Source: Pseudomonas sp. FP198
GTDB lineage: Bacteria > Pseudomonadota > Gammaproteobacteria > Pseudomonadales > Pseudomonadaceae
Assembly (NCBI RefSeq): GCF_030687895.1
Contig: NZ_CP117452.1
Span: forward strand, 3,489,501-3,553,500
Length of the DNA: 64,000 nt
Direction: 5' to 3'
Shown: positions 1 to 64,000 of the stretch, one piece after another
Layout: each line of letters starts with the position of its first letter
How positions within the stretch are numbered: position 1 is the stretch's first letter
Translations under genes and position numbers: made by a program
Notes under the pieces: model-generated
What the model was told of the DNA's origin: nothing
Seen by the model: only the letters and a program-made list of their open reading frames with translations
Database searches by the model: none

Positions 1-396
1 CAGGATCGAACCACCGTGGCCGGGCGCGAAAGCGATTTCTTCTCCCGCGTGCAGATGCTGTTTGCTGTAGACCCCAAGGGAGCCATCCGCACCGAGCACC
101 AATGCGCCGATCAGCACCGGGGCGTCGGCCGCGAGGCGAATCGGCATGCCGACCACCGCAGTCAGGCCGAGCTCCCGCGCCAGGTCGCGCAGCGGCTGCA
201 ACACAACATCTTCCGGCGAGATAGCCAGCTCCGCGGCCAGCCCTCGCTCGTACCCGGTGAGCGACAGTTCTGGAAACACCAGCAACCCCACATTCCGATC
301 GGCGGCGGACTCCATGAAGCGCTGATGATGAATAAGGTTGCCGGCAACGTCCCCCGGAATGGAAATCGATTGGGCGGCAGCGAAGGCTCGGCTCAT
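1..396 (-). CDS. Carbon-nitrogen hydrolase (nitrilase superfamily), partial at window edge
   Basis: Reading leftward from the ATG at 396, 132 codons are open to the window edge, so only the N-terminal half is present. The fragment contains FPELSLTGY, the nitrilase-superfamily motif carrying the catalytic glutamate, and YSKQHLHAGE, which carries the family's catalytic lysine. The cysteine region lies outside the window. Members hydrolyse non-peptide C-N bonds (amides, N-carbamoyl compounds, nitriles) with a Glu-Lys-Cys triad in the cytoplasm. The substrate cannot be told from this part. It is transcribed divergently from the DAHP synthase leader region that follows. Confidence 0.85.
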   Translation of the reverse strand, partial: MSRAFAAAQSISIPGDVAGNLIHHQRFMESAADRNVGLLVFPELSLTGYERGLAAELAISPEDVVLQPLRDLARELGLTAVVGMPIRLAADAPVLIGALVLGADGSLGVYSKQHLHAGEEIAFAPGHGGSIL

Positions 397-496
397 GGTG
401 CGTCCTTGACGGAGGGGACAAAGGGCTGAGTTTGTCACAAAGCCCGCCGGACTCAAGCGGCGTGAACGGTGTCATCAATCCGATAGGATTTTCTTA

Positions 497-526
497 TTGA
501 ACCGGCGCGCCTCGCTCTAGTAAGCT
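497..526 (+). promoter_or_regulatory. Possible sigma-70 promoter for the DAHP synthase leader transcript
   Basis: TTGAAC at 497-502 and TAAGCT at 521-526 are separated by 18 bp, 25 bp upstream of the first leader peptide. The match is only fair and is offered because a promoter must lie between 397 and 551. Confidence 0.3.
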
Positions 527-551
527 GCGGGTCATTCATCGGAGACAGACC

Positions 552-680
552 ATGTTCAACGCCCTTGCACAGCTTCACACCGCCAGCGCCCTGCGCTCGG
601 TTGCGGCTGCCCGGGTGAACAGTGTCCCGTCTCCGGTCAGCTTTTATTTTGGGTATTGGTTTAGCCACTGGCGCGCCTGA
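552..680 (+). CDS. Aromatic-rich leader peptide 1 upstream of DAHP synthase
   Basis: This 42-codon frame starts with ATG 11 bases after a GGAGA ribosome-binding site. It ends in a run of aromatic codons, FYFGYWFSHWRA then stop: within the last 12 residues there are three Phe, two Tyr and two Trp. Fifty bases after the stop lies a strong intrinsic terminator (731-767), followed by the DAHP synthase gene. This is the architecture of a transcription-attenuation leader in which ribosome stalling at aromatic codons would prevent terminator formation. Unlike trp or phe leaders, it samples all three aromatic amino acids. The role is inferred; I did not find a convincing antiterminator by eye. Confidence 0.75.
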   Translation: MFNALAQLHTASALRSVAAARVNSVPSPVSFYFGYWFSHWRA

Positions 681-730
681 TACCCAACCGGCGCCCATTT
701 AAAACGGGTCGCCTACCAGAGTTTTCCAAA

Positions 731-767
731 CCCCCGGTCGGCCTCCCGACCGGGGGTTTTGTTTTTT
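731..767 (+). terminator. Intrinsic terminator / attenuator before DAHP synthase
   Basis: An 11-bp perfect GC-rich stem (731-741 with 746-756, loop CCTC) is followed by TTTTGTTTTTT. It lies between leader peptide 1 and leader peptide 2, so it would end transcription before the DAHP synthase gene unless relieved. Confidence 0.9.
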
Positions 768-812
768 CAGGCCCCAGACAATTGCAGCACCAGACAACTT
801 GAGGATCGAACC

Positions 813-965
813 ATGAACTACGCCACTTATTACCGTTACGACAGTTTTGCCGCCTGGCGATTTACCAGCCACCGCTCGGGACAGCCTGCCGCCTCCGATC
901 GGTCACCTACCGGTGGCATGCCTTCACTGCCGGCCATCATGGCCAATTGTCGAACACCCCAATAG
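813..965 (+). CDS. Aromatic-rich leader peptide 2 upstream of DAHP synthase
   Basis: This 50-codon frame has an ATG at 813 preceded by GAGGATCGAACC. Its N-terminus, MNYATYYRYDSFAAWRF, has four Tyr, two Phe and one Trp in the first 17 residues; the remainder is unremarkable. It ends 47 bases before the DAHP synthase start. It lies beyond the terminator at 731-767, so it is translated only from read-through transcripts and could couple or gate translation of the enzyme. No U-rich hairpin follows it. A longer frame beginning at 759 exists but lacks a ribosome-binding site. Confidence 0.6.
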   Translation: MNYATYYRYDSFAAWRFTSHRSGQPAASDRSPTGGMPSLPAIMANCRTPQ

Positions 966-1012
966 GGCCGGCGCGCGGGAACGAACCCGCTGCTCGCCCA
1001 GGAAGCCAGATC

Positions 1013-2083
1013 ATGAATTCGTCCGTTTCTGCTTTGCCACTGTCCACCCTCACGCCTGCCAATGAAGCGCTGACCCTGCGTCTGCCAAGCGCTCTGCAGC
1101 TCAAACAGCAATTGCCGCTCGCCACTGCGCTGAGCCAACAGGTCGACACCCATCGCCGGGCGGTGCGTGCGATCCTCGACGGCGAGGACTCCCGCCTGCT
1201 GGTCATCGTTGGCCCCTGCTCCATCCACGATCCTGAGTCTGCGCTTGAATACGCCGCCAACCTGGCGCGCCTCGCCCGCGAAGTGAGCGACAGCATGCTG
1301 CTGGTCATGCGCGCCTATGTCGAAAAGCCCCGTACCACCGTCGGCTGGAAAGGCCTGGCCTACGACCCCGATCTGGACGGCAGTGACGACATGGCTGCCG
1401 GCTTGAACCTGTCCCGGGAACTGATGAGAGAGATGCTGCGACTCGGTCTGCCGATCGCCACTGAATTGCTGCAGCCCATGGCCGCTGGCTACTTCGACGA
1501 CCTGCTCAGTTGGGTCGCCATCGGTGCCCGGACCACGGAATCGCAGATTCACCGGGAAATGGCCAGTGGCCTGGGCATGCCGGTCGGTTTCAAGAATGGC
1601 ACGGACGGAGGGGTCGGCATCGCCTGCGACGCCATGCGCTCCGCGGCCCACCCTCACCGGCATTTCGGCGTCGACAGTCAGGGGCACCCGGCGATCGTCC
1701 AGACCCAGGGCAACCCCGACACTCACCTGGTGCTGCGCGGTGGCCATCGCGGGCCGAACTATGATCGCCAGAGCGTGGCGCAGATACACGACGACCTCAC
1801 CCGCCTCAAAATCCCGGCCCGGATCATGGTCGATTGCAGCCATGCCAACAGCGGCAAGGACCCGTTGCGCCAGCCGCAGGTGTTCAATGACGTATTGGAA
1901 CAGCGTCTGCAAGGAAACCGCGCCCTCATTGGCATGATGCTGGAAAGCCATCTATTTGAGGGTTGCCAACCATTGGGTCCAGCGATGCGCTACGGCGTAT
2001 CGGTGACCGATGGATGCCTTGGCTGGGAGGCCACCGAGCAACTGCTGCGCCAGGCCGATCGCTCGTTGCGATTGCAGGCCTGA
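1013..2083 (+). CDS. aroF: 3-deoxy-7-phosphoheptulonate (DAHP) synthase, class I
   Basis: The 356-residue protein condenses phosphoenolpyruvate and erythrose 4-phosphate to DAHP, the first step of the shikimate pathway. It carries the class I hallmarks VGPCSIHDP (metal-ligand Cys), EKPRTTVGWKGL, VGFKNGTDG, and VMVDCSHANSGKDP in the form IMVDCSHANSGKDP near the C-terminus. Length fits the E. coli AroF/G/H family (about 350). I chose the ATG at 1013 because GGAAGCC precedes it and family similarity begins close by; the upstream frame from 947 overlaps the leader peptide. Which aromatic amino acid inhibits it cannot be decided here; the leader suggests transcriptional sensing of Phe, Tyr and Trp. 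The symbol aroF is by family and not proof of tyrosine sensitivity. Confidence 0.93.
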   Translation: MNSSVSALPLSTLTPANEALTLRLPSALQLKQQLPLATALSQQVDTHRRAVRAILDGEDSRLLVIVGPCSIHDPESALEYAANLARLAREVSDSMLLVMRAYVEKPRTTVGWKGLAYDPDLDGSDDMAAGLNLSRELMREMLRLGLPIATELLQPMAAGYFDDLLSWVAIGARTTESQIHREMASGLGMPVGFKNGTDGGVGIACDAMRSAAHPHRHFGVDSQGHPAIVQTQGNPDTHLVLRGGHRGPNYDRQSVAQIHDDLTRLKIPARIMVDCSHANSGKDPLRQPQVFNDVLEQRLQGNRALIGMMLESHLFEGCQPLGPAMRYGVSVTDGCLGWEATEQLLRQADRSLRLQA

Positions 2084-2128
2084 CCCCAGACCCCACCCGA
2101 CAGGCCCTCCGCGCAGGGAGGGCCTCGC

Positions 2129-3190
2129 TCAACCAGGCGTCCGGGTACGCACCTCGATGGTGATCTCCCCAGACCGCTGGCTGACATCGTCCAGTCGTTC
2201 CACCTGGTAAAACAGTTGCACCGACCTGTCTCGCTGCTCCTGCCAATAGGCGGCCGGCACCTCGAAGACAAGCGGCTGGCCGACCATCGCCTCGGTGATT
2301 TCCCGCTCCTGCACATGGGTATAGGTCCCGTTGCATTGCAGGCCGACCCACTCGCCCGCCGCCAGTCCGGTGCCATCAATGACCACCGTCACCGGGCCTT
2401 GCAGCGTTTCGATATCCAGCCCTCCATCGTTCAACGCCGCGACCTGGGGCGCCTTCAGCGCAGGGCGCACCAAGGGGCCGATATGCACCGACAAAGACTC
2501 GGCCTGGCGTGCCGTGCGGCCATGCCTGACAACATAGCCCAGGCTCAACCGGTGGCCGATATACGGGGCCAGGTGCGAATAATCGATCCAGAATGACACT
2601 TCACGCCCCAATACATGTTCCTCGATGTGCAGCACGTCATGCCAAAGCGCCTTGGAGTCCTGGCTGACACTCAAGGCCAGCCGATCACCGACCGCCATCC
2701 TCGAATAAGGCCGGACGGTCACCCGCGCTCCTTCCGGCACCCGGGCGGGATCGAGGCTGCCACCCACCGCATCATTGGCAATCGGTGGCAACAGCAGCTC
2801 GGGCCTGTCACCGACTTCAAGCTGCAGGGCTTGCGACCCCAGCACGCCGGGGAGCCACTTTCCGGCTACCTGGTAGGAGATCTCCAGCGAACCTCCGTCG
2901 AGCTCGGCGATATGCGGTTCACGAACAACAAAAACCACGTCCCGTCCGATCTGTCGCTCGGTAATAAACCTGCTGGTTTCATGCCGGTAGGGGTCGCCTT
3001 CGTTATTGAGCCCATGCCAACGCAGCCGCACTTCATCGCCACTCGTCATCGTCGGATACGGCTTGATCGTGATCACGGCCTTGTTCCAGGCCGGATCCAC
3101 CACGCCTCCCTTGGCTTTAGCCAGGGAAGGCGCTGGCAGTCTTGCGCAGCATGGATCGATACTGTCCTGCGGCGATGGGTAAGTCTTCAT
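2129..3190 (-). CDS. Repeat-containing protein of unknown function (Ig-like/invasin-type repeats)
   Basis: The 353-residue product has no recognised enzyme motif. It consists of about three blocks of roughly 100 residues. Each block opens with a beta-strand-like motif: ITIKPYPTMTSGDEVRLRW near residue 40, VTVRPYSRMAVGDRLALSV near 160, and VTVVIDGTGLAAGEWVGLQ near 265, followed by alternating hydrophobic strands. This resembles the Ig-like repeat blocks found in larger Pseudomonas surface proteins, but here it stands alone. No signal peptide is visible. The ATG at 3190 has GGAACGTGAAA upstream; an upstream in-frame start at 3268 looks less likely. The function is unknown to me. Confidence 0.75.
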   Translation of the reverse strand: MKTYPSPQDSIDPCCARLPAPSLAKAKGGVVDPAWNKAVITIKPYPTMTSGDEVRLRWHGLNNEGDPYRHETSRFITERQIGRDVVFVVREPHIAELDGGSLEISYQVAGKWLPGVLGSQALQLEVGDRPELLLPPIANDAVGGSLDPARVPEGARVTVRPYSRMAVGDRLALSVSQDSKALWHDVLHIEEHVLGREVSFWIDYSHLAPYIGHRLSLGYVVRHGRTARQAESLSVHIGPLVRPALKAPQVAALNDGGLDIETLQGPVTVVIDGTGLAAGEWVGLQCNGTYTHVQEREITEAMVGQPLVFEVPAAYWQEQRDRSVQLFYQVERLDDVSQRSGEITIEVRTRTPG

Positions 3191-3513
3191 TTTCACGTTC
3201 CAGTCCTTTGGAAAAGGCGCCATGCACATCATGGCGCCGCTGAAGTCATTGGAACCCGCCCGCGGCAAATGCGCAGTCAGACAAGTCGACCATGATCGGT
3301 GGGCTGTTGCGCCGGGTGTTGTAGCTGCCAGCCGCGACGACTATCGGAAGTATCGCGGACCTTCGGCATCGTCCGCCTACCAAGCGAATCTTCCTGCTTT
3401 TTCTATTCCAGTTTCCCTGGCTCACCGCGGTTTGGTCCTACACCGCTCGCTAGTCGCCTGCATTAGAGTGGGGGCGGCAAATCCAGGTGAACCTCTTCGA
3501 AAAAGGTACGAAC
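3191..3513. other. Intergenic region with a 9-bp perfect inverted repeat
   Basis: This divergent intergenic region separates the repeat protein and the lipase-like gene. GGCGCCATG (3216-3224) and CATGGCGCC (3230-3238) form a perfect inverted repeat with a 5-bp spacer, 26 bp upstream of the minus-strand start, and could be an operator or a 5' UTR hairpin. I see no gene in it and nothing else notable. Confidence 0.5.
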
Positions 3514-4395
3514 ATGCAACGGAATGCAAACACTCACTTTCCTATCCTGCTGGTCCATGGGTTGTTCGGGTTCGACAGGATCGGCGCCTTCGGGCTCTTT
3601 CAGAACGTCCAACAGGCTTTGCGCACCGCCGGCGCACGAGTCTTCATCCCGTATCTGTCGGCTACCCATTGCAATGAAGCCCGTGGCGAACAACTGCTGA
3701 CGCAGATCGACCGGGTCCTGGAAGGAACCGGCTCCACCCGGGTCAACCTGATCGGGCATGGTCAAGGTGCGCTGGCGGCACGTTATGCAGGGGCAACCGC
3801 CCCCGAACGAGTCGCCTCGGTCACGTCGGTCAGCGGCCCCAACCAAGGCTCGGAACTGGCCGACTTCCTGCGCAAGGCCCTGACCCCCGGGCGATTGCCG
3901 GAGCATGTGGCGAACCGGGTCGCAACACTCTTCGCCGACTTCATCTCGGCACTCAGCGGCCAGTCCCGGCTTCCACAGAACGCCATCGCGGCGCTGGCGG
4001 CACTGACGACGGAAGGCGTCGGCGCGTTCAACGACCGATACCCCCAGGGCCTGCCCCGAAACTGGGGCGGCAACGGGCCGCAGCTGGTCAACGGCGTTCG
4101 CTACTACTCCTGGAGCGGCACGCTGCAAGACACCCCTGGCGAAGCCTGCGGTGCAGCAGGCCCGCTGCATGATTTCTGCCGGGCCTTTTCCGAATACTTC
4201 ATTACCGAAGCCGGGCAGAACGATGGCATCGTCGGGCGCTTCAGCTCCCACCTGGGCAAGGTCATTCGCTCCGACTACCCACTGGACCACTTGCACGCCA
4301 TCAACCACGCGAATGCCAGCGGACACCGCAAGGGAACGGACCCGCTAGCGCTCTATATAAGGCACGCCGAGCGTTTGCGAATCGTCGGACTCTGA
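3514..4395 (+). CDS. Family I lipase-like protein with Gly in place of the nucleophilic Ser
   Basis: The 293-residue protein aligns by eye along its length with Pseudomonas family I triacylglycerol lipases. It has the oxyanion-hole segment PILLVHGLFGFDRIG, VTSVSGPNQGSELADF, the acid residue in QNDGIVGRFSS (Asp237), and a histidine in YPLDHLHAINH (His259). The nucleophile elbow, normally GHSQG, reads GHGQG: codon 83 (3760-3762) is GGT rather than a serine codon, one base from AGT. Ordinary ester hydrolysis through an acyl-enzyme is therefore not expected. There is no signal peptide and no adjacent foldase. The ATG at 3514 was chosen over the GTG at 3487 because AAAAGGTACGAAC precedes it and 293 residues is the size of related P. 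fluorescens lipases. It may be a decayed or repurposed paralogue, or a sequencing error. Confidence 0.85.
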   Translation: MQRNANTHFPILLVHGLFGFDRIGAFGLFQNVQQALRTAGARVFIPYLSATHCNEARGEQLLTQIDRVLEGTGSTRVNLIGHGQGALAARYAGATAPERVASVTSVSGPNQGSELADFLRKALTPGRLPEHVANRVATLFADFISALSGQSRLPQNAIAALAALTTEGVGAFNDRYPQGLPRNWGGNGPQLVNGVRYYSWSGTLQDTPGEACGAAGPLHDFCRAFSEYFITEAGQNDGIVGRFSSHLGKVIRSDYPLDHLHAINHANASGHRKGTDPLALYIRHAERLRIVGL

Positions 4396-4476
4396 TCGAC
4401 ACGTCGCATTTTTGACAACAAAGCCCTACTGATTCCGGTAGGCTGGACGTTTTGAAAACACTGAAGGAGATTTCCC

Positions 4477-4758
4477 ATGGCCAAAGCCACTGCCCGCCAC
4501 ATCCTGGTATCCAGCGAAGAAAAGTGCAACGAACTCAAGACCCAGATCGAAGCCGGCGCTGACTTCGCCGAGGTCGCCAAGGCGAACTCCAGCTGCCCGT
4601 CCAGCCGTCAAGGCGGTGACCTGGGCTCGTTCGGTCCAGGCCAGATGGTCAAGGAGTTCGACACCGTGGTGTTCAGCGCCCCGATCAATGTGGTCCAGGG
4701 CCCGGTCAAGACCCAGTTTGGCTATCACCTGCTGGAAGTCACCAGCCGCCAGGACTGA
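4477..4758 (+). CDS. ppiC: Parvulin-type peptidyl-prolyl cis-trans isomerase
   Basis: This 93-residue stand-alone parvulin domain carries the family signatures ARHILV near the N-terminus, CPSSRQGGDLGSFGPGQMV in the middle, and FGYHLLEV at the C-terminus. It catalyses cis-trans isomerisation of peptidyl-proline bonds; without a signal peptide it should be cytoplasmic. A GAAGGAGA ribosome-binding site precedes the ATG, and a strong terminator follows at 4774-4806, so it is probably monocistronic. A second parvulin lies at 22364-22639. Confidence 0.93.
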   Translation: MAKATARHILVSSEEKCNELKTQIEAGADFAEVAKANSSCPSSRQGGDLGSFGPGQMVKEFDTVVFSAPINVVQGPVKTQFGYHLLEVTSRQD

Positions 4759-4773
4759 TCCCGGTTTATCGAC

Positions 4774-4806
4774 ATGACGGCCCGCCCTTTGGTGGGCCGT
4801 CATGTT
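4774..4806 (+). terminator. Intrinsic terminator after ppiC
   Basis: A 13-bp stem (4774-4786 with 4791-4803, one G-T pair, loop CTTT) with a short T-rich tail follows the ppiC stop by 15 bases. The yejA gene starts 80 bases further on. Confidence 0.75.
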
Positions 4807-4887
4807 TGCGTGATGCGAGGGGCTGGCGATGAGCGCGCCGCTCGCGTACAAATCATGGTCATCGATCACCCGGCTCTAAGGCTGACA

Positions 4888-6756
4888 ATGCGACTGGCGT
4901 TTCCCTCCTGGCTACTCACTGCCGTGATCCTGCTGACAGGCGCCGCAGGTGTGAGCGCCGCCCCCCGACATGCCCTGACTGTTTATGGCGAGCCGGCCAA
5001 ATACGCCGAAGGTTTCGGCCACTTCGCCTATGCCAATCCCCAGGCTCCCAAGGGCGGCACGATGCGCCGCTCGGCCATCGAGATTGGTCATTTCGACCAT
5101 ATCCTGCCCTATATCGACAAAGGCATCGGTGTCAGCCAGGTCGACGGCATGCTCTATTCGCCGCTGGCCCAGCGTTCGCTGGACGAGCCCTACACCGTCT
5201 ACGGCCTGGTGGCCGAGAAAATGGAGCGTGCCGAGGATGGTCTGTCGCTGCGCTTCTACCTGAACCCCAAGGCCCGCTTCGCCGACGGCAAGCCCATTAC
5301 CGCCGAGGACGTGCGCTACAGCTTCGAGCTGCTGATGACCCAGGGCAGCCTGCGCTACCGCACACAGTTCGCCGCGGTCAAAGGCGTCGTGGTGGAATCG
5401 CCTCGCAGCGTTCGTTTTGACTTCAAGAACAACGAGAACCGCACGCTACCACTGGATGTTGCCACCCTGCCGGTGCTTCCCGAGCATTGGTGGAAAACCC
5501 GCGACTTCGCCAATGGCGGCGGCTACGAAGCCCCGCTGGGCAGTGGTCCGTACCGGGTGAGCAAAGTCGACTCGGGTCGCAGCATCACTTTCGAACGCAA
5601 TGCAGACTGGTGGGGCAAGGATCTGCCGGTCAGTCGCGGCTTGTATAATTTCGACCATTTCAGCATCGAATATTTCGGCGACACCGATGTGGCCCGACAG
5701 GTCCTGCGTGGCGGCGCCTACGACTACAACCGCGAATTTTCCGCCACCGGTTTTGCCATCGGCTACGACAGCCCGGCCCTGCGCGACGGTCGCCTGCAAA
5801 AGGCCCACCTCGCCACCGACGCGCCGCAGCCGGCACAGGGCTTCGTGTTCAACCTGCAACGCCCGCAGTTCCAGGACCGCCGCGTACGCCAGGCGCTGGC
5901 CATGCTCTGGGATTTCGAATGGAGCAATCGCCAGATGATGCGCAATGCCTATGTGCGTCAGCAGAGTTTTTTTTCCAACACCGACCTCGCCGCCCGGCAG
6001 CTCCCCGATGCGGCGGAGCTGGCGATCCTCGAACCGTTGCGCGGCAAAGTCCCAGACGAGGTGTTCACCCGGGTATTCGAAGCGCCGAAAACCGACGGCA
6101 GCGGCGTAATCCGTGACAAACAGCTGCAAGCCCTGGCGCTGCTCGAGCAGGCCGGCTGGAAGCCCCACGGCGACCGGTTGGTGAATGCCGAAGGCGAGCC
6201 CCTGAGCTTCACGTTCCTGAATACCCAGAACGGTATCGACCGTCTGCTGCTGCCCTACAAGCGGACCCTGGCCCAGATCGGCATCGACATGAGCATTCGG
6301 CGCATCGACTCGTCCCAGTACGTCAACCGCCTGATGAGTCGCGACTACGACATGATCATCACCGGTTACCCCGTGAGCACCTCGCCCGGCATGGAACTCT
6401 ACAATTATTTCGGCTCGGCGGCCGCCAACGATCCGGGCGCAAACAACTACATGACCCTGCAGAACCCAGCCGTGGATGCCCTCATCGATGGCCTGGTCAA
6501 GGCCACCACCCAGAGCGACATGCTCCGCCATGCCCACGCCCTGGACCGCGTACTGCAATGGAATTACTACTGGATCCCCAACTATTACCCACCCGGCAGC
6601 TCGACCGTGTGGTGGAATCGCTTCGGCATGCCGAAGGTCCAGGCCAGCAATGACGAAGCCATCGAAAGCTGGTGGGAAGTCAGCACCACGCCGTTGACCA
6701 ACGAACAGATGACCGCCGAACGCATCAAGCGCAGCGCACCCGGAGGGCATCACTGA
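4888..6756 (+). CDS. yejA: ABC transporter periplasmic substrate-binding protein, YejA-like
   Basis: The 622-residue protein is a family 5 (peptide/nickel-type) solute-binding protein. It starts with a cleavable signal peptide ([18 protein letters not shown], then AAGVSAAP), followed by [18 protein letters not shown] and [12 protein letters not shown], characteristic of YejA. It would deliver an oligopeptide-like substrate to the YejBEF permease-ATPase; in enterobacteria Yej takes up microcin C-type peptides. The start at 4888 gives a well-formed signal peptide and has TAAGG upstream, unlike earlier in-frame starts in the ppiC terminator. Its stop overlaps the next start (TGATG), so yejA-yejB are translationally coupled. 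Confidence 0.9.
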
Positions 6757-7814
6757 TGTGGGCTTATATTGCACGGCGCCTGCTGCTGATCATCCCGACG
6801 CTGGTGATCATTTTGCTGGTGAACTTCGTGATAGTGCAGGCGGCACCGGGCGGGCCGGTCGAACAGGCCATCGCCCACCTGCAGGGTATCGGCGGCACCA
6901 GCGTCGGCAGTTCGGGCAATGCCATGGCCGGCAGCTCGCGCGCCAGCCGTGGCCTGGACCCGCAACTGATCAAGGACATCGAGAAACAGTACGGTTTCGA
7001 CAAGCCCGCCCACGAACGCCTGTGGCTGATGCTCACCAGCTACGCCCGCCTGGATTTCGGCAAGAGCTTTTTCCGCGGCGCCACGGTCACCGACCTGATC
7101 CTGGAAAAGATGCCGGTGACTATTTCCCTCGGGCTGTGGGCGACGCTGATCACCTACCTGGTCTCGATCCCGCTGGGCATTCGCAAGGCCGTGCACCACG
7201 GTTCGGCATTCGACGTGTGGAGCAGCACCGCGATCATCATCGGCTATGCGATGCCGGCGTTCCTGTTCGCCATGTTCCTGATTGTCATGTTCGCCGGCGG
7301 CACCTCCCTCAACTGGTTCCCGGTGCGCGGACTGGTGTCGGACAACTTCGAATCACTATCGACGCTGGGCAAGATCGCCGATTACTTCTGGCATTTGGTG
7401 CTGCCCGTCACGTCGCTGGTCATCGGCGGCTTTGCCACCCTGACGATCCTGACCAAAAATTCGTTTCTCAACGAAATCACCCGTCAATACGTGGTGACGG
7501 CACGGGCCAAAGGCATGAGCGAACGGCGCGTGTTGTACGGCCACGTGTTTCGCAACGCGATGCTGCTGGTGGTGTCGGGCATTCCCCAGGCATTCATCAG
7601 CGTGTTCTTCGCCGGCTCGTTGCTGATCGAGGTGATTTTCTCCCTCGATGGCCTGGGGCGCATGAGTTATGAAGCCGCGGTGTCCCGAGACTATCCGGTG
7701 GTGTTCGGCTCGCTGTTCATCTTCACCCTGTTCGGCCTGCTGATAAAACTCATCGGTGACCTTTGCTACACCCTGGTGGACCCGCGTATCGACTTCGCCG
7801 CGAGGAACGCCTGA
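6756..7814 (+). CDS. yejB: ABC transporter permease, YejB-like
   Basis: The 352-residue membrane protein begins with [20 protein letters not shown], the first helix of DppB/OppB-type permeases. It keeps the EAA-type cytoplasmic loop, seen as [21 protein letters not shown], that contacts the ATPase. A soluble insertion of about 70 residues follows helix 1 ([20 protein letters not shown] region), as in YejB. Its start overlaps the yejA stop and its stop overlaps the yejE start, both by one base. Confidence 0.92.
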
Positions 7815-8836
7815 TGTTCAAGCTTTCTCCCCTGGGCCGGCGGCGTTTCGAACGCTTCAAGAAAAACCGTCGTGGCTGGTGGTCGCTGTGGCTGTTCCTC
7901 GGCCTGTTCGCCCTGACCCTGGGCGGTGAACTGATCGCCAACGACAAGCCATGGGTGGTGAGCTATCAGGGCTCGCTGTACTTCCCGGTTTTCAAGCGCT
8001 ACACCGAGCAGGAATTTGGCGGTCAGTTGCCGTTCCAGGCCGACTATCGCAGCAACTATGTACAGAACCTGATTCACAAGGATGGCGGCTGGCTGCTTTT
8101 CCCACCCATTCCTTTCAGCGACGACACGCCCAACTACGACCTCAACCAACCGGCGCCAAGCCCGCCGTCGACGGTCAACTGGCTGGGCACCGATGATCAG
8201 GCCCGTGATGTGCTGGCGCGGGTGATCTTCGGCGCGCGGGTGTCGATCCTGTTCGCCCTGGCCTTGACCGCCATCAGTGCGCTGATCGGGATTACCGCCG
8301 GCGCCTTGCAGGGTTATTACGGCGGCTGGGTGGATCTGCTCGGGCAACGCCTGCTGGAAGTCTGGTCCGGGTTGCCGGTGCTCTATCTGCTGATCATCCT
8401 GTCCGGTTTCGTGGAACCGAATTTCTGGTGGCTGCTGGGGATCATGGCGCTGTTCTCCTGGCTGGCGCTGGTGGACGTGGTGCGCGCCGAGTTCTTGCGC
8501 GGGCGCAACCTGGAGTACGTGAAAGCGGCACGGGCCTTGGGCCTGACCGACCGCAAGGTGATCGTGCGGCACATCCTGCCCAACGCCATGAACGCCACCT
8601 TGAGCTACCTGCCGTTCATCCTCACCGGCGCGATATCCACCCTGACGGCCCTGGACTTTCTCGGCTTCGGCATGCCGGCCGGCAGCGCGTCCCTGGGTGA
8701 GTTGATCGCCCAGGGCAAACAGAACCTGCAAGCGCCGTGGCTGGGATTGACGGCGTTTTTCACCCTGGCACTGATTCTGTCGCTGCTGGTGTTCATCGGC
8801 GAGGCGTTGCGCGACGCCTTTGATCCCCGGTCTTGA
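7814..8836 (+). CDS. yejE: ABC transporter permease, YejE-like
   Basis: This 340-residue partner permease has an N-terminal cytoplasmic segment (LSPLGRRRFERFKKNRRGWW), one transmembrane helix, a periplasmic stretch with GTDDQARDVLARVIFGAR (the DppC/OppC signature), and the permease core with VKAARALGLTDRKVIVRHIL as the EAA loop. It forms the heterodimeric channel with YejB. It is coupled to yejB by a TGATG overlap and followed after 14 bases by yejF. Confidence 0.92.
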   Translation: MFKLSPLGRRRFERFKKNRRGWWSLWLFLGLFALTLGGELIANDKPWVVSYQGSLYFPVFKRYTEQEFGGQLPFQADYRSNYVQNLIHKDGGWLLFPPIPFSDDTPNYDLNQPAPSPPSTVNWLGTDDQARDVLARVIFGARVSILFALALTAISALIGITAGALQGYYGGWVDLLGQRLLEVWSGLPVLYLLIILSGFVEPNFWWLLGIMALFSWLALVDVVRAEFLRGRNLEYVKAARALGLTDRKVIVRHILPNAMNATLSYLPFILTGAISTLTALDFLGFGMPAGSASLGELIAQGKQNLQAPWLGLTAFFTLALILSLLVFIGEALRDAFDPRS

Positions 8837-8850
8837 AGCGGAGCTTTTGG

Positions 8851-10425
8851 ATGAGCGACAACCTGATCGAAATCCGCAACCTGAACGTGGCCTTCAACGA
8901 CCAACCGGTAGTGCGCGACCTGTGCCTGGATATCCGCCCTGGCGAATGCCTGGCCCTGGTGGGCGAATCCGGCTCAGGCAAGTCGGTGACGGCGCACTCG
9001 ATTCTGCAATTGCTGACCGACAGCGGCGCACGCACCACCGGCAGCATTCGTTATCGAGGCCAGGAACTGGTGGGCGCCGAGGCCAAGACCTTGCGTGAGT
9101 TGCGCGGCAATCGGATCGCAATGATTTTCCAGGAGCCGATGACGTCGCTGAATCCATTGCACAGCGTCGAAAAGCAGATTGGCGAGACGTTGATGCTGCA
9201 CAAGGGACTGGGCGGCAAAGCGGCGCGCCAGCGCATCCTGGAACTCCTCGACCTGGTGGGTATCCAGAACCCGGCCGAACGGCTCAAGGCCTATCCCCAC
9301 CAACTATCGGGCGGTCAGCGCCAGCGGGTCATGATCGCCATGGCCCTGGCCTGCGAACCGGAGTTGCTGATTGCCGACGAGCCGACCACTGCCTTGGACG
9401 TGACGGTGCAACGCAAGATTCTCCTGCTGCTCAAGTCATTGCAGCAGCGGCTCGGCATGTCCCTGCTGCTGATCAGCCATGACCTCAACCTGGTGCGCAG
9501 CATCGCCCAGCGGGTGTGCGTGATGAAGGCGGGAGAAATCGTCGAGCAGGCGCCTTGCGAAACGTTGTTCAGCGCACCGCAACACCCCTACAGCTGCGAA
9601 CTGCTGCACGCCGAGCCGGAAGGCGAAGCCCTGCCCCGGGACGAGCGTGAAGACGTGTTGCAGGTTGAGGATTTGCGGGTCAGCTTCCCCATCGGTGGCG
9701 GGCTGTTGCGGCGCAAGCAGTACCTGCGCGCCGTGGATGGCATCAGCCTGAGCATCCAGCGCGGCAAGACCCTGGGCATTGTTGGCGAATCCGGTTCCGG
9801 CAAGTCCACGCTCGGCCAGGCGATCCTGCGGTTGATCGAATCCGAAGGCAGCATCCGTTTTAGCGGCGCAGCCCTTGATCAGCTGTCGCAGAAAGAACTG
9901 CGGCCCTGGCGCAAGCAGATGCAAGTCGTCTTCCAGGACCCGTTTGGCAGTCTCAGCCCGCGAATGTCGGTGCAGCAGATCATCAGCGAAGGTCTGGAAG
10001 TCCACAGCAGGTCCAGCGCCGAGCAATGCGAAGCCCAGGTGATCCAGGCGCTCAAGGAAGTCGGCCTCGACCCGCAGAGCCGGCATCGTTACCCGCACGA
10101 GTTTTCCGGTGGCCAGCGTCAACGCATCGCCATCGCCCGGGCGCTGGTGCTCAAGCCCGCCCTGATCCTGCTGGACGAACCGACTTCGGCGCTGGATCGC
10201 ACGGTGCAGAAACAAGTGGTCGCCCTGCTCCGCCAGCTCCAGGAAAAACACGGCCTGACCTACCTGTTCATCAGCCACGACCTGGCGGTCGTGCGGGCCC
10301 TGGCCCATGACATGATCGTGATCAAGGACGGCAAGGTCGTCGAGCAAGGCGCCAGCCACGACGTTTTCGACTCACCCCGACACCCTTATACCCAGGAACT
10401 GCTGGCGGCGGCGCATCCGGGATAA
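8851..10425 (+). CDS. yejF: ABC transporter ATP-binding protein with two nucleotide-binding domains, YejF-like
   Basis: This 524-residue fused tandem ATPase energises the YejBE importer. Domain 1 has Walker A GESGSGKS, signature LSGGQRQR and Walker [13 protein letters not shown]. Domain 2 repeats [17 protein letters not shown] and [12 protein letters not shown]. Each domain ends with the peptide-transporter C-terminal extension (HPYSCELL and HPYTQELL). ATG 8851 was preferred to an in-frame TTG at 8833 because of the GGAG upstream. It is the last gene of the yej operon; the next gene is convergent. Confidence 0.93.
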
Positions 10426-10436
10426 GCCTGACCCGG

Positions 10437-11771
10437 TCAGGCTTCGCGGCGCTGGTCCAGGGTCTGGGCGAATTCGCCCATGACCTCCACCACCTGCTTC
10501 GCCCCCCGGTGGATGTCGAGGATGACGGTGCCAGCCTGGTTCGCCAGCTTCACGCCTTGCTCGGCCTTGGCGGTACTCGATTGCATGCTGCCCACCGCCT
10601 GCCTGGCCAGGTCGCGGTTCTTGCCGACCACTTCGGTAATGGCAACGGTCGCCTGGCTGGTGCGCCGGGCCAGATTGCGCACTTCATCGGCAACCACCGC
10701 GAAGCCGCGCCCCTGCTCACCGGCACGAGCGGCCTCGATGGCCGCATTGAGGGCAAGCAGGTTGGTCTGTTCCGCGATCCCCCGGATGGCGTCGACAATG
10801 TTGCCGATCTCTTCGGACTGCGCGCTGAGGGCGCTGATCCCGGTGGCGACCTGTTGCAGTTCATCGGCGATGCTTTGCACCACGGTCACGGTCTGCTGCA
10901 CGACGGCGGTGCCCAACTGGGTGTGCTCATCCGTCTGCCGGGACGTCTCGAAGGCCAACTGCGCCGCCTTTGATTCGGTCTGGCGTTGCTCGACTTCACG
11001 CGTGCTGTCGGTGGCAAACTTGACCACCCCGTACAAATGACCCTGGGCATCGTAGAGCGGGTTGTAGGTAGCCTGCAGCCAGACGGTGTTGCCGTGTCTG
11101 TCAACGCGCTGGAAAAGCCCGCTCTTGTATTCACCGCGATTCAGCCTGGCCCAGAAATCGCGATAGGCCTCGCCTTGAACTTCGCCAGGCTCACAGAAAA
11201 TCCGGTGGTGCTGGCCGCGAACTTCCTCCAGGCCATAACCCATGACCTTCTGGAAGTTGACGTTGGCATTGATGACATGACCGCCGAGATCGAATTCGAT
11301 CACCGCCATGGAGCGATCGATCGCCTGCATGAAACTCGACTCGGCCTGAGCCCGTAGCACGCGGTCGTTGATGTCGCGGCTGACCTGGATGATGCGTTCG
11401 ACCCTGGCGCGCTGATCGCGCACAGGAATGTAGCTGGCTTGCACCCACGACCCAAGGCCATCGCGCGCCAGATGAAGGTACTGCTGTTCGCTACCCTCAC
11501 CCTGCGCCAGTTGCTGCCATAACACCGCATATTCGCGACTGTTGGCGTACTCAGGCGCGCAGAACATCCGGTGATGCTTGCCGAGGATGTCCTCCAGCAC
11601 GTAGCCGGTCATATCCAGAAACAGCGCGTTGGCGCCAAGTATTTCGCCTGAAGGCGCGAACTCGACGATCGCCATCGATTGGTGAAAAGCCGTCCGCTCG
11701 GCTTCGAGAGAGGCCAGTGCGCCCTGGGTCTCGTGCAAGACGTCCTGATGTTTGCGAGTGCGAATGAACAT
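10437..11771 (-). CDS. Soluble PAS-PAS methyl-accepting chemotaxis protein (BdlA/Aer-like)
   Basis: The 444-residue cytoplasmic transducer has no transmembrane helix. Two PAS domains (each with [12 protein letters not shown] / [16 protein letters not shown] N-terminal caps and HHRMFC / HHRIFC motifs) lie at about residues 30-140 and 150-260. An MCP signalling domain follows, with the conserved hairpin tip [20 protein letters not shown]. The layout matches P. aeruginosa BdlA, which links redox or energy sensing to biofilm dispersal through CheA/CheW. The start ATG at 11771 was chosen; longer reading frames extend into the operator-like palindrome at 11872-11897. That site suggests regulation by a LitR/PplR-type light regulator. 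Confidence 0.9.
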
Positions 11772-11871
11772 TGGGGTGCCGCTCCCGGTGACATGAGTGC
11801 TTGGCCGTAGCCGTTCGAAAGGCGGAATGCCTTCCCGAAGAGACACTATTAAGCCACCACCGCAGCAAAAG

Positions 11872-11897
11872 TTGTACATAATTTTTCTTATGTACAA
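11872..11897 (-). promoter_or_regulatory. TGTACA-N12-TGTACA operator, putative LitR/PplR light-response site (MCP gene)
   Basis: TTGTACATAA (11872-11881) and TTATGTACAA (11888-11897) form a perfect 10-bp inverted repeat with a 6-bp spacer. The two TGTACA hexamers start 18 bp apart. This fits T(G/A)TACA-N12-TGTA(C/T)A, which I recall as the PplR1-binding sequence of light-inducible genes in P. putida. It lies about 100 bp upstream of the chemotaxis transducer start. Confidence 0.6.
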
Positions 11898-11931
11898 TTT
11901 CTGAAGGAAAATTCGCTCACCTGTCCAAGGC

Positions 11932-12147
11932 TTAGTGCCAACCGATTTTCCAGCGTTCGCTGTCGGTCAGCTCACGCCAGTCCAGCATGGCCGATCGTCC
12001 GCTGTATACCGCCTGCAACTCAACCTGAACGGGGCGATCCTGTTCGTCACAGAGCAATTGGGTTACCAGGAAATGCTTTTCCCGATGGACAGGGTCGCAG
12101 GCGGTCCACTTGGAAAGGTGGAGTTTGCGAGGGTTGAATTTATTCAT
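11932..12147 (-). CDS. TIGR02450-type small Trp-rich protein
   Basis: The 71-residue protein begins [16 protein letters not shown] and has [11 protein letters not shown] in the middle and [10 protein letters not shown] at the end. These features match the TIGR02450 Trp-rich family, whose biochemical role is unknown. GGAGG four bases before the ATG makes the start clear. In other pseudomonads, as far as I recall, family members sit near photolyase and light-responsive genes. That fits the TGTACA operator 38-61 bp upstream. It is on the same strand as the downstream chemotaxis transducer, which has its own copy of the operator. Confidence 0.85.
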
Positions 12148-12184
12148 GAATCCTCCAGTGCCGTCGCAGATGGGCGTAAAAACA

Positions 12185-12208
12185 TGTACAGGTTATTTCA
12201 TATGTACA
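12185..12208 (-). promoter_or_regulatory. TGTACA-N12-TGTACA operator, putative LitR/PplR light-response site (Trp-rich gene)
   Basis: TGTACA hexamers at 12185-12190 and 12203-12208 again start 18 bp apart. The 12-bp spacer shares seven positions with the one at 11879-11890 when both are read on the minus strand. The site ends 38 bp upstream of the small Trp-rich gene and may also influence the divergent hbcR gene. Confidence 0.6.
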
Positions 12209-12349
12209 GTTTTTCCCATCGCAGTTCTGGCGGTAAAAACAGCCCCCTCCAGCAGACTCGCCCCCACTACAGAACGCCGAGTTTGATCAGGCATAATGCC
12301 GCGACTCATCCGAGGGTGCCGGCAAGCCCACCTCTTTTTGGAATGCCCG

Positions 12350-13766
<1,417 letters not shown>

Positions 13767-13768
<2 letters not shown>

Positions 13769-13790
13769 AGAGACTCAAGTCTCTTTTTTT
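13767..13790 (+). terminator. Intrinsic terminator overlapping the hbcR stop codon
   Basis: AAAGAGACT and AGTCTCTTT (9-bp stem, 2-base loop) are followed by TTTT. The stem begins inside the TAA stop codon of hbcR. Confidence 0.8.
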
Positions 13791-13819
13791 AGACTGTGGA
13801 TCTTGGAGCTCTGCGCGCT

Positions 13820-13904
13820 CTTCGCGAGCAGGCTCGCTCCCACAGGTATAGGGTTCTGTCAGTCCCCCAGCATTTCCTGTGGGAGCGAGCCTGCTCGCGA
13901 AGAG
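13820..13904. repeat. REP pair, GTGGGAGCGAG family (C-type arms)
   Basis: Two inverted copies of the Pseudomonas REP element (each about 25 bp, both with GAGCCTGCTC cores) face each other across about 30 bp between hbcR and the GntP permease gene. Confidence 0.9.
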
Positions 13905-14002
13905 GTCGGCCCCTCCAACAAAAATCTCAAAACAGAGAATAATCCTTTTCCCTCGCTTTTCAGTAACAAAATTTATCCTTATCTATCAGCGACTTAGCCA
14001 TC

Positions 14003-14018
14003 TGGCACAGATATCGCT
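14003..14018 (+). promoter_or_regulatory. Sigma-54 (-24/-12) promoter of the ketone-body genes
   Basis: TGGCACAGATATCGCT fits the consensus TGGCACG-N4-TTGCW with exact GG-to-GC spacing; the only deviations are at the base after TGGCAC and the second T before GC. It lies 54 bp before the permease start, next to a sigma-54 activator gene, so HbcR is the likely activator. Confidence 0.72.
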
Positions 14019-14071
14019 ATAGCCCTCCTCAAAGCCTTACCCACAACAATAACAATCCCAGGAGACACACC

Positions 14072-15463
14072 ATGAGTGTGATCATTGCCTTGGCAGCCCT
14101 GACGCTGCTGATGGTTGCCGCCTACCGTGGCTACAGCGTCATCCTCTTTGCCCCGATCGCCGCCCTCGGCGCGGTCCTGCTTACCGATCCATCCGCCGTC
14201 GCCCCCGCGTTCACCGGGGTGTTCATGGACAAGATGGTCGGCTTCATCAAACTCTATTTCCCGGTGTTCCTGCTTGGCGCGGTGTTTGGCAAGCTGATCG
14301 AGTTGTCGGGTTTCTCCCGCTCCATCGTCGCCGCGGCGATTCGCCTGCTGGGCACGCGCCAGGCCATGCTGGTGATCGTGCTGGTCTGCGCGTTGCTCAC
14401 TTATGGCGGCGTGTCGCTGTTCGTCGTGGTGTTCGCGGTGTACCCGTTCGCCGCGGAGATGTTCCGCCAGAGCAATATTCCCAAGCGGCTGATTCCAGCC
14501 ACCATCGCCCTCGGCGCATTCTCGTTTACCATGGACGCCCTGCCCGGCACGCCGCAGATCCAGAACATCATCCCCAGCACCTTCTTCAACACCACCGCCT
14601 GGGCGGCGCCGTGGCTGGGCGTGATCGGTACGATCTTCGTCTTCTGCTTCGGCATGCTGTTTTTGCAGCGCCAGCGCAACAAGGCCCAACGCGCCGGTGA
14701 AGGTTATGGCACCGAACTGCGCAACGAGCCGGAAACCGCCGAAGACATCAAGCTGCCCAACCCGTGGATCGCGGTTTCGCCGCTGCTGGCGGTAGGGATC
14801 ATGAACCTGTTGTTTACCCAGTGGATCCCGCAGTGGTACGGCAAGACTCACAGCCTGGCGCTGCCGGGCATGGCGACACCGGTGACCAGCGACATCGCCA
14901 AGCTCACCGCGATCTGGGCGGTACAGGCCGCCTTGCTGGTGGGTATTGTCATGGTGCTGCTGTTCGGCTTCCGCGCGATTCGCAGCAAACTGGCCGAAGG
15001 CAGCAAGAGCGCGGTGGGCGGTGCCTTGCTCGCCGCGATGAACACCGCCTCGGAATACGGTTTCGGTGCGGTGATCGCCTCGTTGCCGGGCTTCCTGGTG
15101 CTGGCCGACTGGCTCAAGAACATTCCCGATCCGCTGGTCAACGAAGCAGTCACCGTAACGCTACTGGCAGGCATCACCGGTTCCGCTTCGGGGGGCATGA
15201 GCATCGCCCTGGCGGCGATGTCCGAAACTTTCATCAGCGCCGCCCACGCCGCCAACATTCCCCTGGAAGTGCTGCACCGGGTGGCCGCCATGGCCAGCGG
15301 CGGCATGGACACCCTGCCCCACAACGGCGCGGTGATCACCTTGCTGGCCGTCACCGGCCTGACCCATCGTGAAGCCTACAAAGACATTTTCTGCATTACG
15401 CTGATCAAGACCCTCGCGGTGTTCTTCGTGATCGGTGTGTTCTACGCCACTGGCATTGTGTGA
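14072..15463 (+). CDS. GntP-family permease, probable 3-hydroxybutyrate/ketone-body transporter
   Basis: The 463-residue integral membrane protein has about 12 hydrophobic segments and GntP-type features (KLYFPVFLLGAVFGKLIE, YGGVSLFVVVFAVYPFA, MASGGMDTLPHNGAVITLL). GntP proteins are proton symporters for hydroxy acids. Its place directly downstream of hbcR and a sigma-54 promoter, and 7 bases upstream of hydroxybutyrate dehydrogenase, argues for uptake of 3-hydroxybutyrate rather than gluconate. A GGAG site precedes the ATG. Confidence 0.88.
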   Translation: MSVIIALAALTLLMVAAYRGYSVILFAPIAALGAVLLTDPSAVAPAFTGVFMDKMVGFIKLYFPVFLLGAVFGKLIELSGFSRSIVAAAIRLLGTRQAMLVIVLVCALLTYGGVSLFVVVFAVYPFAAEMFRQSNIPKRLIPATIALGAFSFTMDALPGTPQIQNIIPSTFFNTTAWAAPWLGVIGTIFVFCFGMLFLQRQRNKAQRAGEGYGTELRNEPETAEDIKLPNPWIAVSPLLAVGIMNLLFTQWIPQWYGKTHSLALPGMATPVTSDIAKLTAIWAVQAALLVGIVMVLLFGFRAIRSKLAEGSKSAVGGALLAAMNTASEYGFGAVIASLPGFLVLADWLKNIPDPLVNEAVTVTLLAGITGSASGGMSIALAAMSETFISAAHAANIPLEVLHRVAAMASGGMDTLPHNGAVITLLAVTGLTHREAYKDIFCITLIKTLAVFFVIGVFYATGIV

Positions 15464-15470
15464 GGTTTCC

Positions 15471-16247
15471 ATGACGACATTTCTTTCCGGCAAGACTGCC
15501 CTGGTCACCGGCTCCACCAGCGGCATCGGCCTGGGCATCGCCCTGAGCCTGGCCAAGGCCGGCGCCAACCTGATCCTCAATGGCTTCGGCGATGCCTCGG
15601 CGGTGATCGCCGAGGTCAAGCAGTTCGGTGGCAAGGTCGGCCATCATCCGGCCGATGTCAGCGACCCGGCACAGATTGCCGACATGCTCGCCTACGCCGA
15701 GCGCGATTTCGGCGGCGTGGACATCCTGGTGAACAATGCCGGGATCCAGCACGTGGCCGCAGTAGAGGATTTCCCGGTGGAGCGCTGGGATTCGATCATT
15801 GCCATCAACCTGTCCTCGGTGTTCCACGCCACTCGCCTGAGCCTGCCGGGCATGCGCGCCAAGGGCTGGGGACGGATCGTCAACGTCGCCTCGGTGCATG
15901 GCCAGGTCGGCTCGGTGGGCAAGGCCGCCTACGTCGCCGCGAAGCATGGGGTGATCGGGCTGACCAAGGTGGTTGGCCTGGAAACCGCCACCAGCAACGT
16001 GACCTGCAATGCAATCTGCCCAGGCTGGGTGCTGACGCCACTGGTGCAGAAACAGATCGACGACCGCATCGCCAGCGGCGTCGACCCGCAGCAGGCCCAG
16101 CACGATCTGTTGGCCGAGAAGCAACCGTCCCTGGAATTCGTCACCCCGCCGCAGCTGGGGGAACTGGTGCTGTTCCTCTGCAGCGAAGCCGGCAGCCAGG
16201 TGCGGGGCGCGGCGTGGAATGTTGATGGAGGATGGTTGGCGCAGTAA
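15471..16247 (+). CDS. hbdH: 3-hydroxybutyrate dehydrogenase
   Basis: The 258-residue short-chain dehydrogenase oxidises (R)-3-hydroxybutyrate to acetoacetate with NAD+. It has the NAD-binding motif TGSTSGIGLGIA near the N-terminus, NNAGIQHV, and the catalytic Ser-Tyr-Lys region ending in YVAAKHG. PGWVLTPLVQKQI and the C-terminal NVDGGWLAQ are typical of bacterial 3-hydroxybutyrate dehydrogenases. GAGG precedes the ATG, 7 bases after the permease stop, so the two are co-transcribed. The product would feed acetoacetyl-CoA synthetase encoded next. Confidence 0.93.
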   Translation: MTTFLSGKTALVTGSTSGIGLGIALSLAKAGANLILNGFGDASAVIAEVKQFGGKVGHHPADVSDPAQIADMLAYAERDFGGVDILVNNAGIQHVAAVEDFPVERWDSIIAINLSSVFHATRLSLPGMRAKGWGRIVNVASVHGQVGSVGKAAYVAAKHGVIGLTKVVGLETATSNVTCNAICPGWVLTPLVQKQIDDRIASGVDPQQAQHDLLAEKQPSLEFVTPPQLGELVLFLCSEAGSQVRGAAWNVDGGWLAQ

Positions 16248-16260
16248 CCCTCCGCGATCC

Positions 16261-16354
16261 CCGTGGCGAGGGCGCTTGCTCCCGCTCGGCTGCGTAGCGG
16301 CCGCCTATTGGGGCCTGCTTCGCAGTCCAGCGGGAGCAAGCTCCCTCGCCACGG
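16261..16354. repeat. Inverted repeat, GTGGCGAGGG family (GAGCTTGCTC-type)
   Basis: Outer arms CCGTGGCGAGGG...GCTTGCTCCCGCT and its inverse AGCGGGAGCAAGCTCCCTCGCC bracket an inner CTGCGTAGCGG segment. It sits between hbdH and the acetoacetyl-CoA synthetase gene, where it could uncouple their expression. Confidence 0.85.
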
Positions 16355-16425
16355 AAGCGCTTCTCGCCATAAATAACGCTGTGTGCTGCAATGTTCGCAA
16401 GCCCCGGAAAAACAAGAGGCACCCC

Positions 16426-18381
<1,956 letters not shown>

Positions 18382-18399
18382 GCATCGCAAACGATCTTC

Positions 18400-18517
18400 G
18401 TGGCGAGGGGATTTATCCCCGCTGGGCTGCGAAGCAGCCCTATGCTGACGTCTGACACATCGAGGTGGCTGGTTTCGGGCCGCTGCGCGCCCCAGCGGGG
18501 ATAAATCCCCTCGCCAC
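18400..18517. repeat. Inverted repeat, GTGGCGAGGGG family (GATTTATCC-type)
   Basis: Outer arms GTGGCGAGGGGATTTATCCC and its inverse lie about 118 bp apart, with an inner GGGCTGCGAAGCAGCCC palindrome. It lies between the convergent acetoacetyl-CoA synthetase and PilU-like genes. Confidence 0.9.
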
Positions 18518-18528
18518 AACGGGTCACC

Positions 18529-19644
18529 TCAGTCCATGAGCCCCCACTCCCCCGCCGGCGGATCGGCCGGCGGCGCGGCCCCCGTCTCCGCATGCAGCTT
18601 CAAGCGCAACCGCAGGTTGTTCGCCGAATCGGCATTTTTCAGCGCTTCTTCCTCGTCGATGGCGCCTTCGACCACCAGGTTGAACAATGCCTGGTCGAAC
18701 GTCTGCATGCCCAGTTCCTCGGATTTTTCCATGATGCCCTTGAGCTCGCCCAGCTCGTTGCGCCGGATCAGGTCGGCCACCGTCGGCGAGCCCAGCATCA
18801 CCTCCACCGCCGCCCGCCGCTGGCCACCGCGGGTGCGCACCAGGCGCTGGGAAACAAACGCCTTGAGGTTGTTGCCCAAATCGTGCAGCAGTTGCGCCCG
18901 GCGCTCTTCCGGGAAAAAATTGATCACCCGGTCCAAAGCCTGGTTGGCGTTGTGGGCATGCAGGGTGGAAATCACCAGATGGCCGGTATCGGCAAAGGCC
19001 AGGGCATGCTCCATGGTTTCCCGGTCGCGGATTTCGCCGATCAGCACCACGTCCGGCGCCTGGCGCAAGGTATTCTTGAGCGCGGCATGGAAACTGCGCG
19101 TATCCACCCCGACTTCCCGCTGGTTGACGATCGATTTTTTATGTCGATGGATATACTCCACCGGGTCCTCGATGGTGATGATATGACCGCTGCTGTTGCG
19201 GTTGCGGTAATCGATCAGCGCCGCCAGGGAGGTCGACTTGCCCGAACCCGTCGCACCGACGAACAACATCAGCCCCTGCTTCTGCATGATGGTTTCCAGC
19301 AGCACCTTGGGCAGCTTCAGGTCTTCGAAACGCGGGATGTCCAGCTTGACGTTGCGGATCACCATGGACACGTCGTTGCGCTGTTTGAAGATGTTGACCC
19401 GGAACCGCCCGACACCGGCCAGGGAAATCGCCAGGTTCATTTCCAGTTCCCGATCGAACTCAAGGCGCTGTTCGGCGTCCATCAATGACTCGGCGAGCCC
19501 GGCGATGTCGCCGACCTTGAACGCCTGGTTGCTCAGCGGCTTGAGCACACCTTCAAAACGCGCGCAGGGCGGTGCACCGGTGGACATGTAGAGGTCGGAA
19601 CCGTCCTGGCTTGCCAGGATGCGTAACAAGGGATCAATTTCCAT
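18529..19644 (-). CDS. PilT/PilU-family twitching-motility ATPase (PilU-like)
   Basis: The 371-residue hexameric secretion ATPase has Walker A FVGATGSGKSTS, Asp box TIEDPVEYIH, Walker B VVLIGEIRDRETM and His box LVISTLHAHNANQ. Its start (MEIDPLLRILASQDGSDLY) and its C-terminal ADSANNLRLRLKL resemble P. aeruginosa PilU more than PilT. Such ATPases power type IV pilus retraction from the cytoplasmic face of the inner membrane. No other pilus gene is present in this window, so it is an orphan copy. ATG 19644 was chosen over an in-frame TTG at 19671 to match the family N-terminus. Confidence 0.88.
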   Translation of the reverse strand: MEIDPLLRILASQDGSDLYMSTGAPPCARFEGVLKPLSNQAFKVGDIAGLAESLMDAEQRLEFDRELEMNLAISLAGVGRFRVNIFKQRNDVSMVIRNVKLDIPRFEDLKLPKVLLETIMQKQGLMLFVGATGSGKSTSLAALIDYRNRNSSGHIITIEDPVEYIHRHKKSIVNQREVGVDTRSFHAALKNTLRQAPDVVLIGEIRDRETMEHALAFADTGHLVISTLHAHNANQALDRVINFFPEERRAQLLHDLGNNLKAFVSQRLVRTRGGQRRAAVEVMLGSPTVADLIRRNELGELKGIMEKSEELGMQTFDQALFNLVVEGAIDEEEALKNADSANNLRLRLKLHAETGAAPPADPPAGEWGLMD

Positions 19645-19777
19645 GGCCTGAAAAACTTCCGCAAACTTCAATGGACACGTTGACCCGAGCCAGAAAACTT
19701 CAGATCAACCCGCGCTTACCTTCTCCAGAGGATAGTAGAAGCCGCAGCATCGACATGAACACCCAGGGACTCCCGTG

Positions 19778-22315
19778 ATGAACGCAATACCCGCCGGCAG
19801 CGACACACAGCAATTGATCGCCCGTCAGGACTGGACCACCAGCCCGCTGGGCGCCATCGATACCTGGCCCCAGAGCCTGCGCACCGCCGTGGACATCATG
19901 CTCCACTCACCCATGCCGATGGCCGTGCTGTGGGGGCCGCAGCTGGCCCATCTGTACAACGACGCCTATGCCCGGCTGGTCGGCGACAAGCACCCCAGGG
20001 CCTTCGGCCAACCCACCCACACGGCCTGGCCTGAACTTCGGGGCAAAACCGAGGGGATTTATCACAGTGTGTTGCAAGGGCGCATGTACGCCTGTCGCGA
20101 CCAACGCTGGCGCATGCCCTTCAGTGGCCGCCTCTGTGACGTGTGGCTCGACCTGACCTACAGCCCGATACACGACGAAAGCGCCAGTGTCGCCGGGATC
20201 CTGGTCACGGCCATCGAGACCAGCGAACGACGCCGGCTGGCCCAGGAATTCGAGCGGCGTTCCGAGGCCAGCCTCAAGGCCCAGCAGGAAAGCGAGGAAC
20301 GCCTGCAACTGGCCTTGGCGGCCACCGATGCGCTGGGGACCTGGGACTGGGACATCAGCGAAGACCGCTTCATCGCCGATGCGCATTTCGCCCTGCTGCA
20401 TGGCGTCGATCCGAGCCTGTCGCGGCAATTGCCGATCAGCGCATACCTGGAAGGCGTGCACCCCGAAGACCGGGCGATGGTCGCGCGCAGCATCAAGCAT
20501 TGCATCACCCATGGCACTGAATATGCCGAGGAGTACCGGCTGCTGCAGCCCGACGGTGAACTGCGCTGGGTATTCGTGCGCGGGCGCTGCTACAAGGATC
20601 GCCACGGCCGGCCCAAGCGCTTCCTTGGCGCGGCGTTGGACCTGACCGCGCGCAAGCGCACCGAGCACGCCCTGCGCCAGAGCCAGACCGAGCTGCAACT
20701 GATCATCAACGCCATGCCGGTGCTGATCAGCTATGTCGATCGCGAAGAGCGCTTCCGCCTGAACAACAGCGCCTACCTGAACTGGTACGGGCTGACCCCG
20801 CAGGAGCTGTACGGCAAGACCATTCGCGAGGTCATCGGCGACGAAGCCTACGCGGCGCGGGCCGAACAGATCGCCGGCGCCCTGGCGGGCAAGCCGTGCA
20901 GTTTCACCGTGCAATCGGCCCATCGCGATGGCCGGCCACGGCATGCATTGATCAACTACCTGCCGCGCCATGGCAGTGACGGCGCGGTGAACGGCTTCTA
21001 CATCTTCGTGATCGACGAGACCGAGCGCAAGAAAACCGAAGAAGCGCTGCGTAATCTCAACGAAACGCTGGAAGAACGGGTGATCGCCCGCACCCAGCAA
21101 CTGGCCGAAGCCAACCATCGCCTGCAAAGCGAGATGTTCGAGCGCGAACGCGCCGAAGAAGCGCTGCGCCATGCGCAGAAAATGGAAGCGGTGGGCCAAC
21201 TCACCGGCGGCATTGCCCATGACTTCAACAACATGCTCACCGGCATTCTCGGCAGCCTGGACCTGATGCAGCGCTACATCGCCTCGGGCCGCGCCGCCGA
21301 GATAGGCCGGTTTACCGAAGCGGCCATCTCCTCGGCCAATCGTGCCGCGGCCCTGACCCATCGCCTGCTGGCTTTTTCCCGGCGCCAGTCGCTGGACCGC
21401 AAACCCTTGGACGCCAATGGCCTGGTGCGCTCACTCGAAGACCTGTTGAGCCGTACCACCGGCGATCACATCGTGCTGCGGCTTGAACTGGTTGATGAGC
21501 TGTGGCCGGTCAGTACCGATGCCAGCCAACTGGAAAACGCCCTGCTCAACCTGGTGATCAACGCCAGGGACGCGATGCCCGACGGCGGCGAGTTGACCAT
21601 CGAAACCGCCAACGTCTACCTCGACGGCAGCGACATCAGCACGCTGGAACCGGTCAAGGCCGGGGACTACGTGATGATCGCCGTGCGCGACAACGGCAGC
21701 GGCATGACCCCCGCCGTGCTCGCCAAGGCCTTCGATCCGTTCTTCACCACCAAACCCATCGGCCAGGGCACCGGCCTGGGCCTGTCGATGATCTACGGCT
21801 TTGCCCAGCAGTCCGGCGGGCACCTGAGCCTGGACAGCGTGCCAGGCCAGGGCACGCGGGTGCAGCTGTACTTGCCGCGGCTGCGCGTTGCCGCGACCGA
21901 ACAACCCACGGCGCCGGCGGCCACGGACGCGCCGCCGGCCATTGCCGGGGAAACCGTGTTGCTGGTCGAAGACGAACCGGCGGTGCGCATGCTCGTGCTC
22001 GACCTGCTGGCCACCTTGGGCTACACCGCCCTCGAAGCCGAGGACGGCCGGCAGGCTCTGCTGTTGCTGGAATCCGGGCAGCGCATTGACCTGCTGGTGA
22101 CCGATGTCGGCCTGCCAGGCATGAACGGCCGGCAGTTGGCTGAAATCGCCCGTCAGCACCGGCCTGATTTGAAAGTCCTGTTCATGACCGGTTATGCGCA
22201 GAAAGCCACCGAGCGCCAGGGGTTCCTCGAGCAAGGCATGGACATGGTTGCCAAGCCGTTCACCCTCGATCTGCTGGCCAACAAGATTCGGGCGATGATC
22301 AACCATGGCAGCTGA
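19778..22315 (+). CDS. Hybrid sensor histidine kinase with PAS domains and receiver
   Basis: The 845-residue cytoplasmic kinase has no transmembrane helix. Three PAS-like domains occupy about residues 20-430, including a FIST-like N-terminal [17 protein letters not shown] motif common in blue-light or redox PAS kinases. A HisKA domain has phospho-acceptor His481 in GGIAHDFNN. The HATPase shows [21 protein letters not shown] and [10 protein letters not shown]-terminal receiver has acceptor Asp776 in [11 protein letters not shown]. The N-terminal motif is the one seen before PAS domains in many orphan kinases; the signal is unknown. ATG 19778 (AGGGA 8 bases upstream) was preferred to GTG 19775. 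No response regulator gene is adjacent. Confidence 0.9.
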
Positions 22316-22363
22316 CTTGAGGCATAATCGCCGCCCTTTTGCACCGCTCAGGTCACCGCTGCA

Positions 22364-22639
22364 ATGAAAGCCCAAGCCCGCCATATCCTGGTGAAAACCG
22401 CCGAAGAAGCCGAACAGCTCAAGCAACGCATCGCCAAGGGCGAAGCGTTTGACGTGCTGGCAAAAAAGTACTCCACCTGCCCCTCCGGCAAGCGCGGCGG
22501 GGACTTGGGTGAAGTACGCCCTGGGCAGATGGTCGGCGCGATCGATGCGGTGATCTTCAAGAAACCACTGCGGGTGGTGCACGGACCGGTCAAGAGCAAG
22601 TTCGGCTATCACCTGGTGCAGGTGTTTTACCGCGACTGA
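22364..22639 (+). CDS. Parvulin-type peptidyl-prolyl cis-trans isomerase (second copy)
   Basis: This 91-residue single-domain parvulin has QARHILVKT, CPSGKRGGDLGEVRPGQMV and FGYHLVQVF. It is clearly homologous to the protein at 4477-4758 but diverged over much of its length, so it is an old paralogue and not a recent duplication. It is likely cytoplasmic, with no signal peptide. It follows the hybrid kinase by 48 bases on the same strand, with a weak ribosome-binding site. Confidence 0.92.
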   Translation: MKAQARHILVKTAEEAEQLKQRIAKGEAFDVLAKKYSTCPSGKRGGDLGEVRPGQMVGAIDAVIFKKPLRVVHGPVKSKFGYHLVQVFYRD

Positions 22640-22650
22640 ATGCCGGCCCC

Positions 22651-22740
22651 TGTGGGAGCGAGCTTGCTCGCGATAGCGGTATTTCAATCAACATCAGCGC
22701 TGGCTGATCTGACGTCATCGCGAGCAAGCTCGCTCCCACA
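22651..22740. repeat. REP pair, GTGGGAGCGAG family (T-type arms)
   Basis: Inverted copies of TGTGGGAGCGAGCTTGCTCG separated by about 40 bp, between the convergent parvulin and sugar kinase genes. Confidence 0.92.
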
Positions 22741-22758
22741 AGGGCTTTGCCAGCTTCA

Positions 22759-23673
22759 CTATCTGGGAATCAACGCCCCCGGCACCTGAATCACCCGGCT
22801 TGCGAGCAAATGCCCGGCCTCGGCCGCCTCCGCCGGGCTGCCGCCGAGCAAGCGGCTCGCCAGGTAGGCGGCGCTGAACGAGTCTCCCGCCGCCGTCGTG
22901 TCCACCACCCGCTCGACCCGCAGGGCAGGCACTTCATAAGACCGACCGTCGCAACGAATCAGGCAAGCCTCGGCGCCGCGCTTGAGCACCACTTCAGGCG
23001 TTCCCAATTGTGCATAGGCAGCGAACACCGCCTCGCTGTCGGCATGGCCGAACAGCGCCTGTTCGTCGTCCACGGTCAGCAACGCCAGCTCGACGTAGGG
23101 CAGCACGCTGCGATAAGCCGCACGGGCCGCCTCGACCGAGGCCCAGAGCCTTGGCCGGTAGTTGTTGTCGAACACCACCTGGGCCCCGCGCCGACGCGCC
23201 TCGACCAGCGTGTCGATGAGTTTGCGCCGGCCCTGCTCGCCAATCACCGCCAGGGTCACGCCGCTGAAATACAGCACATCGTAGTCGGCCAACGCTGCGA
23301 GAATCGGCGCGGCGGCTGGCGTGGTGAAGCAATCACGCACCGCCGCCTCGTTGCGCCAATACAGGAAACGCCGCTCGCCCGTCGCGTCGGTCTGGATGCA
23401 ATACAGGCCCGGCAGGCGCCCGGGCAAGCGCTGGACCATGCCCAAACCAATGTTTTCGGCGGCCCAGCCCTGGCACATGGCATCGCTGAAACTGTCGTCG
23501 CCCAGGGCGGTGACGTAATCCACCGCGCCCTTGTCGCCCAAGGCCCGGGCCAGGTAGACCGCGGCGTTCAGCGTATCGCCGCCGAAGCTTTGCTGCAGGC
23601 TGCCGTCGGCGCGGTGTTGCAGTTCGATCATGCATTCGCCGATAAGGGCGATGCGGGGGTTAGAAGCTGTCAT
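22759..23673 (-). CDS. PfkB-family sugar kinase, probable 2-dehydro-3-deoxygluconokinase
   Basis: The 304-residue ribokinase-family enzyme has IALIGECMIEL at the N-terminus, GGDTLNAAVYLARAL (substrate-binding signature 1) and DTTAAGDSFSAAYLA (signature 2 with the catalytic Asp). The pattern is close to KdgK, which phosphorylates 2-keto-3-deoxygluconate for the Entner-Doudoroff route. The substrate is not proven. It is the last gene of a minus-strand series and is separated from the deaminase gene by a REP pair. The ATG at 23673 gives the standard family length. Confidence 0.82.
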   Translation of the reverse strand: MTASNPRIALIGECMIELQHRADGSLQQSFGGDTLNAAVYLARALGDKGAVDYVTALGDDSFSDAMCQGWAAENIGLGMVQRLPGRLPGLYCIQTDATGERRFLYWRNEAAVRDCFTTPAAAPILAALADYDVLYFSGVTLAVIGEQGRRKLIDTLVEARRRGAQVVFDNNYRPRLWASVEAARAAYRSVLPYVELALLTVDDEQALFGHADSEAVFAAYAQLGTPEVVLKRGAEACLIRCDGRSYEVPALRVERVVDTTAAGDSFSAAYLASRLLGGSPAEAAEAGHLLASRVIQVPGALIPR

Positions 23674-23712
23674 GGACCAATCCTGGTGTTTCGAGGTGTC
23701 TGGGCAGCCGCC

Positions 23713-23788
23713 ATCGCGAGCAAGCTCGCTCCCACAGGGATCTGCTGACCACTCCAAATCCATTGTGGGAGCGAGCTTGCTCGCGATG
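23713..23788. repeat. REP pair, GTGGGAGCGAG family (T-type arms)
   Basis: Two inverted copies with a short (about 26 bp) spacer sit between the amino acid deaminase and the sugar kinase genes. Confidence 0.9.
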
Positions 23789-23809
23789 AACGATTACGCG
23801 GTTTCAAGG

Positions 23810-25027
23810 CTAGAAACAGGTTTCCATGCTCTCGACCACCCGCAACCCCTCATCCACCAGGCACCCCACCCGCCACTTGTCGAACGTCAGGCACGGATGG
23901 GACGTGCCGAACGCAATGATGTCGCCGACCCGCAGCTCAACGCCCGGCGCCACGCTCATGAACGCATGCTGGTCCATCACCGCGGTCACCTTGCAGCCGC
24001 TGACGTCGTCCCCCGTCGCCGAGTCCGAACCCGCCGTGTAGCGCTTGAGCGGCACCGGCAACCCGGCGTCGTAGGCCACGTCGCGCTTGCCCAGGGCAAT
24101 CACCGCAAAGCCCGGCTCCGGCAGCGATTGCACGTGAGCCCAGACTTCCAGCGCTGGACGCAAGCCTTCGTGCAGGTCACTGCGGCGCTCCAGCACACAG
24201 CATTGCGCCTCCTTGTAGATGCCATGGTCGTGGGCTACATAACTCCCAGGCCGCAACACGCTGAGGAAGCGCCCGTGGGCATTGCGCGCCTCGAAGGATT
24301 CGGCGATCAGGTCGTACCAGGCCGAGCCCGAGGCGGTGATGATGGGTTTGTCGTTGGCAAACGCGCCGTTGTCCTGCAACTGCATCGCCAGCCCAACGAG
24401 GGATGCGGCGAACGCCCGGATGCCACTGATGGCGTGATCGCCATGGATCACCCCTTCGTAACCTTCGATACCGGTCAAGGCCAACGCCGGTTGTGCAGCG
24501 ACGGCCTCGGCCAGCGCAAGTACCTCGGCTTCGCTCCGGCAACCACAACGACCGCCGACCACGCCGTACTCGATCATCACGTTCAACCGTGCGCCGCGCG
24601 AAGCGAAATAAGCCCCCAGCTCGGCGACGTTGTCCGGATGATCCACCAGGCAATGGAATTCGAACGCCGGGTCGGCCAACAGGTCGGCGATCAGCGCCAT
24701 GTTCGGCCGGCCCACCAATTGATTGGCCATCAGCACCCGGCGCACGCCATGGGCGTAGGCGGCGCGGGTCTGCACTGCGGTGGCCAGGGTCAGGCCCCAG
24801 GCACCGGCCTCGAGCTGGCGGCGAAACAGCGCCGGGGTCATGCTGGTCTTGCCGTGGGGCGCCAGCTCGGCGCCGCTGTCGCTGACGAACTTTTGCATCC
24901 AGCGAATGTTGTGTTCCAGCGCCTCGCGATGCAGTACCAGGGCCGGCAGGCTGACATCGCGCAGCAGATGGGCGCCCAGGGAAGCGGCGCCCTTTTCGAC
25001 ACCGGCGTTATCAATGGCAGAAGACAT
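23810..25027 (-). CDS. PLP-dependent amino acid deaminase (D-serine/D-threonine dehydratase-like)
   Basis: The 405-residue protein belongs to the alanine-racemase-fold III enzymes of the D-serine dehydratase/D-threonine aldolase type. PALVLHREALEHNIRWM precedes APHGKTSMTP, whose lysine would bind pyridoxal phosphate, and VMIEYGVVGGRCGCRS follows. Metal ligands expected near the C-terminus may be the His and Cys of FGTSHPCLTFDKW. It likely deaminates a (D-)hydroxy amino acid to a 2-keto acid through an enamine. That fits the nearby RidA and amino-acid importer. GAGGAG lies 7 bases before the ATG. It lies 30 bases after the IclR-type regulator gene on the same strand. Confidence 0.82.
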   Translation of the reverse strand: MSSAIDNAGVEKGAASLGAHLLRDVSLPALVLHREALEHNIRWMQKFVSDSGAELAPHGKTSMTPALFRRQLEAGAWGLTLATAVQTRAAYAHGVRRVLMANQLVGRPNMALIADLLADPAFEFHCLVDHPDNVAELGAYFASRGARLNVMIEYGVVGGRCGCRSEAEVLALAEAVAAQPALALTGIEGYEGVIHGDHAISGIRAFAASLVGLAMQLQDNGAFANDKPIITASGSAWYDLIAESFEARNAHGRFLSVLRPGSYVAHDHGIYKEAQCCVLERRSDLHEGLRPALEVWAHVQSLPEPGFAVIALGKRDVAYDAGLPVPLKRYTAGSDSATGDDVSGCKVTAVMDQHAFMSVAPGVELRVGDIIAFGTSHPCLTFDKWRVGCLVDEGLRVVESMETCF

Positions 25028-25056
25028 GTTCGAACTCCTCATACAGCCGCGGCTGT

Positions 25057-25821
25057 CTATTCGTTGATGCGACGGGCCAGGTTGTTGGCGCTCTCGATCA
25101 GCACCCGGCGGTAGTCGGCATAATTGTTCTTGGCGTCAGCCCTCGGGGCGACGATGCACAGCGTCGCGATGGCCACGCCGCTGGGGTCTTTGACCGGTGC
25201 GGCGAAGCAATGGGTGAAGGTGTCGGCGACGCTGTCGAAGGAGAAAAATCCATCGACACCGGCCTGGCGGATTTCCTCGAGAAACTGCTCCAGGGGCAAG
25301 CGCTCGCCGCCCGGCAGGATGAAGTCGTCGGGGTCGATCAGGTCGACGATCTGCTGGTCGCTCAGATGCGCCAGCAGCAGGCGCCCGGACGCGGTCCAGG
25401 GAATCGGCGCGTTCTCACCGATGTCCGAGGAAATGCGAAAGTGCCGTTCGCCTTCCTTCATCAGCGCGACGGTGTATTTGCGCCCGTTGAGCAGGCACAT
25501 CTGCGCAGTTTCCCGGGTCTGGCGAACGATCTCCTGCAAGGCCTGGTCGGCTTCGCGGCTGAGGTCGAAATGCCGCAGGTGCGCCTGCCCGAGAAAATAC
25601 AACTGCCGTCCCAGGTAGACGTGACCATCCTTGCCGACCGGCTCAAGGATGCGCCGCTCGAGCAGCGACGCCACCAGTTCGTAGACCGTGGACTTGGGGC
25701 TGCCGATGCCGCTGGCAATATCGTTCGGGCGCAACGGCTGGCCGATTTCCTTGAGGAAACCGAGGATATCGAACGCCCGATCCAATCCCCGGGCCCGGCG
25801 TTTGATGGTGTCTTCGGTCAT
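25057..25821 (-). CDS. IclR-family transcriptional regulator
   Basis: The 254-residue protein has an N-terminal winged HTH (LDRAFDILGFLKEIGQPLRPNDIASGIGSPKSTVYELV) and a C-terminal IclR effector domain (residues about 80-250). The effector domain includes ISSDIGENAPIPWTASGRLLLAHL and the FAAPVKDPSGVAIATLCIVAP segment. It is followed by the amino acid deaminase gene on the same strand and probably controls that gene and the importer. The effector is unknown. Confidence 0.88.
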   Translation of the reverse strand: MTEDTIKRRARGLDRAFDILGFLKEIGQPLRPNDIASGIGSPKSTVYELVASLLERRILEPVGKDGHVYLGRQLYFLGQAHLRHFDLSREADQALQEIVRQTRETAQMCLLNGRKYTVALMKEGERHFRISSDIGENAPIPWTASGRLLLAHLSDQQIVDLIDPDDFILPGGERLPLEQFLEEIRQAGVDGFFSFDSVADTFTHCFAAPVKDPSGVAIATLCIVAPRADAKNNYADYRRVLIESANNLARRINE

Positions 25822-25883
25822 TTCGTTGGTTCCTATTCAATTGCCGCGAGTGTACCCAGACTGCAAGCTGTCCACCGCTCCTT

Positions 25884-26015
25884 GTGGCGAGGGGATTTAT
25901 CCCCGCTGGGCTGCGAAGCAGCCCCAATGACCTTGATCGCAGCCCAACCTGATACCCCACAGTGGCTTGTTGGGGACTGCTCCGCAGTCCAGCGGGGATA
26001 AATCCCCTCGCCACA
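25884..26015. repeat. Inverted repeat, GTGGCGAGGGG family (GATTTATCC-type)
   Basis: The same arrangement as at 18400-18517: outer GTGGCGAGGGGATTTATCCC arms and inner GCTGCGAAGCAGCC, between ridA and the IclR regulator gene. Confidence 0.9.
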
Positions 26016-26019
26016 GGTG

Positions 26020-26406
26020 TCACTTTTTCTTATAGGCAATGCAATCGATCTCGACCTTGCAGTCAACCATCATGCTCGCCTGCACACAGGCCCGGGCCGG
26101 GGCGTGTTCAGGGCTGAAGTACTCGCCGAAGACCTTGTTGAAACTCCAGAAATCCCGCGGGTCGTCCAGCCAGACGCCGCAGCGCACAACATCTTTCAGG
26201 CCATAGCCGGCCTCTTCGAGAATGGCGATCAGGTTCTTCATGGTCTGGTGCGTCTGCTCGACGATGCCGCCAGCGACGATCTCGCCATTCACCGCGGGCA
26301 CCTGGCCGGACACGTGCAACCAGCCATCGGCCTCCACGGCGCGAGCGAAGGGCCGCGGCTGTCCGCCGCCCGCGGTGCTGCCGGTGCCATAGCGCGTAAT
26401 GCTCAT
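26020..26406 (-). CDS. RidA-family enamine/imine deaminase
   Basis: The 128-residue protein has RidA features: VSGQVPAVNGEIVAGGIVEQTHQTMKNL in the middle and CVQASMMVDCKVEIDCIA at the C-terminus. RidA proteins hydrolyse reactive enamines and imines, such as 2-aminoacrylate made by PLP dehydratases. Its place between an amino-acid importer and a PLP deaminase fits that job. The canonical arginine that binds the carboxylate appears changed (YFSPEHAPARACVQAS includes ARAC, compatible with the usual PAR-x-x-V). GGAG lies 6 bases before the ATG. Confidence 0.88.
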   Translation of the reverse strand: MSITRYGTGSTAGGGQPRPFARAVEADGWLHVSGQVPAVNGEIVAGGIVEQTHQTMKNLIAILEEAGYGLKDVVRCGVWLDDPRDFWSFNKVFGEYFSPEHAPARACVQASMMVDCKVEIDCIAYKKK

Positions 26407-26429
26407 GAGTTACTCCTTATTGGATGGAC

Positions 26430-27218
26430 TTAAAAACGGGTGTTCTTGAGAAATTCCGCCAGGCGCGGCGATTGAGGGCGCTCGAACAATTCCTTCGGCG
26501 GCCCCTGCTCTTCGATGCGGCCCTGGTTCATGAAAACGATCTTGTCGGAGACCTCGAAGGCAAAGCGCATTTCGTGGGTCACCAGCAGCATGGTCATGCC
26601 GTCTTCGGCCAGGCCCTTGATCACGTTCAGCACCTCGCCGACCAGCTCCGGATCCAGGGCCGAGGTCACTTCGTCGAACAGCATCAGGCTGGGGTTCATC
26701 GCGATCGCCCGGGCAATCGCCACGCGCTGCTGCTGGCCGCCGGACAACTGACCGGGAAAGTGATCGCGCCGTTCCAGCAGGCCGACCCGCTGCAGCCATT
26801 TCTCGGCCAGGGCCACCGCTTCGTCCTTCGGCAGTTTTTTCACCTTGAGCAGGCCCAGGGTGACGTTCTGTAAAGCGCTCAGATGCGGGAACAGGTTGAA
26901 TTGCTGGAAGGCCATCCCGGTCATGGCCCGGTGCCGGGCGATGACTTTTTCGGCGTGACGCACGCGCTTGCCGTCCACCTCGTCATAGCCGATGGACTCG
27001 CCGTCGAGCACGATCCGGCCGCCCTGGAACTCTTCCAGCATGTTGACGCAACGCAGCAGCGTGGTCTTGCCCGAGCCACTGGAGCCGATCAGCGTCACCA
27101 CGTTGCCGCGCTGCATGCTTAGGTCCACGCCCTTGAGCACTTCCAGCGGGCCGTATTGTTTGCGCAGGCCGCGGATGTCCAGCAGCGGTTGCGCGTTTGA
27201 AAGGGAAACGTCAGTCAT
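26430..27218 (-). CDS. Amino acid ABC transporter ATP-binding protein
   Basis: The 262-residue ATPase is of the HisP/GlnQ type, with Walker [14 protein letters not shown], signature [14 protein letters not shown], Walker [15 protein letters not shown] and H-loop [10 protein letters not shown]. Its start overlaps the upstream permease stop by four bases, showing tight coupling. It energises import by the two permeases and binding protein encoded upstream. Confidence 0.95.
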
Positions 27219-27877
27219 GGCAAGGCCACCCGCTTTTCAATGTGCCGCCCGAGCAATTCGATGGCGTAGTTGATGATGAAAAAGAGAAAACCGGCGAACA
27301 GGTAGAACTCCAGGGTCATGAAGGTCCGGGCGATGATCTGCTGGGTGCTGAGCAGCAGTTCGGCGACACCGATCACCGACAGCAGGGTCGAGGCCTTGAC
27401 GATCTCGGTGGAGGAATTCACCCAGGTCGGCAGGATCTGCCGCAGCGCCTGGGGCAGCAGCACATAACCGAGCGACTGAAAGAACGTCAGGCCGATGGCC
27501 TGGCTCGCCTCCATTTGCCCACGGGGCAGAGCCTGCAAGGCACCGCGCACGATCTCGGCGACGTGGGAGCCGCAGAACAGCGTCAGACCGAGGACGCCGG
27601 CCTCGAACGCACCGATCTGCCAACCCAGGGCCGGGGCCATGTAGAAGCAGGCCAGTACCAACACAAATACCGGCGTACCGCGAATCAGGTCGACGTAGAA
27701 ACGAAACGGCGCGCGCATCCAGACCCGGCCATAAGTCAGCGCCAACCCGGCGACGACGCCGATCAAGGTGCCTAACACAATCGCCAGGGCCGAACATTGC
27801 ACGCTGGTCAGGAAACCGGCCCACAAAGTCTCCCAGGCGACCCACAACTCCTGCAACCAACTAGGGGATTGGTACAT
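27215..27877 (-). CDS. Amino acid ABC transporter permease
   Basis: This 220-residue permease of the HisM/GlnP family has about five transmembrane segments and the cytoplasmic EAA-type loop [37 protein letters not shown] is typical of polar amino-acid transporters. It lies 9 bases downstream of a second permease gene, with which it should form a heterodimer. Confidence 0.94.
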
Positions 27878-27886
27878 GGAACGCTC

Positions 27887-28549
27887 CTAACGGCGGATCG
27901 CCAGGCGCTGCTCGAAATAGCGCAGCAACATGGCAATGAGGTAACAGGCCGCGACATACAGCGCCGTGGTGACCAGCCAGGTTTCAATCACCCGGTAGCT
28001 TTCCACGTTGATCTTGCGGGCGTAGTAGGTCAGCTCCGGCACGGCAATCGCCGCCGCCAGCGAGGTGTCCTTGAACAGCGAAATGAAGTTGTTCGACAAC
28101 GCCGGCAGCACGTTGCGCAGCATCACCGGCACGGTGACGTAGGCCTTTACCTGCCATTCGCCCAGGCCGATCGCCAGGCCCGCTTCCCGCTGCCCTTTGT
28201 GGATACTCACCAGGCCACCACGGAACACTTCGGTGAGGTAGGCCCCGGCGTACAGCGAAAGCGTGATGACGAACGAGGGCAGCTTGTCCAGGCGAATACC
28301 CAGGCTCGGCAAGGCGAAGTAGATCAGCAGGATCAGCACCAGGATCGGTGTATTGCGGATCACCGTGACATACACCGAGGCCAACACCCGCAGTAGGCGA
28401 TGCTTGCTCAACAGCGCAAACGCCAGCAGCAGGCCGATCACACAACCGATGGCGATCGACACCAGCGCGAGGGAAAGCCCCAGGCCAAGTCCCGCCAGCA
28501 GCGTGTCGAAATCGCGCCAGACGGCGGCAAAGTTCAACTGATAATTCAT
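27887..28549 (-). CDS. Amino acid ABC transporter permease
   Basis: This 220-residue permease is paired with the one at 27215-27877. It contains VIRNTPILVLILLIYF and the coupling loop EAGLAIGLGEWQVKAYVTVP. The frame can be extended to 28579, but the ATG at 28549 (MNYQLNFAAVW) fits HisQ/M-type N-termini. The gene follows the binding-protein gene by about 55 bases. Confidence 0.93.
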   Translation of the reverse strand: MNYQLNFAAVWRDFDTLLAGLGLGLSLALVSIAIGCVIGLLLAFALLSKHRLLRVLASVYVTVIRNTPILVLILLIYFALPSLGIRLDKLPSFVITLSLYAGAYLTEVFRGGLVSIHKGQREAGLAIGLGEWQVKAYVTVPVMLRNVLPALSNNFISLFKDTSLAAAIAVPELTYYARKINVESYRVIETWLVTTALYVAACYLIAMLLRYFEQRLAIRR

Positions 28550-28603
28550 GGTCGGCAGTACCTTCGACGGGGCGCCCAACGCTGGCGCCCCGGGCTCACT
28601 GGG

Positions 28604-29452
28604 TCATTTGTATTCAACGGGGAAACCGATGGCCGGCGATGGCAGCTCGACGCCGAACCACTGCTTGAACGACGCAGCGTAGGTCGGGAATTCCACACCG
28701 GTCATGGCTTCATGCAGCGCAGTGTTGACGAAGTTCAACCAGTCCTGGTCGCCGCGCTTGACCGCGCAGGCGTAGGTTTGCGGACTCCAGGCGTAGGCCG
28801 GGCTGCGGTAGCGACCGGGGTTCTGCACCATCAGGTATTTGACCGAGGACTGGTCGGTGGCAGCGGCATCGGCACGGCCGGAGTTCACCGCCTGATACAT
28901 CAGGTCGACGCTGTCGTACTGGTCGACCTTGGCCTGGGGCAGCGCCTGGTGCACCAGTTCTTCGGCGTAGACGTTCTGCAGCACCGCCACGGTGACGTCG
29001 TCGCCGGCGGCCTTGAGGTCTTCGATTTCCTTGAACTTGCTGTTGGCCGGCAGCAGCAGGCCTACCCCTTCGCGGTAATACGGCAAGGTAAATGCCACCT
29101 GCTGGGCTCGGCTGGCGGTGACGGTGATGAACTGGCAGCTCATGTCGACCTTGTCGGTCAGCAGGTTGGGAATACGTGCATCGGAAGACTGCACCACGAA
29201 TTCGACTTTTTCCGGGTCATTGAACAAACCCTTGGCGACCATCCGGGCGATGTCGATATCGAACCCCTGCAACTTGCCATCCGCTCCCTGGAAGTGCCAC
29301 GGCGCATTGGTGCTGCCCGTGCCCACGATCAATTTCCCGCGTTGCAGCACGCTGTCCAGCTTGCTGTCGGCCGCCTGAGCGACGCCCATGGCAGCCGTCG
29401 TGGCCGCGAAGAGAAAAACACACGCTTTGAACAAGGAAGGTCGGCATTGCAT
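28604..29452 (-). CDS. Amino acid ABC transporter substrate-binding protein
   Basis: This 282-residue family 3 solute-binding protein has a signal peptide (FKACVFLFAATTAAMGVAQA, cleavage before ADSKL). LIVGTGSTNAPWHFQGADG, GFDIDIARMVAKGLF and the later CAVKRGDQDWLNFVNTAL segment are typical of polar amino acid binders. It heads the importer operon. ATG 29452 has GGAG 8 bases upstream. The ligand is not determinable; the downstream deaminase suggests a hydroxylated or D-amino acid. Confidence 0.92.
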   Translation of the reverse strand: MQCRPSLFKACVFLFAATTAAMGVAQAADSKLDSVLQRGKLIVGTGSTNAPWHFQGADGKLQGFDIDIARMVAKGLFNDPEKVEFVVQSSDARIPNLLTDKVDMSCQFITVTASRAQQVAFTLPYYREGVGLLLPANSKFKEIEDLKAAGDDVTVAVLQNVYAEELVHQALPQAKVDQYDSVDLMYQAVNSGRADAAATDQSSVKYLMVQNPGRYRSPAYAWSPQTYACAVKRGDQDWLNFVNTALHEAMTGVEFPTYAASFKQWFGVELPSPAIGFPVEYK

Positions 29453-29750
29453 GGCAAGCACTCCAGGATGAGTTTATTCCGCTATACCGGAACATGGTAT
29501 GTAACAACGGAATAGACAGCAGAAAGTGTGCCACAGGCTTGGTGCGCATGGGTGGGAAAAATAGAATGTGAGGAAAATCAGCGAGATGGAAAAACACAAC
29601 GCCAGAGGCATCCCGGCGGGTCGCTGCGTGATTGCTACCGTTGGCCACGGATGCGGGTAGCGAGGCCCCAAATCAGTGCTGCTTCGGGGGATCAATACAC
29701 CTGCCGCACCGAAACGGAGTGATTCTGGAATGGGTGGGCAGCCCCTCCCT
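29453..29750. other. Intergenic region upstream of the amino acid importer
   Basis: About 300 bp with AT-rich stretches near 29463-29600. It should hold the promoter of the importer operon and any IclR-regulator site. I could not identify a convincing motif or gene. Confidence 0.4.
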
Positions 29751-29837
29751 GTGGGAGCGAGCTTGCTCGCGATGGCGGTTTCAGCCGACAACGATGCCGA
29801 CTGACCTGACGCTATCGCGAGCAAGCTCGCTCCCACA
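29751..29837. repeat. REP pair, GTGGGAGCGAG family (T-type arms)
   Basis: Inverted GTGGGAGCGAGCTTGCTCGC copies about 40 bp apart, just downstream of the Cys-rich secreted protein gene. Confidence 0.92.
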
Positions 29838-29851
29838 TGGGGCTTGCGGTG

Positions 29852-30193
29852 CTATTTACGTTTGTAACTCTTGCTGCCGCCGGGTGTGAGGCAATAGACC
29901 CCGCCCCGGGGACCGACGCAATAATTGCCGCTGCCGCATTGGCAGCCGTCGGATGACTTGAGCAGCGATTGCGGGCGGGCCTCATTGCGAAGCCCCAGCA
30001 CAGCGGAACAGGACCTTTTCGAAGCACTGATGGAGCCGTCGTTGCACAGGAAAGTATCGCCGTCACACCCGGCTATACCGCCTTTGCGTCCGGAACATGG
30101 CTGGTTGGCAGCGATGGCCGAAGTGCCCAGGGCCAATAACAGGAGCACGACACCGGTGCGAAGCAGAAAGACCTTTCCGTGACTGAGCTTCAT
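29852..30193 (-). CDS. Small secreted Cys-rich protein of unknown function
   Basis: The 113-residue protein starts at ATG 30193 with a signal peptide (VFLLRTGVVLLLLALGTSAIA, then ANQPC). The mature part of about 85 residues has eight cysteines, arranged as CSGRKGGIAGCDGDTFLCND, RSC, then DGCQCGSGNYC and VYC. The segment up to KRSC is a motif I recognise from small uncharacterised proteobacterial exported proteins. Disulfides in the periplasm or outside the cell are likely. No neighbouring gene points to a role. Confidence 0.75.
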   Translation of the reverse strand: MKLSHGKVFLLRTGVVLLLLALGTSAIAANQPCSGRKGGIAGCDGDTFLCNDGSISASKRSCSAVLGLRNEARPQSLLKSSDGCQCGSGNYCVGPRGGVYCLTPGGSKSYKRK

Positions 30194-30248
30194 GACAGCT
30201 TCCAGGCTGATAGATGGCCCTATGCTAGCATTCAAGCAGCTAATGTGG

Positions 30249-31895
30249 CTAACGCCCGCAAAACCTCACCCTGGACAACATCCGCAAATCCCCTTCGCGG
30301 TAATAGTCATCGCTCCAGCTGTCATCCACCGCCAGCGGCTTGACCTGCTTGAGGGCGAGTTTTTTCGCGAAGTAACGAAAGCGGTAATGCTCGTAGAAAC
30401 GCAGCAGTTCGAGCCCGTAGCGGTCGGCCAGGTCGGTGTCGCCCTGGATGATGAGGTAGTTCTCGTCGTTGCCGTTGCTCGCCGCGATGCTGAGATTATG
30501 GCTGCCGCTGATGATGGTCGGCGCATCGCTGGTGAAATCGGTGACCACCGCTTTGGTATGCACCAGCAGGTTGCCTTTCTGGCCTTTCATGTTTTCCCTG
30601 AGCCAACCTTCGAGACCAGTATTGAGCAGCGCGGTGGCGGCGAATTCGGCGGTGCGGTCGGCGTGAAAACCGCTGATGCGGCTGGTGGTGTTTTGCAGCC
30701 CATAGCGCAGCACGTCGTCATTGGGCTGGCCGAGCAGGGCATCGAGGATCCGGTCGGGCAAGGCAAACGCCGTGACGAACAGCAGGTCCTTGCGCGCGCC
30801 GTCGATGATGTCGACGAAGCGATCCAGATCGCCCTGCCCGGTACGCGGCGAGAAACCGGCGAACAGCTTCTCGTCTTCGACCATGGGGTTGTTGCGGTTC
30901 AGCCATTGGCGCGTGGCATCGACATCCTCCGGTGTGGCCCAGATCTGCTCGAACACCTGAAGGTAACTGGCGCTGATGCGCGGGTCGTCCAGCACATGAA
31001 TGACATTGGCCTGGCGGTAGATGCCATTGGCGGTGAAATTGGTGCTGCCGCACAGCACCGCCTCGGGTTTCAGCGACGCGTTGCCTTCGACTTTGCTCAG
31101 CACGATGAACTTGTCATGGAAGATATTGTGGGTGACCCGCCCACGCTTGTTCGCCGCTGGCAGTTTTTCCAGGCTGGCTTCGTTGCGCAGCGTACCGTCG
31201 TCCCCCGGCTCGGCGTGGTAGAGCACCCTGACCTGCGCGCCGCGGGCATGGGCGGCGTTCACCGCATCGACGATCACCGGCAATTCGTACTCATAAATGG
31301 CGATGTCCAGCGCCCAGTTGGCATCGAGCGCCCGGTCGATGAAGCCGGTCAGGCGTCCCAGCAAGCCGTTTTCCAGCCAGCGCCGCGGCGCGTCGGGCCA
31401 GTCGTCGATGGACAGGTTCTTGTTGGCATCAATGAGTGCGTCCAGTTCGGGAAACTTGCGCTGGAACGCCTGGCTGGCGGCCACCGCGCGATTGAAGATG
31501 ACCCGCTGGTTGGCCGGCTGGCCGTCATCGCTGGTGACGCTCACTTCGAGGGATTCGCCCAGTTGCGGCGCATCGGGACTGCCGTAGGCGAGGTGCACGC
31601 GATAATGAATCGTCACGCCAGGGTTGACGGCGTAATCGGCCCAGCGAAATTTCTGCAAGGGCGCCTTGTCGCTGGGCGTGGCATGGAACTGGGGAAAGGT
31701 GTGCGCCTTGTCGGGGAACGTCAGGCTGTTGAACAGGAACAGCCAGGGCTTGGCGCCCTGCTGTTTCTCGATGGCAAAACCCAGCAGGCCCTTGCGTCGG
31801 GATTCAGCCAGGTCCATGGCGAGCAATACGCCGTTGGTGCCGGCATAGGCCTTGACTCGGAAATCGTCCTTCGCGTTGGTGACGAGTACGCGCAT
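30249..31895 (-). CDS. Phospholipase D-like domain protein
   Basis: The 548-residue protein has two HKD-type half-sites. The first reads FHDKFIVLS with CGSTNFT, where the usual Asp five residues after Lys is Ser. The second reads VHTKAVVTD with SGSHNLS and is complete. PLD-superfamily proteins cleave phosphodiester bonds through the paired histidines, in lipids or nucleic acids. The N-terminal 200 residues are unassigned. No signal peptide is seen, so it acts in the cytoplasm or is exported by another route. It is monocistronic by spacing. The substrate is unknown. Confidence 0.8.
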   Translation of the reverse strand: MRVLVTNAKDDFRVKAYAGTNGVLLAMDLAESRRKGLLGFAIEKQQGAKPWLFLFNSLTFPDKAHTFPQFHATPSDKAPLQKFRWADYAVNPGVTIHYRVHLAYGSPDAPQLGESLEVSVTSDDGQPANQRVIFNRAVAASQAFQRKFPELDALIDANKNLSIDDWPDAPRRWLENGLLGRLTGFIDRALDANWALDIAIYEYELPVIVDAVNAAHARGAQVRVLYHAEPGDDGTLRNEASLEKLPAANKRGRVTHNIFHDKFIVLSKVEGNASLKPEAVLCGSTNFTANGIYRQANVIHVLDDPRISASYLQVFEQIWATPEDVDATRQWLNRNNPMVEDEKLFAGFSPRTGQGDLDRFVDIIDGARKDLLFVTAFALPDRILDALLGQPNDDVLRYGLQNTTSRISGFHADRTAEFAATALLNTGLEGWLRENMKGQKGNLLVHTKAVVTDFTSDAPTIISGSHNLSIAASNGNDENYLIIQGDTDLADRYGLELLRFYEHYRFRYFAKKLALKQVKPLAVDDSWSDDYYREGDLRMLSRVRFCGR

Positions 31896-31973
31896 GGTTC
31901 ACTCCTGTGGAGACTGCCTGAGCATAGAGCAGTGATGCAGATTGAACATAGAGGTCCGGGACCGAGGTGATGC

Positions 31974-32068
31974 CTTCGCGAGCAGGCTCGCTCCCACATT
32001 GGTTTCGCTGTGGGCACATAACCAGTGCAAGCCCCGTCACCCTGTGGGAGCGAGCCTGCTCGCGAAGG
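31974..32068. repeat. REP pair, GTGGGAGCGAG family (C-type arms)
   Basis: Inverted copies TTCGCGAGCAGGCTCGCTCC and GGAGCGAGCCTGCTCGCGAA, about 45 bp apart, between the VWA gene and the PLD-like gene. Confidence 0.92.
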
Positions 32069-32091
32069 GGCCTGTCGTTACACCGCAAAGT

Positions 32092-32727
32092 TCAGTCAGT
32101 GCCTTCATCGATATGCCGATACTCAGCCCCCAACTGCCCCGCCAGCTGCCGTGCCCGGCCCAGGCGAATCGGGCCGCGCTCGATGTCGATCAGCAGGCAC
32201 GGGCATTCGAGAGCCGGCAAGCCCAGCCCGTCCTTGACGCGTCCATCGGTCATCAGCAACACCCGCTGCTGCTCCGCCGGATAGCGCTTGCGCCGGACCA
32301 TGAGCCAGCGCTGCGCCTCGTCCAGCGCCGCCAGCAACGGCGTGCCGCCGCCGGCGCCCAACGCGTCGAGCCAAGCGCCCAGGCCGGTAGAGGCCTTGAG
32401 CCCCTGCACTTGCCACCTCGGCGCGGCGCCGCTGGCTGTCAACAGCGCCAACCGCGCACGCTGTCGGTAGGCGTCATCGAACAGTTGGGCCAGCAGGCCC
32501 TTGCCGTCACTCAAGGCGCGATGGCGACGGGTCGAGGCCGACGCATCGACGATCACCAGCCACAGCTCATGAGCTGAACGCTGCCGCGATTTGAAGCGTA
32601 AATCCGCCAGCAGGCGCGGACGCCCGTTGAGCAACGTGCCCGGCCAATCCACCGCGCCGCTGGCCGCCGCTTTGCCGTGGCCTTGACGGCCCTGGTCGAG
32701 TCGTCCCGGACGGGGTCTGGCATTCAC
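32092..32727 (-). CDS. VWA-domain chelatase subunit (ChlD/BchD-like)
   Basis: The 211-residue protein is essentially a von Willebrand A domain with a MIDAS motif IVDASAST near residue 60 and a second metal-site threonine region (GGGTPLLAAL). It lies directly after a ChlI-like ATPase and near cobN. It is therefore probably the D-type subunit of a metal chelatase working with CobN in place of CobT. It begins with GTG at 32727, 27 bases after the ATPase stop, within a hairpin (32719-32754). It is short relative to full ChlD (lacking the AAA part). Confidence 0.78.
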   Translation of the reverse strand: MNARPRPGRLDQGRQGHGKAAASGAVDWPGTLLNGRPRLLADLRFKSRQRSAHELWLVIVDASASTRRHRALSDGKGLLAQLFDDAYRQRARLALLTASGAAPRWQVQGLKASTGLGAWLDALGAGGGTPLLAALDEAQRWLMVRRKRYPAEQQRVLLMTDGRVKDGLGLPALECPCLLIDIERGPIRLGRARQLAGQLGAEYRHIDEGTD

Positions 32728-32754
32728 CCCCGCGGGCGACCGGGGGCGAATGCC
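32719..32754 (-). repeat. Hairpin spanning the ChlI stop and ChlD GTG start
   Basis: GGCATTC (32719-32725) pairs with GAATGCC (32748-32754) and CCCCCG (32727-32732) with CGGGGG (32741-32746), leaving one mismatch. No U-run follows on the minus strand, so it is not a typical terminator. It buries the GTG start of the VWA gene. Confidence 0.5.
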
Positions 32755-33761
32755 TAGGGCTTTTTTGGCCAGCTCGGCACGTCACGCCGGGCACCGCTCG
32801 GCAGCGCCCGGGCCGGCAGGTCACCCCATTGGCCCTGGCCTTCGCCGGACTTGCTCGCTTCATTCGGGCGCGGCGGCGGTGCCTGGGACGGCGCGGGCGC
32901 CTGGGTCGCAGGGTCGCGGCGCCGATGGCGCAAGGCAAACTCGGCGACGGCGTCGATGTCTTCGGCCGCGATGGCGCTCGCGCCACGCCAGGCCGCATGA
33001 GCGCGGGCGGCCCGCAACCAGACGAGGTCGGCGCGCAAGCCATCGACCCCAGCGGCAAAGCAACGCTCGGTAATCTGCTCCAGCGCCGTGTCGTCCAATG
33101 GGATCCCGGCCAACCGTGCGCGCGCCTGTTGGCAGCGTTCCCGCAACTGTCTTTGGGCGGTTTCCCACTCGGCGCAGAACGCCGCCGGATCGCTGTCGAA
33201 ATCCAGCCGCCGCCGTATGATCTGCCCGCGCTCGGCAGGCGCCGTGTGGCCGTCGAGCGCCACGTTCAGGCCGAAACGATCGAGCAATTGCGGACGCAGT
33301 TCGCCCTCCTCCGGGTTCATGGTGCCGATCAGCACAAAACGCGCCGGATGCCGGTGGGAAATGCCGTCGCGCTCGATCAGGTTGGTGCCGCTGGCGGCGA
33401 CGTCCAGCAACAGGTCCACCAGGTGATCCGGCAACAGGTTCACCTCATCGACATAGAGCACGCCACCGTCGGCCTTGGCCAGCACGCCGGGGGAAAATTG
33501 CGCGCGCCCTTCCCCAAGTGCGGCGTTCAGGTCGAGGGTGCCCACCAGCCGTTCCTCAGTGGCCCCCAGTGGCAAGGTCACGAACTGACCGCTTGCCAGC
33601 AGATCCGCCAGGCCCCGGGCCAGCGTGGACTTGGCCATCCCCCGTGGACCTTCGATCAGCACACCGCCGATCTTCGGATCGATCGCCGCCAGGCACAGGG
33701 CCAGTTTCAGCGCATCGGCGCCGACCACGGCGGAGAGGGGAAAATGGGCGGTGTCGGTCAT
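32754..33761 (-). CDS. ChlI/BchI-like AAA+ chelatase ATPase
   Basis: The 335-residue AAA+ protein has Walker A-type GPRGMAKSTLARGLA, Walker B VLYVDEVNLLPDHLV and sensor GTMNPEEGELRPQLLDRFGL, the arrangement of magnesium-chelatase I subunits. Its C-terminal tail is Pro/Arg-rich and unconserved. It lies between cobN and the VWA gene on the same strand. A role driving cobalt insertion by CobN is therefore likely, replacing the usual CobS. Confidence 0.85.
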   Translation of the reverse strand: MTDTAHFPLSAVVGADALKLALCLAAIDPKIGGVLIEGPRGMAKSTLARGLADLLASGQFVTLPLGATEERLVGTLDLNAALGEGRAQFSPGVLAKADGGVLYVDEVNLLPDHLVDLLLDVAASGTNLIERDGISHRHPARFVLIGTMNPEEGELRPQLLDRFGLNVALDGHTAPAERGQIIRRRLDFDSDPAAFCAEWETAQRQLRERCQQARARLAGIPLDDTALEQITERCFAAGVDGLRADLVWLRAARAHAAWRGASAIAAEDIDAVAEFALRHRRRDPATQAPAPSQAPPPRPNEASKSGEGQGQWGDLPARALPSGARRDVPSWPKKP

Positions 33762-33859
33762 GTTGAATGTCTCATGAATGATCGGTGAAGTTCAGGCAAA
33801 ACAGCATTCTGTGGAGAGGCCCCACCTGTCATAAAGGACCTGCCGGAATATTTGGCAAA

Positions 33860-36800
33860 TCAGCCATCTTCTTCGATATCCAGCAACAGATTCTCCAGCG
33901 CCTCGCGATAGTCGCCCGGTTCCTGCCACATCCCCCGCTGCTGGGCTTCGAGCATTCGCTCGGTCATGTCCCGCAGGGCGTCGGGGTTGTGCTGGCGGAC
34001 GAAGTCCCGGGTATCCGGATCGAGCAGGTAGGCATCGGCCAGCAAGGCGTACTGGTGGTCATCGATCAACTGCGTAGTAGCGTCGAAGGCAAACAGGTTG
34101 TCCACTGTCGCCGCCAGTTCGAACGCGCCTTTATAGCCATGGCGCTTGACCCCGTCGATCCACTTCGGATTGGCCGCACGGGACCGGATGACCCGGTTGA
34201 GCTCTTCCTTCAGGGTGCGGATTTTCGGCAAGTCCGGCTGGCTGTGATCGCCGTGGTAACTGGCCGCGGCTTCGCCACTCAGGGTTTCCACGGCCGCGAG
34301 CATGCCGCCCTGGAACTGGTAGTAATCGTTGGAATCGAGCAGGTCGTGCTCGCGGTTGTCCTGGTTCTGCAGCACCGCTTGCACCTGGCTCAGACGCCGG
34401 CTGAACTGTGCCCGGGCGGCGGTGCCTTCATCACTGGCGCCGTAGGCGTAGCCGCCCCAGTTGAGGTACACCTCGGCGAGGTCCTCGCGGCTCTGCCAGA
34501 GACGTCCGTCAACAGCGCCCTGCACGCCCGCGCCATAAGCACCGGGCTTGGCGCCGAAGATCCGCCAGCCGGCCTGGCGCGTCGCGTCTTCCAACGGCAG
34601 TCCGCTTTGCCGCAACGCTTCGCGCTCGCTGCGGACTTTCGCCGCCAGCGGGTTCATGTCGTCCGGCTCGTCGAGGGCCGCAACGGCCTGCACCGCCGCA
34701 TCGAACAGGCGGATCAGGTTGGCGAAGGCGTCCCGGAAGAACCCCGAGACCCGCAGCGTTACATCGACCCGGGGCCGGTCCAGCAGGCTCAACGGCAGGA
34801 TCTCGAAATCGTCGACGCGCTGGCTGCCCGTGGCCCACACCGGGCGCACGCCCATCAGCGCCATGGCCTGGGCAATGTCATCGCCACCGGTGCGCATGGT
34901 CGCGGTGCCCCACACCGACAGACCGAGCTGGCGCAGATGATCACCATGGTCCTGCAAGTGCCGTTCGAGGATCAGGTTGGCCGATTGGAAACCGATGCGC
35001 CACGCCGTGGTGGTGGGCAAGTTGCGCACGTCGACGGAGAAAAAATTGCGTCCGGTCGGCAGCACATCCAGGCGTCCACGACTCGGCGCGCCGCTGGGGC
35101 CGGCCGGCACGAAGCGCCCACCCAGGGCATCAAGCAAGCCGCGCATTTCCGCCGGGCCACAGGCATCCAGGCGCGGCGCGACGACGCCGCGCAGGTGTTC
35201 GATGATGCAGCCCACCGCGTCCCAGCCGGGTGCGTCGAGCTGCTCGACCGGACCTGCCAGGGCCTGGTCGATCAACCGTGCGGCGAACAACTCCAGGCGC
35301 TCGCGGGTGTCACCGACGCTGCGCCAAGGCTCGGCGCTGACCTCGCCCAAGGCCTCGGGCCGCGTCCCGGTCCATGGCTCGGCCAAGGCACAATCGAGCG
35401 GATCGAACCCCAGCCCGAACGCCTTCGCCAGGGCCCGCAACAAACTCGACTGCGCGCCCTTGCCGTCGCCACGGGGAATGCGCAGCAACGCCAGCAAGGT
35501 GTCGATACGCAACCGTCCGCCGGGCGACTCGCCGAAGATATGCAAGCCATCGCGAATCTGCGACTCCTTCAAGTCGCACAGGTAGGTGTCCAGGCGTGGC
35601 AGCCAGATCGCCGCGTCGGCGTCACTGTCGAGGGCGGCGTCGAGTTGCAGTTCGCGGTCGATATGGGTCTCGCGCACCAGGTTGAGAATGTCCCGTTGCA
35701 GCTCTCGGGCGCGGCGCGGGTCGAGCAGTTGCGCCTCGTAGTATTCGTCCGCGAGCAGTTCGAGGTTGCGCAGCGGCCCATAGGTTTCGGCCCGGGTCAG
35801 CGGCGGCATCAGGTGGTCGATGATTACCGCCTGGGTGCGCCGCTTGGCCTGGGCGCCCTCGCCCGGGTCGTTGACGATGAACGGGTAGATATTCGGCAGC
35901 GGCCCGAGCAGCGCATCCGGCCAGCAGCTTTCCGAGAGCCCGACGCCCTTGCCCGGCAGCCATTCGAGGTTGCCGTGCTTACCGACGTGAATCACAGAAT
36001 GGGCGCCGTAGGTGTGGCGCAACCAGAAATAGAACGCCAGGTAACCATGGGGCGGCACCAGGTCCGGGTCGTGGTAGACCGCGCTCGGGTCGAGCTGATA
36101 CCCGCGCGCCGGCTGGATGCCGATAAACGTCAGGCCCAGGCGCAACCCGGCGACCATCAGCCGACCTTGGCGGAACATCGGGTCCTGCTCGGGCGCGCCC
36201 CAACGGGCCAATACCGCGTCGCGGTTAGCCTGGGGTAGCGCGTCGAACATGGTTTGATAGGCGTCTAGGGCCAGGCTTTGATGACACGGTCGCAAGTCCA
36301 GACTGTCGAGATCGTTGCTGACGCCGCCGAGCAATTGCTGGATCAACGCGGTGCCGCTGGCCGGCAGCTCGGCCGACAGCGGATAGCCCTCGGCCTGCAG
36401 GGCTCGCAGGATATTCAGCGCCGCCGCTGGCGTGTCCAGGCCGACACCGTTGCCGATGCGCCCATCGCGGGTCGGGTAGTTGGCGAGGATCAGCGCCACG
36501 CGCTTTTCGCGGTTGGGCAGACGCGCCAGCGCCGTCCAGCGCCGGGCCAGCTCGGCAACGAAATCCATACGCTCGGGCACCGCCCGGTAGCAGACCACAT
36601 CGCTCTGGCTGCGCTCGCTGCGCCAGGACAGGTCCTTGAAACTGATGGGCCGGCTGATAATCCGCCCATCCAGTTCCGGCAGGGCGATGTGCATCGCCAG
36701 GTCGCGTGGCCCCAGGCCTTGTTCGCTGGCGCGCCAGCCGGGCTCATTGTCCTGCGCGCAGATCGCCTGGATCACCGGGATGTCGCGGCGAAACGGCCGC

Positions 36801-37633
36801 AGATGCGGTGCTTCAGGGCTGGATTGGGCGAAGCCGGTGGTGTTGAGAATCACCCCCGCCGCTGCCTCGTCCAACCAATCTTCCACCTGTGCCAGACAAC
36901 CGGGCTCCTTGAGGCTGGCCACGGCGATCGGCAGCGGATTGAGCCCCGCCGCTTGCAGGCGCTGGCAGAATACGTCGATGAAAGCAGTGTTCGCCGCTTG
37001 CAGGTGAGAGCGATAGAACAACACCGCCGCCACCGGGTCGTCGGCGCGCCAGTCGGCTTGCCAATGATCGAGGGTCGCGTTGGTGTGTGCGAGGTGGTAG
37101 ATCGCGGTGCGCGGCAAGGGCTGCGGTTCGGCCCACGGATAATCGCGCGCAAACCATAGGCTGCCGAGGTGATGGAACAGGTTCAGGGCATTGGCCAATC
37201 CGCCCTGGCGCAAGAACTGCCAGAGCCGGTCGCGATCCTCGAACGCTACGTTGCTCAGGTCGCTGAGCTCCGGGTCGGGGCGATCATCCCCCGGCACCAG
37301 GATCAGCTTCACGCCGCGCGCGGCCAGTTCCATCAGGCGCTCGATGCCGTAGCGCCAATAGCCGATGCCACCGTGCAGCGACAACAGGATGACCTTGGCG
37401 TGGCGCAGTACGTCGTCGACATACAGGTCCACCGACGCGTGGTTCTGCACCTGCATCGGGTTGGCGAGGCGAAACTGCGGGTAGTCGTCCGGCAATTGCC
37501 GCGCCGCTTCGGCCAGCAGCGCCAGGCTGGAATCGCCGCTGCACAGGATCACCAGCTCGGCGGGGGTTTGTCCGAGGTCGGCAATGTTGTCATCCGACAC
37601 AAAACCGCCGGGCTGGGTCCTGAGCAGGTGCAT
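33860..37633 (-). CDS. cobN: Cobaltochelatase subunit CobN
   Basis: The 1257-residue protein is the large catalytic subunit that inserts Co2+ into hydrogenobyrinic acid a,c-diamide in aerobic cobalamin synthesis. Recognisable stretches include AVILANYPTRDGRIGNGVGLDTPA in the form RVALILANYPTRDGRIGNG, HVGKHGNLEWLPGKGVGLS, VDVRNLPTTTAW and MLAAVETLSGEAA. Length fits the family (about 1250). It starts 3 bases after the cobW stop, so the two are coupled. The gene is downstream of a cobalamin riboswitch and should be repressed by adenosylcobalamin. Confidence 0.95.
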   Translation of the reverse strand: MHLLRTQPGGFVSDDNIADLGQTPAELVILCSGDSSLALLAEAARQLPDDYPQFRLANPMQVQNHASVDLYVDDVLRHAKVILLSLHGGIGYWRYGIERLMELAARGVKLILVPGDDRPDPELSDLSNVAFEDRDRLWQFLRQGGLANALNLFHHLGSLWFARDYPWAEPQPLPRTAIYHLAHTNATLDHWQADWRADDPVAAVLFYRSHLQAANTAFIDVFCQRLQAAGLNPLPIAVASLKEPGCLAQVEDWLDEAAAGVILNTTGFAQSSPEAPHLRPFRRDIPVIQAICAQDNEPGWRASEQGLGPRDLAMHIALPELDGRIISRPISFKDLSWRSERSQSDVVCYRAVPERMDFVAELARRWTALARLPNREKRVALILANYPTRDGRIGNGVGLDTPAAALNILRALQAEGYPLSAELPASGTALIQQLLGGVSNDLDSLDLRPCHQSLALDAYQTMFDALPQANRDAVLARWGAPEQDPMFRQGRLMVAGLRLGLTFIGIQPARGYQLDPSAVYHDPDLVPPHGYLAFYFWLRHTYGAHSVIHVGKHGNLEWLPGKGVGLSESCWPDALLGPLPNIYPFIVNDPGEGAQAKRRTQAVIIDHLMPPLTRAETYGPLRNLELLADEYYEAQLLDPRRARELQRDILNLVRETHIDRELQLDAALDSDADAAIWLPRLDTYLCDLKESQIRDGLHIFGESPGGRLRIDTLLALLRIPRGDGKGAQSSLLRALAKAFGLGFDPLDCALAEPWTGTRPEALGEVSAEPWRSVGDTRERLELFAARLIDQALAGPVEQLDAPGWDAVGCIIEHLRGVVAPRLDACGPAEMRGLLDALGGRFVPAGPSGAPSRGRLDVLPTGRNFFSVDVRNLPTTTAWRIGFQSANLILERHLQDHGDHLRQLGLSVWGTATMRTGGDDIAQAMALMGVRPVWATGSQRVDDFEILPLSLLDRPRVDVTLRVSGFFRDAFANLIRLFDAAVQAVAALDEPDDMNPLAAKVRSEREALRQSGLPLEDATRQAGWRIFGAKPGAYGAGVQGAVDGRLWQSREDLAEVYLNWGGYAYGASDEGTAARAQFSRRLSQVQAVLQNQDNREHDLLDSNDYYQFQGGMLAAVETLSGEAAASYHGDHSQPDLPKIRTLKEELNRVIRSRAANPKWIDGVKRHGYKGAFELAATVDNLFAFDATTQLIDDHQYALLADAYLLDPDTRDFVRQHNPDALRDMTERMLEAQQRGMWQEPGDYREALENLLLDIEEDG

Positions 37634-37636
37634 GGC

Positions 37637-38701
37637 TTAGACGCTGAGGGCGGCGCGCAGCTGCGCTTCAAGCAGCCCGGCATCCAGCGCCTGGCCGATC
37701 AGCACCAGCCGCGTCACCCGCGCTTCGTCGGCGCCCCACTGGCGGTCGAAATGCTTGTCGAAGCGCGTGCCGACGCCCTGGATCAACAAGCGCATCGGCT
37801 TGTTCGGGATCGCCGCGAAACCTTTGACCCGCAGCACGTCATGCTGGATCACCAGTTGCGTCAGCGCGTCCAGCAGCAGGCTTTCATCGGCCTGGGGCAG
37901 TTCGAGGGAGATCGAGTCGAAGGCGTCATGATCGTGGTCGTCATCGTCGCCGTCATGGTGGTGATCGTGGTGGCTGTGGCGGCTGTCGATGTGCTCCTCG
38001 GAGCCTGCGCCCAGGCCGATCAGCACGTCCAGCGGCAGGCGACCGCTGCTGGCTTCGATGACCTTGACCGCTGGCGGCAGTTCTTCGGCGACTTCCAGGC
38101 GGACTTTCGCCAGGTCTTCGGGGCTGATCAGGTCGGCCTTGTTGAGGATCACCAGGTCGGCGCTCGCCAGTTGATCGGCGAACAGCTCGTGCAGCGGCGA
38201 TTCGTGATCCAGGTTCGGGTCCAGCTTGCGCTGGGCATCGACCTGGTCGGGGAACGCGGCAAAAGTACCGGCGGCCACGGCCGGGCTGTCGACCACGGTG
38301 ATCACCGCATCGACGGTGCAAGCGCTGCGGATTTCCGGCCACTGGAAGGCCTGGACCAAGGGCTTGGGCAGGGCCAGGCCAGAGGTTTCGATGAGGATGT
38401 GGTCGAGGTCGCCGCGACGGGCCACCAGTTCGCGCATTACCGGGAAGAACTCTTCCTGCACGGTGCAGCACAGGCAACCGTTGGCCAATTCGTAGACCCG
38501 GCCGTTGGCTTCTTCTTCGGTGCAACCGATGGAGCACTGCTTGAGAATCTCACCGTCGATACCGAGTTCGCCGAATTCGTTGACGATGACCGCGATGCGC
38601 CGGCCCTGGGCGTTGTCGAGCATGTGCCGTAGCAAGGTGGTCTTACCCGAGCCGAGAAAACCGGTGACGATGGTGACGGGGAGTTTGGCCAGTGTTTTCA
38701 T
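37637..38701 (-). CDS. cobW: Cobalamin biosynthesis GTPase CobW
   Basis: The 354-residue G3E-family GTPase/metallochaperone has Walker [14 protein letters not shown], the metal-binding CLCC motif in NGCLCCTVQEEF, ILIETSGLALP and LNKADL. An Asp/His-rich linker (HSHHDHHHDGDDDDHDHD) at about residues 238-255 suggests cobalt handling. It probably delivers cobalt to CobN. The ATG at 38701 (AAAGGG 6 bases upstream) was chosen; the frame runs on into the riboswitch region. It is the first gene after the riboswitch. Confidence 0.94.
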   Translation of the reverse strand: MKTLAKLPVTIVTGFLGSGKTTLLRHMLDNAQGRRIAVIVNEFGELGIDGEILKQCSIGCTEEEANGRVYELANGCLCCTVQEEFFPVMRELVARRGDLDHILIETSGLALPKPLVQAFQWPEIRSACTVDAVITVVDSPAVAAGTFAAFPDQVDAQRKLDPNLDHESPLHELFADQLASADLVILNKADLISPEDLAKVRLEVAEELPPAVKVIEASSGRLPLDVLIGLGAGSEEHIDSRHSHHDHHHDGDDDDHDHDAFDSISLELPQADESLLLDALTQLVIQHDVLRVKGFAAIPNKPMRLLIQGVGTRFDKHFDRQWGADEARVTRLVLIGQALDAGLLEAQLRAALSV

Positions 38702-38813
38702 CGGATGCCCTTTGGCAAGGTGGCGGGCAAACGGGACGACAACCGCTGGCACAGACGCGCGCGGAAGATTTCGCCACCGGATCACCCCGCCCGGTTGTAG
38801 TGAGAATCTGTTG

Positions 38814-39010
38814 TCGAGGCAGGTCTCCTGGCTGACGGCGGGCCGGTCCACGCTTCATACAAAGCCTGGACCGACAATTTGCTGCGCCTTCCCGTGCGCC
38901 CGTTGAAAAAGGGCATGCACAGTGGCCTTGCAGAAACAGCACCGTTCACAGTTGCGGGGGCAGCCGCGGCTTGGACCGCGTTCCCTTCTTAGCTTCGGCG
39001 TACGCCAAAG
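38814..39010 (-). promoter_or_regulatory. Cobalamin riboswitch upstream of cobW-cobN
   Basis: On the minus strand this region reads GGGAACGCGGT...GCCCCCGCAACTGTGAACGG, then AGCCAGGAGACCTGCC, the B12 box, near 38822-38838. These are the conserved core elements in the right order and spacing (about 190 nt). The box ends about 113 nt before the cobW ATG. The likely control is repression of cobW, cobN and possibly the ChlID genes by adenosylcobalamin. I could not define the expression platform. Confidence 0.93.
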
Positions 39011-39112
39011 AACCTCGAAGGCGCAAGGCTACGCAGGGTGCGCGGGCGGGTCAATGTCCCTGAGGCAAACTCCGCGGGCCGGTGCCTCATCGTCGGCACC
39101 GGCACGGTCGAT

Positions 39113-40249
39113 CTAGCGGGCCGCCACGCGCCAGAGCCGGGCGATGTCCCGCGCGCGCTCGGCCAACAGGCGTGGCGCATCGGTGCAGGCCTCTTGCAGC
39201 GTCATCGGCCCGTTCGCCAGGGCAAAGGCGGCATCGATGCCATGCTCATACAGCGCCTGGTAACCCTCCCCCAACGTGCCGGCAATGACCACCACCGGTA
39301 CACCTTGGCGCCGGGCAATACGGGCCACGCCAAAAGGCGTCTTGCCGCGCAGGGTCTGGGCATCGAAACGGCCTTCGCCGGTGATGACTAGATCGGCCCC
39401 GTTGATCGCCTCGGCCAGGCCGGTCAATTGCGCCACGACTTCCACGCCGGTGCGAAACCGGGCCTGGAGAAAGGCCTTGGCCGCGAAGCCCAGGCCTCCG
39501 GCGGCGCCACTGCCCGGTTCGTCGCGCACGTCCCGGTGCAACGCCTGGGCGCAGTGCTCGGCGAAATGCCCCAGCGCGCGATCCAGTTGCTGCACCTGCT
39601 CGGCAGAAGCGCCCTTTTGCGGGCCGAACACCGCTGAAGCGCCATGGGGTCCGCACAAGGGGTTATCGACGTCGGCGGCGATCTCGAAACGCACCCCGGC
39701 CAGGCGCGGGTCCAGCTCGCTCAGGTCAATCCGCGCCAGTTTGCCCAGGGCCAGGCCACCGGGCGGCAGCGATTGGCCCTGGGCGTCCAGCAGCGCCACG
39801 CCCAGGGCCTGCATCGCCCCGGCACCGCCGTCGTTGGTGGCACTGCCGCCGATCGCCAGGATCACCCGGCCGGCGCCTTCATCGAGGGCGGCGCGAATCA
39901 GTTCGCCGGTGCCGAAGGTGCTGCTGGAACACGCGTCGCGCTGCCCCGGCGGCACCAGTTGCAGGCCGCTGGCCTCGGCCATCTCGATGATCGCGGTGCC
40001 ACTGTCGGGCAGCCAGCCCCAGCGTGCCTCGACAGCGGCGCCCAAGGGCCCGCGAACCCGGGCGCGACGCCACTGGCCGTTGCAGGCTGCCAACACCGAC
40101 TCCACCGTCCCCTCCCCGCCGTCGGCCATCGGGCATTTGATCAACTGCGCATCCGGCCAGACCTCGGCCAACCCTTGGGCAATCGCGTCCGCCACGCCCT
40201 GGGCGCTGAGACTGTCCTTGAACGAGTCGGGGGCGATGATTATTTTCAT
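39113..40249 (-). CDS. Glycerate kinase
   Basis: The 378-residue type II glycerate kinase (GarK/GlxK family) begins MKIIIAPDSFKDSLSA, the family hallmark. It continues with CPMADGGEGTVE, AIGGSATNDGGAGAMQALG and LVITGEGRFDAQTLRGKTP. It phosphorylates glycerate from sugar-acid or glyoxylate catabolism to 2-phosphoglycerate. GGAG precedes ATG 40249. The neighbouring CdaR-type regulator and sugar-acid transporter support a role in glucarate/galactarate or glycerate use. It is upstream of the cobalamin riboswitch, 103 bp away, without an evident strong terminator. Confidence 0.93.
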   Translation of the reverse strand: MKIIIAPDSFKDSLSAQGVADAIAQGLAEVWPDAQLIKCPMADGGEGTVESVLAACNGQWRRARVRGPLGAAVEARWGWLPDSGTAIIEMAEASGLQLVPPGQRDACSSSTFGTGELIRAALDEGAGRVILAIGGSATNDGGAGAMQALGVALLDAQGQSLPPGGLALGKLARIDLSELDPRLAGVRFEIAADVDNPLCGPHGASAVFGPQKGASAEQVQQLDRALGHFAEHCAQALHRDVRDEPGSGAAGGLGFAAKAFLQARFRTGVEVVAQLTGLAEAINGADLVITGEGRFDAQTLRGKTPFGVARIARRQGVPVVVIAGTLGEGYQALYEHGIDAAFALANGPMTLQEACTDAPRLLAERARDIARLWRVAAR

Positions 40250-40382
40250 TTTTGTTCTCCGGTTCCGATGCACAGCATGCTGCCAGCTGACCGCAGCCCT
40301 GACGCCGGTCCGCCGCACAAAACTCCTTGGGCATTATTGGTCAATTTCACAAAGGACGGTTGTTGTTGACTGTGCAGGCCTC

Positions 40383-40407
40383 TTCGCGAGCAGGCTCGCT
40401 CCCACAG
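40383..40407. repeat. Single REP, GTGGGAGCGAG family (C-type)
   Basis: A lone copy of TTCGCGAGCAGGCTCGCTCC plus CACAG without an inverted partner, between the glycerate kinase and cdaR genes. Confidence 0.88.
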
Positions 40408-40409
40408 GA

Positions 40410-41534
40410 TCATGCGGGGAGGTTCTGATCATGCGGCAACAGTTGCACCCCCAGGTACAACGCCAGCATCCCATCCAGCCGCAACGGGTCCACGCCGCTG
40501 AGCTCGGCGATGCGTTCCATGCGATAGCGCAGGCTGTTGCGGTGGATGCCCAGGGCGTCGGCGCACGCCTGGCTCTGGCCGTCGTGTTCGCACCAGCTGC
40601 GCAGGGTGGCCAGGAGTTGGCCGTTGTTGTCCTTGGCGATCACCTTGCGCAGCGGCGTCAGCAACTCGTCCAGCGCATCGTCGCTGCGATGGCGCCAGAG
40701 CAGCACCGGCAGGCGATAACGATTGAGGATCAACAGGCGCGACTGCGGCAGGACATCACGGCCATAAGCGAGCAGGTCCGCCACGCGCCGGTAACAACGG
40801 CGCAGGCCGGCCAGCCCCTCGGCCTGACCGCCCACCGCCACCCTGAGGATGTTCCAGCCCAGCCCGTCGAGCTTGCCGAGCAAGCGCTCGTTCTCCACCG
40901 ACGCCGTGACTGGCCGGCACCAGAGCAAAGAAGATTTGGACGAGGTCAGGCACCAGCTGTCCGGGTAGCGCGACATCAGCCACGCACTCAGCGCCTCGAC
41001 GGTTTGCCCGGCCCCATGTTCCTGGCCCAATTCAAACAGGTACGGCACCCGTGACAGCTGCGGCTTGAGGCCCATCTGCAGGGCTTCGTCGAGCAACCGT
41101 GGCGAATCCCCGGCATCACCCAGCAGCAGCGCCAGCAAATCATCGCAACGCTGGCGCCGCCATTGCTGCTCGGCCTGCTGGTTGCGCTGGGCGAGCAGCA
41201 TTTCGGCGGTCATGCGCACCAGTTCGGCGTAGGTGCGCAACTGCGCGGGCTCGCCAGTGATACCGAGCACGCCGATCAACCGCTGGTCGAGCATCAACGG
41301 CAGGTTGATTCCTGGCTGCACGCCCTTGAGGTGCACGGCGGTGTGCTCGTCGATTTCCACCACCCGCCCATTCGCCAGGACCAGCTGCGCACCCTCGTGA
41401 CGGGTATTGATGCGCTCGCGCTCGCCGCTGGCGAGGATCAGGCCCTGGTTATCCATGACGTTAACGTTGTAGGGCAGAATCGCCATCGCCCGGTCGACGA
41501 TGTCCTGGGCCAGGTCGTGATCGAGTTCGAACAT
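40410..41534 (-). CDS. cdaR: CdaR-like sugar-diacid regulator
   Basis: The 374-residue protein starts with a sugar-diacid-recognition domain (LAQDIVDRAMAILPYNVNVMD, then GVQPGINLPLMLDQRLIGVLGITG). It has a central unassigned region and ends with a PucR/CdaR-type HTH (ADALGIHRNSLRYRMERIAELSG). In E. coli CdaR activates genes for glucarate, galactarate and glycerate metabolism. It is divergent from an MFS transporter and followed on the same strand by glycerate kinase. That is a matching regulon. Two palindromes lie in the 190-bp divergent region. Confidence 0.9.
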   Translation of the reverse strand: MFELDHDLAQDIVDRAMAILPYNVNVMDNQGLILASGERERINTRHEGAQLVLANGRVVEIDEHTAVHLKGVQPGINLPLMLDQRLIGVLGITGEPAQLRTYAELVRMTAEMLLAQRNQQAEQQWRRQRCDDLLALLLGDAGDSPRLLDEALQMGLKPQLSRVPYLFELGQEHGAGQTVEALSAWLMSRYPDSWCLTSSKSSLLWCRPVTASVENERLLGKLDGLGWNILRVAVGGQAEGLAGLRRCYRRVADLLAYGRDVLPQSRLLILNRYRLPVLLWRHRSDDALDELLTPLRKVIAKDNNGQLLATLRSWCEHDGQSQACADALGIHRNSLRYRMERIAELSGVDPLRLDGMLALYLGVQLLPHDQNLPA

Positions 41535-41600
41535 GGGCGATTCCTTGTGAGCAGGGTTGTTGTTTTTGGGCGTAATGCTTCAGCGCGATTGGTCAGCCGC

Positions 41601-41635
41601 ACAGGGTCCGCGCCCAAACCCTGTGCCCCGGCACA
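41601..41635. promoter_or_regulatory. Overlapping palindromes in the cdaR-MFS divergent promoter
   Basis: ACAGGGT (41601-41607) pairs with ACCCTGT (41618-41624), and TGTGCCCCGGCACA (41622-41635) is a 14-bp palindrome. They are candidate binding sites for CdaR or another regulator, about 70-90 bp from either start. Confidence 0.4.
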
Positions 41636-41724
41636 AAGACACGGGCCCTCAGCCTGGCCGAGACTCAAGGGGCGGTCAACGTTACCCCTTGGCACGCCAA
41701 AATCATAATAAAGAGAGACCCGCC

Positions 41725-43035
41725 ATGTCCCAGAGCGCAGCAGCCCTCCTGGCTACCCCCGACGAAAAAAATACCGTCTACAAGCGCATCACCCTGCGCT
41801 TGATCCCCTTCATCTTCATCTGCTACCTGTTCAACTACCTGGATCGGGTCAACGTTGGCTTCGCCAAGTTGCAGATGCTCGATGCGCTGAAATTCAGCGA
41901 AACCGTGTACGGCCTTGGTGCCGGGATCTTCTTCATCGGCTACGTGCTGTGTGGCGTGCCGAGCAACCTGGCACTGACAAAATTCGGCCCGCGGCGCTGG
42001 ATCGCGCTGATGATGATCACCTGGGGCACGCTCTCGACCTGCCTGCTGTTCGTTACCACCCCGACCGGGTTCTATACCTTGCGGCTGTTCACCGGTGCGG
42101 CCGAGGCCGGGTTCTTCCCTGGCGTGGTGCTATACCTCTCGCAGTGGTTCCCGACGTTCCGTCGCGGCCGGATCATGGCGCTGTTCATGTCGGCCATCCC
42201 GGTGTCCGGCCTGCTCGGCAGCCCGTTTTCCGGCTGGATCCTCAACCATTTCGCCGCTGGCCAGGGTGGCCTGGCGGGCTGGCAGTGGATGTTCCTGCTG
42301 CAAGGCGTGCCGACGGTGATCCTCGGGGCCCTGGCGTTCTTCCTGCTCAGCGACACCTTCGCCAATGCCAAGTGGCTGACCGAGCATGAGCGCGCCGTGC
42401 TCACCGCCGACCATGCCGAAGACCTGGCCAACAAGCCGAAGACCACCACCGATTCCCTGGCAGCGGTATTCAAGAACCCGGCGATCTGGGCCTTCGGCCT
42501 GGTGTACTTCTGCATCCAGAGCGGCGTGTACGCGATCAACTTCTGGCTGCCGTCGATCATCAAGAACCTGGGTTTCAGCGATAACCTGGTGATCGGCTGG
42601 CTGAGTGCGATCCCCTATCTGCTGGCGGCGGTGTTCATGCTGCTGGTGGGCCGCTCGGCGGACCTTCGCAAGGAGCGTCGCTGGCATCTGGTCGTGCCGA
42701 TGCTGATGGGTGCGGCCGGGCTGCTGATCGCCGTCAATTTCGCCACCACGCCGGCCATCGCCATCCTCGGCCTGACCATCGCCACCATGGGCGCCCTCAC
42801 CGGCCTGCCGATGTTCTGGCCGGTGCCCACCGCCCTGCTCAGCGCGGGAGCGGCGGCCGGCGGTCTGGCACTGATCAATTCCATGGGCCAGATGGCCGGC
42901 TTCCTCAGCCCGTATCTGGTGGGCTGGGTCAAGGACGCCACCGGCTCGACCGATGCGGCGCTCTATGTGCTGGCGGCAGTGATTGTCTGCGGCAGCCTGC
43001 TGGCGTTGCGCATGACGCGCACCCTGCGGGGCTGA
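41725..43035 (+). CDS. MFS transporter, anion:cation symporter family (sugar-acid type)
   Basis: The 436-residue transporter has about 12 transmembrane segments. Segment 1 contains RLIPFIFICYLFNYLDRVNVGFA, the signature of ACS-family symporters of tartrate, glucarate and related acids, and RLFTGAAEAGFFPGVVLYLSQWF follows. It starts with ATG 41725 after AAGAGAG. It is divergent from cdaR and near glycerate kinase, so a sugar diacid or glycerate is a plausible substrate. Confidence 0.9.
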   Translation: MSQSAAALLATPDEKNTVYKRITLRLIPFIFICYLFNYLDRVNVGFAKLQMLDALKFSETVYGLGAGIFFIGYVLCGVPSNLALTKFGPRRWIALMMITWGTLSTCLLFVTTPTGFYTLRLFTGAAEAGFFPGVVLYLSQWFPTFRRGRIMALFMSAIPVSGLLGSPFSGWILNHFAAGQGGLAGWQWMFLLQGVPTVILGALAFFLLSDTFANAKWLTEHERAVLTADHAEDLANKPKTTTDSLAAVFKNPAIWAFGLVYFCIQSGVYAINFWLPSIIKNLGFSDNLVIGWLSAIPYLLAAVFMLLVGRSADLRKERRWHLVVPMLMGAAGLLIAVNFATTPAIAILGLTIATMGALTGLPMFWPVPTALLSAGAAAGGLALINSMGQMAGFLSPYLVGWVKDATGSTDAALYVLAAVIVCGSLLALRMTRTLRG

Positions 43036-43051
43036 TACCCCTCTGCCCCCT

Positions 43052-43138
43052 TGTGGGAGCGAGCTTGCTCGCGATAGCGAAGTGTCAGGCAACATTTTTG
43101 TCGATTGATACGCCGCCATCGCGAGCAAGCTCCCACAC
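43052..43138. repeat. REP pair, GTGGGAGCGAG family (T-type arms, one arm trimmed)
   Basis: The left arm is complete; the right arm reads ATCGCGAGCAAGCTCCCACA, lacking four bases of the usual core. It lies between the MFS and aldo/keto reductase genes. Confidence 0.88.
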
Positions 43139-43231
43139 AGTTGATTTGTAGCGTTTGGATAAAACGGTTGGATCCACACGGCGGTTCTGGTATTTGATGG
43201 GACCTTTCCCATCGATAAAAGGATCTTGTCC

Positions 43232-44245
43232 ATGAGCTACCGCACGCTGGGCCATTCCGGGTTGCAAGTCTCGACGCTGACCCTGGGCACGATGATGTTC
43301 GGTGAACAGACCAGCACCGAGGATTCGCTGCGGATCATCGACAAGGCCTGGGACCAGGGCATCAATTTCATCGACACGGCCGATGTCTACACCAACGGCC
43401 GTTCCGAAGAAATCGTCGGCGAGGCGATTGCCAGCCGGCGCCACGAGTGGGTGCTCGCCACCAAGGTCGGCTTCGGCCCGCCGGACGGCGTGCCCAACCG
43501 CAGCGGCTTGAGCCGCAAGCATATCTTCAACGGCATCGAGGCCAGCCTGACGCGCCTGGGCACCGATTACCTGGACATCTACTACCTGCACCGCGAAGAC
43601 CACAACACGCCATTGCAAGTCACGGTGTCGGCCATCGGTGACTTGATTCGCCAGGGCAAGATCCGCTACTGGGGCCTGTCGAATTACCGCGCCTGGCGCA
43701 TCGCCGAAGTGATCCGTATCGCCGACAGCCTGGGCGTCGATCGGCCGGTGATCAGCCAGCCGCTGTACAACATCGTCAACCGCCAGGCGGAAACCGAACA
43801 GATCACCGCCGCGCAGAACTACGGCCTCGGCGTGGTGCCCTACAGCCCCCTCGCCCGAGGTGTGCTCAGCGGCAAGTACGCACCCGATGTGGCACCGGAC
43901 GCCAACAGCCGCGCCGGACGCCAGGACAAGCGCATCCTGGAAACCGAATGGCGGGTCGAATCGCTGCGCATTGCCCAGCAGATCCAGCAATACACCCGGG
44001 ATCGCGGCGTCGGCATCGTCGAATTCGCCATTGCCTGGGTGCTGAACAACCGTGCCGTCACTTCGGCCATTGTCGGGCCGCGCACCGAAGAACAATGGGA
44101 CGCGTACACCAGGGCCCAAGCGGTGCGGATCACGGCGGACGACGAAGCGTTCATCGATTCGCTGGTGACACCGGGGCATGCTTCGACGCCGGGCTTCAAC
44201 GACATCAGCCATTTCGTGCCGGGCCGCGTGCCGCATACGTCGTAA
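43232..44245 (+). CDS. Aldo/keto reductase
   Basis: The 337-residue NADPH-dependent oxidoreductase has MSYRTLGHSGLQVSTLTLGTMMFG, the catalytic Asp-Tyr in FIDTADVYTNGRSEE, a conserved Lys in LATKVGF and the His in DIYYLHREDHNTP. The C-terminal cofactor-binding region contains AIVGPRTEEQW. It resembles the YajO/Gpr-type group. The physiological carbonyl substrate is unknown. ATG 43232 lies after AAAGGATC; a TTG two codons earlier is possible. Confidence 0.92.
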   Translation: MSYRTLGHSGLQVSTLTLGTMMFGEQTSTEDSLRIIDKAWDQGINFIDTADVYTNGRSEEIVGEAIASRRHEWVLATKVGFGPPDGVPNRSGLSRKHIFNGIEASLTRLGTDYLDIYYLHREDHNTPLQVTVSAIGDLIRQGKIRYWGLSNYRAWRIAEVIRIADSLGVDRPVISQPLYNIVNRQAETEQITAAQNYGLGVVPYSPLARGVLSGKYAPDVAPDANSRAGRQDKRILETEWRVESLRIAQQIQQYTRDRGVGIVEFAIAWVLNNRAVTSAIVGPRTEEQWDAYTRAQAVRITADDEAFIDSLVTPGHASTPGFNDISHFVPGRVPHTS

Positions 44246-44271
44246 TCTTCAACGCATGACCCCGTGGCGAG

Positions 44272-44357
44272 GGAGCTTGCTCCCGCTCGGCTGCGTAGCA
44301 GCCGCTATTTTCGGGTCCGCTACGCGGCCCAGCGGGAGCAAGCTCCCTCGCCACGGG
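44272..44357. repeat. Inverted repeat, GTGGCGAGGG family (GAGCTTGCTC-type)
   Basis: CCGTGGCGAGGGAGCTTGCT and its inverse bracket CTGCGTAGCAGCCG-type inner arms, as at 16261-16354, between the reductase and RarD-like genes. Confidence 0.88.
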
Positions 44358-44398
44358 TAAACACTTCCCTGCTGCAATTCCAATAACAAGAGGCATCA

Positions 44399-45283
44399 GT
44401 GTCCAAAGGCATCGCTCTATCGGTCTCGGCCTCCGCCCTGTTCGCGGTCATGTATTACTACACCTCGCTGCTCGCACCGCTGACCGGCCTGGAGATTTTT
44501 GGCTGGCGCATGCTGCTGACGATGCCTTGCATGACGGCGTTCATGCTGGTTTCACGAGAGTGGAAGCTCGTCGCCGATCTTGTCGAGCGGCTGGTCGCCA
44601 CACCGCTTCTGCTGCTCGGGGCGATGGCGTCTTCGGCGTTGATGGGCGCGCAGTTGTGGCTGTTCATGTGGGCGCCGCTCAACGGCTACAGCCTGGACGT
44701 GTCGCTGGGTTATTTTCTGCTGCCGTTGTCGATGGTCCTGACCGGGCGCATCGTCTATGGCGAGCGGCTCTCGCGCTTTCAGAAAATCGCCGTGTTCCTC
44801 GCCACGCTCGGCGTGCTCAACGAGCTATGGCAAGTCGGTGGTCTGTCCTGGGCGACCCTGTTGGTCGTGCTGGGCTATCCGCTGTATTTCATCCTGCGCA
44901 AACGCATCCGGACCGACAACCTCGGCGGTCTCTGGCTGGACATGGCCCTGATGCTGCCGTTGGCCCTATGGTTCGTGCAGAGCGGCGCGCAAGGCTTTGG
45001 TGTCTTCAATCAGTACCCGTGGCTATCGCTGCTCATTCCGGTACTTGGCGTCATCAGCGCCTCGGCGCTGGTGGCGTACATCGTTGCCAGCCGCTTGCTG
45101 CCGCTCGGCCTGTTCGGGCTGTTGAGTTATGTCGAGCCGGTGCTGCTGCTGGGCGTGGCGCTGCTGCTGGGGGAAAGCATCGAGGCTGAGGAGTGGCTCA
45201 CCTATATCCCCATCTGGCTGGCGGTGGCCGTGCTGGTACTGGAAGGCTTCAGGCACTTGGTGCGGCAGCGGCGCGGGGCTTGA
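44399..45283 (+). CDS. rarD: RarD/EamA-family transporter
   Basis: The 294-residue membrane protein has ten predicted helices in two EamA halves. MSKGIALSVSASALFAVMYYY (GTG start) and YTSLLAPLTGLEIFGWRML are typical of RarD (chloramphenicol-sensitive type) proteins, and GLFGLLSYVEPVLL is the second-half signature. Its substrate is unknown. AAGAGG lies 5 bases before the GTG. It is convergent with hppD. Confidence 0.85.
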   Translation: MSKGIALSVSASALFAVMYYYTSLLAPLTGLEIFGWRMLLTMPCMTAFMLVSREWKLVADLVERLVATPLLLLGAMASSALMGAQLWLFMWAPLNGYSLDVSLGYFLLPLSMVLTGRIVYGERLSRFQKIAVFLATLGVLNELWQVGGLSWATLLVVLGYPLYFILRKRIRTDNLGGLWLDMALMLPLALWFVQSGAQGFGVFNQYPWLSLLIPVLGVISASALVAYIVASRLLPLGLFGLLSYVEPVLLLGVALLLGESIEAEEWLTYIPIWLAVAVLVLEGFRHLVRQRRGA

Positions 45284-45299
45284 GGTCACCACTGACCCT

Positions 45300-45370
45300 G
45301 TGGGAGCGAGCCTGCTCGCGAAGGCTTAGGTGACTGACACAGCGCTTTCGCGAGCAGGCTCGCTCCCGCA
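45300..45370. repeat. REP pair, GTGGGAGCGAG family (C-type arms)
   Basis: Inverted GAGCCTGCTCGCGAA/TTCGCGAGCAGGCTC copies lie between the RarD-like gene and the hppD terminator. Confidence 0.9.
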
Positions 45371-45390
45371 AGAGGCTTGCGTCGCCAACA

Positions 45391-45426
45391 AAAAGCCCGC
45401 CCGGCATCACTGCCGGGCGGGCTTTT
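45391..45426. terminator. Bidirectional intrinsic terminator between rarD-like gene and hppD
   Basis: A perfect 16-bp stem with a TCAC loop, flanked by A-run on the left and T-run on the right, serves both convergent genes. Confidence 0.92.
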
Positions 45427-45439
45427 TTACCTGTCGGGT

Positions 45440-46516
45440 TTACTCGGTAGTGAGTACCCCACGCCGCACCTGGTCACGCTCGATCGATTCGAACAGTGCC
45501 TTGAAGTTGCCCTCGCCGAAGCCATCGTCGCCCTTGCGCTGGATGAATTCGAAGAACACCGGCCCCATCAGGGTTTCCGAGAAGATCTGTAGCAACAGAC
45601 GCTTGTCGCCTTGCTCCGAGGCCCCGTCCAGCAGGATGCCCCGCGATTGCAGCTCCGCTACCGGTTCGCCATGGTTCGGCAGGCGGCCTTCGAGCATTTC
45701 GTAGTAGGTGTCCGGCGGCGCGGTCATGAAGCGCATGCCGATTTTCTTGAGGGCATCCCAGGTCTTGATCAGATCGTCGGTCAGGAAGGCCACGTGCTGG
45801 ATGCCTTCGCCGTTGAACTGCATCAGGAACTCTTCGATCTGCCCGGCGCCCTTGGATGACTCTTCGTTTAGCGGGATGCGGATCATGCCGTCCGGGGCCG
45901 TCATGGCCTTGGAAGTCAGGCCGGTGTATTCGCCCTTGATGTCGAAGTAACGAATCTCGCGGAAATTGAACAGCTTCTCGTAGAAGTTGGCCCAGTAGGC
46001 CATGCGCCCGCGATAAACGTTGTGGGTCAGGTGGTCGATGATCTTCAGGCCGGCGCCCTGCGGATTGCGATCGACACCCTCGAGGAAGACGAAGTCGATG
46101 TCGTAGATCGAGCTGCCTTCGCCAAAACGGTCGATCAGGTACAGCGGCGCGCCGCCAATGCCTTTGATCGCCGGGAGGTTCAGCTCCATCGGGCCGGTTT
46201 CGATGTGGATCGGCTGGGCACCCAGTTCCAGGGCACGCTTGTAGGCTTTTTGCGAATCCTTGACACGGAACGCCATGCCGCACACCGACGGACCGTGCTC
46301 GGCCGCAAAGTAGGACGCTACGCTGTGCGGTTCGTTGTTGAGGATCAGGTTGATCGCGCCCTGGCGGTACAGGTGCACGTCTTTGGAACGGTGGCTGGCC
46401 ACCTTGGTGAAGCCCATGATCTCGAAGATCGGCTCCAGGGTATTCGGGGTCGGGGATGCGAACTCAATGAATTCGAAGCCCATCAGGCCCATCGGGTTTT
46501 CGTATAGATCTGCCAT
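45440..46516 (-). CDS. hppD: 4-hydroxyphenylpyruvate dioxygenase
   Basis: The 358-residue Fe(II) enzyme converts 4-hydroxyphenylpyruvate to homogentisate in tyrosine degradation. It begins [20 protein letters not shown], as in P. fluorescens HPPD. The iron-ligand regions are [22 protein letters not shown] and [21 protein letters not shown]. Length is exactly typical. It is monocistronic with a shared terminator downstream. Its product feeds the homogentisate pathway, which is not in this window. Confidence 0.96.
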
Positions 46517-46768
46517 GTCGGCGCCTCATCAAACTTATCAATTAACCAAAAAACGTTAGTTGCCAGTGGATGCTGAGGACGCGGGGCGGCGCGCAGGAAA
46601 TGCCGCGGACACTGCGGGCGAGGAAGTCGCCATAGATCAGTTGAAACCCAAGTATCTTCATTGTCGACCCAAGGCTATTGCGGGCGAGGCTTCTGCTGCC
46701 AGAAGACGTTATTCTTGTATGCGTAACCCGATTCTACACAGCGTAACCAGGTTTGTCCGCCTCAGGTA

Positions 46769-47698
46769 TCAAATCGTCTTTTTTGCCGAGCGTGCAAGCG
46801 GTTTGTTGCACAGGAAGATCCCCGCCAGGATCAACCCGCCGCCTACGCACATCAACAAGGTGAGCCTTTCGTCGAGCAGCATCGCGCCCAGCAGTACCGC
46901 CGTCAGCGGGTTGAGCGCAATGAAGACGCCGGAACGCGTCGCACCGATCCGGCGGATGCCCTGATACCAGGCGATATAGGCCAGGGCCGAACCCAGCACG
47001 CCGAGGTACAGCAGGCTCAACCATTGCCTGAGGTCCAGCCCGCGCAATGCCTCGAAGCGGATCTCACCGCCGGCTGCGCACGCCAGCCACAACATCAGCG
47101 TGCCCAGCAGGATCGACCAGGTCACGGTCTGCAAAGGACCCAGGCTCTCATTCAGGCCTTTGGAAAACAGCGAATAGACGCCCCACCCCAGCACACAGCC
47201 GAAAATCAGCAGATCCCCCCGCCAAGCCTGTTCCGTCGCCTGCAACAGCGACGGTTCGCGACTGATGATGACCAACCCCGCCCCGCCGATGCACAGCACG
47301 ATACCGGCGACTTTCAAGCGGCCCAGCCGCTCCTTGAACAAACACCAGGAGGCCAACCCGATCACCGCCGGATTCAACGCGACGATCAACGAGGCGCGCG
47401 ACGCGTTGATGTATTGCAAGCCATGGAAGAAACACAGGTTGTAGAGAAAAATCCCGAAGAACCCCAGTGCGGCCAGCTGCAAGCCCTGCTTCAAGCCGGG
47501 CCTGGCCAGGGGGATACCAGCGACGCCGAGAAACAGCAGCAGCGCGATGCTCGCCAGGAGAAAACGCAAGCTGGCGGCAAACATCGGCGTCAGGGCATCG
47601 GCAAGGATCCTGCCGGCCACAAAGGTGCCGCCCCAGATCATCGTGACCATCGCAAGCTTGAGGTAGACCGGCAGGTCCGAGGGTGTCGAGGCTTTCAT
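46769..47698 (-). CDS. DMT-superfamily (EamA) transporter
   Basis: The 309-residue exporter has ten predicted transmembrane helices in two EamA repeats, with MIWGGTFVAGRIL early and SALAYIAWYQGIRRIGATRSGVFIALNPL in the second repeat. Substrates of the family are amino acids and other metabolites; this one is unknown. It is divergent from a LysR-type regulator 95 bp away, which probably controls it. Confidence 0.88.
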   Translation of the reverse strand: MKASTPSDLPVYLKLAMVTMIWGGTFVAGRILADALTPMFAASLRFLLASIALLLFLGVAGIPLARPGLKQGLQLAALGFFGIFLYNLCFFHGLQYINASRASLIVALNPAVIGLASWCLFKERLGRLKVAGIVLCIGGAGLVIISREPSLLQATEQAWRGDLLIFGCVLGWGVYSLFSKGLNESLGPLQTVTWSILLGTLMLWLACAAGGEIRFEALRGLDLRQWLSLLYLGVLGSALAYIAWYQGIRRIGATRSGVFIALNPLTAVLLGAMLLDERLTLLMCVGGGLILAGIFLCNKPLARSAKKTI

Positions 47699-47758
47699 AG
47701 TTCACCAGATATGAGTGTAATCATCTCCCGTGTGTCGCTGGGATGGCGTATTGTCCTG

Positions 47759-47795
47759 CTCATGAAACATCATCGTAAAATGAGCGTTTACTCAT
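47759..47795. promoter_or_regulatory. CTCAT/ATGAG inverted repeats between the transporter and LysR genes
   Basis: CTCAT (47759-47763) and ATGAG (47780-47784) are inverted across 16 bp, and ATGAG (47780-47784) and CTCAT (47791-47795) across 6 bp, the last overlapping the regulator's start codon. They are candidate LysR autoregulatory sites. Confidence 0.35.
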
Positions 47796-48657
47796 GACCC
47801 TCACCCAACTCGAAATCTTTTCGCTGGTCGCCGAACTGCAAGGTTTCACCGCGGCCGCGACACGCCTGGGCATCGGCCAGTCAGCGGTGTCCCACGCGAT
47901 AAAATCCCTGGAACAGGAGTTGGGCGTCGAACTGTTCAGGCGTCATCAATCCGTTGTCGAGCTCAGCGACATCGGCCAGCAACTGTTGCTGCGTGCCCGG
48001 GCCATGCTCGGCTTGGCCAACACCCTGCAACAGGAGGCCGCCGATGCCCGCGGCATGCGCCGTGGGACCCTGCGCATCGGCTCGTTCGGGCCGACGTCGT
48101 CGATGAAACTGCTGCCCGCCATTCTGCAGCGCTACCGCACCCTGCATCCGGGAATCGAAGTGCACATCGATGAAGGGCCGGACAGGCAAGTGCTGCAATG
48201 GCTGGATGAACGACGGATCGACGTCGGCTTCGTGGTCCTGCCCGAGGAACGCTTCGATACGTTCGCCTTGATGGAAGACCAGATGGTCGCCCTGCTGCCC
48301 ACCAGTCACCCACTCGCCGAGCGCGCCTGCGTGGAGCTCAAGGCGCTGTGCAACGACCCCTTCATACTCACCGAGGCCGGCTCCTCGGAAGTGGTCCGGC
48401 GGCTGTTCAGCGCCGCCCGGCTCACGCCGAATATCCGCTATCGCTGTTCGCAACTGCTCAGCACGCTGGATGTGGTCAGCCGGGGTGAAGCCGTGACCGT
48501 GGTGTCCGAGGGTTCGCTGCCGGCCATGGAAAATCCAGGGTTTGTCGTACGCCCCTTGTCGCCGCGCGTTCCGCGCCAGATCGGCCTCGCGGTGCTGGAC
48601 AGCCGCCAGGCCTCGCCCGCGACCCTGGCGTTCATCGACGCAGCCCGACAGCCGTAA
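47794..48657 (+). CDS. LysR-family transcriptional regulator
   Basis: The 287-residue regulator has an N-terminal winged HTH (MTLTQLEIFSLVAELQGFTAAATRLGIGQSAVSHAIKSLE in shorter pieces) and a periplasmic-binding-like effector domain (RIGSFGPTSSMKLLPAIL onward). It is divergent from the DMT exporter gene and may sense that exporter's substrate. The effector is unknown. Confidence 0.92.
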   Translation: MTLTQLEIFSLVAELQGFTAAATRLGIGQSAVSHAIKSLEQELGVELFRRHQSVVELSDIGQQLLLRARAMLGLANTLQQEAADARGMRRGTLRIGSFGPTSSMKLLPAILQRYRTLHPGIEVHIDEGPDRQVLQWLDERRIDVGFVVLPEERFDTFALMEDQMVALLPTSHPLAERACVELKALCNDPFILTEAGSSEVVRRLFSAARLTPNIRYRCSQLLSTLDVVSRGEAVTVVSEGSLPAMENPGFVVRPLSPRVPRQIGLAVLDSRQASPATLAFIDAARQP

Positions 48658-48739
48658 GCCTGGAGGCCGGCGAGCGCGCAGCTGCCTGGCCGTCTATCAT
48701 CGACGCAGTTTCCCGCCCAGGCCCAACAAGGTCGTACCG

Positions 48740-50302
48740 ATGCCATTGTCCGCCACACAGTTACGCAAGCGGTCCCGTCGCAACCTGATCGCCCTGCTCT
48801 GCGGGGTGCTGCCGGTGCTCTCGGGGGTGGGCATTCTCCATATCCAGGCCGAACGGACGTTGCAACAGCAGGCCCGCCAGACCGCGGGGGAGCTGGTCCG
48901 GCAAGTCGAGCTGATGCTCGACAATACCGCGCTGGCGGCGCGCGCACTGCTGCCCCTGGCCGGGCAACCCTGCGAAGCGGTAAAACTGGCCCTGCGTGAC
49001 CAGGTGACCCGCCGGCCCTTCGTCCGTTCGACCAACCTGATATGGGACGACACGCTGTACTGCAGCTCGCTGTTCGGCGAATTCGAGGAGCCGGTCAACC
49101 CGCACAATTACCATCAGGGCACTCTGTGGCTGATGCACGGCAACCCGGTCACGCCTGACACGGCATTGCTGATCTACCGGCTCAACGAGGGCCGGCAAGG
49201 GGCACTGGCGACACTCGACGGTTACCACCTGGCCAATGTCCTGCGCCTGATTGGCGGCGAGACTCGTTTGCTGCTGCAAGTCGGGCCGAGCTGGCTGGCA
49301 GCGGATGGCAAAGTCCGGCAAAGCCCGCCGCCGGCCCAGCCGGTAGCCCACAACGAGTTGGCCTCGTCACGCTACGCCTTCAGCGTCGAAGCCGGCTTCG
49401 ATGAAGGGGAAACCTGGCGCTACATGGCCCGGGAATATCCGCCGCTGTTCGGCCTGCTGATTGTCTTTGGCGCCATCGCGGCGCTGCTCGCGCATTGGAC
49501 ACAGAAGCGCGCCTCGTCCCCCAGCCATGAACTGCTACGCGCCCTCGAAGCCGGGGAGTTTGTGCCGTATCTGCAACCGGTGGTGCACGGCGACGACAAG
49601 CGTTGGGCCGGGGTTGAAGTGTTGATGCGCTGGAACCACCCCAAGGAAGGCCTGGTGCGTCCGGACCTGTTTATCCCGCTCGCCGAACACAGTGGGCTGA
49701 TCGTGCCGATGACCCAGGCACTGATGCAGCAGACCAGGCAATTGCTGGTGCCGCTCGTGCCCTTGCTGGAGACGCCGTTTCATGTCGGTATCAATATCAC
49801 CGCGCGCCACTGCAAGGATTTGGTGCTGCTGGAGGATTGCCGCGAGTTCCTGGCCGCGTTCCCGCCGGGTGTCATCACGCTGGTGCTGGAGCTGACCGAG
49901 CGCGAGCTGATCGAACCGAGCCCGGTGACCCACCAATTGTTCGAGCTGCTGCACGAATTGGGCGTCAAGATCGCCATCGACGATTTTGGCACCGGCCATT
50001 CCAGCCTGGGGTACTTGCAGCAGTTCAACGTCGACTTTCTGAAAATCGATCAAAGCTTTGTCGCGATGATCGGCGCCGACGCGCTGTCGCGCCACATCCT
50101 GGACAGCATCATCGAGTTGTCGGGGAAACTGCAGTTGGAGATCGTCGCAGAGGGCGTCGAAACCGTTGAGCAAAGCGATTACCTGACGGCTCACAAGGTC
50201 AACTTTCTACAAGGTTATCTGTATGGCCGGCCCATTAATGGCCAAGACTTCAGCGCTGCGCTGACCACCGCTAGAACCCCGCCCACGACACCGTTCGATT
50301 GA
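48740..50302 (+). CDS. CSS-domain EAL c-di-GMP phosphodiesterase
   Basis: The 520-residue inner-membrane protein has an N-terminal helix (LIALLCGVLPVLSGVGILHI), a periplasmic CSS domain with the redox motif YCSSLFG, and a second helix near residue 235. The cytoplasmic EAL domain follows. Its EAL box reads EVL, and the catalytic set is intact (INITARHC, LELTEREL, DDFGTGHSSLGYL, FLKIDQSF, EGVET). It should hydrolyse c-di-GMP under control of periplasmic thiol state (DsbA/B), as known for CSS-EAL proteins. The ATG at 48740 gives the complete membrane anchor. Confidence 0.92.
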   Translation: MPLSATQLRKRSRRNLIALLCGVLPVLSGVGILHIQAERTLQQQARQTAGELVRQVELMLDNTALAARALLPLAGQPCEAVKLALRDQVTRRPFVRSTNLIWDDTLYCSSLFGEFEEPVNPHNYHQGTLWLMHGNPVTPDTALLIYRLNEGRQGALATLDGYHLANVLRLIGGETRLLLQVGPSWLAADGKVRQSPPPAQPVAHNELASSRYAFSVEAGFDEGETWRYMAREYPPLFGLLIVFGAIAALLAHWTQKRASSPSHELLRALEAGEFVPYLQPVVHGDDKRWAGVEVLMRWNHPKEGLVRPDLFIPLAEHSGLIVPMTQALMQQTRQLLVPLVPLLETPFHVGINITARHCKDLVLLEDCREFLAAFPPGVITLVLELTERELIEPSPVTHQLFELLHELGVKIAIDDFGTGHSSLGYLQQFNVDFLKIDQSFVAMIGADALSRHILDSIIELSGKLQLEIVAEGVETVEQSDYLTAHKVNFLQGYLYGRPINGQDFSAALTTARTPPTTPFD

Positions 50303-50506
50303 CCGATACACGTCACACGCGTTGGAACAATTGTTCCTGTTACATAACGAAAAAGTTACGATTTACACTTTCTGAATTAACTACTACAATTTTTTTGCCT
50401 GTGCCAGAGAGCAGGAAGTCATTATCATCGAGTCGCTACAAAGCGCTTGGCTTAATGCTTTGTTGGCGGTTTGTATCAGCCAGACATTTTGATTGGAGTA
50501 ACGATA

Positions 50507-50872
50507 TTGTCCAGACTCGCTGAATTCCGTGCAGCCGAAAGGGCCCTTCAGGAGCAGCTCAAACAGCTGGAATCTCTGAAGAATGACGCCGGGCTGAAAA
50601 AAGAGATCGAATTTGAAGAAAAGCTCCTGGGGTTGATGAAAACCTACGGCAAGAGCTTGCGCGACATCGTTGCCATTCTTGATCCGAAGCAGTCCAAGGC
50701 CGGCCCGCAGGCGGTCAAGCCAACCAAGACCCGCCGTGCCCGCGTGGTCAAGGTGTACCAGAACCCGCACACCGGCGAGCTGATCGAAACCAAGGGCGGC
50801 AACCACCGCGGCCTGAAGGCATGGAAGGAACAATACGGCGCTCAAACCGTTGATTCCTGGTTGCGCGGTTGA
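50507..50872 (+). CDS. MvaT/MvaU-family H-NS analogue (MvaU/MvaV-like)
   Basis: The 121-residue nucleoid protein starts MSRLAEFRAAERALQEQLKQ, an N-terminal coiled-coil oligomerisation segment, and ends with the AT-hook-like DNA-binding domain YQNPHTGELIETKGGNHRGL. It silences AT-rich and horizontally acquired DNA. The start is TTG at 50507 with GGAG 8 bases upstream, matching family N-termini; no suitable ATG is near. A strong terminator follows. It lies after an AT-rich 200-bp stretch, typical of autoregulated MvaT-type genes. Confidence 0.93.
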   Translation: MSRLAEFRAAERALQEQLKQLESLKNDAGLKKEIEFEEKLLGLMKTYGKSLRDIVAILDPKQSKAGPQAVKPTKTRRARVVKVYQNPHTGELIETKGGNHRGLKAWKEQYGAQTVDSWLRG

Positions 50873-50889
50873 CCATCGGCATTATCGAG

Positions 50890-50916
50890 AAGCCCTGACT
50901 GGTTCAGGGCTTTTTT
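50890..50916 (+). terminator. Intrinsic terminator after the mvaU-like gene
   Basis: AGCCCTGA and TCAGGGCT form an 8-bp stem followed by TTTTT. Confidence 0.88.
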
Positions 50917-50958
50917 GTGCCGGACAACTTCAGTATCAAGCCTTGAGTATTAGACGCC

Positions 50959-51495
50959 TTAGAGTTTCAGGCTATTTCTTACAGACTGAACTTCCTCCTG
51001 GCTTTCAACAAATACCTGGGCTTGGCCGGCGTAGGACAGCACATACGCCCTGCCCTCTTTTAGCGCAGCAACAAGTGTTTGAGACAACACGTGCCTGCCG
51101 TTCTGCGTGATCGTGCAAGTGGTTTCCAGAGCTGCAGTCCCGCCCAATATGGAAGAATGAATCTTATTGCAGACGCTTTGATAACCGCCCTGGAAAAAAT
51201 CCTTTTGAATGGATTTGCGCATCTCCAGCAACACACCTTGCAAGTTGACCTGATGATCGGGTTCGACGGGCGTGGTTGTCAGCTCCATCACCATCACCGC
51301 ATTACCCGCGGAATCGTTCTTGGTCGCGCGTTCACGCCTGATCGACTGCGCACTCGCCGGTGCGGACGCCTGCGCGGGGAGCGACTCGACGACCCAGCCC
51401 GATGGCCATGCAACCTGCGGTTCGAGCGCAAGGGCACCGTTACTCGCAATGCCGGCTGACAAGAGAATGAACAGCTTAAGACAAGGTCGAATCAT
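50959..51495 (-). CDS. DUF4946-type periplasmic protein
   Basis: The 178-residue protein starts at ATG 51495 with a signal peptide (FILLSAGIASNGALALE). It includes WPSGWVVESLP, LLEMRKSIQKDFFQGGYQSVCNK and LETTCTITQNGRHVLSQTLVA, which match the DUF4946 family of small Pseudomonas exported proteins. The function is unknown. A longer frame to 51795 has no signal peptide and is less likely. It is convergent with the mvaU-like gene. Confidence 0.82.
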   Translation of the reverse strand: MIRPCLKLFILLSAGIASNGALALEPQVAWPSGWVVESLPAQASAPASAQSIRRERATKNDSAGNAVMVMELTTTPVEPDHQVNLQGVLLEMRKSIQKDFFQGGYQSVCNKIHSSILGGTAALETTCTITQNGRHVLSQTLVAALKEGRAYVLSYAGQAQVFVESQEEVQSVRNSLKL

Positions 51496-51688
51496 TGCGT
51501 TGCACTCAAGGACGAATCGTAAAGTCTGAAGCCCGCCGCAGAACCAGGCAATAGCCACACGCGGTTTGGCGATGGTGTGCGCCTTGCGTATCATGGACGC
51601 ACCTGCAAGGAAGCCATCTGAAGCAAGCCCAGGAACCGTCGCAGCCCGGTTGCGACGCCGTTTGCCCCACTTATTTTCCGGAGGGCCC

Positions 51689-52210
51689 ATGAGCCTGCAC
51701 GAACTCGATACTTTCCCAGGCGTCACCGCCCAGCCCGACGCCGCCACGGCCAGATTCGTTTTCAACCACACCATGCTGCGGGTCAAGGACATCACCAGGT
51801 CCCTGGACTTCTATACCCGTGTACTGGGTTTCTCGCTGGTGGAAAAACGCGACTTCCCCGAAGCCGAATTCAGCCTTTACTTCCTCGCGCTGGTCGACAA
51901 GAGCCAGATCCCGGCGGACGCCGCGGCGCGTACCGAGTGGATGAAGTCGATCCCCGGCATCCTCGAACTGACGCATAACCATGGCACCGAAAACGACCCG
52001 GCGTTTGCCTACCACAACGGCAACAGCGACCCGCGCGGTTTCGGCCACATCTGCATCTCGGTGCCGGACGTCGTCGCCGCCTGCGAGCGCTTCGAAGCGC
52101 TGGGCTGCGATTTCCAGAAGCGCCTGAGCGATGGCCGCATGAAAAGCCTGGCGTTCATCAAGGACCCGGATGGCTACTGGGTCGAGATCATCCAGCCTGC
52201 GCCGTTGTAG
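51689..52210 (+). CDS. gloA: Lactoylglutathione lyase (glyoxalase I)
   Basis: The 173-residue metalloenzyme converts the methylglyoxal-glutathione hemithioacetal to S-lactoylglutathione. It has [19 protein letters not shown] (His ligand), a Glu ligand in [23 protein letters not shown] (second His) and [10 protein letters not shown] (second Glu), the two-domain glyoxalase pattern. CGGAGGG precedes ATG 51689. Confidence 0.94.
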
Positions 52211-52241
52211 GCCGCACTGCCTCCCCCTGTGGTAGAGCTCT

Positions 52242-52333
52242 TGTGGGAGCGAGCCTGCTCGCGATGACTGCGGCACATTCAACATCGATGTGGGCTGAAC
52301 CATCGCTTTCGCGAGCAGGCTCGCTCCCACAGG
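52242..52333. repeat. REP pair, GTGGGAGCGAG family (C-type arms)
   Basis: Inverted GAGCCTGCTCGCG/CGCGAGCAGGCTC copies between gloA and the shared terminator. Confidence 0.92.
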
Positions 52334-52352
52334 GTTATGCCTGATCCAAAAA

Positions 52353-52390
52353 AAAACCCCATGAGCCGTGGCCCATGGGGTTTTGTTTTT
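52353..52390. terminator. Bidirectional terminator between gloA and ahpF
   Basis: AAAACCCCATG and CATGGGGTTTT form an 11-bp stem; it has an A-rich left and T-rich right flank. Confidence 0.85.
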
Positions 52391-52403
52391 CCAGCGGCTG
52401 GCG

Positions 52404-53966
52404 TCAGGCCGGCGCGGACGTACGGATCAGGTGATCGAAGGCGCTCAACGAAGCCTTGGCCCCCTCGCCCACGGCGATCACGATCTGCTTGTACGGCACG
52501 GTGGTCACGTCACCGGCGGCGAACACACCCGGGATCGAGGTCTCGCCACGAGCATCGACGATGATCTCGCCACGCGGCGACAGCTCGACGGTGCCCTTGA
52601 GCCAATCGGTGTTTGGCAACAGGCCGATCTGCACGAAGATGCCTTCCAGCGTCACGTCGCGTACTTCACCGCTTGGACGGTCCTTGTAGCGCAAGCCGTT
52701 GACCTTCTGGCCGTCGCCCGTCACTTCGGTGGTCTGGGCGTTGGTGATCACCGTCACGTTTGGCAGGCTGTGCAGTTTGCGCTGCAACACCGCGTCGGCA
52801 CGCAATTGCACGTCGAACTCCAGCAAGGTGACATGAGCCACGATACCCGCGAGGTCGATGGCCGCTTCGACGCCGGAGTTGCCGCCGCCGATCACCGCTA
52901 CGCGCTTGCCTTTGAACAACGGACCGTCACAGTGCGGGCAGTACGCCACGCCCTTGTTGCGGTATTGCTGCTCGCCCGGCACGTTCATTTCACGCCAGCG
53001 GGCACCGGTTGCCAGGATCACGGTCCTGGCCTTGAGGCTCGCACCGCTGGCGAACTTGATCTCATGCAGCCCGCCGTCTTTGCCAGCTACCAAAGCGTCG
53101 GCACGTTGCAGGTTCATGATGTCGACGTCGTACTGCTTGACGTGCTCTTCCAGGGCGACGGCCAGTTTCGGGCCTTCGGTTTCCTGGACCGAGATGAAGT
53201 TCTCGATCGCCATGGTGTCGAGCACCTGGCCGCCGAAACGCTCGGCCGCGACGCCGGTGCGGATGCCTTTACGGGCCGCATAGATCGCTGCCGAAGCACC
53301 GGCCGGGCCACCGCCGACCACCAGTACATCAAAAGCATCCTTGGCGCTGATCTTCTCGGCCTGACGCTCGATGCCGCTGGTGTCGATCTTGGCGAGGATT
53401 TCTTCCAGGCCCATGCGGCCCTGGCCGAAGTTCACCCCGTTCAGGTAGATGCTCGGCACCGCCATGATCTGGCGTTCGTCGACTTCGGCCTGGAACAGCG
53501 CGCCGTCGATGGCGACGTGACGGATGTTCGGGTTCAGCACCGCCATCAGGTTCAACGCCTGGACCACGTCCGGGCAGTTCTGGCATGACAGCGAGAAATA
53601 CGTCTCGAAGTTGAACTCGCCCTTGAGCGAGCGGATCTGTTCGATCACTTCGACACTGGCCTTCGAAGGGTGGCCGCCGACTTGCAGCAGGGCCAGCACC
53701 AGCGAAGTGAATTCGTGCCCCATGGGAATGCCGGCGAAGCGCAGGCTGATATCGGCTCCCGGGCGATTCAACGAGAACGATGGCTTGCGCGCATCGGTAC
53801 CGTTGTCGAGCAAGGTAATCTGGTTGGAAAGACTGGCAACATCTTTGAGTAACGCAAGCATTTCCTGGGATTTCGCACCGTCGTCGAGGGATGCAACGAT
53901 CTCGATCGGCTGGGTGACCCGTTCCAGGTATGACTTCAACTGAGCTTTAAGATTGGCGTCCAACAT
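52404..53966 (-). CDS. ahpF: Alkyl hydroperoxide reductase subunit F
   Basis: The 520-residue flavoprotein transfers electrons from NADH to AhpC. The N-terminal thioredoxin-like double domain contains [10 protein letters not shown]. The FAD site is [17 protein letters not shown] and the redox-active pair is CPHCDGP. The C-terminal FAD motif is [16 protein letters not shown]. The start [11 protein letters not shown] at 53966 matches other Pseudomonas AhpF; an ATG five codons earlier is possible. It is downstream of ahpC on the same strand, with a terminator between, so expression is partly uncoupled. Confidence 0.95.
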
Positions 53967-54001
53967 ACGGGCGATTTCCATGTTTGAATTTCAGAAAAAA
54001 C

Positions 54002-54034
54002 AACGCCCGAGCGAATCTCGCCCGGGCGTTTTTT
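54002..54034 (-). terminator. Intrinsic terminator between ahpC and ahpF
   Basis: AACGCCCG (54002-54009) pairs with CGGGCGTT (54023-54030), with an inner GCGA/TCGC extension. On the minus strand it is followed by GTTTTTT. Confidence 0.8.
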
Positions 54035-54089
54035 GGGGCGAAGCGGCTTACTTGGCTAAGAGCGAATCGCCCTCGGATAACGCACTGGT

Positions 54090-54653
54090 TTAGATCTTGC
54101 CGACCAGGTCCAGGGACGGAGCCAGGGTGGCCTCGCCTTCTTTCCACTTGGCTGGGCAGACTTCGCCTGGGTGGGCAGCAACGTACTGAGCAGCCTTGAT
54201 CTTGCGCAGCAGCTCGGAAGCGTCACGGCCTACACCGCCGTCGTTGATTTCAACGATCTTGATCTGGCCTTCCGGGTTGATCACGAACGTACCGCGATCC
54301 GCCAGACCGGCTTCTTCGATCAGCACGTCGAAGTTGCGGGAGATGGCCAGGGTCGGGTCGCCGATCATGGTGTACTGGATCTTGCCGATGGCTGGCGAAG
54401 TGTTGTGCCAGGCAGCGTGGGCAAAGTGGGTGTCGGTCGACACGCTGTAGATCTCGACGCCCAGCTTCTGGAACTCGGCGTAGTTGTCGGCCAGGTCTTC
54501 CAGTTCGGTTGGGCAAACGAAGGTGAAGTCAGCCGGGTAGAAGAACACGACAGACCACTTGCCTTTCAGGTCGGCGTCCGAGACTTCGACGAATGCGCCG
54601 TTTTTGAAAGCGGTAGCTTTGAACGGTTTAACTTGGCTGTTGATGATAGGCAT
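54090..54653 (-). CDS. ahpC: Alkyl hydroperoxide reductase subunit C (peroxiredoxin)
   Basis: The 187-residue typical 2-Cys peroxiredoxin reduces H2O2 and organic hydroperoxides. The peroxidatic Cys is in [14 protein letters not shown] and the resolving Cys in [13 protein letters not shown] 54653 gives [16 protein letters not shown], the standard N-terminus, with GGAG upstream. A near-consensus OxyR half-site is about 90 bp upstream. AhpF recharges it. Confidence 0.96.
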
Positions 54654-54743
54654 CGTTGACTCTCCGTCAGGGGTTGAGAAGTTGATGAAGTGAATCTTAG
54701 CCACTCATGCCGCCGCTGGCTCATTGGCAAAGCTCATGCGAAT

Positions 54744-54760
54744 GATTGGTTTTAGCTATC
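54744..54760 (-). promoter_or_regulatory. Possible OxyR-binding site upstream of ahpC
   Basis: On the minus strand, GATAGCTAAAACCAATC matches the OxyR motif GATAG-N7-CTATC except for one base. A second motif at OxyR spacing is not clear. Confidence 0.4.
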
Positions 54761-54885
54761 AGGAATCTATATAGATAGAAGAAATCTGTGGAGCTGCCAC
54801 AGGCGACCCTTTGTTGATCGTGGCAGCAGCCAAACAGTTCACAAGGCTGGACCGATGGATCACAGCCTTGCTTGGAAGGCGCCAA

Positions 54886-56241
54886 TCAGGCGGTTGGCGT
54901 GCGCATGGTGACGAATTCTTCGGCGGCGGTGGGGTGCACGCCAATGGTCTCGTCGAAGTCGCGCTTGGTGGCCCCGGCCTTGAGGGCGATCGCCAGACCC
55001 TGGACAATTTCCCCGGCGTCCGGCCCGACCATGTGGCAACCCAGCACCTTGTCGGAGCTGGCGTCGACCACCAGCTTCATCAGCGTGCGCTCCTGGCACT
55101 CGGTGAGGGTCAGCTTCATCGGCCGGAAACGGCTTTCGAAAATCTGCACCTCATGGCCCTCCTCCCGTGCCTGCTCTTCAGTCAGGCCAACGGTGCCGAT
55201 GTTCGGCAGGCTGAACACGGCCGTGGGAATCATCCGATAATCCACCAGACGGTATTGCTCGGGCTTGAACAGCCGCCGCGCCACCGCCATACCTTCGGCC
55301 AGTGCGACGGGGGTCAACTGCACGCGACCGATCACGTCGCCAATCGCCAGGATCGACGGCTCGGCGGTCTCGTACTTTTCGTTGACCTGCACAAAACCCT
55401 TGTCGTCCAGCGTGACGCCGGTGTTCTCCAGGCCGAGGTTATCCAGCATCGGACGACGGCCAGTGGCGTAGAACACACAATCGGTGACCAGCGTGCGACC
55501 GTCCTTGAGCGTCACCTTCAGGCTGCCGTCGGCTTCCTTGTCGATGCGCTGGATGTCGGCCTTGAACTGCAGGTCGAGGCCACGGCGTTGCAGCTCTTCG
55601 GCCAGGTGTTTGCGCACCGCGCCGTCGAAGCCGCGCAGGAATAGGTCGCCGCGATAAAGCAAGGAGGTCTGCGCGCCCATGCCATGGAAAATCCCGGCGA
55701 ACTCCACCGCGATATAGCCGCCACCAACCACCAGCATGCGCTTGGGCAGCGCGTTGAGGAAAAACGCCTCGTTGGAACTGATGGCGTGCTCGCGCCCGGG
55801 AATGTCCGGGATCACCGGCCAGCCGCCCGTGGCGATCATGATGTGTTGTGCGGTGTGGCGCTGGCCGTTGATTTCCACTTCGTGAGGGCCGGTAATCTTG
55901 GCATGACCTTCATGCAGCGTGACACCGCTGTTGACCAGCAGGTTGCGATAGATGCCGTTGAGGCGATTGATCTCGCGATCCTTGTTGGCGATCAGCGTGG
56001 CCCAGTCGAAACTCGCCTCGCCCGCTGTCCAGCCATAGGCCGACGCTTGCTCGAAGTCCTCGGCGTAATGCGCGCCGTAGACCAGCAGCTTTTTCGGCAC
56101 GCAGCCGACATTCACGCAGGTGCCGCCCAGGTAGCGGCTTTCCGCCACGGCCACCCTGGCTCCAAAACCGGCGGCAAACCGTGCGGCTCGAACACCGCCG
56201 GAACCGGCGCCAATCACATACAGGTCAAAATCGTAGGCCAT
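54886..56241 (-). CDS. gor: Glutathione reductase
   Basis: The 451-residue FAD/NADPH disulfide reductase keeps glutathione reduced in the cytoplasm. It has the FAD motif [14 protein letters not shown], the redox pair in [13 protein letters not shown], and the C-terminal [15 protein letters not shown] with the catalytic His-Glu. The ATG at 56241 (AAGGAG 7 bases upstream) was chosen over one codon earlier. It is next to ahpCF, so oxidative-stress functions cluster here. Confidence 0.96.
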
Positions 56242-56391
56242 CATTCATCTCCTTCGGCAGGCCGTCAGCATACCTGCTGTTTCCAGCTGGGGCAGCGTTG
56301 CGATGGTTATGGGGGCGGAAAATGGGAAAGCCAGCTGGATCGGATCAATGGATAACCATCGCTCAGGTCAAGCGCAATCCCTGTGGGAGCG

Positions 56392-56472
56392 AGCTTGCTC
56401 GCGATGGCGGTGGGTCAGCTTGCATCAAGGCTGAATGTGCCGACGCTATCGCGAGCAAGCTCGCTCCCACAG
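56392..56472. repeat. REP pair, GTGGGAGCGAG family (T-type arms)
   Basis: Inverted GTGGGAGCGAGCTTGCTCGC copies about 35 bp apart between gor and galU. Confidence 0.92.
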
Positions 56473-56520
56473 GGTGTGTACTTGCGAATTGATAAGTTGC
56501 GGGTGCCTTTTCTGTACACA

Positions 56521-56553
56521 AAAAAACGCCCCGAACCAGTCGGGGCGTTTTTT
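56521..56553. terminator. Intrinsic terminator after galU
   Basis: A 14-bp perfect stem (56521-56534 with 56540-56553, loop ACCAG) has an A-run and a T-run on its sides. It terminates leftward galU transcription and would also work rightward. Confidence 0.92.
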
Positions 56554-56572
56554 CAAGGCGCGGTGCAGGCTA

Positions 56573-57412
56573 TCAGTAAGCCTTGCCGGTCTTGTAGAAG
56601 TTCTCGAAGCAGAAGTTGGTCGCGTCGATGTAGCCTTCGGCGCCACCGCAGTCGAAACGCTTGCCCTTGAACTTGTAGGCCATCACGCAGCCGTTCTGGG
56701 CCTGTTTCATCAGGGCGTCGGTGATCTGGATTTCGCCGCCCTTGCCTGGCTCGGTCTGTTCGATCAGGTCGAAGATGTCCGGAGTCAGGATGTAGCGGCC
56801 GATGATCGCCAGGTTCGACGGTGCGTCTTCAGGCTTTGGCTTCTCGACCATGCTGTGAACCCGGTAGATGTCTTCGCGGATCATCTCGCCGGCGATCACA
56901 CCGTACTTGTTGGTTTCCTGCGGATCCACTTCCTGGATCGCCACGATGGAGCAGCGGAACTGCTTGTACAGCTTCACCATCTGGGTCAGTACGCCGTCGC
57001 CTTCGAGGTTGACGCACAAGTCGTCCGCCAGCACCACGGCGAACGGTTCGTCACCGATCAGCGGGCGACCGGTCAGGATCGCGTGGCCCAGGCCTTTCAT
57101 TTCGGTCTGGCGGGTATAGGAGAACGAGCACTCGTCCAGCAGCTTGCGGATACCGACCAGGTACTTTTCCTTGTCGGTGCCCTTGATCTGGTTTTCCAGC
57201 TCGTAGCTGATGTCGAAATGGTCTTCCAGGGCGCGCTTGCCACGGCCGGTGACGATGGAGATTTCCGTCAGGCCTGCGTCAAGGGCTTCTTCGACACCGT
57301 ACTGGATCAGTGGCTTGTTCACCACCGGCAGCATTTCTTTGGGCATGGCTTTAGTCGCTGGCAGGAAGCGAGTACCGTAACCGGCTGCTGGGAACAAGCA
57401 TTTCTTGATCAT
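56573..57412 (-). CDS. galU: UTP-glucose-1-phosphate uridylyltransferase
   Basis: The 279-residue nucleotidyltransferase makes UDP-glucose for lipopolysaccharide core, trehalose and exopolysaccharide. It has GYGTRFLPATKAMPKEMLPV at the N-terminus, followed by ADDLCVN and VEKPKPEDAPSNLAIIGRYI. Length matches Pseudomonas GalU. The ribosome-binding site is AAGGAC 7 bases upstream of the ATG. It is monocistronic with its own terminator. Confidence 0.96.
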   Translation of the reverse strand: MIKKCLFPAAGYGTRFLPATKAMPKEMLPVVNKPLIQYGVEEALDAGLTEISIVTGRGKRALEDHFDISYELENQIKGTDKEKYLVGIRKLLDECSFSYTRQTEMKGLGHAILTGRPLIGDEPFAVVLADDLCVNLEGDGVLTQMVKLYKQFRCSIVAIQEVDPQETNKYGVIAGEMIREDIYRVHSMVEKPKPEDAPSNLAIIGRYILTPDIFDLIEQTEPGKGGEIQITDALMKQAQNGCVMAYKFKGKRFDCGGAEGYIDATNFCFENFYKTGKAY

Positions 57413-57644
57413 ATAAGTCCTTGAAAAGGCGGTATGTACGAGTTTCGGCGCAGTCTAATCAGGCCGCAGGCACCTTACAATGCCCACGCTGGCCAACCGA
57501 TGCCATCATAGAGAAATAAACCGGCGGATAGTTCAATCGCCTTTCGCTTCGATGGTTCCAGCGGTCCCACTGTACGCCCATGGGCGCTGTTTGCGAGCTT
57601 TTGACGTATCATGGCCGCCTTGATCACGCCAACGGGGCAATTAG

Positions 57645-57860
57645 ATGTCGGCAACTCCAAACGCAAACGGTTACTCGGTCAGCCAGGACAAGGACGGCCA
57701 GTGGTGGATTACCAATTACCACGGTGAACAGGTCGCCGGCCCCTTGCCCAGCAAGGCCATGGCGGTGGAAGTCGCTGCGGTATTCCAGGATGAACGCTCT
57801 GCCCCGGCGCCCCGGGAGCGCGAAAAGGCTCCGGCACGCAATACTCGACGCAAGAAATAG
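57645..57860 (+). CDS. Small conserved-looking protein of unknown function
   Basis: The 71-residue hydrophilic protein has a GYSVSQDKDGQWWITNYHGEQVAGPLP segment that looks like a small beta-sheet, in which the Trp pair and the GEQVAGP turn suggest a fold like a WGR- or DUF-type mini-domain. The tail is Arg/Lys-rich (REREKAPARNTRRKK). I do not recognise the family. GGGG precedes the ATG. Confidence 0.65.
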   Translation: MSATPNANGYSVSQDKDGQWWITNYHGEQVAGPLPSKAMAVEVAAVFQDERSAPAPREREKAPARNTRRKK

Positions 57861-57965
57861 TCGGGCCATCCCATCATTGCCTTGATGGGAACTGTGGTTT
57901 AGCTGTACCGGAATGGCCATTCGCTATAATCTCGCGCCATTCCTCCCCCTCTCGATGACGATCCC

Positions 57966-58247
57966 ATGAAAACACTTCTGGCGCTGTTTACAGTCCTGGC
58001 CCTGGCGGGCTGTGCCTCGGCGGAAAAAACCTACCTGGCCAACGGTGAACAAGGCCTGGCCATCGACTGCTCGGGCGAAGCCAATTCCTGGGCGACCTGC
58101 TACGAAAAAGCCGATGCGTCCTGCGCCGGCACGGGTTATCGCATCGTCGGCACCGACGGCACACCACAAGCCAAGGAAAGCGAAAAGACTCTGGGGGTCG
58201 ACGTGGGCAACTTCAGCAGCCGCAGTGTCGTCGTGGTGTGCAAATAA
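57966..58247 (+). CDS. Putative lipoprotein
   Basis: The 93-residue protein has a lipoprotein signal peptide (MKTLLALFTVLALAGC, lipobox LAGC). The mature part has GLAIDCSGEANSWATCYEKADASC and C-terminal VVVVCK, so several cysteines could form disulfides. It should be anchored in a membrane facing the periplasm. The function is unknown. Confidence 0.8.
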   Translation: MKTLLALFTVLALAGCASAEKTYLANGEQGLAIDCSGEANSWATCYEKADASCAGTGYRIVGTDGTPQAKESEKTLGVDVGNFSSRSVVVVCK

Positions 58248-58260
58248 AAGGGCAAATAAA

Positions 58261-58491
58261 CTAGATGTGGATCTCGGCGAACTTGATCCCCAGGCCCCGC
58301 AGAGTCTCGATCAGGTCGTCGAGCCGGGAGAAGGATTCAACTTCGTCCTGGTCGTCCACCAGGAAAAAACTGCGTCCGGCGCTTTTCTTGAAGAACACGA
58401 TCCACTCGCCCGGGCTCCCAGGGTTCTGGATCACGTGGGTGGCGCAGATCAGGCCTTCTGCATGGCGCTCGCGCACCTGTTCGCGTTTCAT
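58261..58491 (-). CDS. Small cytoplasmic protein of unknown function
   Basis: The 76-residue protein starts MKREQVRERHAEGLICATHVI and includes GEWIVFFKKSAGRSFFLVDD and DDLIETLRGLGIKFAEIHI, a compact alpha/beta pattern. It resembles a hypothetical protein I have seen in other pseudomonads. It is convergent with the lipoprotein gene at 57966-58247. The function is unknown. Confidence 0.7.
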   Translation of the reverse strand: MKREQVRERHAEGLICATHVIQNPGSPGEWIVFFKKSAGRSFFLVDDQDEVESFSRLDDLIETLRGLGIKFAEIHI

Positions 58492-58512
58492 TGACCGGGC
58501 TCCATAAATGAC

Positions 58513-58542
58513 AATGCCGCCAACGGCGACCGTGGCGGCATT
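58513..58542. terminator. Hairpin between two small genes, possible terminator
   Basis: AATGCCGCCA and TGGCGGCATT form a 10-bp stem with a 10-base loop. The U-run on either side is poor, so it may be only a weak terminator. Confidence 0.4.
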
Positions 58543-58601
58543 CTTGTATCAAGGGTGGCAGTTTAACCGATGCCTGCCGATCCGTCAGGCCGAGCCCACG
58601 C

Positions 58602-58952
58602 TCAACCGGAAATGCAGGCGTTGGCTGCGTCCTGTACATCCCCGGGGCGCACAGGCACGTTGGACATGCTTTCATGCAGCTTGATGCTGCTGCCGCTGGA
58701 GCGCTCGTCGATGTCGAACACCGCCGCCGGCAGCGCCGACAGCTTGCCGGGAACGATCACCCGAACGCCGTTTTTATGCGGCTCCATTTGCAGCGGGCCA
58801 CGGCTCTCGAGCAGCTTGTCGGCTACACACCGGGCGTATTCATGGGGCTTCTTTCCGGAGATGACGCTCATGGTGGGCGGTGTCTGGTTGATGTCCGATA
58901 CCGACGCACATCCACCCAGGGCCAAAGCCAATACCCACACGCTGCGCTTCAT
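58602..58952 (-). CDS. Putative lipoprotein
   Basis: The 116-residue protein starts at ATG 58952 with GGAGGAATCGT upstream. It has a short lipoprotein signal peptide (MKRSVWVLALALGGC). The mature part has YARCVADKLLESRGPLQMEP and DVQDAANACISG. It should be a periplasm-facing lipoprotein; the function is unknown. Confidence 0.78.
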   Translation of the reverse strand: MKRSVWVLALALGGCASVSDINQTPPTMSVISGKKPHEYARCVADKLLESRGPLQMEPHKNGVRVIVPGKLSALPAAVFDIDERSSGSSIKLHESMSNVPVRPGDVQDAANACISG

Positions 58953-59155
58953 ACGATTCCTCCGATAAAGACCCTCCGACAGCATAAACACTGCTTTTCT
59001 CCCTTGCGCTGCGCTTTTTCACCCGATGGCCGGTAATAAATCAGCCCAGCCTGGGACAGGGGTCGGATATTAACCCGCGGTGCTGATAAACTGCGCGCCA
59101 TTATTTGCTTCATCTTCTGTCTTGACCGGCAAGAAATGCCCTTCTGGAGGCACCT

Positions 59156-59458
59156 TTGAAATTCATCCACCAGCGCGAGCACCTCAACGAGGACGATATC
59201 GTCGTTATCGAATGCTCCCAAATGTGCAACATCCGTTTGATGAACGACGCCAATTTCCGCAGCTTCAAGAACGGTGGCCGGCACACTTACCATGGCGGCG
59301 CGTTCGACACGTTCCCGGCCCGGATCACCGCACCGAGCACCGGCTTCTGGAACATCACCATCGATACCGTCAACCGTCGCGCCATCAGCGTTACCCGCAA
59401 GCCGACCCTGACCCACAAGATCAAGATCATCCGGCGCTCCAGCTCGAAACTGAGCTGA
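59156..59458 (+). CDS. DUF1883-family protein
   Basis: The 100-residue protein begins with TTG 59156 (GGAGG five bases upstream; the first Met codon within the frame is much later). It has DDIVVIECSQMCNIRLM, FKNGGRHTYHGGAFDTFPARI and TGFWNITIDTVNRRA, matching the DUF1883 family. That family's role is unknown. It is followed 30 bases later by a 56-residue gene on the same strand. Confidence 0.82.
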   Translation: MKFIHQREHLNEDDIVVIECSQMCNIRLMNDANFRSFKNGGRHTYHGGAFDTFPARITAPSTGFWNITIDTVNRRAISVTRKPTLTHKIKIIRRSSSKLS

Positions 59459-59488
59459 GCAGCGTCCCAGACGAAGACAGGAATAACC

Positions 59489-59659
59489 GTGGCCCAGACG
59501 ACCAAATACGTCATCAAGTACAAGCTCAACGGCGAACGCCGCTTCGAGTTCGCGCAGTTGCAAAATGGCACCGAGGAAGAAGCCCTGGCAGAGCTGAAGA
59601 AGCTGCATGGCGAAAGCGATGATGTGATCAGCGACCTCAAGGTCAGCAAGGCCCTATAA
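59489..59659 (+). CDS. Very small protein downstream of the DUF1883 gene
   Basis: The 56-residue frame starts with GTG 59489, six bases after AGGA. The sequence AQTTKYVIKYKLNGERRFEFAQ, then EEEALAELKKLHGESDDVI, is charged and looks like a beta-hairpin followed by helix. It lies 30 bases after the DUF1883 stop and is probably co-transcribed. I do not recognise it. Confidence 0.6.
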   Translation: MAQTTKYVIKYKLNGERRFEFAQLQNGTEEEALAELKKLHGESDDVISDLKVSKAL

Positions 59660-59679
59660 AGACGCAGCCATGTACATCC

Positions 59680-59810
59680 GTGGCGAGGGGATTTATCCCC
59701 GCTCGGCTGCGCAGCAGTCGTAAGCCTGCATCCACGGTTCGCCTGCTGCAATGCGGTAACAGGTTTTAGGGCTGCTGCGCAGCCCAGCGGGGATAAATCC
59801 CCTCACCACA
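59680..59810. repeat. Inverted repeat, GTGGCGAGGGG family (GATTTATCC-type)
   Basis: Outer GTGGCGAGGGGATTTATCCC and its inverse about 130 bp apart, with inner GGCTGCGCAGC arms, between the small gene and the 2OG oxygenase gene. Confidence 0.88.
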
Positions 59811-59894
59811 AGAGCTCATCACACCGCAAGAATCGGGGTGCGGGCGACGCAGTAGTGTTCAGACTGGGCAGTCCTCCCATCCAGGATTGCGATC

Positions 59895-60614
59895 ATGCCC
59901 CCTAAGTCCTCCCTGCCCCGCCCCATCGTCGACCTCGACTGGCCCGCCCTGGAACAAAGCCTCGACGAGGACGGCTGCGCGATCATTCGCAGCCTGCTGC
60001 CGGCAGCGCTGTGCCTGGAGCTGCGAGGCTTGTACAGCGACCCGGGGCTGTTTCGTTCCCGGGTGGTGATGGCCCGTCATGGATTCGGACGCGGCGAGTA
60101 CCAGTACTTTGGTTATCCGCTGCCCAAGGTTGTCCAGCAGTTACGTCAATCGCTGTATGCCCGACTGGTGCCGCTGGCCAACCGCTGGAACGATTGCATG
60201 GGCCTGCCAGTGCGCTATCCCGAGCAGCACGCCGATTTCATCCGGCGCTGCCACACTGCAGGCCAACAACGCCCTACGCCGCTGCTGCTGCAATATGGCC
60301 CGCAAGACTACAATTGCCTGCATCAGGACCTGTACGGCGAGCACGTATTCCCGTTGCAGGTGGCGATCCTGCTGGCGGAACCGGGCGAGGACTTTACTGG
60401 CGGCGAATTCGTCCTCACCGAACAGCGCCCGCGCATGCAGTCACGACCACAGGTCATCGATCTGAAACAGGGCGACGCCGTGGTGTTCGCCGTACACCAG
60501 CGACCGGTCAAAGGCATTCGCGGTTATTATCGAGTGAACCAGCGCCATGGCGTCAGCCGCTTGCACAGCGGCCGCCGGCATACACTTGGGATCATTTTTC
60601 ATGATGCGCAATGA
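59895..60614 (+). CDS. 2-oxoglutarate/Fe(II) oxygenase, proposed nucleic-acid type
   Basis: The 239-residue protein has a HxD iron motif (YNCLHQDLYGEHVFPLQ) and a distal His with Arg (HSGRRHTLGIIFHDAQ), consistent with Fe(II)/2-oxoglutarate dioxygenases. The overall sequence resembles the Oxygenase-NA family, predicted to act on damaged nucleic acid. Its last 14 bases overlap the start of alkB, so the two are translated together. A role in alkylated or oxidised DNA or RNA repair is plausible but unproven. Confidence 0.8.
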   Translation: MPPKSSLPRPIVDLDWPALEQSLDEDGCAIIRSLLPAALCLELRGLYSDPGLFRSRVVMARHGFGRGEYQYFGYPLPKVVQQLRQSLYARLVPLANRWNDCMGLPVRYPEQHADFIRRCHTAGQQRPTPLLLQYGPQDYNCLHQDLYGEHVFPLQVAILLAEPGEDFTGGEFVLTEQRPRMQSRPQVIDLKQGDAVVFAVHQRPVKGIRGYYRVNQRHGVSRLHSGRRHTLGIIFHDAQ

Positions 60615-61281
60615 CCACACGCCCATCACCCTGGATCTGTTCGCCGATCAACCGCCCACCACGCCCGGCGAGGTTGAACAGATCGGCCAGCAATCCTTCG
60701 TATTACGCGGGTTTGCCCTGCCCTGGCTCGACCGCGTGCTGCCGGCGCTGGAAAGCGTCCTGCAGGCGGCGCCATTCCGGCAGATGGTCACGCCCGGCGG
60801 CTTTACCATGTCGGTGGCCTTGACCAGTTGCGGCGCGCTCGGCTGGACCACCGACCGCAGCGGCTATCGCTACACGGCCCACGATCCGCAGACCGGCCAG
60901 CCCTGGCCCGACATGCCGCAGCTGTTTCGCGAACTGGCCCGTAACGCCGCCCGGCAGGCGGGGTTCGAACACTTCGAGCCCGATGCGTGCCTGATCAACC
61001 GCTACGTGCCCGGCGCCCGAATGTCGCTGCACCAGGACAAGAACGAACGCTCCCTGACGGCCCCCGTCGTCTCGCTCTCCCTGGGCCTGCCGGCGATGTT
61101 CCAGTTCGGCGGGTTCGAGCGCAGCGACAAAAGCCAGCGCATTGCGCTGTTCCACGGCGACGTCGTGGTCTGGGGCGGTGTGGATCGCTTGCGTTTCCAC
61201 GGCGTGCTGCCGCTCAAGCCGGGAGAGCACCCGACGCTAGGTGCCCAGCGGATCAATCTGACGTTCCGCATGGCCGGATAA
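60601..61281 (+). CDS. alkB: Alpha-ketoglutarate-dependent DNA repair dioxygenase AlkB
   Basis: The 226-residue dioxygenase oxidatively demethylates 1-methyladenine and 3-methylcytosine. It has NRYVPGARMSLHQDKNE with the HxD ligands, VVSLSLGLPAMFQFGG, DVVVWGGVDRLRFHGV (distal His), and the RxNLTFR 2OG-binding end (RINLTFR). The start is ATG 60601, overlapping the upstream oxygenase by 14 bases; ATG 60604 is an alternative. It is followed by ada 87 bases later. Confidence 0.94.
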   Translation: MMRNDHTPITLDLFADQPPTTPGEVEQIGQQSFVLRGFALPWLDRVLPALESVLQAAPFRQMVTPGGFTMSVALTSCGALGWTTDRSGYRYTAHDPQTGQPWPDMPQLFRELARNAARQAGFEHFEPDACLINRYVPGARMSLHQDKNERSLTAPVVSLSLGLPAMFQFGGFERSDKSQRIALFHGDVVVWGGVDRLRFHGVLPLKPGEHPTLGAQRINLTFRMAG

Positions 61282-61368
61282 CAGCGCAGAATTCAACCGC
61301 AAGACCCGGAGTGCCGCCACCTGGATGGCTCGCTACTGTAGGCAAAACGGGCCAATGGAATAACGACC

Positions 61369-62442
61369 ATGAACAGCACTTCAAACACTCTCGCCTCTGA
61401 ACAGGATCCCCGCTGGGCCGCCGTGCTTGCCCGGGACCCGCGTGCCGACGGGCAATTTGTCTATGGCGTGAAAACCACCGGTATCTATTGCCACCCCAGC
61501 AGCCTGTCGCGCCTGCCCAACCCGCGTAACGTCGAATTTTTCGACACGCCGGAACAGGCCCAGGCGGCCGGCTATCGCCCCAGCAAACGCGTGGCCAGGG
61601 ACCAGACCCAGATCGCCGCGCAACAAGCGGCCCGGGTCGCGGCCGCCTGCCGCCAGATCGAGGCCGCCGAGGAACTGCCAGGCCTGAATGAACTGGCGCA
61701 GAGCGCGGGCTTGAGCCCTTTTCATTTTCATCGCGTTTTCAAGTCTGTCACCGGCCTGACGCCCAGGGCCTACGCCGCCGCCCACCGCTCGCGCAAAGTG
61801 CGCGAACGCCTGGTCGAAGCCGGGACGGTGACCGAGGCGCTGTATGACGCCGGTTTCAATTCCAACAGCCGTTTCTATGAAGCCGCCGACAAAGTCCTCG
61901 GCATGAAACCGGCCGACTACCGCGCCGCCGGGCAGAACACCGACATTCGCTTCGCCGTCGGCCAGTGCTCCCTGGGGGCGATCCTGGTGGCGCAAAGCGA
62001 CCGTGGCGTGTGCGCGATTCTGTTGGGGGACGATCCGGACGCACTGGTGCGCGACCTGCAGGACAAATTCCGCCGCGCCAACCTCATCGGCGCCGACCGG
62101 GAATTCGAGCAGTTGATTGCCCAGGTCGTGGGGTTCATTGAAGCGCCGGCCCTGGGCCTCGACTTGCCGTTGGACCTGCGCGGCACGGCCTTTCAGGAAC
62201 GGGTCTGGCAAGCCCTGCGGGAGATTCCGCCGGGCAGCACCGCCAGCTACGCCGAGATCGCCCAGCGCATCGGCCTGCCCAAGGCCGTTCGCGCCGTGGC
62301 CCAGGCCTGCGGCGCCAACAGCCTCGCCGTGGCGATCCCCTGCCACCGGGTGGTGCGCAGCGACGGCAACCTCTCGGGCTATCGCTGGGGCGTCGAGCGC
62401 AAGCGTCAGTTGCTGGCGCTGGAACGCTCGTCTGCTGACTGA
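61369..62442 (+). CDS. ada: Ada-type alkyltransferase/regulator with degenerate zinc site
   Basis: The 357-residue protein has an N-terminal Ada domain, an AraC-like HTH (ELAQSAGLSPFHFHRVFKSVTG), and a C-terminal O6-methylguanine methyltransferase with AIPCHRVVRSDGNLSGY. In E. coli Ada the N-terminal zinc is held by four cysteines, with the first as methyl acceptor. Here TTGIYCHPSSLSRL and AGYRPSKRVARD keep only that first Cys; the other three positions are Ser, Ser and Val. Direct methylphosphotriester repair by the classical zinc mechanism is therefore doubtful, while O6-methylguanine repair should be normal. It lies 87 bases after alkB, consistent with an adaptive-response operon. Confidence 0.9.
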   Translation: MNSTSNTLASEQDPRWAAVLARDPRADGQFVYGVKTTGIYCHPSSLSRLPNPRNVEFFDTPEQAQAAGYRPSKRVARDQTQIAAQQAARVAAACRQIEAAEELPGLNELAQSAGLSPFHFHRVFKSVTGLTPRAYAAAHRSRKVRERLVEAGTVTEALYDAGFNSNSRFYEAADKVLGMKPADYRAAGQNTDIRFAVGQCSLGAILVAQSDRGVCAILLGDDPDALVRDLQDKFRRANLIGADREFEQLIAQVVGFIEAPALGLDLPLDLRGTAFQERVWQALREIPPGSTASYAEIAQRIGLPKAVRAVAQACGANSLAVAIPCHRVVRSDGNLSGYRWGVERKRQLLALERSSAD

Positions 62443-62894
62443 ACGCCGATATAGATCGCCACCGAGTCGGGCGCGTTGTAGACCTCGAAATCGGTGGCGA
62501 ACCGGCGTACGGTCTGCGGGTTATCGGCGAAGTACGCCCAGATCAGGCCCCAGGCCTGGATCACGCATTCGGGCATCGGCCCCTTGGCTGAAAACACCAG
62601 GTAATCCCCGCCCTCGACGTCCACGGCGGGGTAACCTGCGCTCGTGGCATCGACCTGCACCCCGGCCGTCACCTTGAAGTAGCCGGTGGCATCGGACTCG
62701 TAATCGGAATACACCCCATAGACGAACGACTCGGACTGCCGGGCCGGAACGTTGTCGAACAGCCCTTCGGTGAAGAACTGCTGCCACATCGGGCCGATCT
62801 TTGCCGTGTCGCCTTGCTGCTCGTCGGCATTGCGGGTGCGCACCTGCAAACCGGCGACGGTGAAGGGTTCGACGGTCTTGAGTTTCACGTCCAT
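62406..62894 (-). CDS. GyrI-like/effector-binding domain protein
   Basis: The 162-residue single-domain protein shows the GyrI/BmrR-type effector-binding fold: VEPFTVAGLQVRTRN, GVYSDYESDATGYFKVTAGVQV, YLVFSAKGPMPECVIQAWGLIW and CAE-like end AIYIGVQ. Such proteins bind small hydrophobic ligands. Its 3' end overlaps the ada 3' end by 37 bp in tail-to-tail orientation. The role is unknown. Confidence 0.85.
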   Translation of the reverse strand: MDVKLKTVEPFTVAGLQVRTRNADEQQGDTAKIGPMWQQFFTEGLFDNVPARQSESFVYGVYSDYESDATGYFKVTAGVQVDATSAGYPAVDVEGGDYLVFSAKGPMPECVIQAWGLIWAYFADNPQTVRRFATDFEVYNAPDSVAIYIGVQSADERSSASN

Positions 62895-63043
62895 GGATCA
62901 AACTCCTTGATGGGGGAAGCCCGCATGGTACCCATCCCGTCGCCCGGATCAAACCCGGGCATCGATTGAAAAACTCGACTGGCCCTGGCCGGGCGACACC
63001 TGCTAAAAACACGCTTTCCTTCTGCCGTCGGAGACACCCGAAC

Positions 63044-64000
63044 ATGAGTCAGTGGCCAGACACCCGCATTCTCGACCTGCTCGGCATCGAGCTGCCCATC
63101 ATCCAGGGGCCTCTGGCCGGCGTAACCGGTCCGGCCATGGTAGTCGCCACTTGCAATGCCGGCGGGCTGGGCTCGATGCCGGCAGCGATGCTCGACGTGG
63201 AGCAACTGCGCCAGGCGCTGACGACTATCAGCGAACAGACCGACAAACCGTTCAACGTGAATTTTTTCTCGCACCAGCCACCAGCGTTCGATGCACAACG
63301 GGCCGAGGCCTGGAAACAGCGGCTCAAGCCTTATTACGAAGAACTGGGCGCCGACTTCGAAGCGCCGACGCCGGTGTCCAATCGCACCCCCTTCGATGAT
63401 GCGGCCTGCCGCGTGCTGGAGGAACTGCGGCCCAAGGTGGTCAGCTTCCACTTCGGCCTGCCGGAAAAATCCTTGCTGGATCGGGTCAAGGCCACCGGCG
63501 CGAAAATCCTCTCCTCGGCCACCACCGTCGAAGAAGCCATCTGGCTCGAACAGCACGGCTGCGACGCGATCATCGCCGTGGGCTATGAGGCCGGCGGCCA
63601 TCGCGGGATGTTCCTGAGTGAGGACCTCAACACCCAGGTGGGTCTCTTCGCCCTGCTGCCCCAAGTGGTGGATGCGGTGAAGGTGCCGGTGATCGCCACC
63701 GGCGGGATCGGCGACGCTCGCGGGATTGTCGCGGCGTTTGCCCTGGGCGCGTCGGCAGTGCAGTTGGGCAGTGCTTATCTGTTCACACCGGAAGCCAAGA
63801 TCACACCATCCCACCACCGGGCGCTACGCACGGCCAGGGAAAGCCAGACCGCCGTCACCAACCTGTTCACCGGCCGCCCGGCCCGGGGCATCGTCAACCG
63901 GGTGATGCGCGAGGTCGGCCCGATGAGCCCGCTCGCGCCGGCGTTCCCCCTGGCGGGCGGCGCCTTGATGCCGCTGCGGGCGAAAGACGAAGCGGACTTC
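63044..64000 (+). CDS. Nitronate monooxygenase, partial at window edge
   Basis: The frame from ATG 63044 stays open for 319 codons to the edge. It is an FMN-dependent nitronate monooxygenase/2-nitropropane dioxygenase-type TIM barrel with IIQGPLAGVTGPAMVVATCNAGGLG, VNFFSHQP, the catalytic His in FHFGLP, GYEAGGHRG (phosphate-binding) and ATGGIGDARGIVAAFALGA. It oxidises nitronates in the cytoplasm. CGGAGACACCCGAAC lies upstream. Confidence 0.92.
   Translation, partial: MSQWPDTRILDLLGIELPIIQGPLAGVTGPAMVVATCNAGGLGSMPAAMLDVEQLRQALTTISEQTDKPFNVNFFSHQPPAFDAQRAEAWKQRLKPYYEELGADFEAPTPVSNRTPFDDAACRVLEELRPKVVSFHFGLPEKSLLDRVKATGAKILSSATTVEEAIWLEQHGCDAIIAVGYEAGGHRGMFLSEDLNTQVGLFALLPQVVDAVKVPVIATGGIGDARGIVAAFALGASAVQLGSAYLFTPEAKITPSHHRALRTARESQTAVTNLFTGRPARGIVNRVMREVGPMSPLAPAFPLAGGALMPLRAKDEADF

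Follow-up and report, generated by a model that had tools for sequence, protein, structure and literature searches.

Candidate class II LitR operators at a PAS-PAS chemoreceptor gene and a TIGR02450 gene in Pseudomonas: predicted members of a blue-light regulon

Two neighbouring minus-strand genes of Pseudomonas sp. FP198, one encoding a soluble chemoreceptor and the other a small tryptophan-rich protein, are each preceded by a TGTACA-N12-TGTACA site, and the locus raises the question of whether both answer to the light-dependent repressors that recognize this pattern. The sites lie in a 64,000-nucleotide stretch, hereafter the window, which spans positions 3489501-3553500 of the single 5,859,309 bp contig of the host genome (Table 1). 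From sequence comparison within the genome, across the genus and in other genera, we consider it highly probable that the two genes, together with RudS-type, photolyase and furan-fatty-acid genes, are part of a LOV-LitR blue-light regulon that is shut off in darkness and derepressed by light.

Table 1. Features of the chemoreceptor-TIGR02450 locus, in window coordinates
Feature	Position	Strand	Basis or description
Soluble PAS-PAS-MCP chemoreceptor, 444 aa, BdlA/McpS-like layout	10437..11771	-	Pfam PAS_3, PAS_4, PAS_9, PAS, MCPsignal; clade A in tree
Candidate promoter element TGGCTTAAT	11848..11856	-	16 bp downstream of chemoreceptor operator, conserved
Predicted class II LitR operator, chemoreceptor gene	11873..11896	-	TGTACA-N12-TGTACA, palindromic half-sites; ends 101 bp before ATG
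TIGR02450 / DUF2389 Trp-rich protein, 71 aa	11932..12147	-	Pfam 68.6 bits (cut-off 25); NCBIfam 56.9 (cut-off 36.85)
Predicted class II LitR operator, TIGR02450 gene	12185..12208	-	TGTACA-N12-TGTACA; ends 37 bp before ATG
Sigma-54 activator with PAS domain, divergent	12350..13768	+	Domain scan

Both window sites match exactly the consensus T(G/A)TACA-N12-TGTA(C/T)A described for PplR1 of P. putida in the consulted excerpts of PMC9758184, so that the original prediction was correct in equating them with the PplR1/LitR site. The two TGTACA pairs that it places upstream of the two minus-strand genes are confirmed, the first beginning at 11873, one base later than proposed (11872). The half-site starts are exactly 18 bp apart (spacer 12) in both pairs, as claimed; the spacers themselves, TAAGAAAAATTA and TATGAAATAACC when read in gene direction, are identical at only 7 of 12 positions, which makes their description as "similar" a weak claim. 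When the window was shuffled 100 times with dinucleotide counts preserved, two matches never arose. Besides the four hexamers in the operators the window contains ten single copies of TGTACA (8059, 13725, 17225, 19953, 43764, 56513, 56965, 58633, 59671, 60031), a total of 14 compared with 3.66 expected from shuffles. The element downstream of the chemoreceptor operator is possibly an extended -10 element: GGCTTAAT is present in 13 of 15 aligned upstream rows, one of the two exceptions (L030) being misanchored such that the site aligned there is that of its TIGR02450 gene, its own chemoreceptor site lying at +246. No TGGCTTAAT element was found upstream of the other-genus chemoreceptors L150-L157.

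The Pfam scan gives the window chemoreceptor the BdlA-type layout, two PAS domains followed by an MCP signalling domain, and its structure model is confident for the two PAS domains and weak for the signalling rod. The tryptophan-rich protein scores above the curated cut-offs for TIGR02450 / DUF2389; its model is a small, mostly-beta fold (pLDDT 92.5), and four tryptophans are invariant across 47 sequences. A structure search with this model returned no match at E <= 0.001, just weak small-barrel hits, and a literature search on the family found no paper. On the plus strand, positions 12350-18381 hold the sigma-54 activator followed by transporter-like, dehydrogenase-like and CoA-ligase-like reading frames, a set that, by its sequence features, looks suited to short-chain acid use.

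A scan of the whole genome returned five perfect TGTACA-N12-TGTACA sites and none of the reversed pattern, against about 0.08 sites expected from the base composition of the window, and no further site appeared when the R/Y consensus positions were allowed with 0 mismatches. Downstream of the site at 1041794 come, in order, a gene whose product combines 2-thiouracil desulfurase and DUF1722 domains, a gene for a class II LitR homologue, phrB and an SDR gene; the consulted parts of PMC11417400 describe this domain pair as the RudS layout and RudS as a frequent component of light-responsive operons. The site at 3082722 precedes SnoaL, SDR, FAD-oxidoreductase, DUF1365 and CMAS-type (ufaM-like) genes, and that at 3088235 lies beside the end of this SnoaL to ufaM-like cluster, before a short minus-strand reading frame and a 101-aa gene. 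The short frame (50 aa; L007:12245-12752, with the 101-aa gene next to it) is similar to the C-terminal part of a longer L106 gene and is perhaps a decayed gene. In P. mendocina, phrB and ufaM are 25- to 33-fold light-induced (PMC9758184, in part); the P. putida counterpart is PP_0738-0742 (PMC11014904, in part). Two of the three genome sites outside the window head clusters of the type induced by light in P. mendocina, which counts for the regulon reading. The host RudS-type/pplR1 promoter has the form TTGACT-N16-TATGAT with the perfect site between promoter and ATG, the same arrangement as P6650 with its Site 2 in the accessible text of PMC9758184. An operator with 0-1 mismatch was sought at the host folM and folE genes and not found, the best match having 4 mismatches. 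Allowing one mismatch to the consensus gave 18 places in the genome versus 12 for the reversed control, and we regard these places as mostly noise; the one addition accepted, on its position before an FAD-oxidoreductase gene, is 1042976.

Genes for two class II LitR homologues and one short LOV protein are present, as are phrB and folE; the partners named in the original prediction (litR/pplR, LOV, phrB) can thus all be found in the genome, and the absence of LitR/PplR homologues, which would have told against it, is ruled out. As expected of class II, both LitR homologues contain MerR_1 and no more than one of two possible B12-binding domains: B12-binding_2 reaches 22.9 bits (cut-off 23) in one, and the other has no hit at E<=0.001. 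The second LitR homologue matches CarH chains at 5.5e-18. It adjoins the short LOV gene (L026:8117-8590), with folM- and folE-like genes nearby, the name folM being given by position and layout similarity only. Short LOV proteins have been studied intensively as photoreceptors. This one has the expected form, a LOV core with the conserved cysteine (motif YQDCRFLQ) and no effector domain in 157 aa, close to the typical 150 or so; its best solved relatives match at 1e-70 to 1e-52. A strict LOV pattern had no match in the whole genome; a shorter pattern with one mismatch had six, among them the short LOV protein (L023, beside LitR2). Across the genus LitR was found in 147 of 149 genomes, so its presence does not discriminate, and a comparison of LitR presence with site number was set aside as uninformative.

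Across the genus, 337 perfect sites occur in 140 of 149 genomes versus 7 reversed-pattern matches (counted by eye). Chemoreceptors at 68-100% identity are present in 12 of 398 genus genomes, and the next proteins are at about 56%, the one exception to this gap being a partial 71% match in G218 (residues 141-444). These 12 genus loci and 12 more from a family search form clade A, in which 22 of 24 chemoreceptor genes have a site within 200 bp when spacers of 11-13 are counted, 18 of them with spacer 12; spacers 11 and 13 were accepted only after being observed. The same count gave 6 of 21 for group B (45-57% identity) and 0 of 20 for group C (51-54% identity). Three group B loci (L173, L174, L193) came from an EAL search and all have sites, the remaining 18, chosen by chemoreceptor similarity, contribute 3 with sites, and five with an EAL gene nearby (L134, L137, L138, L142, L144) have none. 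Group C consists of more distant chemoreceptors, used because a first control set of 18 (2 with a spacer-12 site within 250 bp) proved impure, some members being EAL/LOV-linked with spacer-13 sites. Spacers of 11 or 13 instead of 12 were seen at L126, L147, L155, L156, L139 and L141 and at TIGR02450 promoters such as that of L122.

In a tree of 63 of the 65 chemoreceptors (L131 and L143 were left out, their translated rows being too short), the 24 clade A sequences form one branch with support 99/99. The site label changes 3 times on this tree compared with about 21 in shuffles, a count that is not a probability because near-copies make labels cluster. Among 17 distinct clade A spacer-12 sites the hexamer columns are 97-99% identical and the spacer columns 66%, the hexamer value being high by construction since the sites were picked by pattern; the 15-row upstream alignment, chosen independently of the pattern, has the same contrast.

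At the TIGR02450 gene the association recurs in more varied surroundings. The gene is present in 98 of 149 genus genomes, and a consensus site falls within a stretch of roughly 3.2 kb in 26 of 30 loci. Its neighbours there are an FAD-oxidoreductase and a RudS-type gene (19 loci), FAD-oxidoreductase only (4), folE (1), a window-type chemoreceptor and activator (3), or a different, convergent chemoreceptor (3); the gene thus turns up in different neighbourhoods and mostly keeps its site. No consensus site was found in the stretch at one of the FAD-oxidoreductase-only loci (L060) or at the three convergent-chemoreceptor loci. The latter (L069, L071, L083), in which TIGR02450 lies beside a different chemoreceptor without a LitR-type site, indicate that the two families meet repeatedly and not only through a shared operator. 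Where TIGR02450 and chemoreceptor genes occur together, 18 of 21 loci show a site of spacer 11-13 no further than 200 bp away (spacer 12 in 11), with some strains counted twice: L027-L031, included in these 21 and outside the 24 clade A loci, partly repeat other genomes, and the chemoreceptor operators of L027, L029 and L031 are identical to those of L127, L125 and L148.

In other genera the chemoreceptor gene can lie in the same region as the photoreceptor gene. Regions of 16-17 kb were examined around 8 of the 23 clade A loci other than the host's own, five of them chosen for a nearby LOV gene, and LitR2, LOV, chemoreceptor, RudS-type gene, pplR1 and phrB occur together within 17 kb in 7 of the 8, the exception being L163. 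In six regions (L158-L162, L164) the chemoreceptor and RudS-type genes are separated by an EAL-type gene. Domain scanning identified it as EAL in L158, and a search for EAL genes recovered the remaining five copies at 85-90% identity. A consensus site separates the EAL-type gene from the divergent RudS-type gene in 5 of the 6, and in L164 a PAS-GGDEF gene intervenes. In a second group of six chemoreceptor-EAL pairs, every pair is preceded by a site of spacer 12 or 13, although some of these regions were chosen because a site or hexamer had already been seen; LOV is close by in L196, L197 and L199. Over all EAL loci a consensus site is near just 8 of 30, so the EAL gene per se is no marker of the regulon. 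A stand-alone EAL-type gene is recurrent beside LitR/LOV-linked chemoreceptors (L158-L162, L164, L196-L201), pointing to c-di-GMP.

Elsewhere, a CHASE3-GAF sensor-kinase-like gene (the L119 copy was scanned) is preceded, at a distance of about 110-150 bp, by TGTACA-N12-TGTACA in L098 and L119 (1501-1524), with a divergent response-regulator gene in L119. Rows with GC-rich spacers in G017, G034, G047, G139 and G140 may represent the same place. By its site the sensor-kinase-like gene is a candidate further member of the light regulon.

These observations fit the following scheme. In the dark, class II LitR repressors of the PplR/PmlR type would occupy both window sites and hold both promoters shut; in blue light the short LOV protein would bind LitR and remove it from the DNA; and the chemoreceptor and TIGR02450 protein would then be made along with the RudS-type desulfidase, photolyase and furan-fatty-acid genes. 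We infer LitR binding and light induction at both window promoters from the sites and their recurrence at both genes in relatives, which supports the membership of a light regulon that the original prediction put forward. Its further link to motility or biofilm behaviour, and the "biofilm-dispersal" label of the chemoreceptor, are more conjectural; the induced protein may alter swimming or detachment from biofilms by way of its PAS domains. Counting against the regulon reading are the host folM and folE genes, the four siteless TIGR02450 loci, and L152 and L154, in which the chemoreceptor lies beside LitR and LOV, yet no site is found within 200 bp.

The strongest competing explanation, which we nevertheless judge unlikely, is that these sites are bound by a different regulator whose palindromic recognition sequence is the same, and that both genes respond to a signal other than light. 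TGTACA is a short palindrome, LitR binding here is predicted, and some relatives have spacers of 11 and 13 in place of the published 12; identical perfect sites, however, mark the light-type clusters of this genome and also, in other genera, a chemoreceptor gene located within a LitR-LOV region. We give still less credence to the suggestion that the site at 12185-12208 serves the divergent sigma-54 activator gene instead of, or besides, TIGR02450: it lies 141 bp before the activator ATG in a shared intergenic region, and most clade A loci within the genus have the activator next door, but L030 has TIGR02450, chemoreceptor and both sites with no activator within the stretch, and TIGR02450 genes located elsewhere usually still have a site near. 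Chance matches without function, conceivable in that only 12 bases are specified and a minority of related loci have no match, are barely credible given the genome count relative to expectation, the 337 to 7 ratio in the genus, and the recurrence at the same gene in clade A compared with group C.

Beyond membership of the LOV-LitR regulon, we offer a broader and clearly more tentative proposal, to which we assign somewhat less than an even chance: that a chemosensory and c-di-GMP output is dedicated to class II LitR and short LOV. A clade of PAS-PAS chemoreceptors, whose genes in relatives lie together with those for LitR, LOV and a stand-alone EAL protein, would let blue light switch swimming or detachment from biofilms, an arrangement that would have been assembled at least twice (in clade A and in the chemoreceptor-EAL clade), and the window would hold a reduced version with the tryptophan-rich protein. 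Should the chemoreceptor, and in relatives perhaps the EAL gene, obey the LitR-LOV switch, light sensing would reach behaviour in non-phototrophic soil bacteria, and the TIGR02450 family would gain a physiological setting.

The LOV-LitR switch itself is known. In P. mendocina, according to the excerpts of PMC9758184, LitR acts as a repressor in darkness until illuminated LOV binds it and frees the promoter, and two TGTACA-N12-TGTACA sites lie inside the PmlR2 footprint. The LitR regulon in the literature consulted, partly in excerpt, comprises DNA repair, pterin, fatty-acid and tRNA-related genes, and the excerpts of PMC9758184 contain no mention of chemotaxis or motility. A chemoreceptor under a LitR operator was not found in the open-licence literature, and it is within that scope that the chemoreceptor (perhaps c-di-GMP) output branch may be called new; the P. 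putida light-induced gene list lies outside it and might already include TIGR02450 or the chemoreceptor.

With the PplR system of P. putida KT2440 and the PmlR2/PmSB-LOV system of P. mendocina the host shares the operator consensus, LitR and short LOV homologues, and the target clusters phrB, ufaM-like, pplR1-like and folE near LOV; it differs in that the window targets are a PAS-PAS chemoreceptor and TIGR02450. The MerR-type repressor BluR of E. coli is likewise relieved by a blue-light receptor, which there is the BLUF protein BluF and not a short LOV (PMC9758184, in part). In layout the window chemoreceptor resembles BdlA (PA1423) and McpS (PA1930) of P. aeruginosa, soluble proteins in which a pair of PAS domains is combined with a short signalling domain of the chemoreceptor type; FAD has been assigned to the PAS domains of both (PMC8694187, in part), and no report of light control of either was found in the literature consulted, itself partly in excerpt. 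In P. syringae DC3000 blue light raises chemoreceptor levels, as predicted for the host, by way of a LOV histidine kinase and the bacteriophytochrome BphP1 (PMC8508746, in part), whereas in the host a short LOV protein is predicted to act on a LitR repressor at the promoter.
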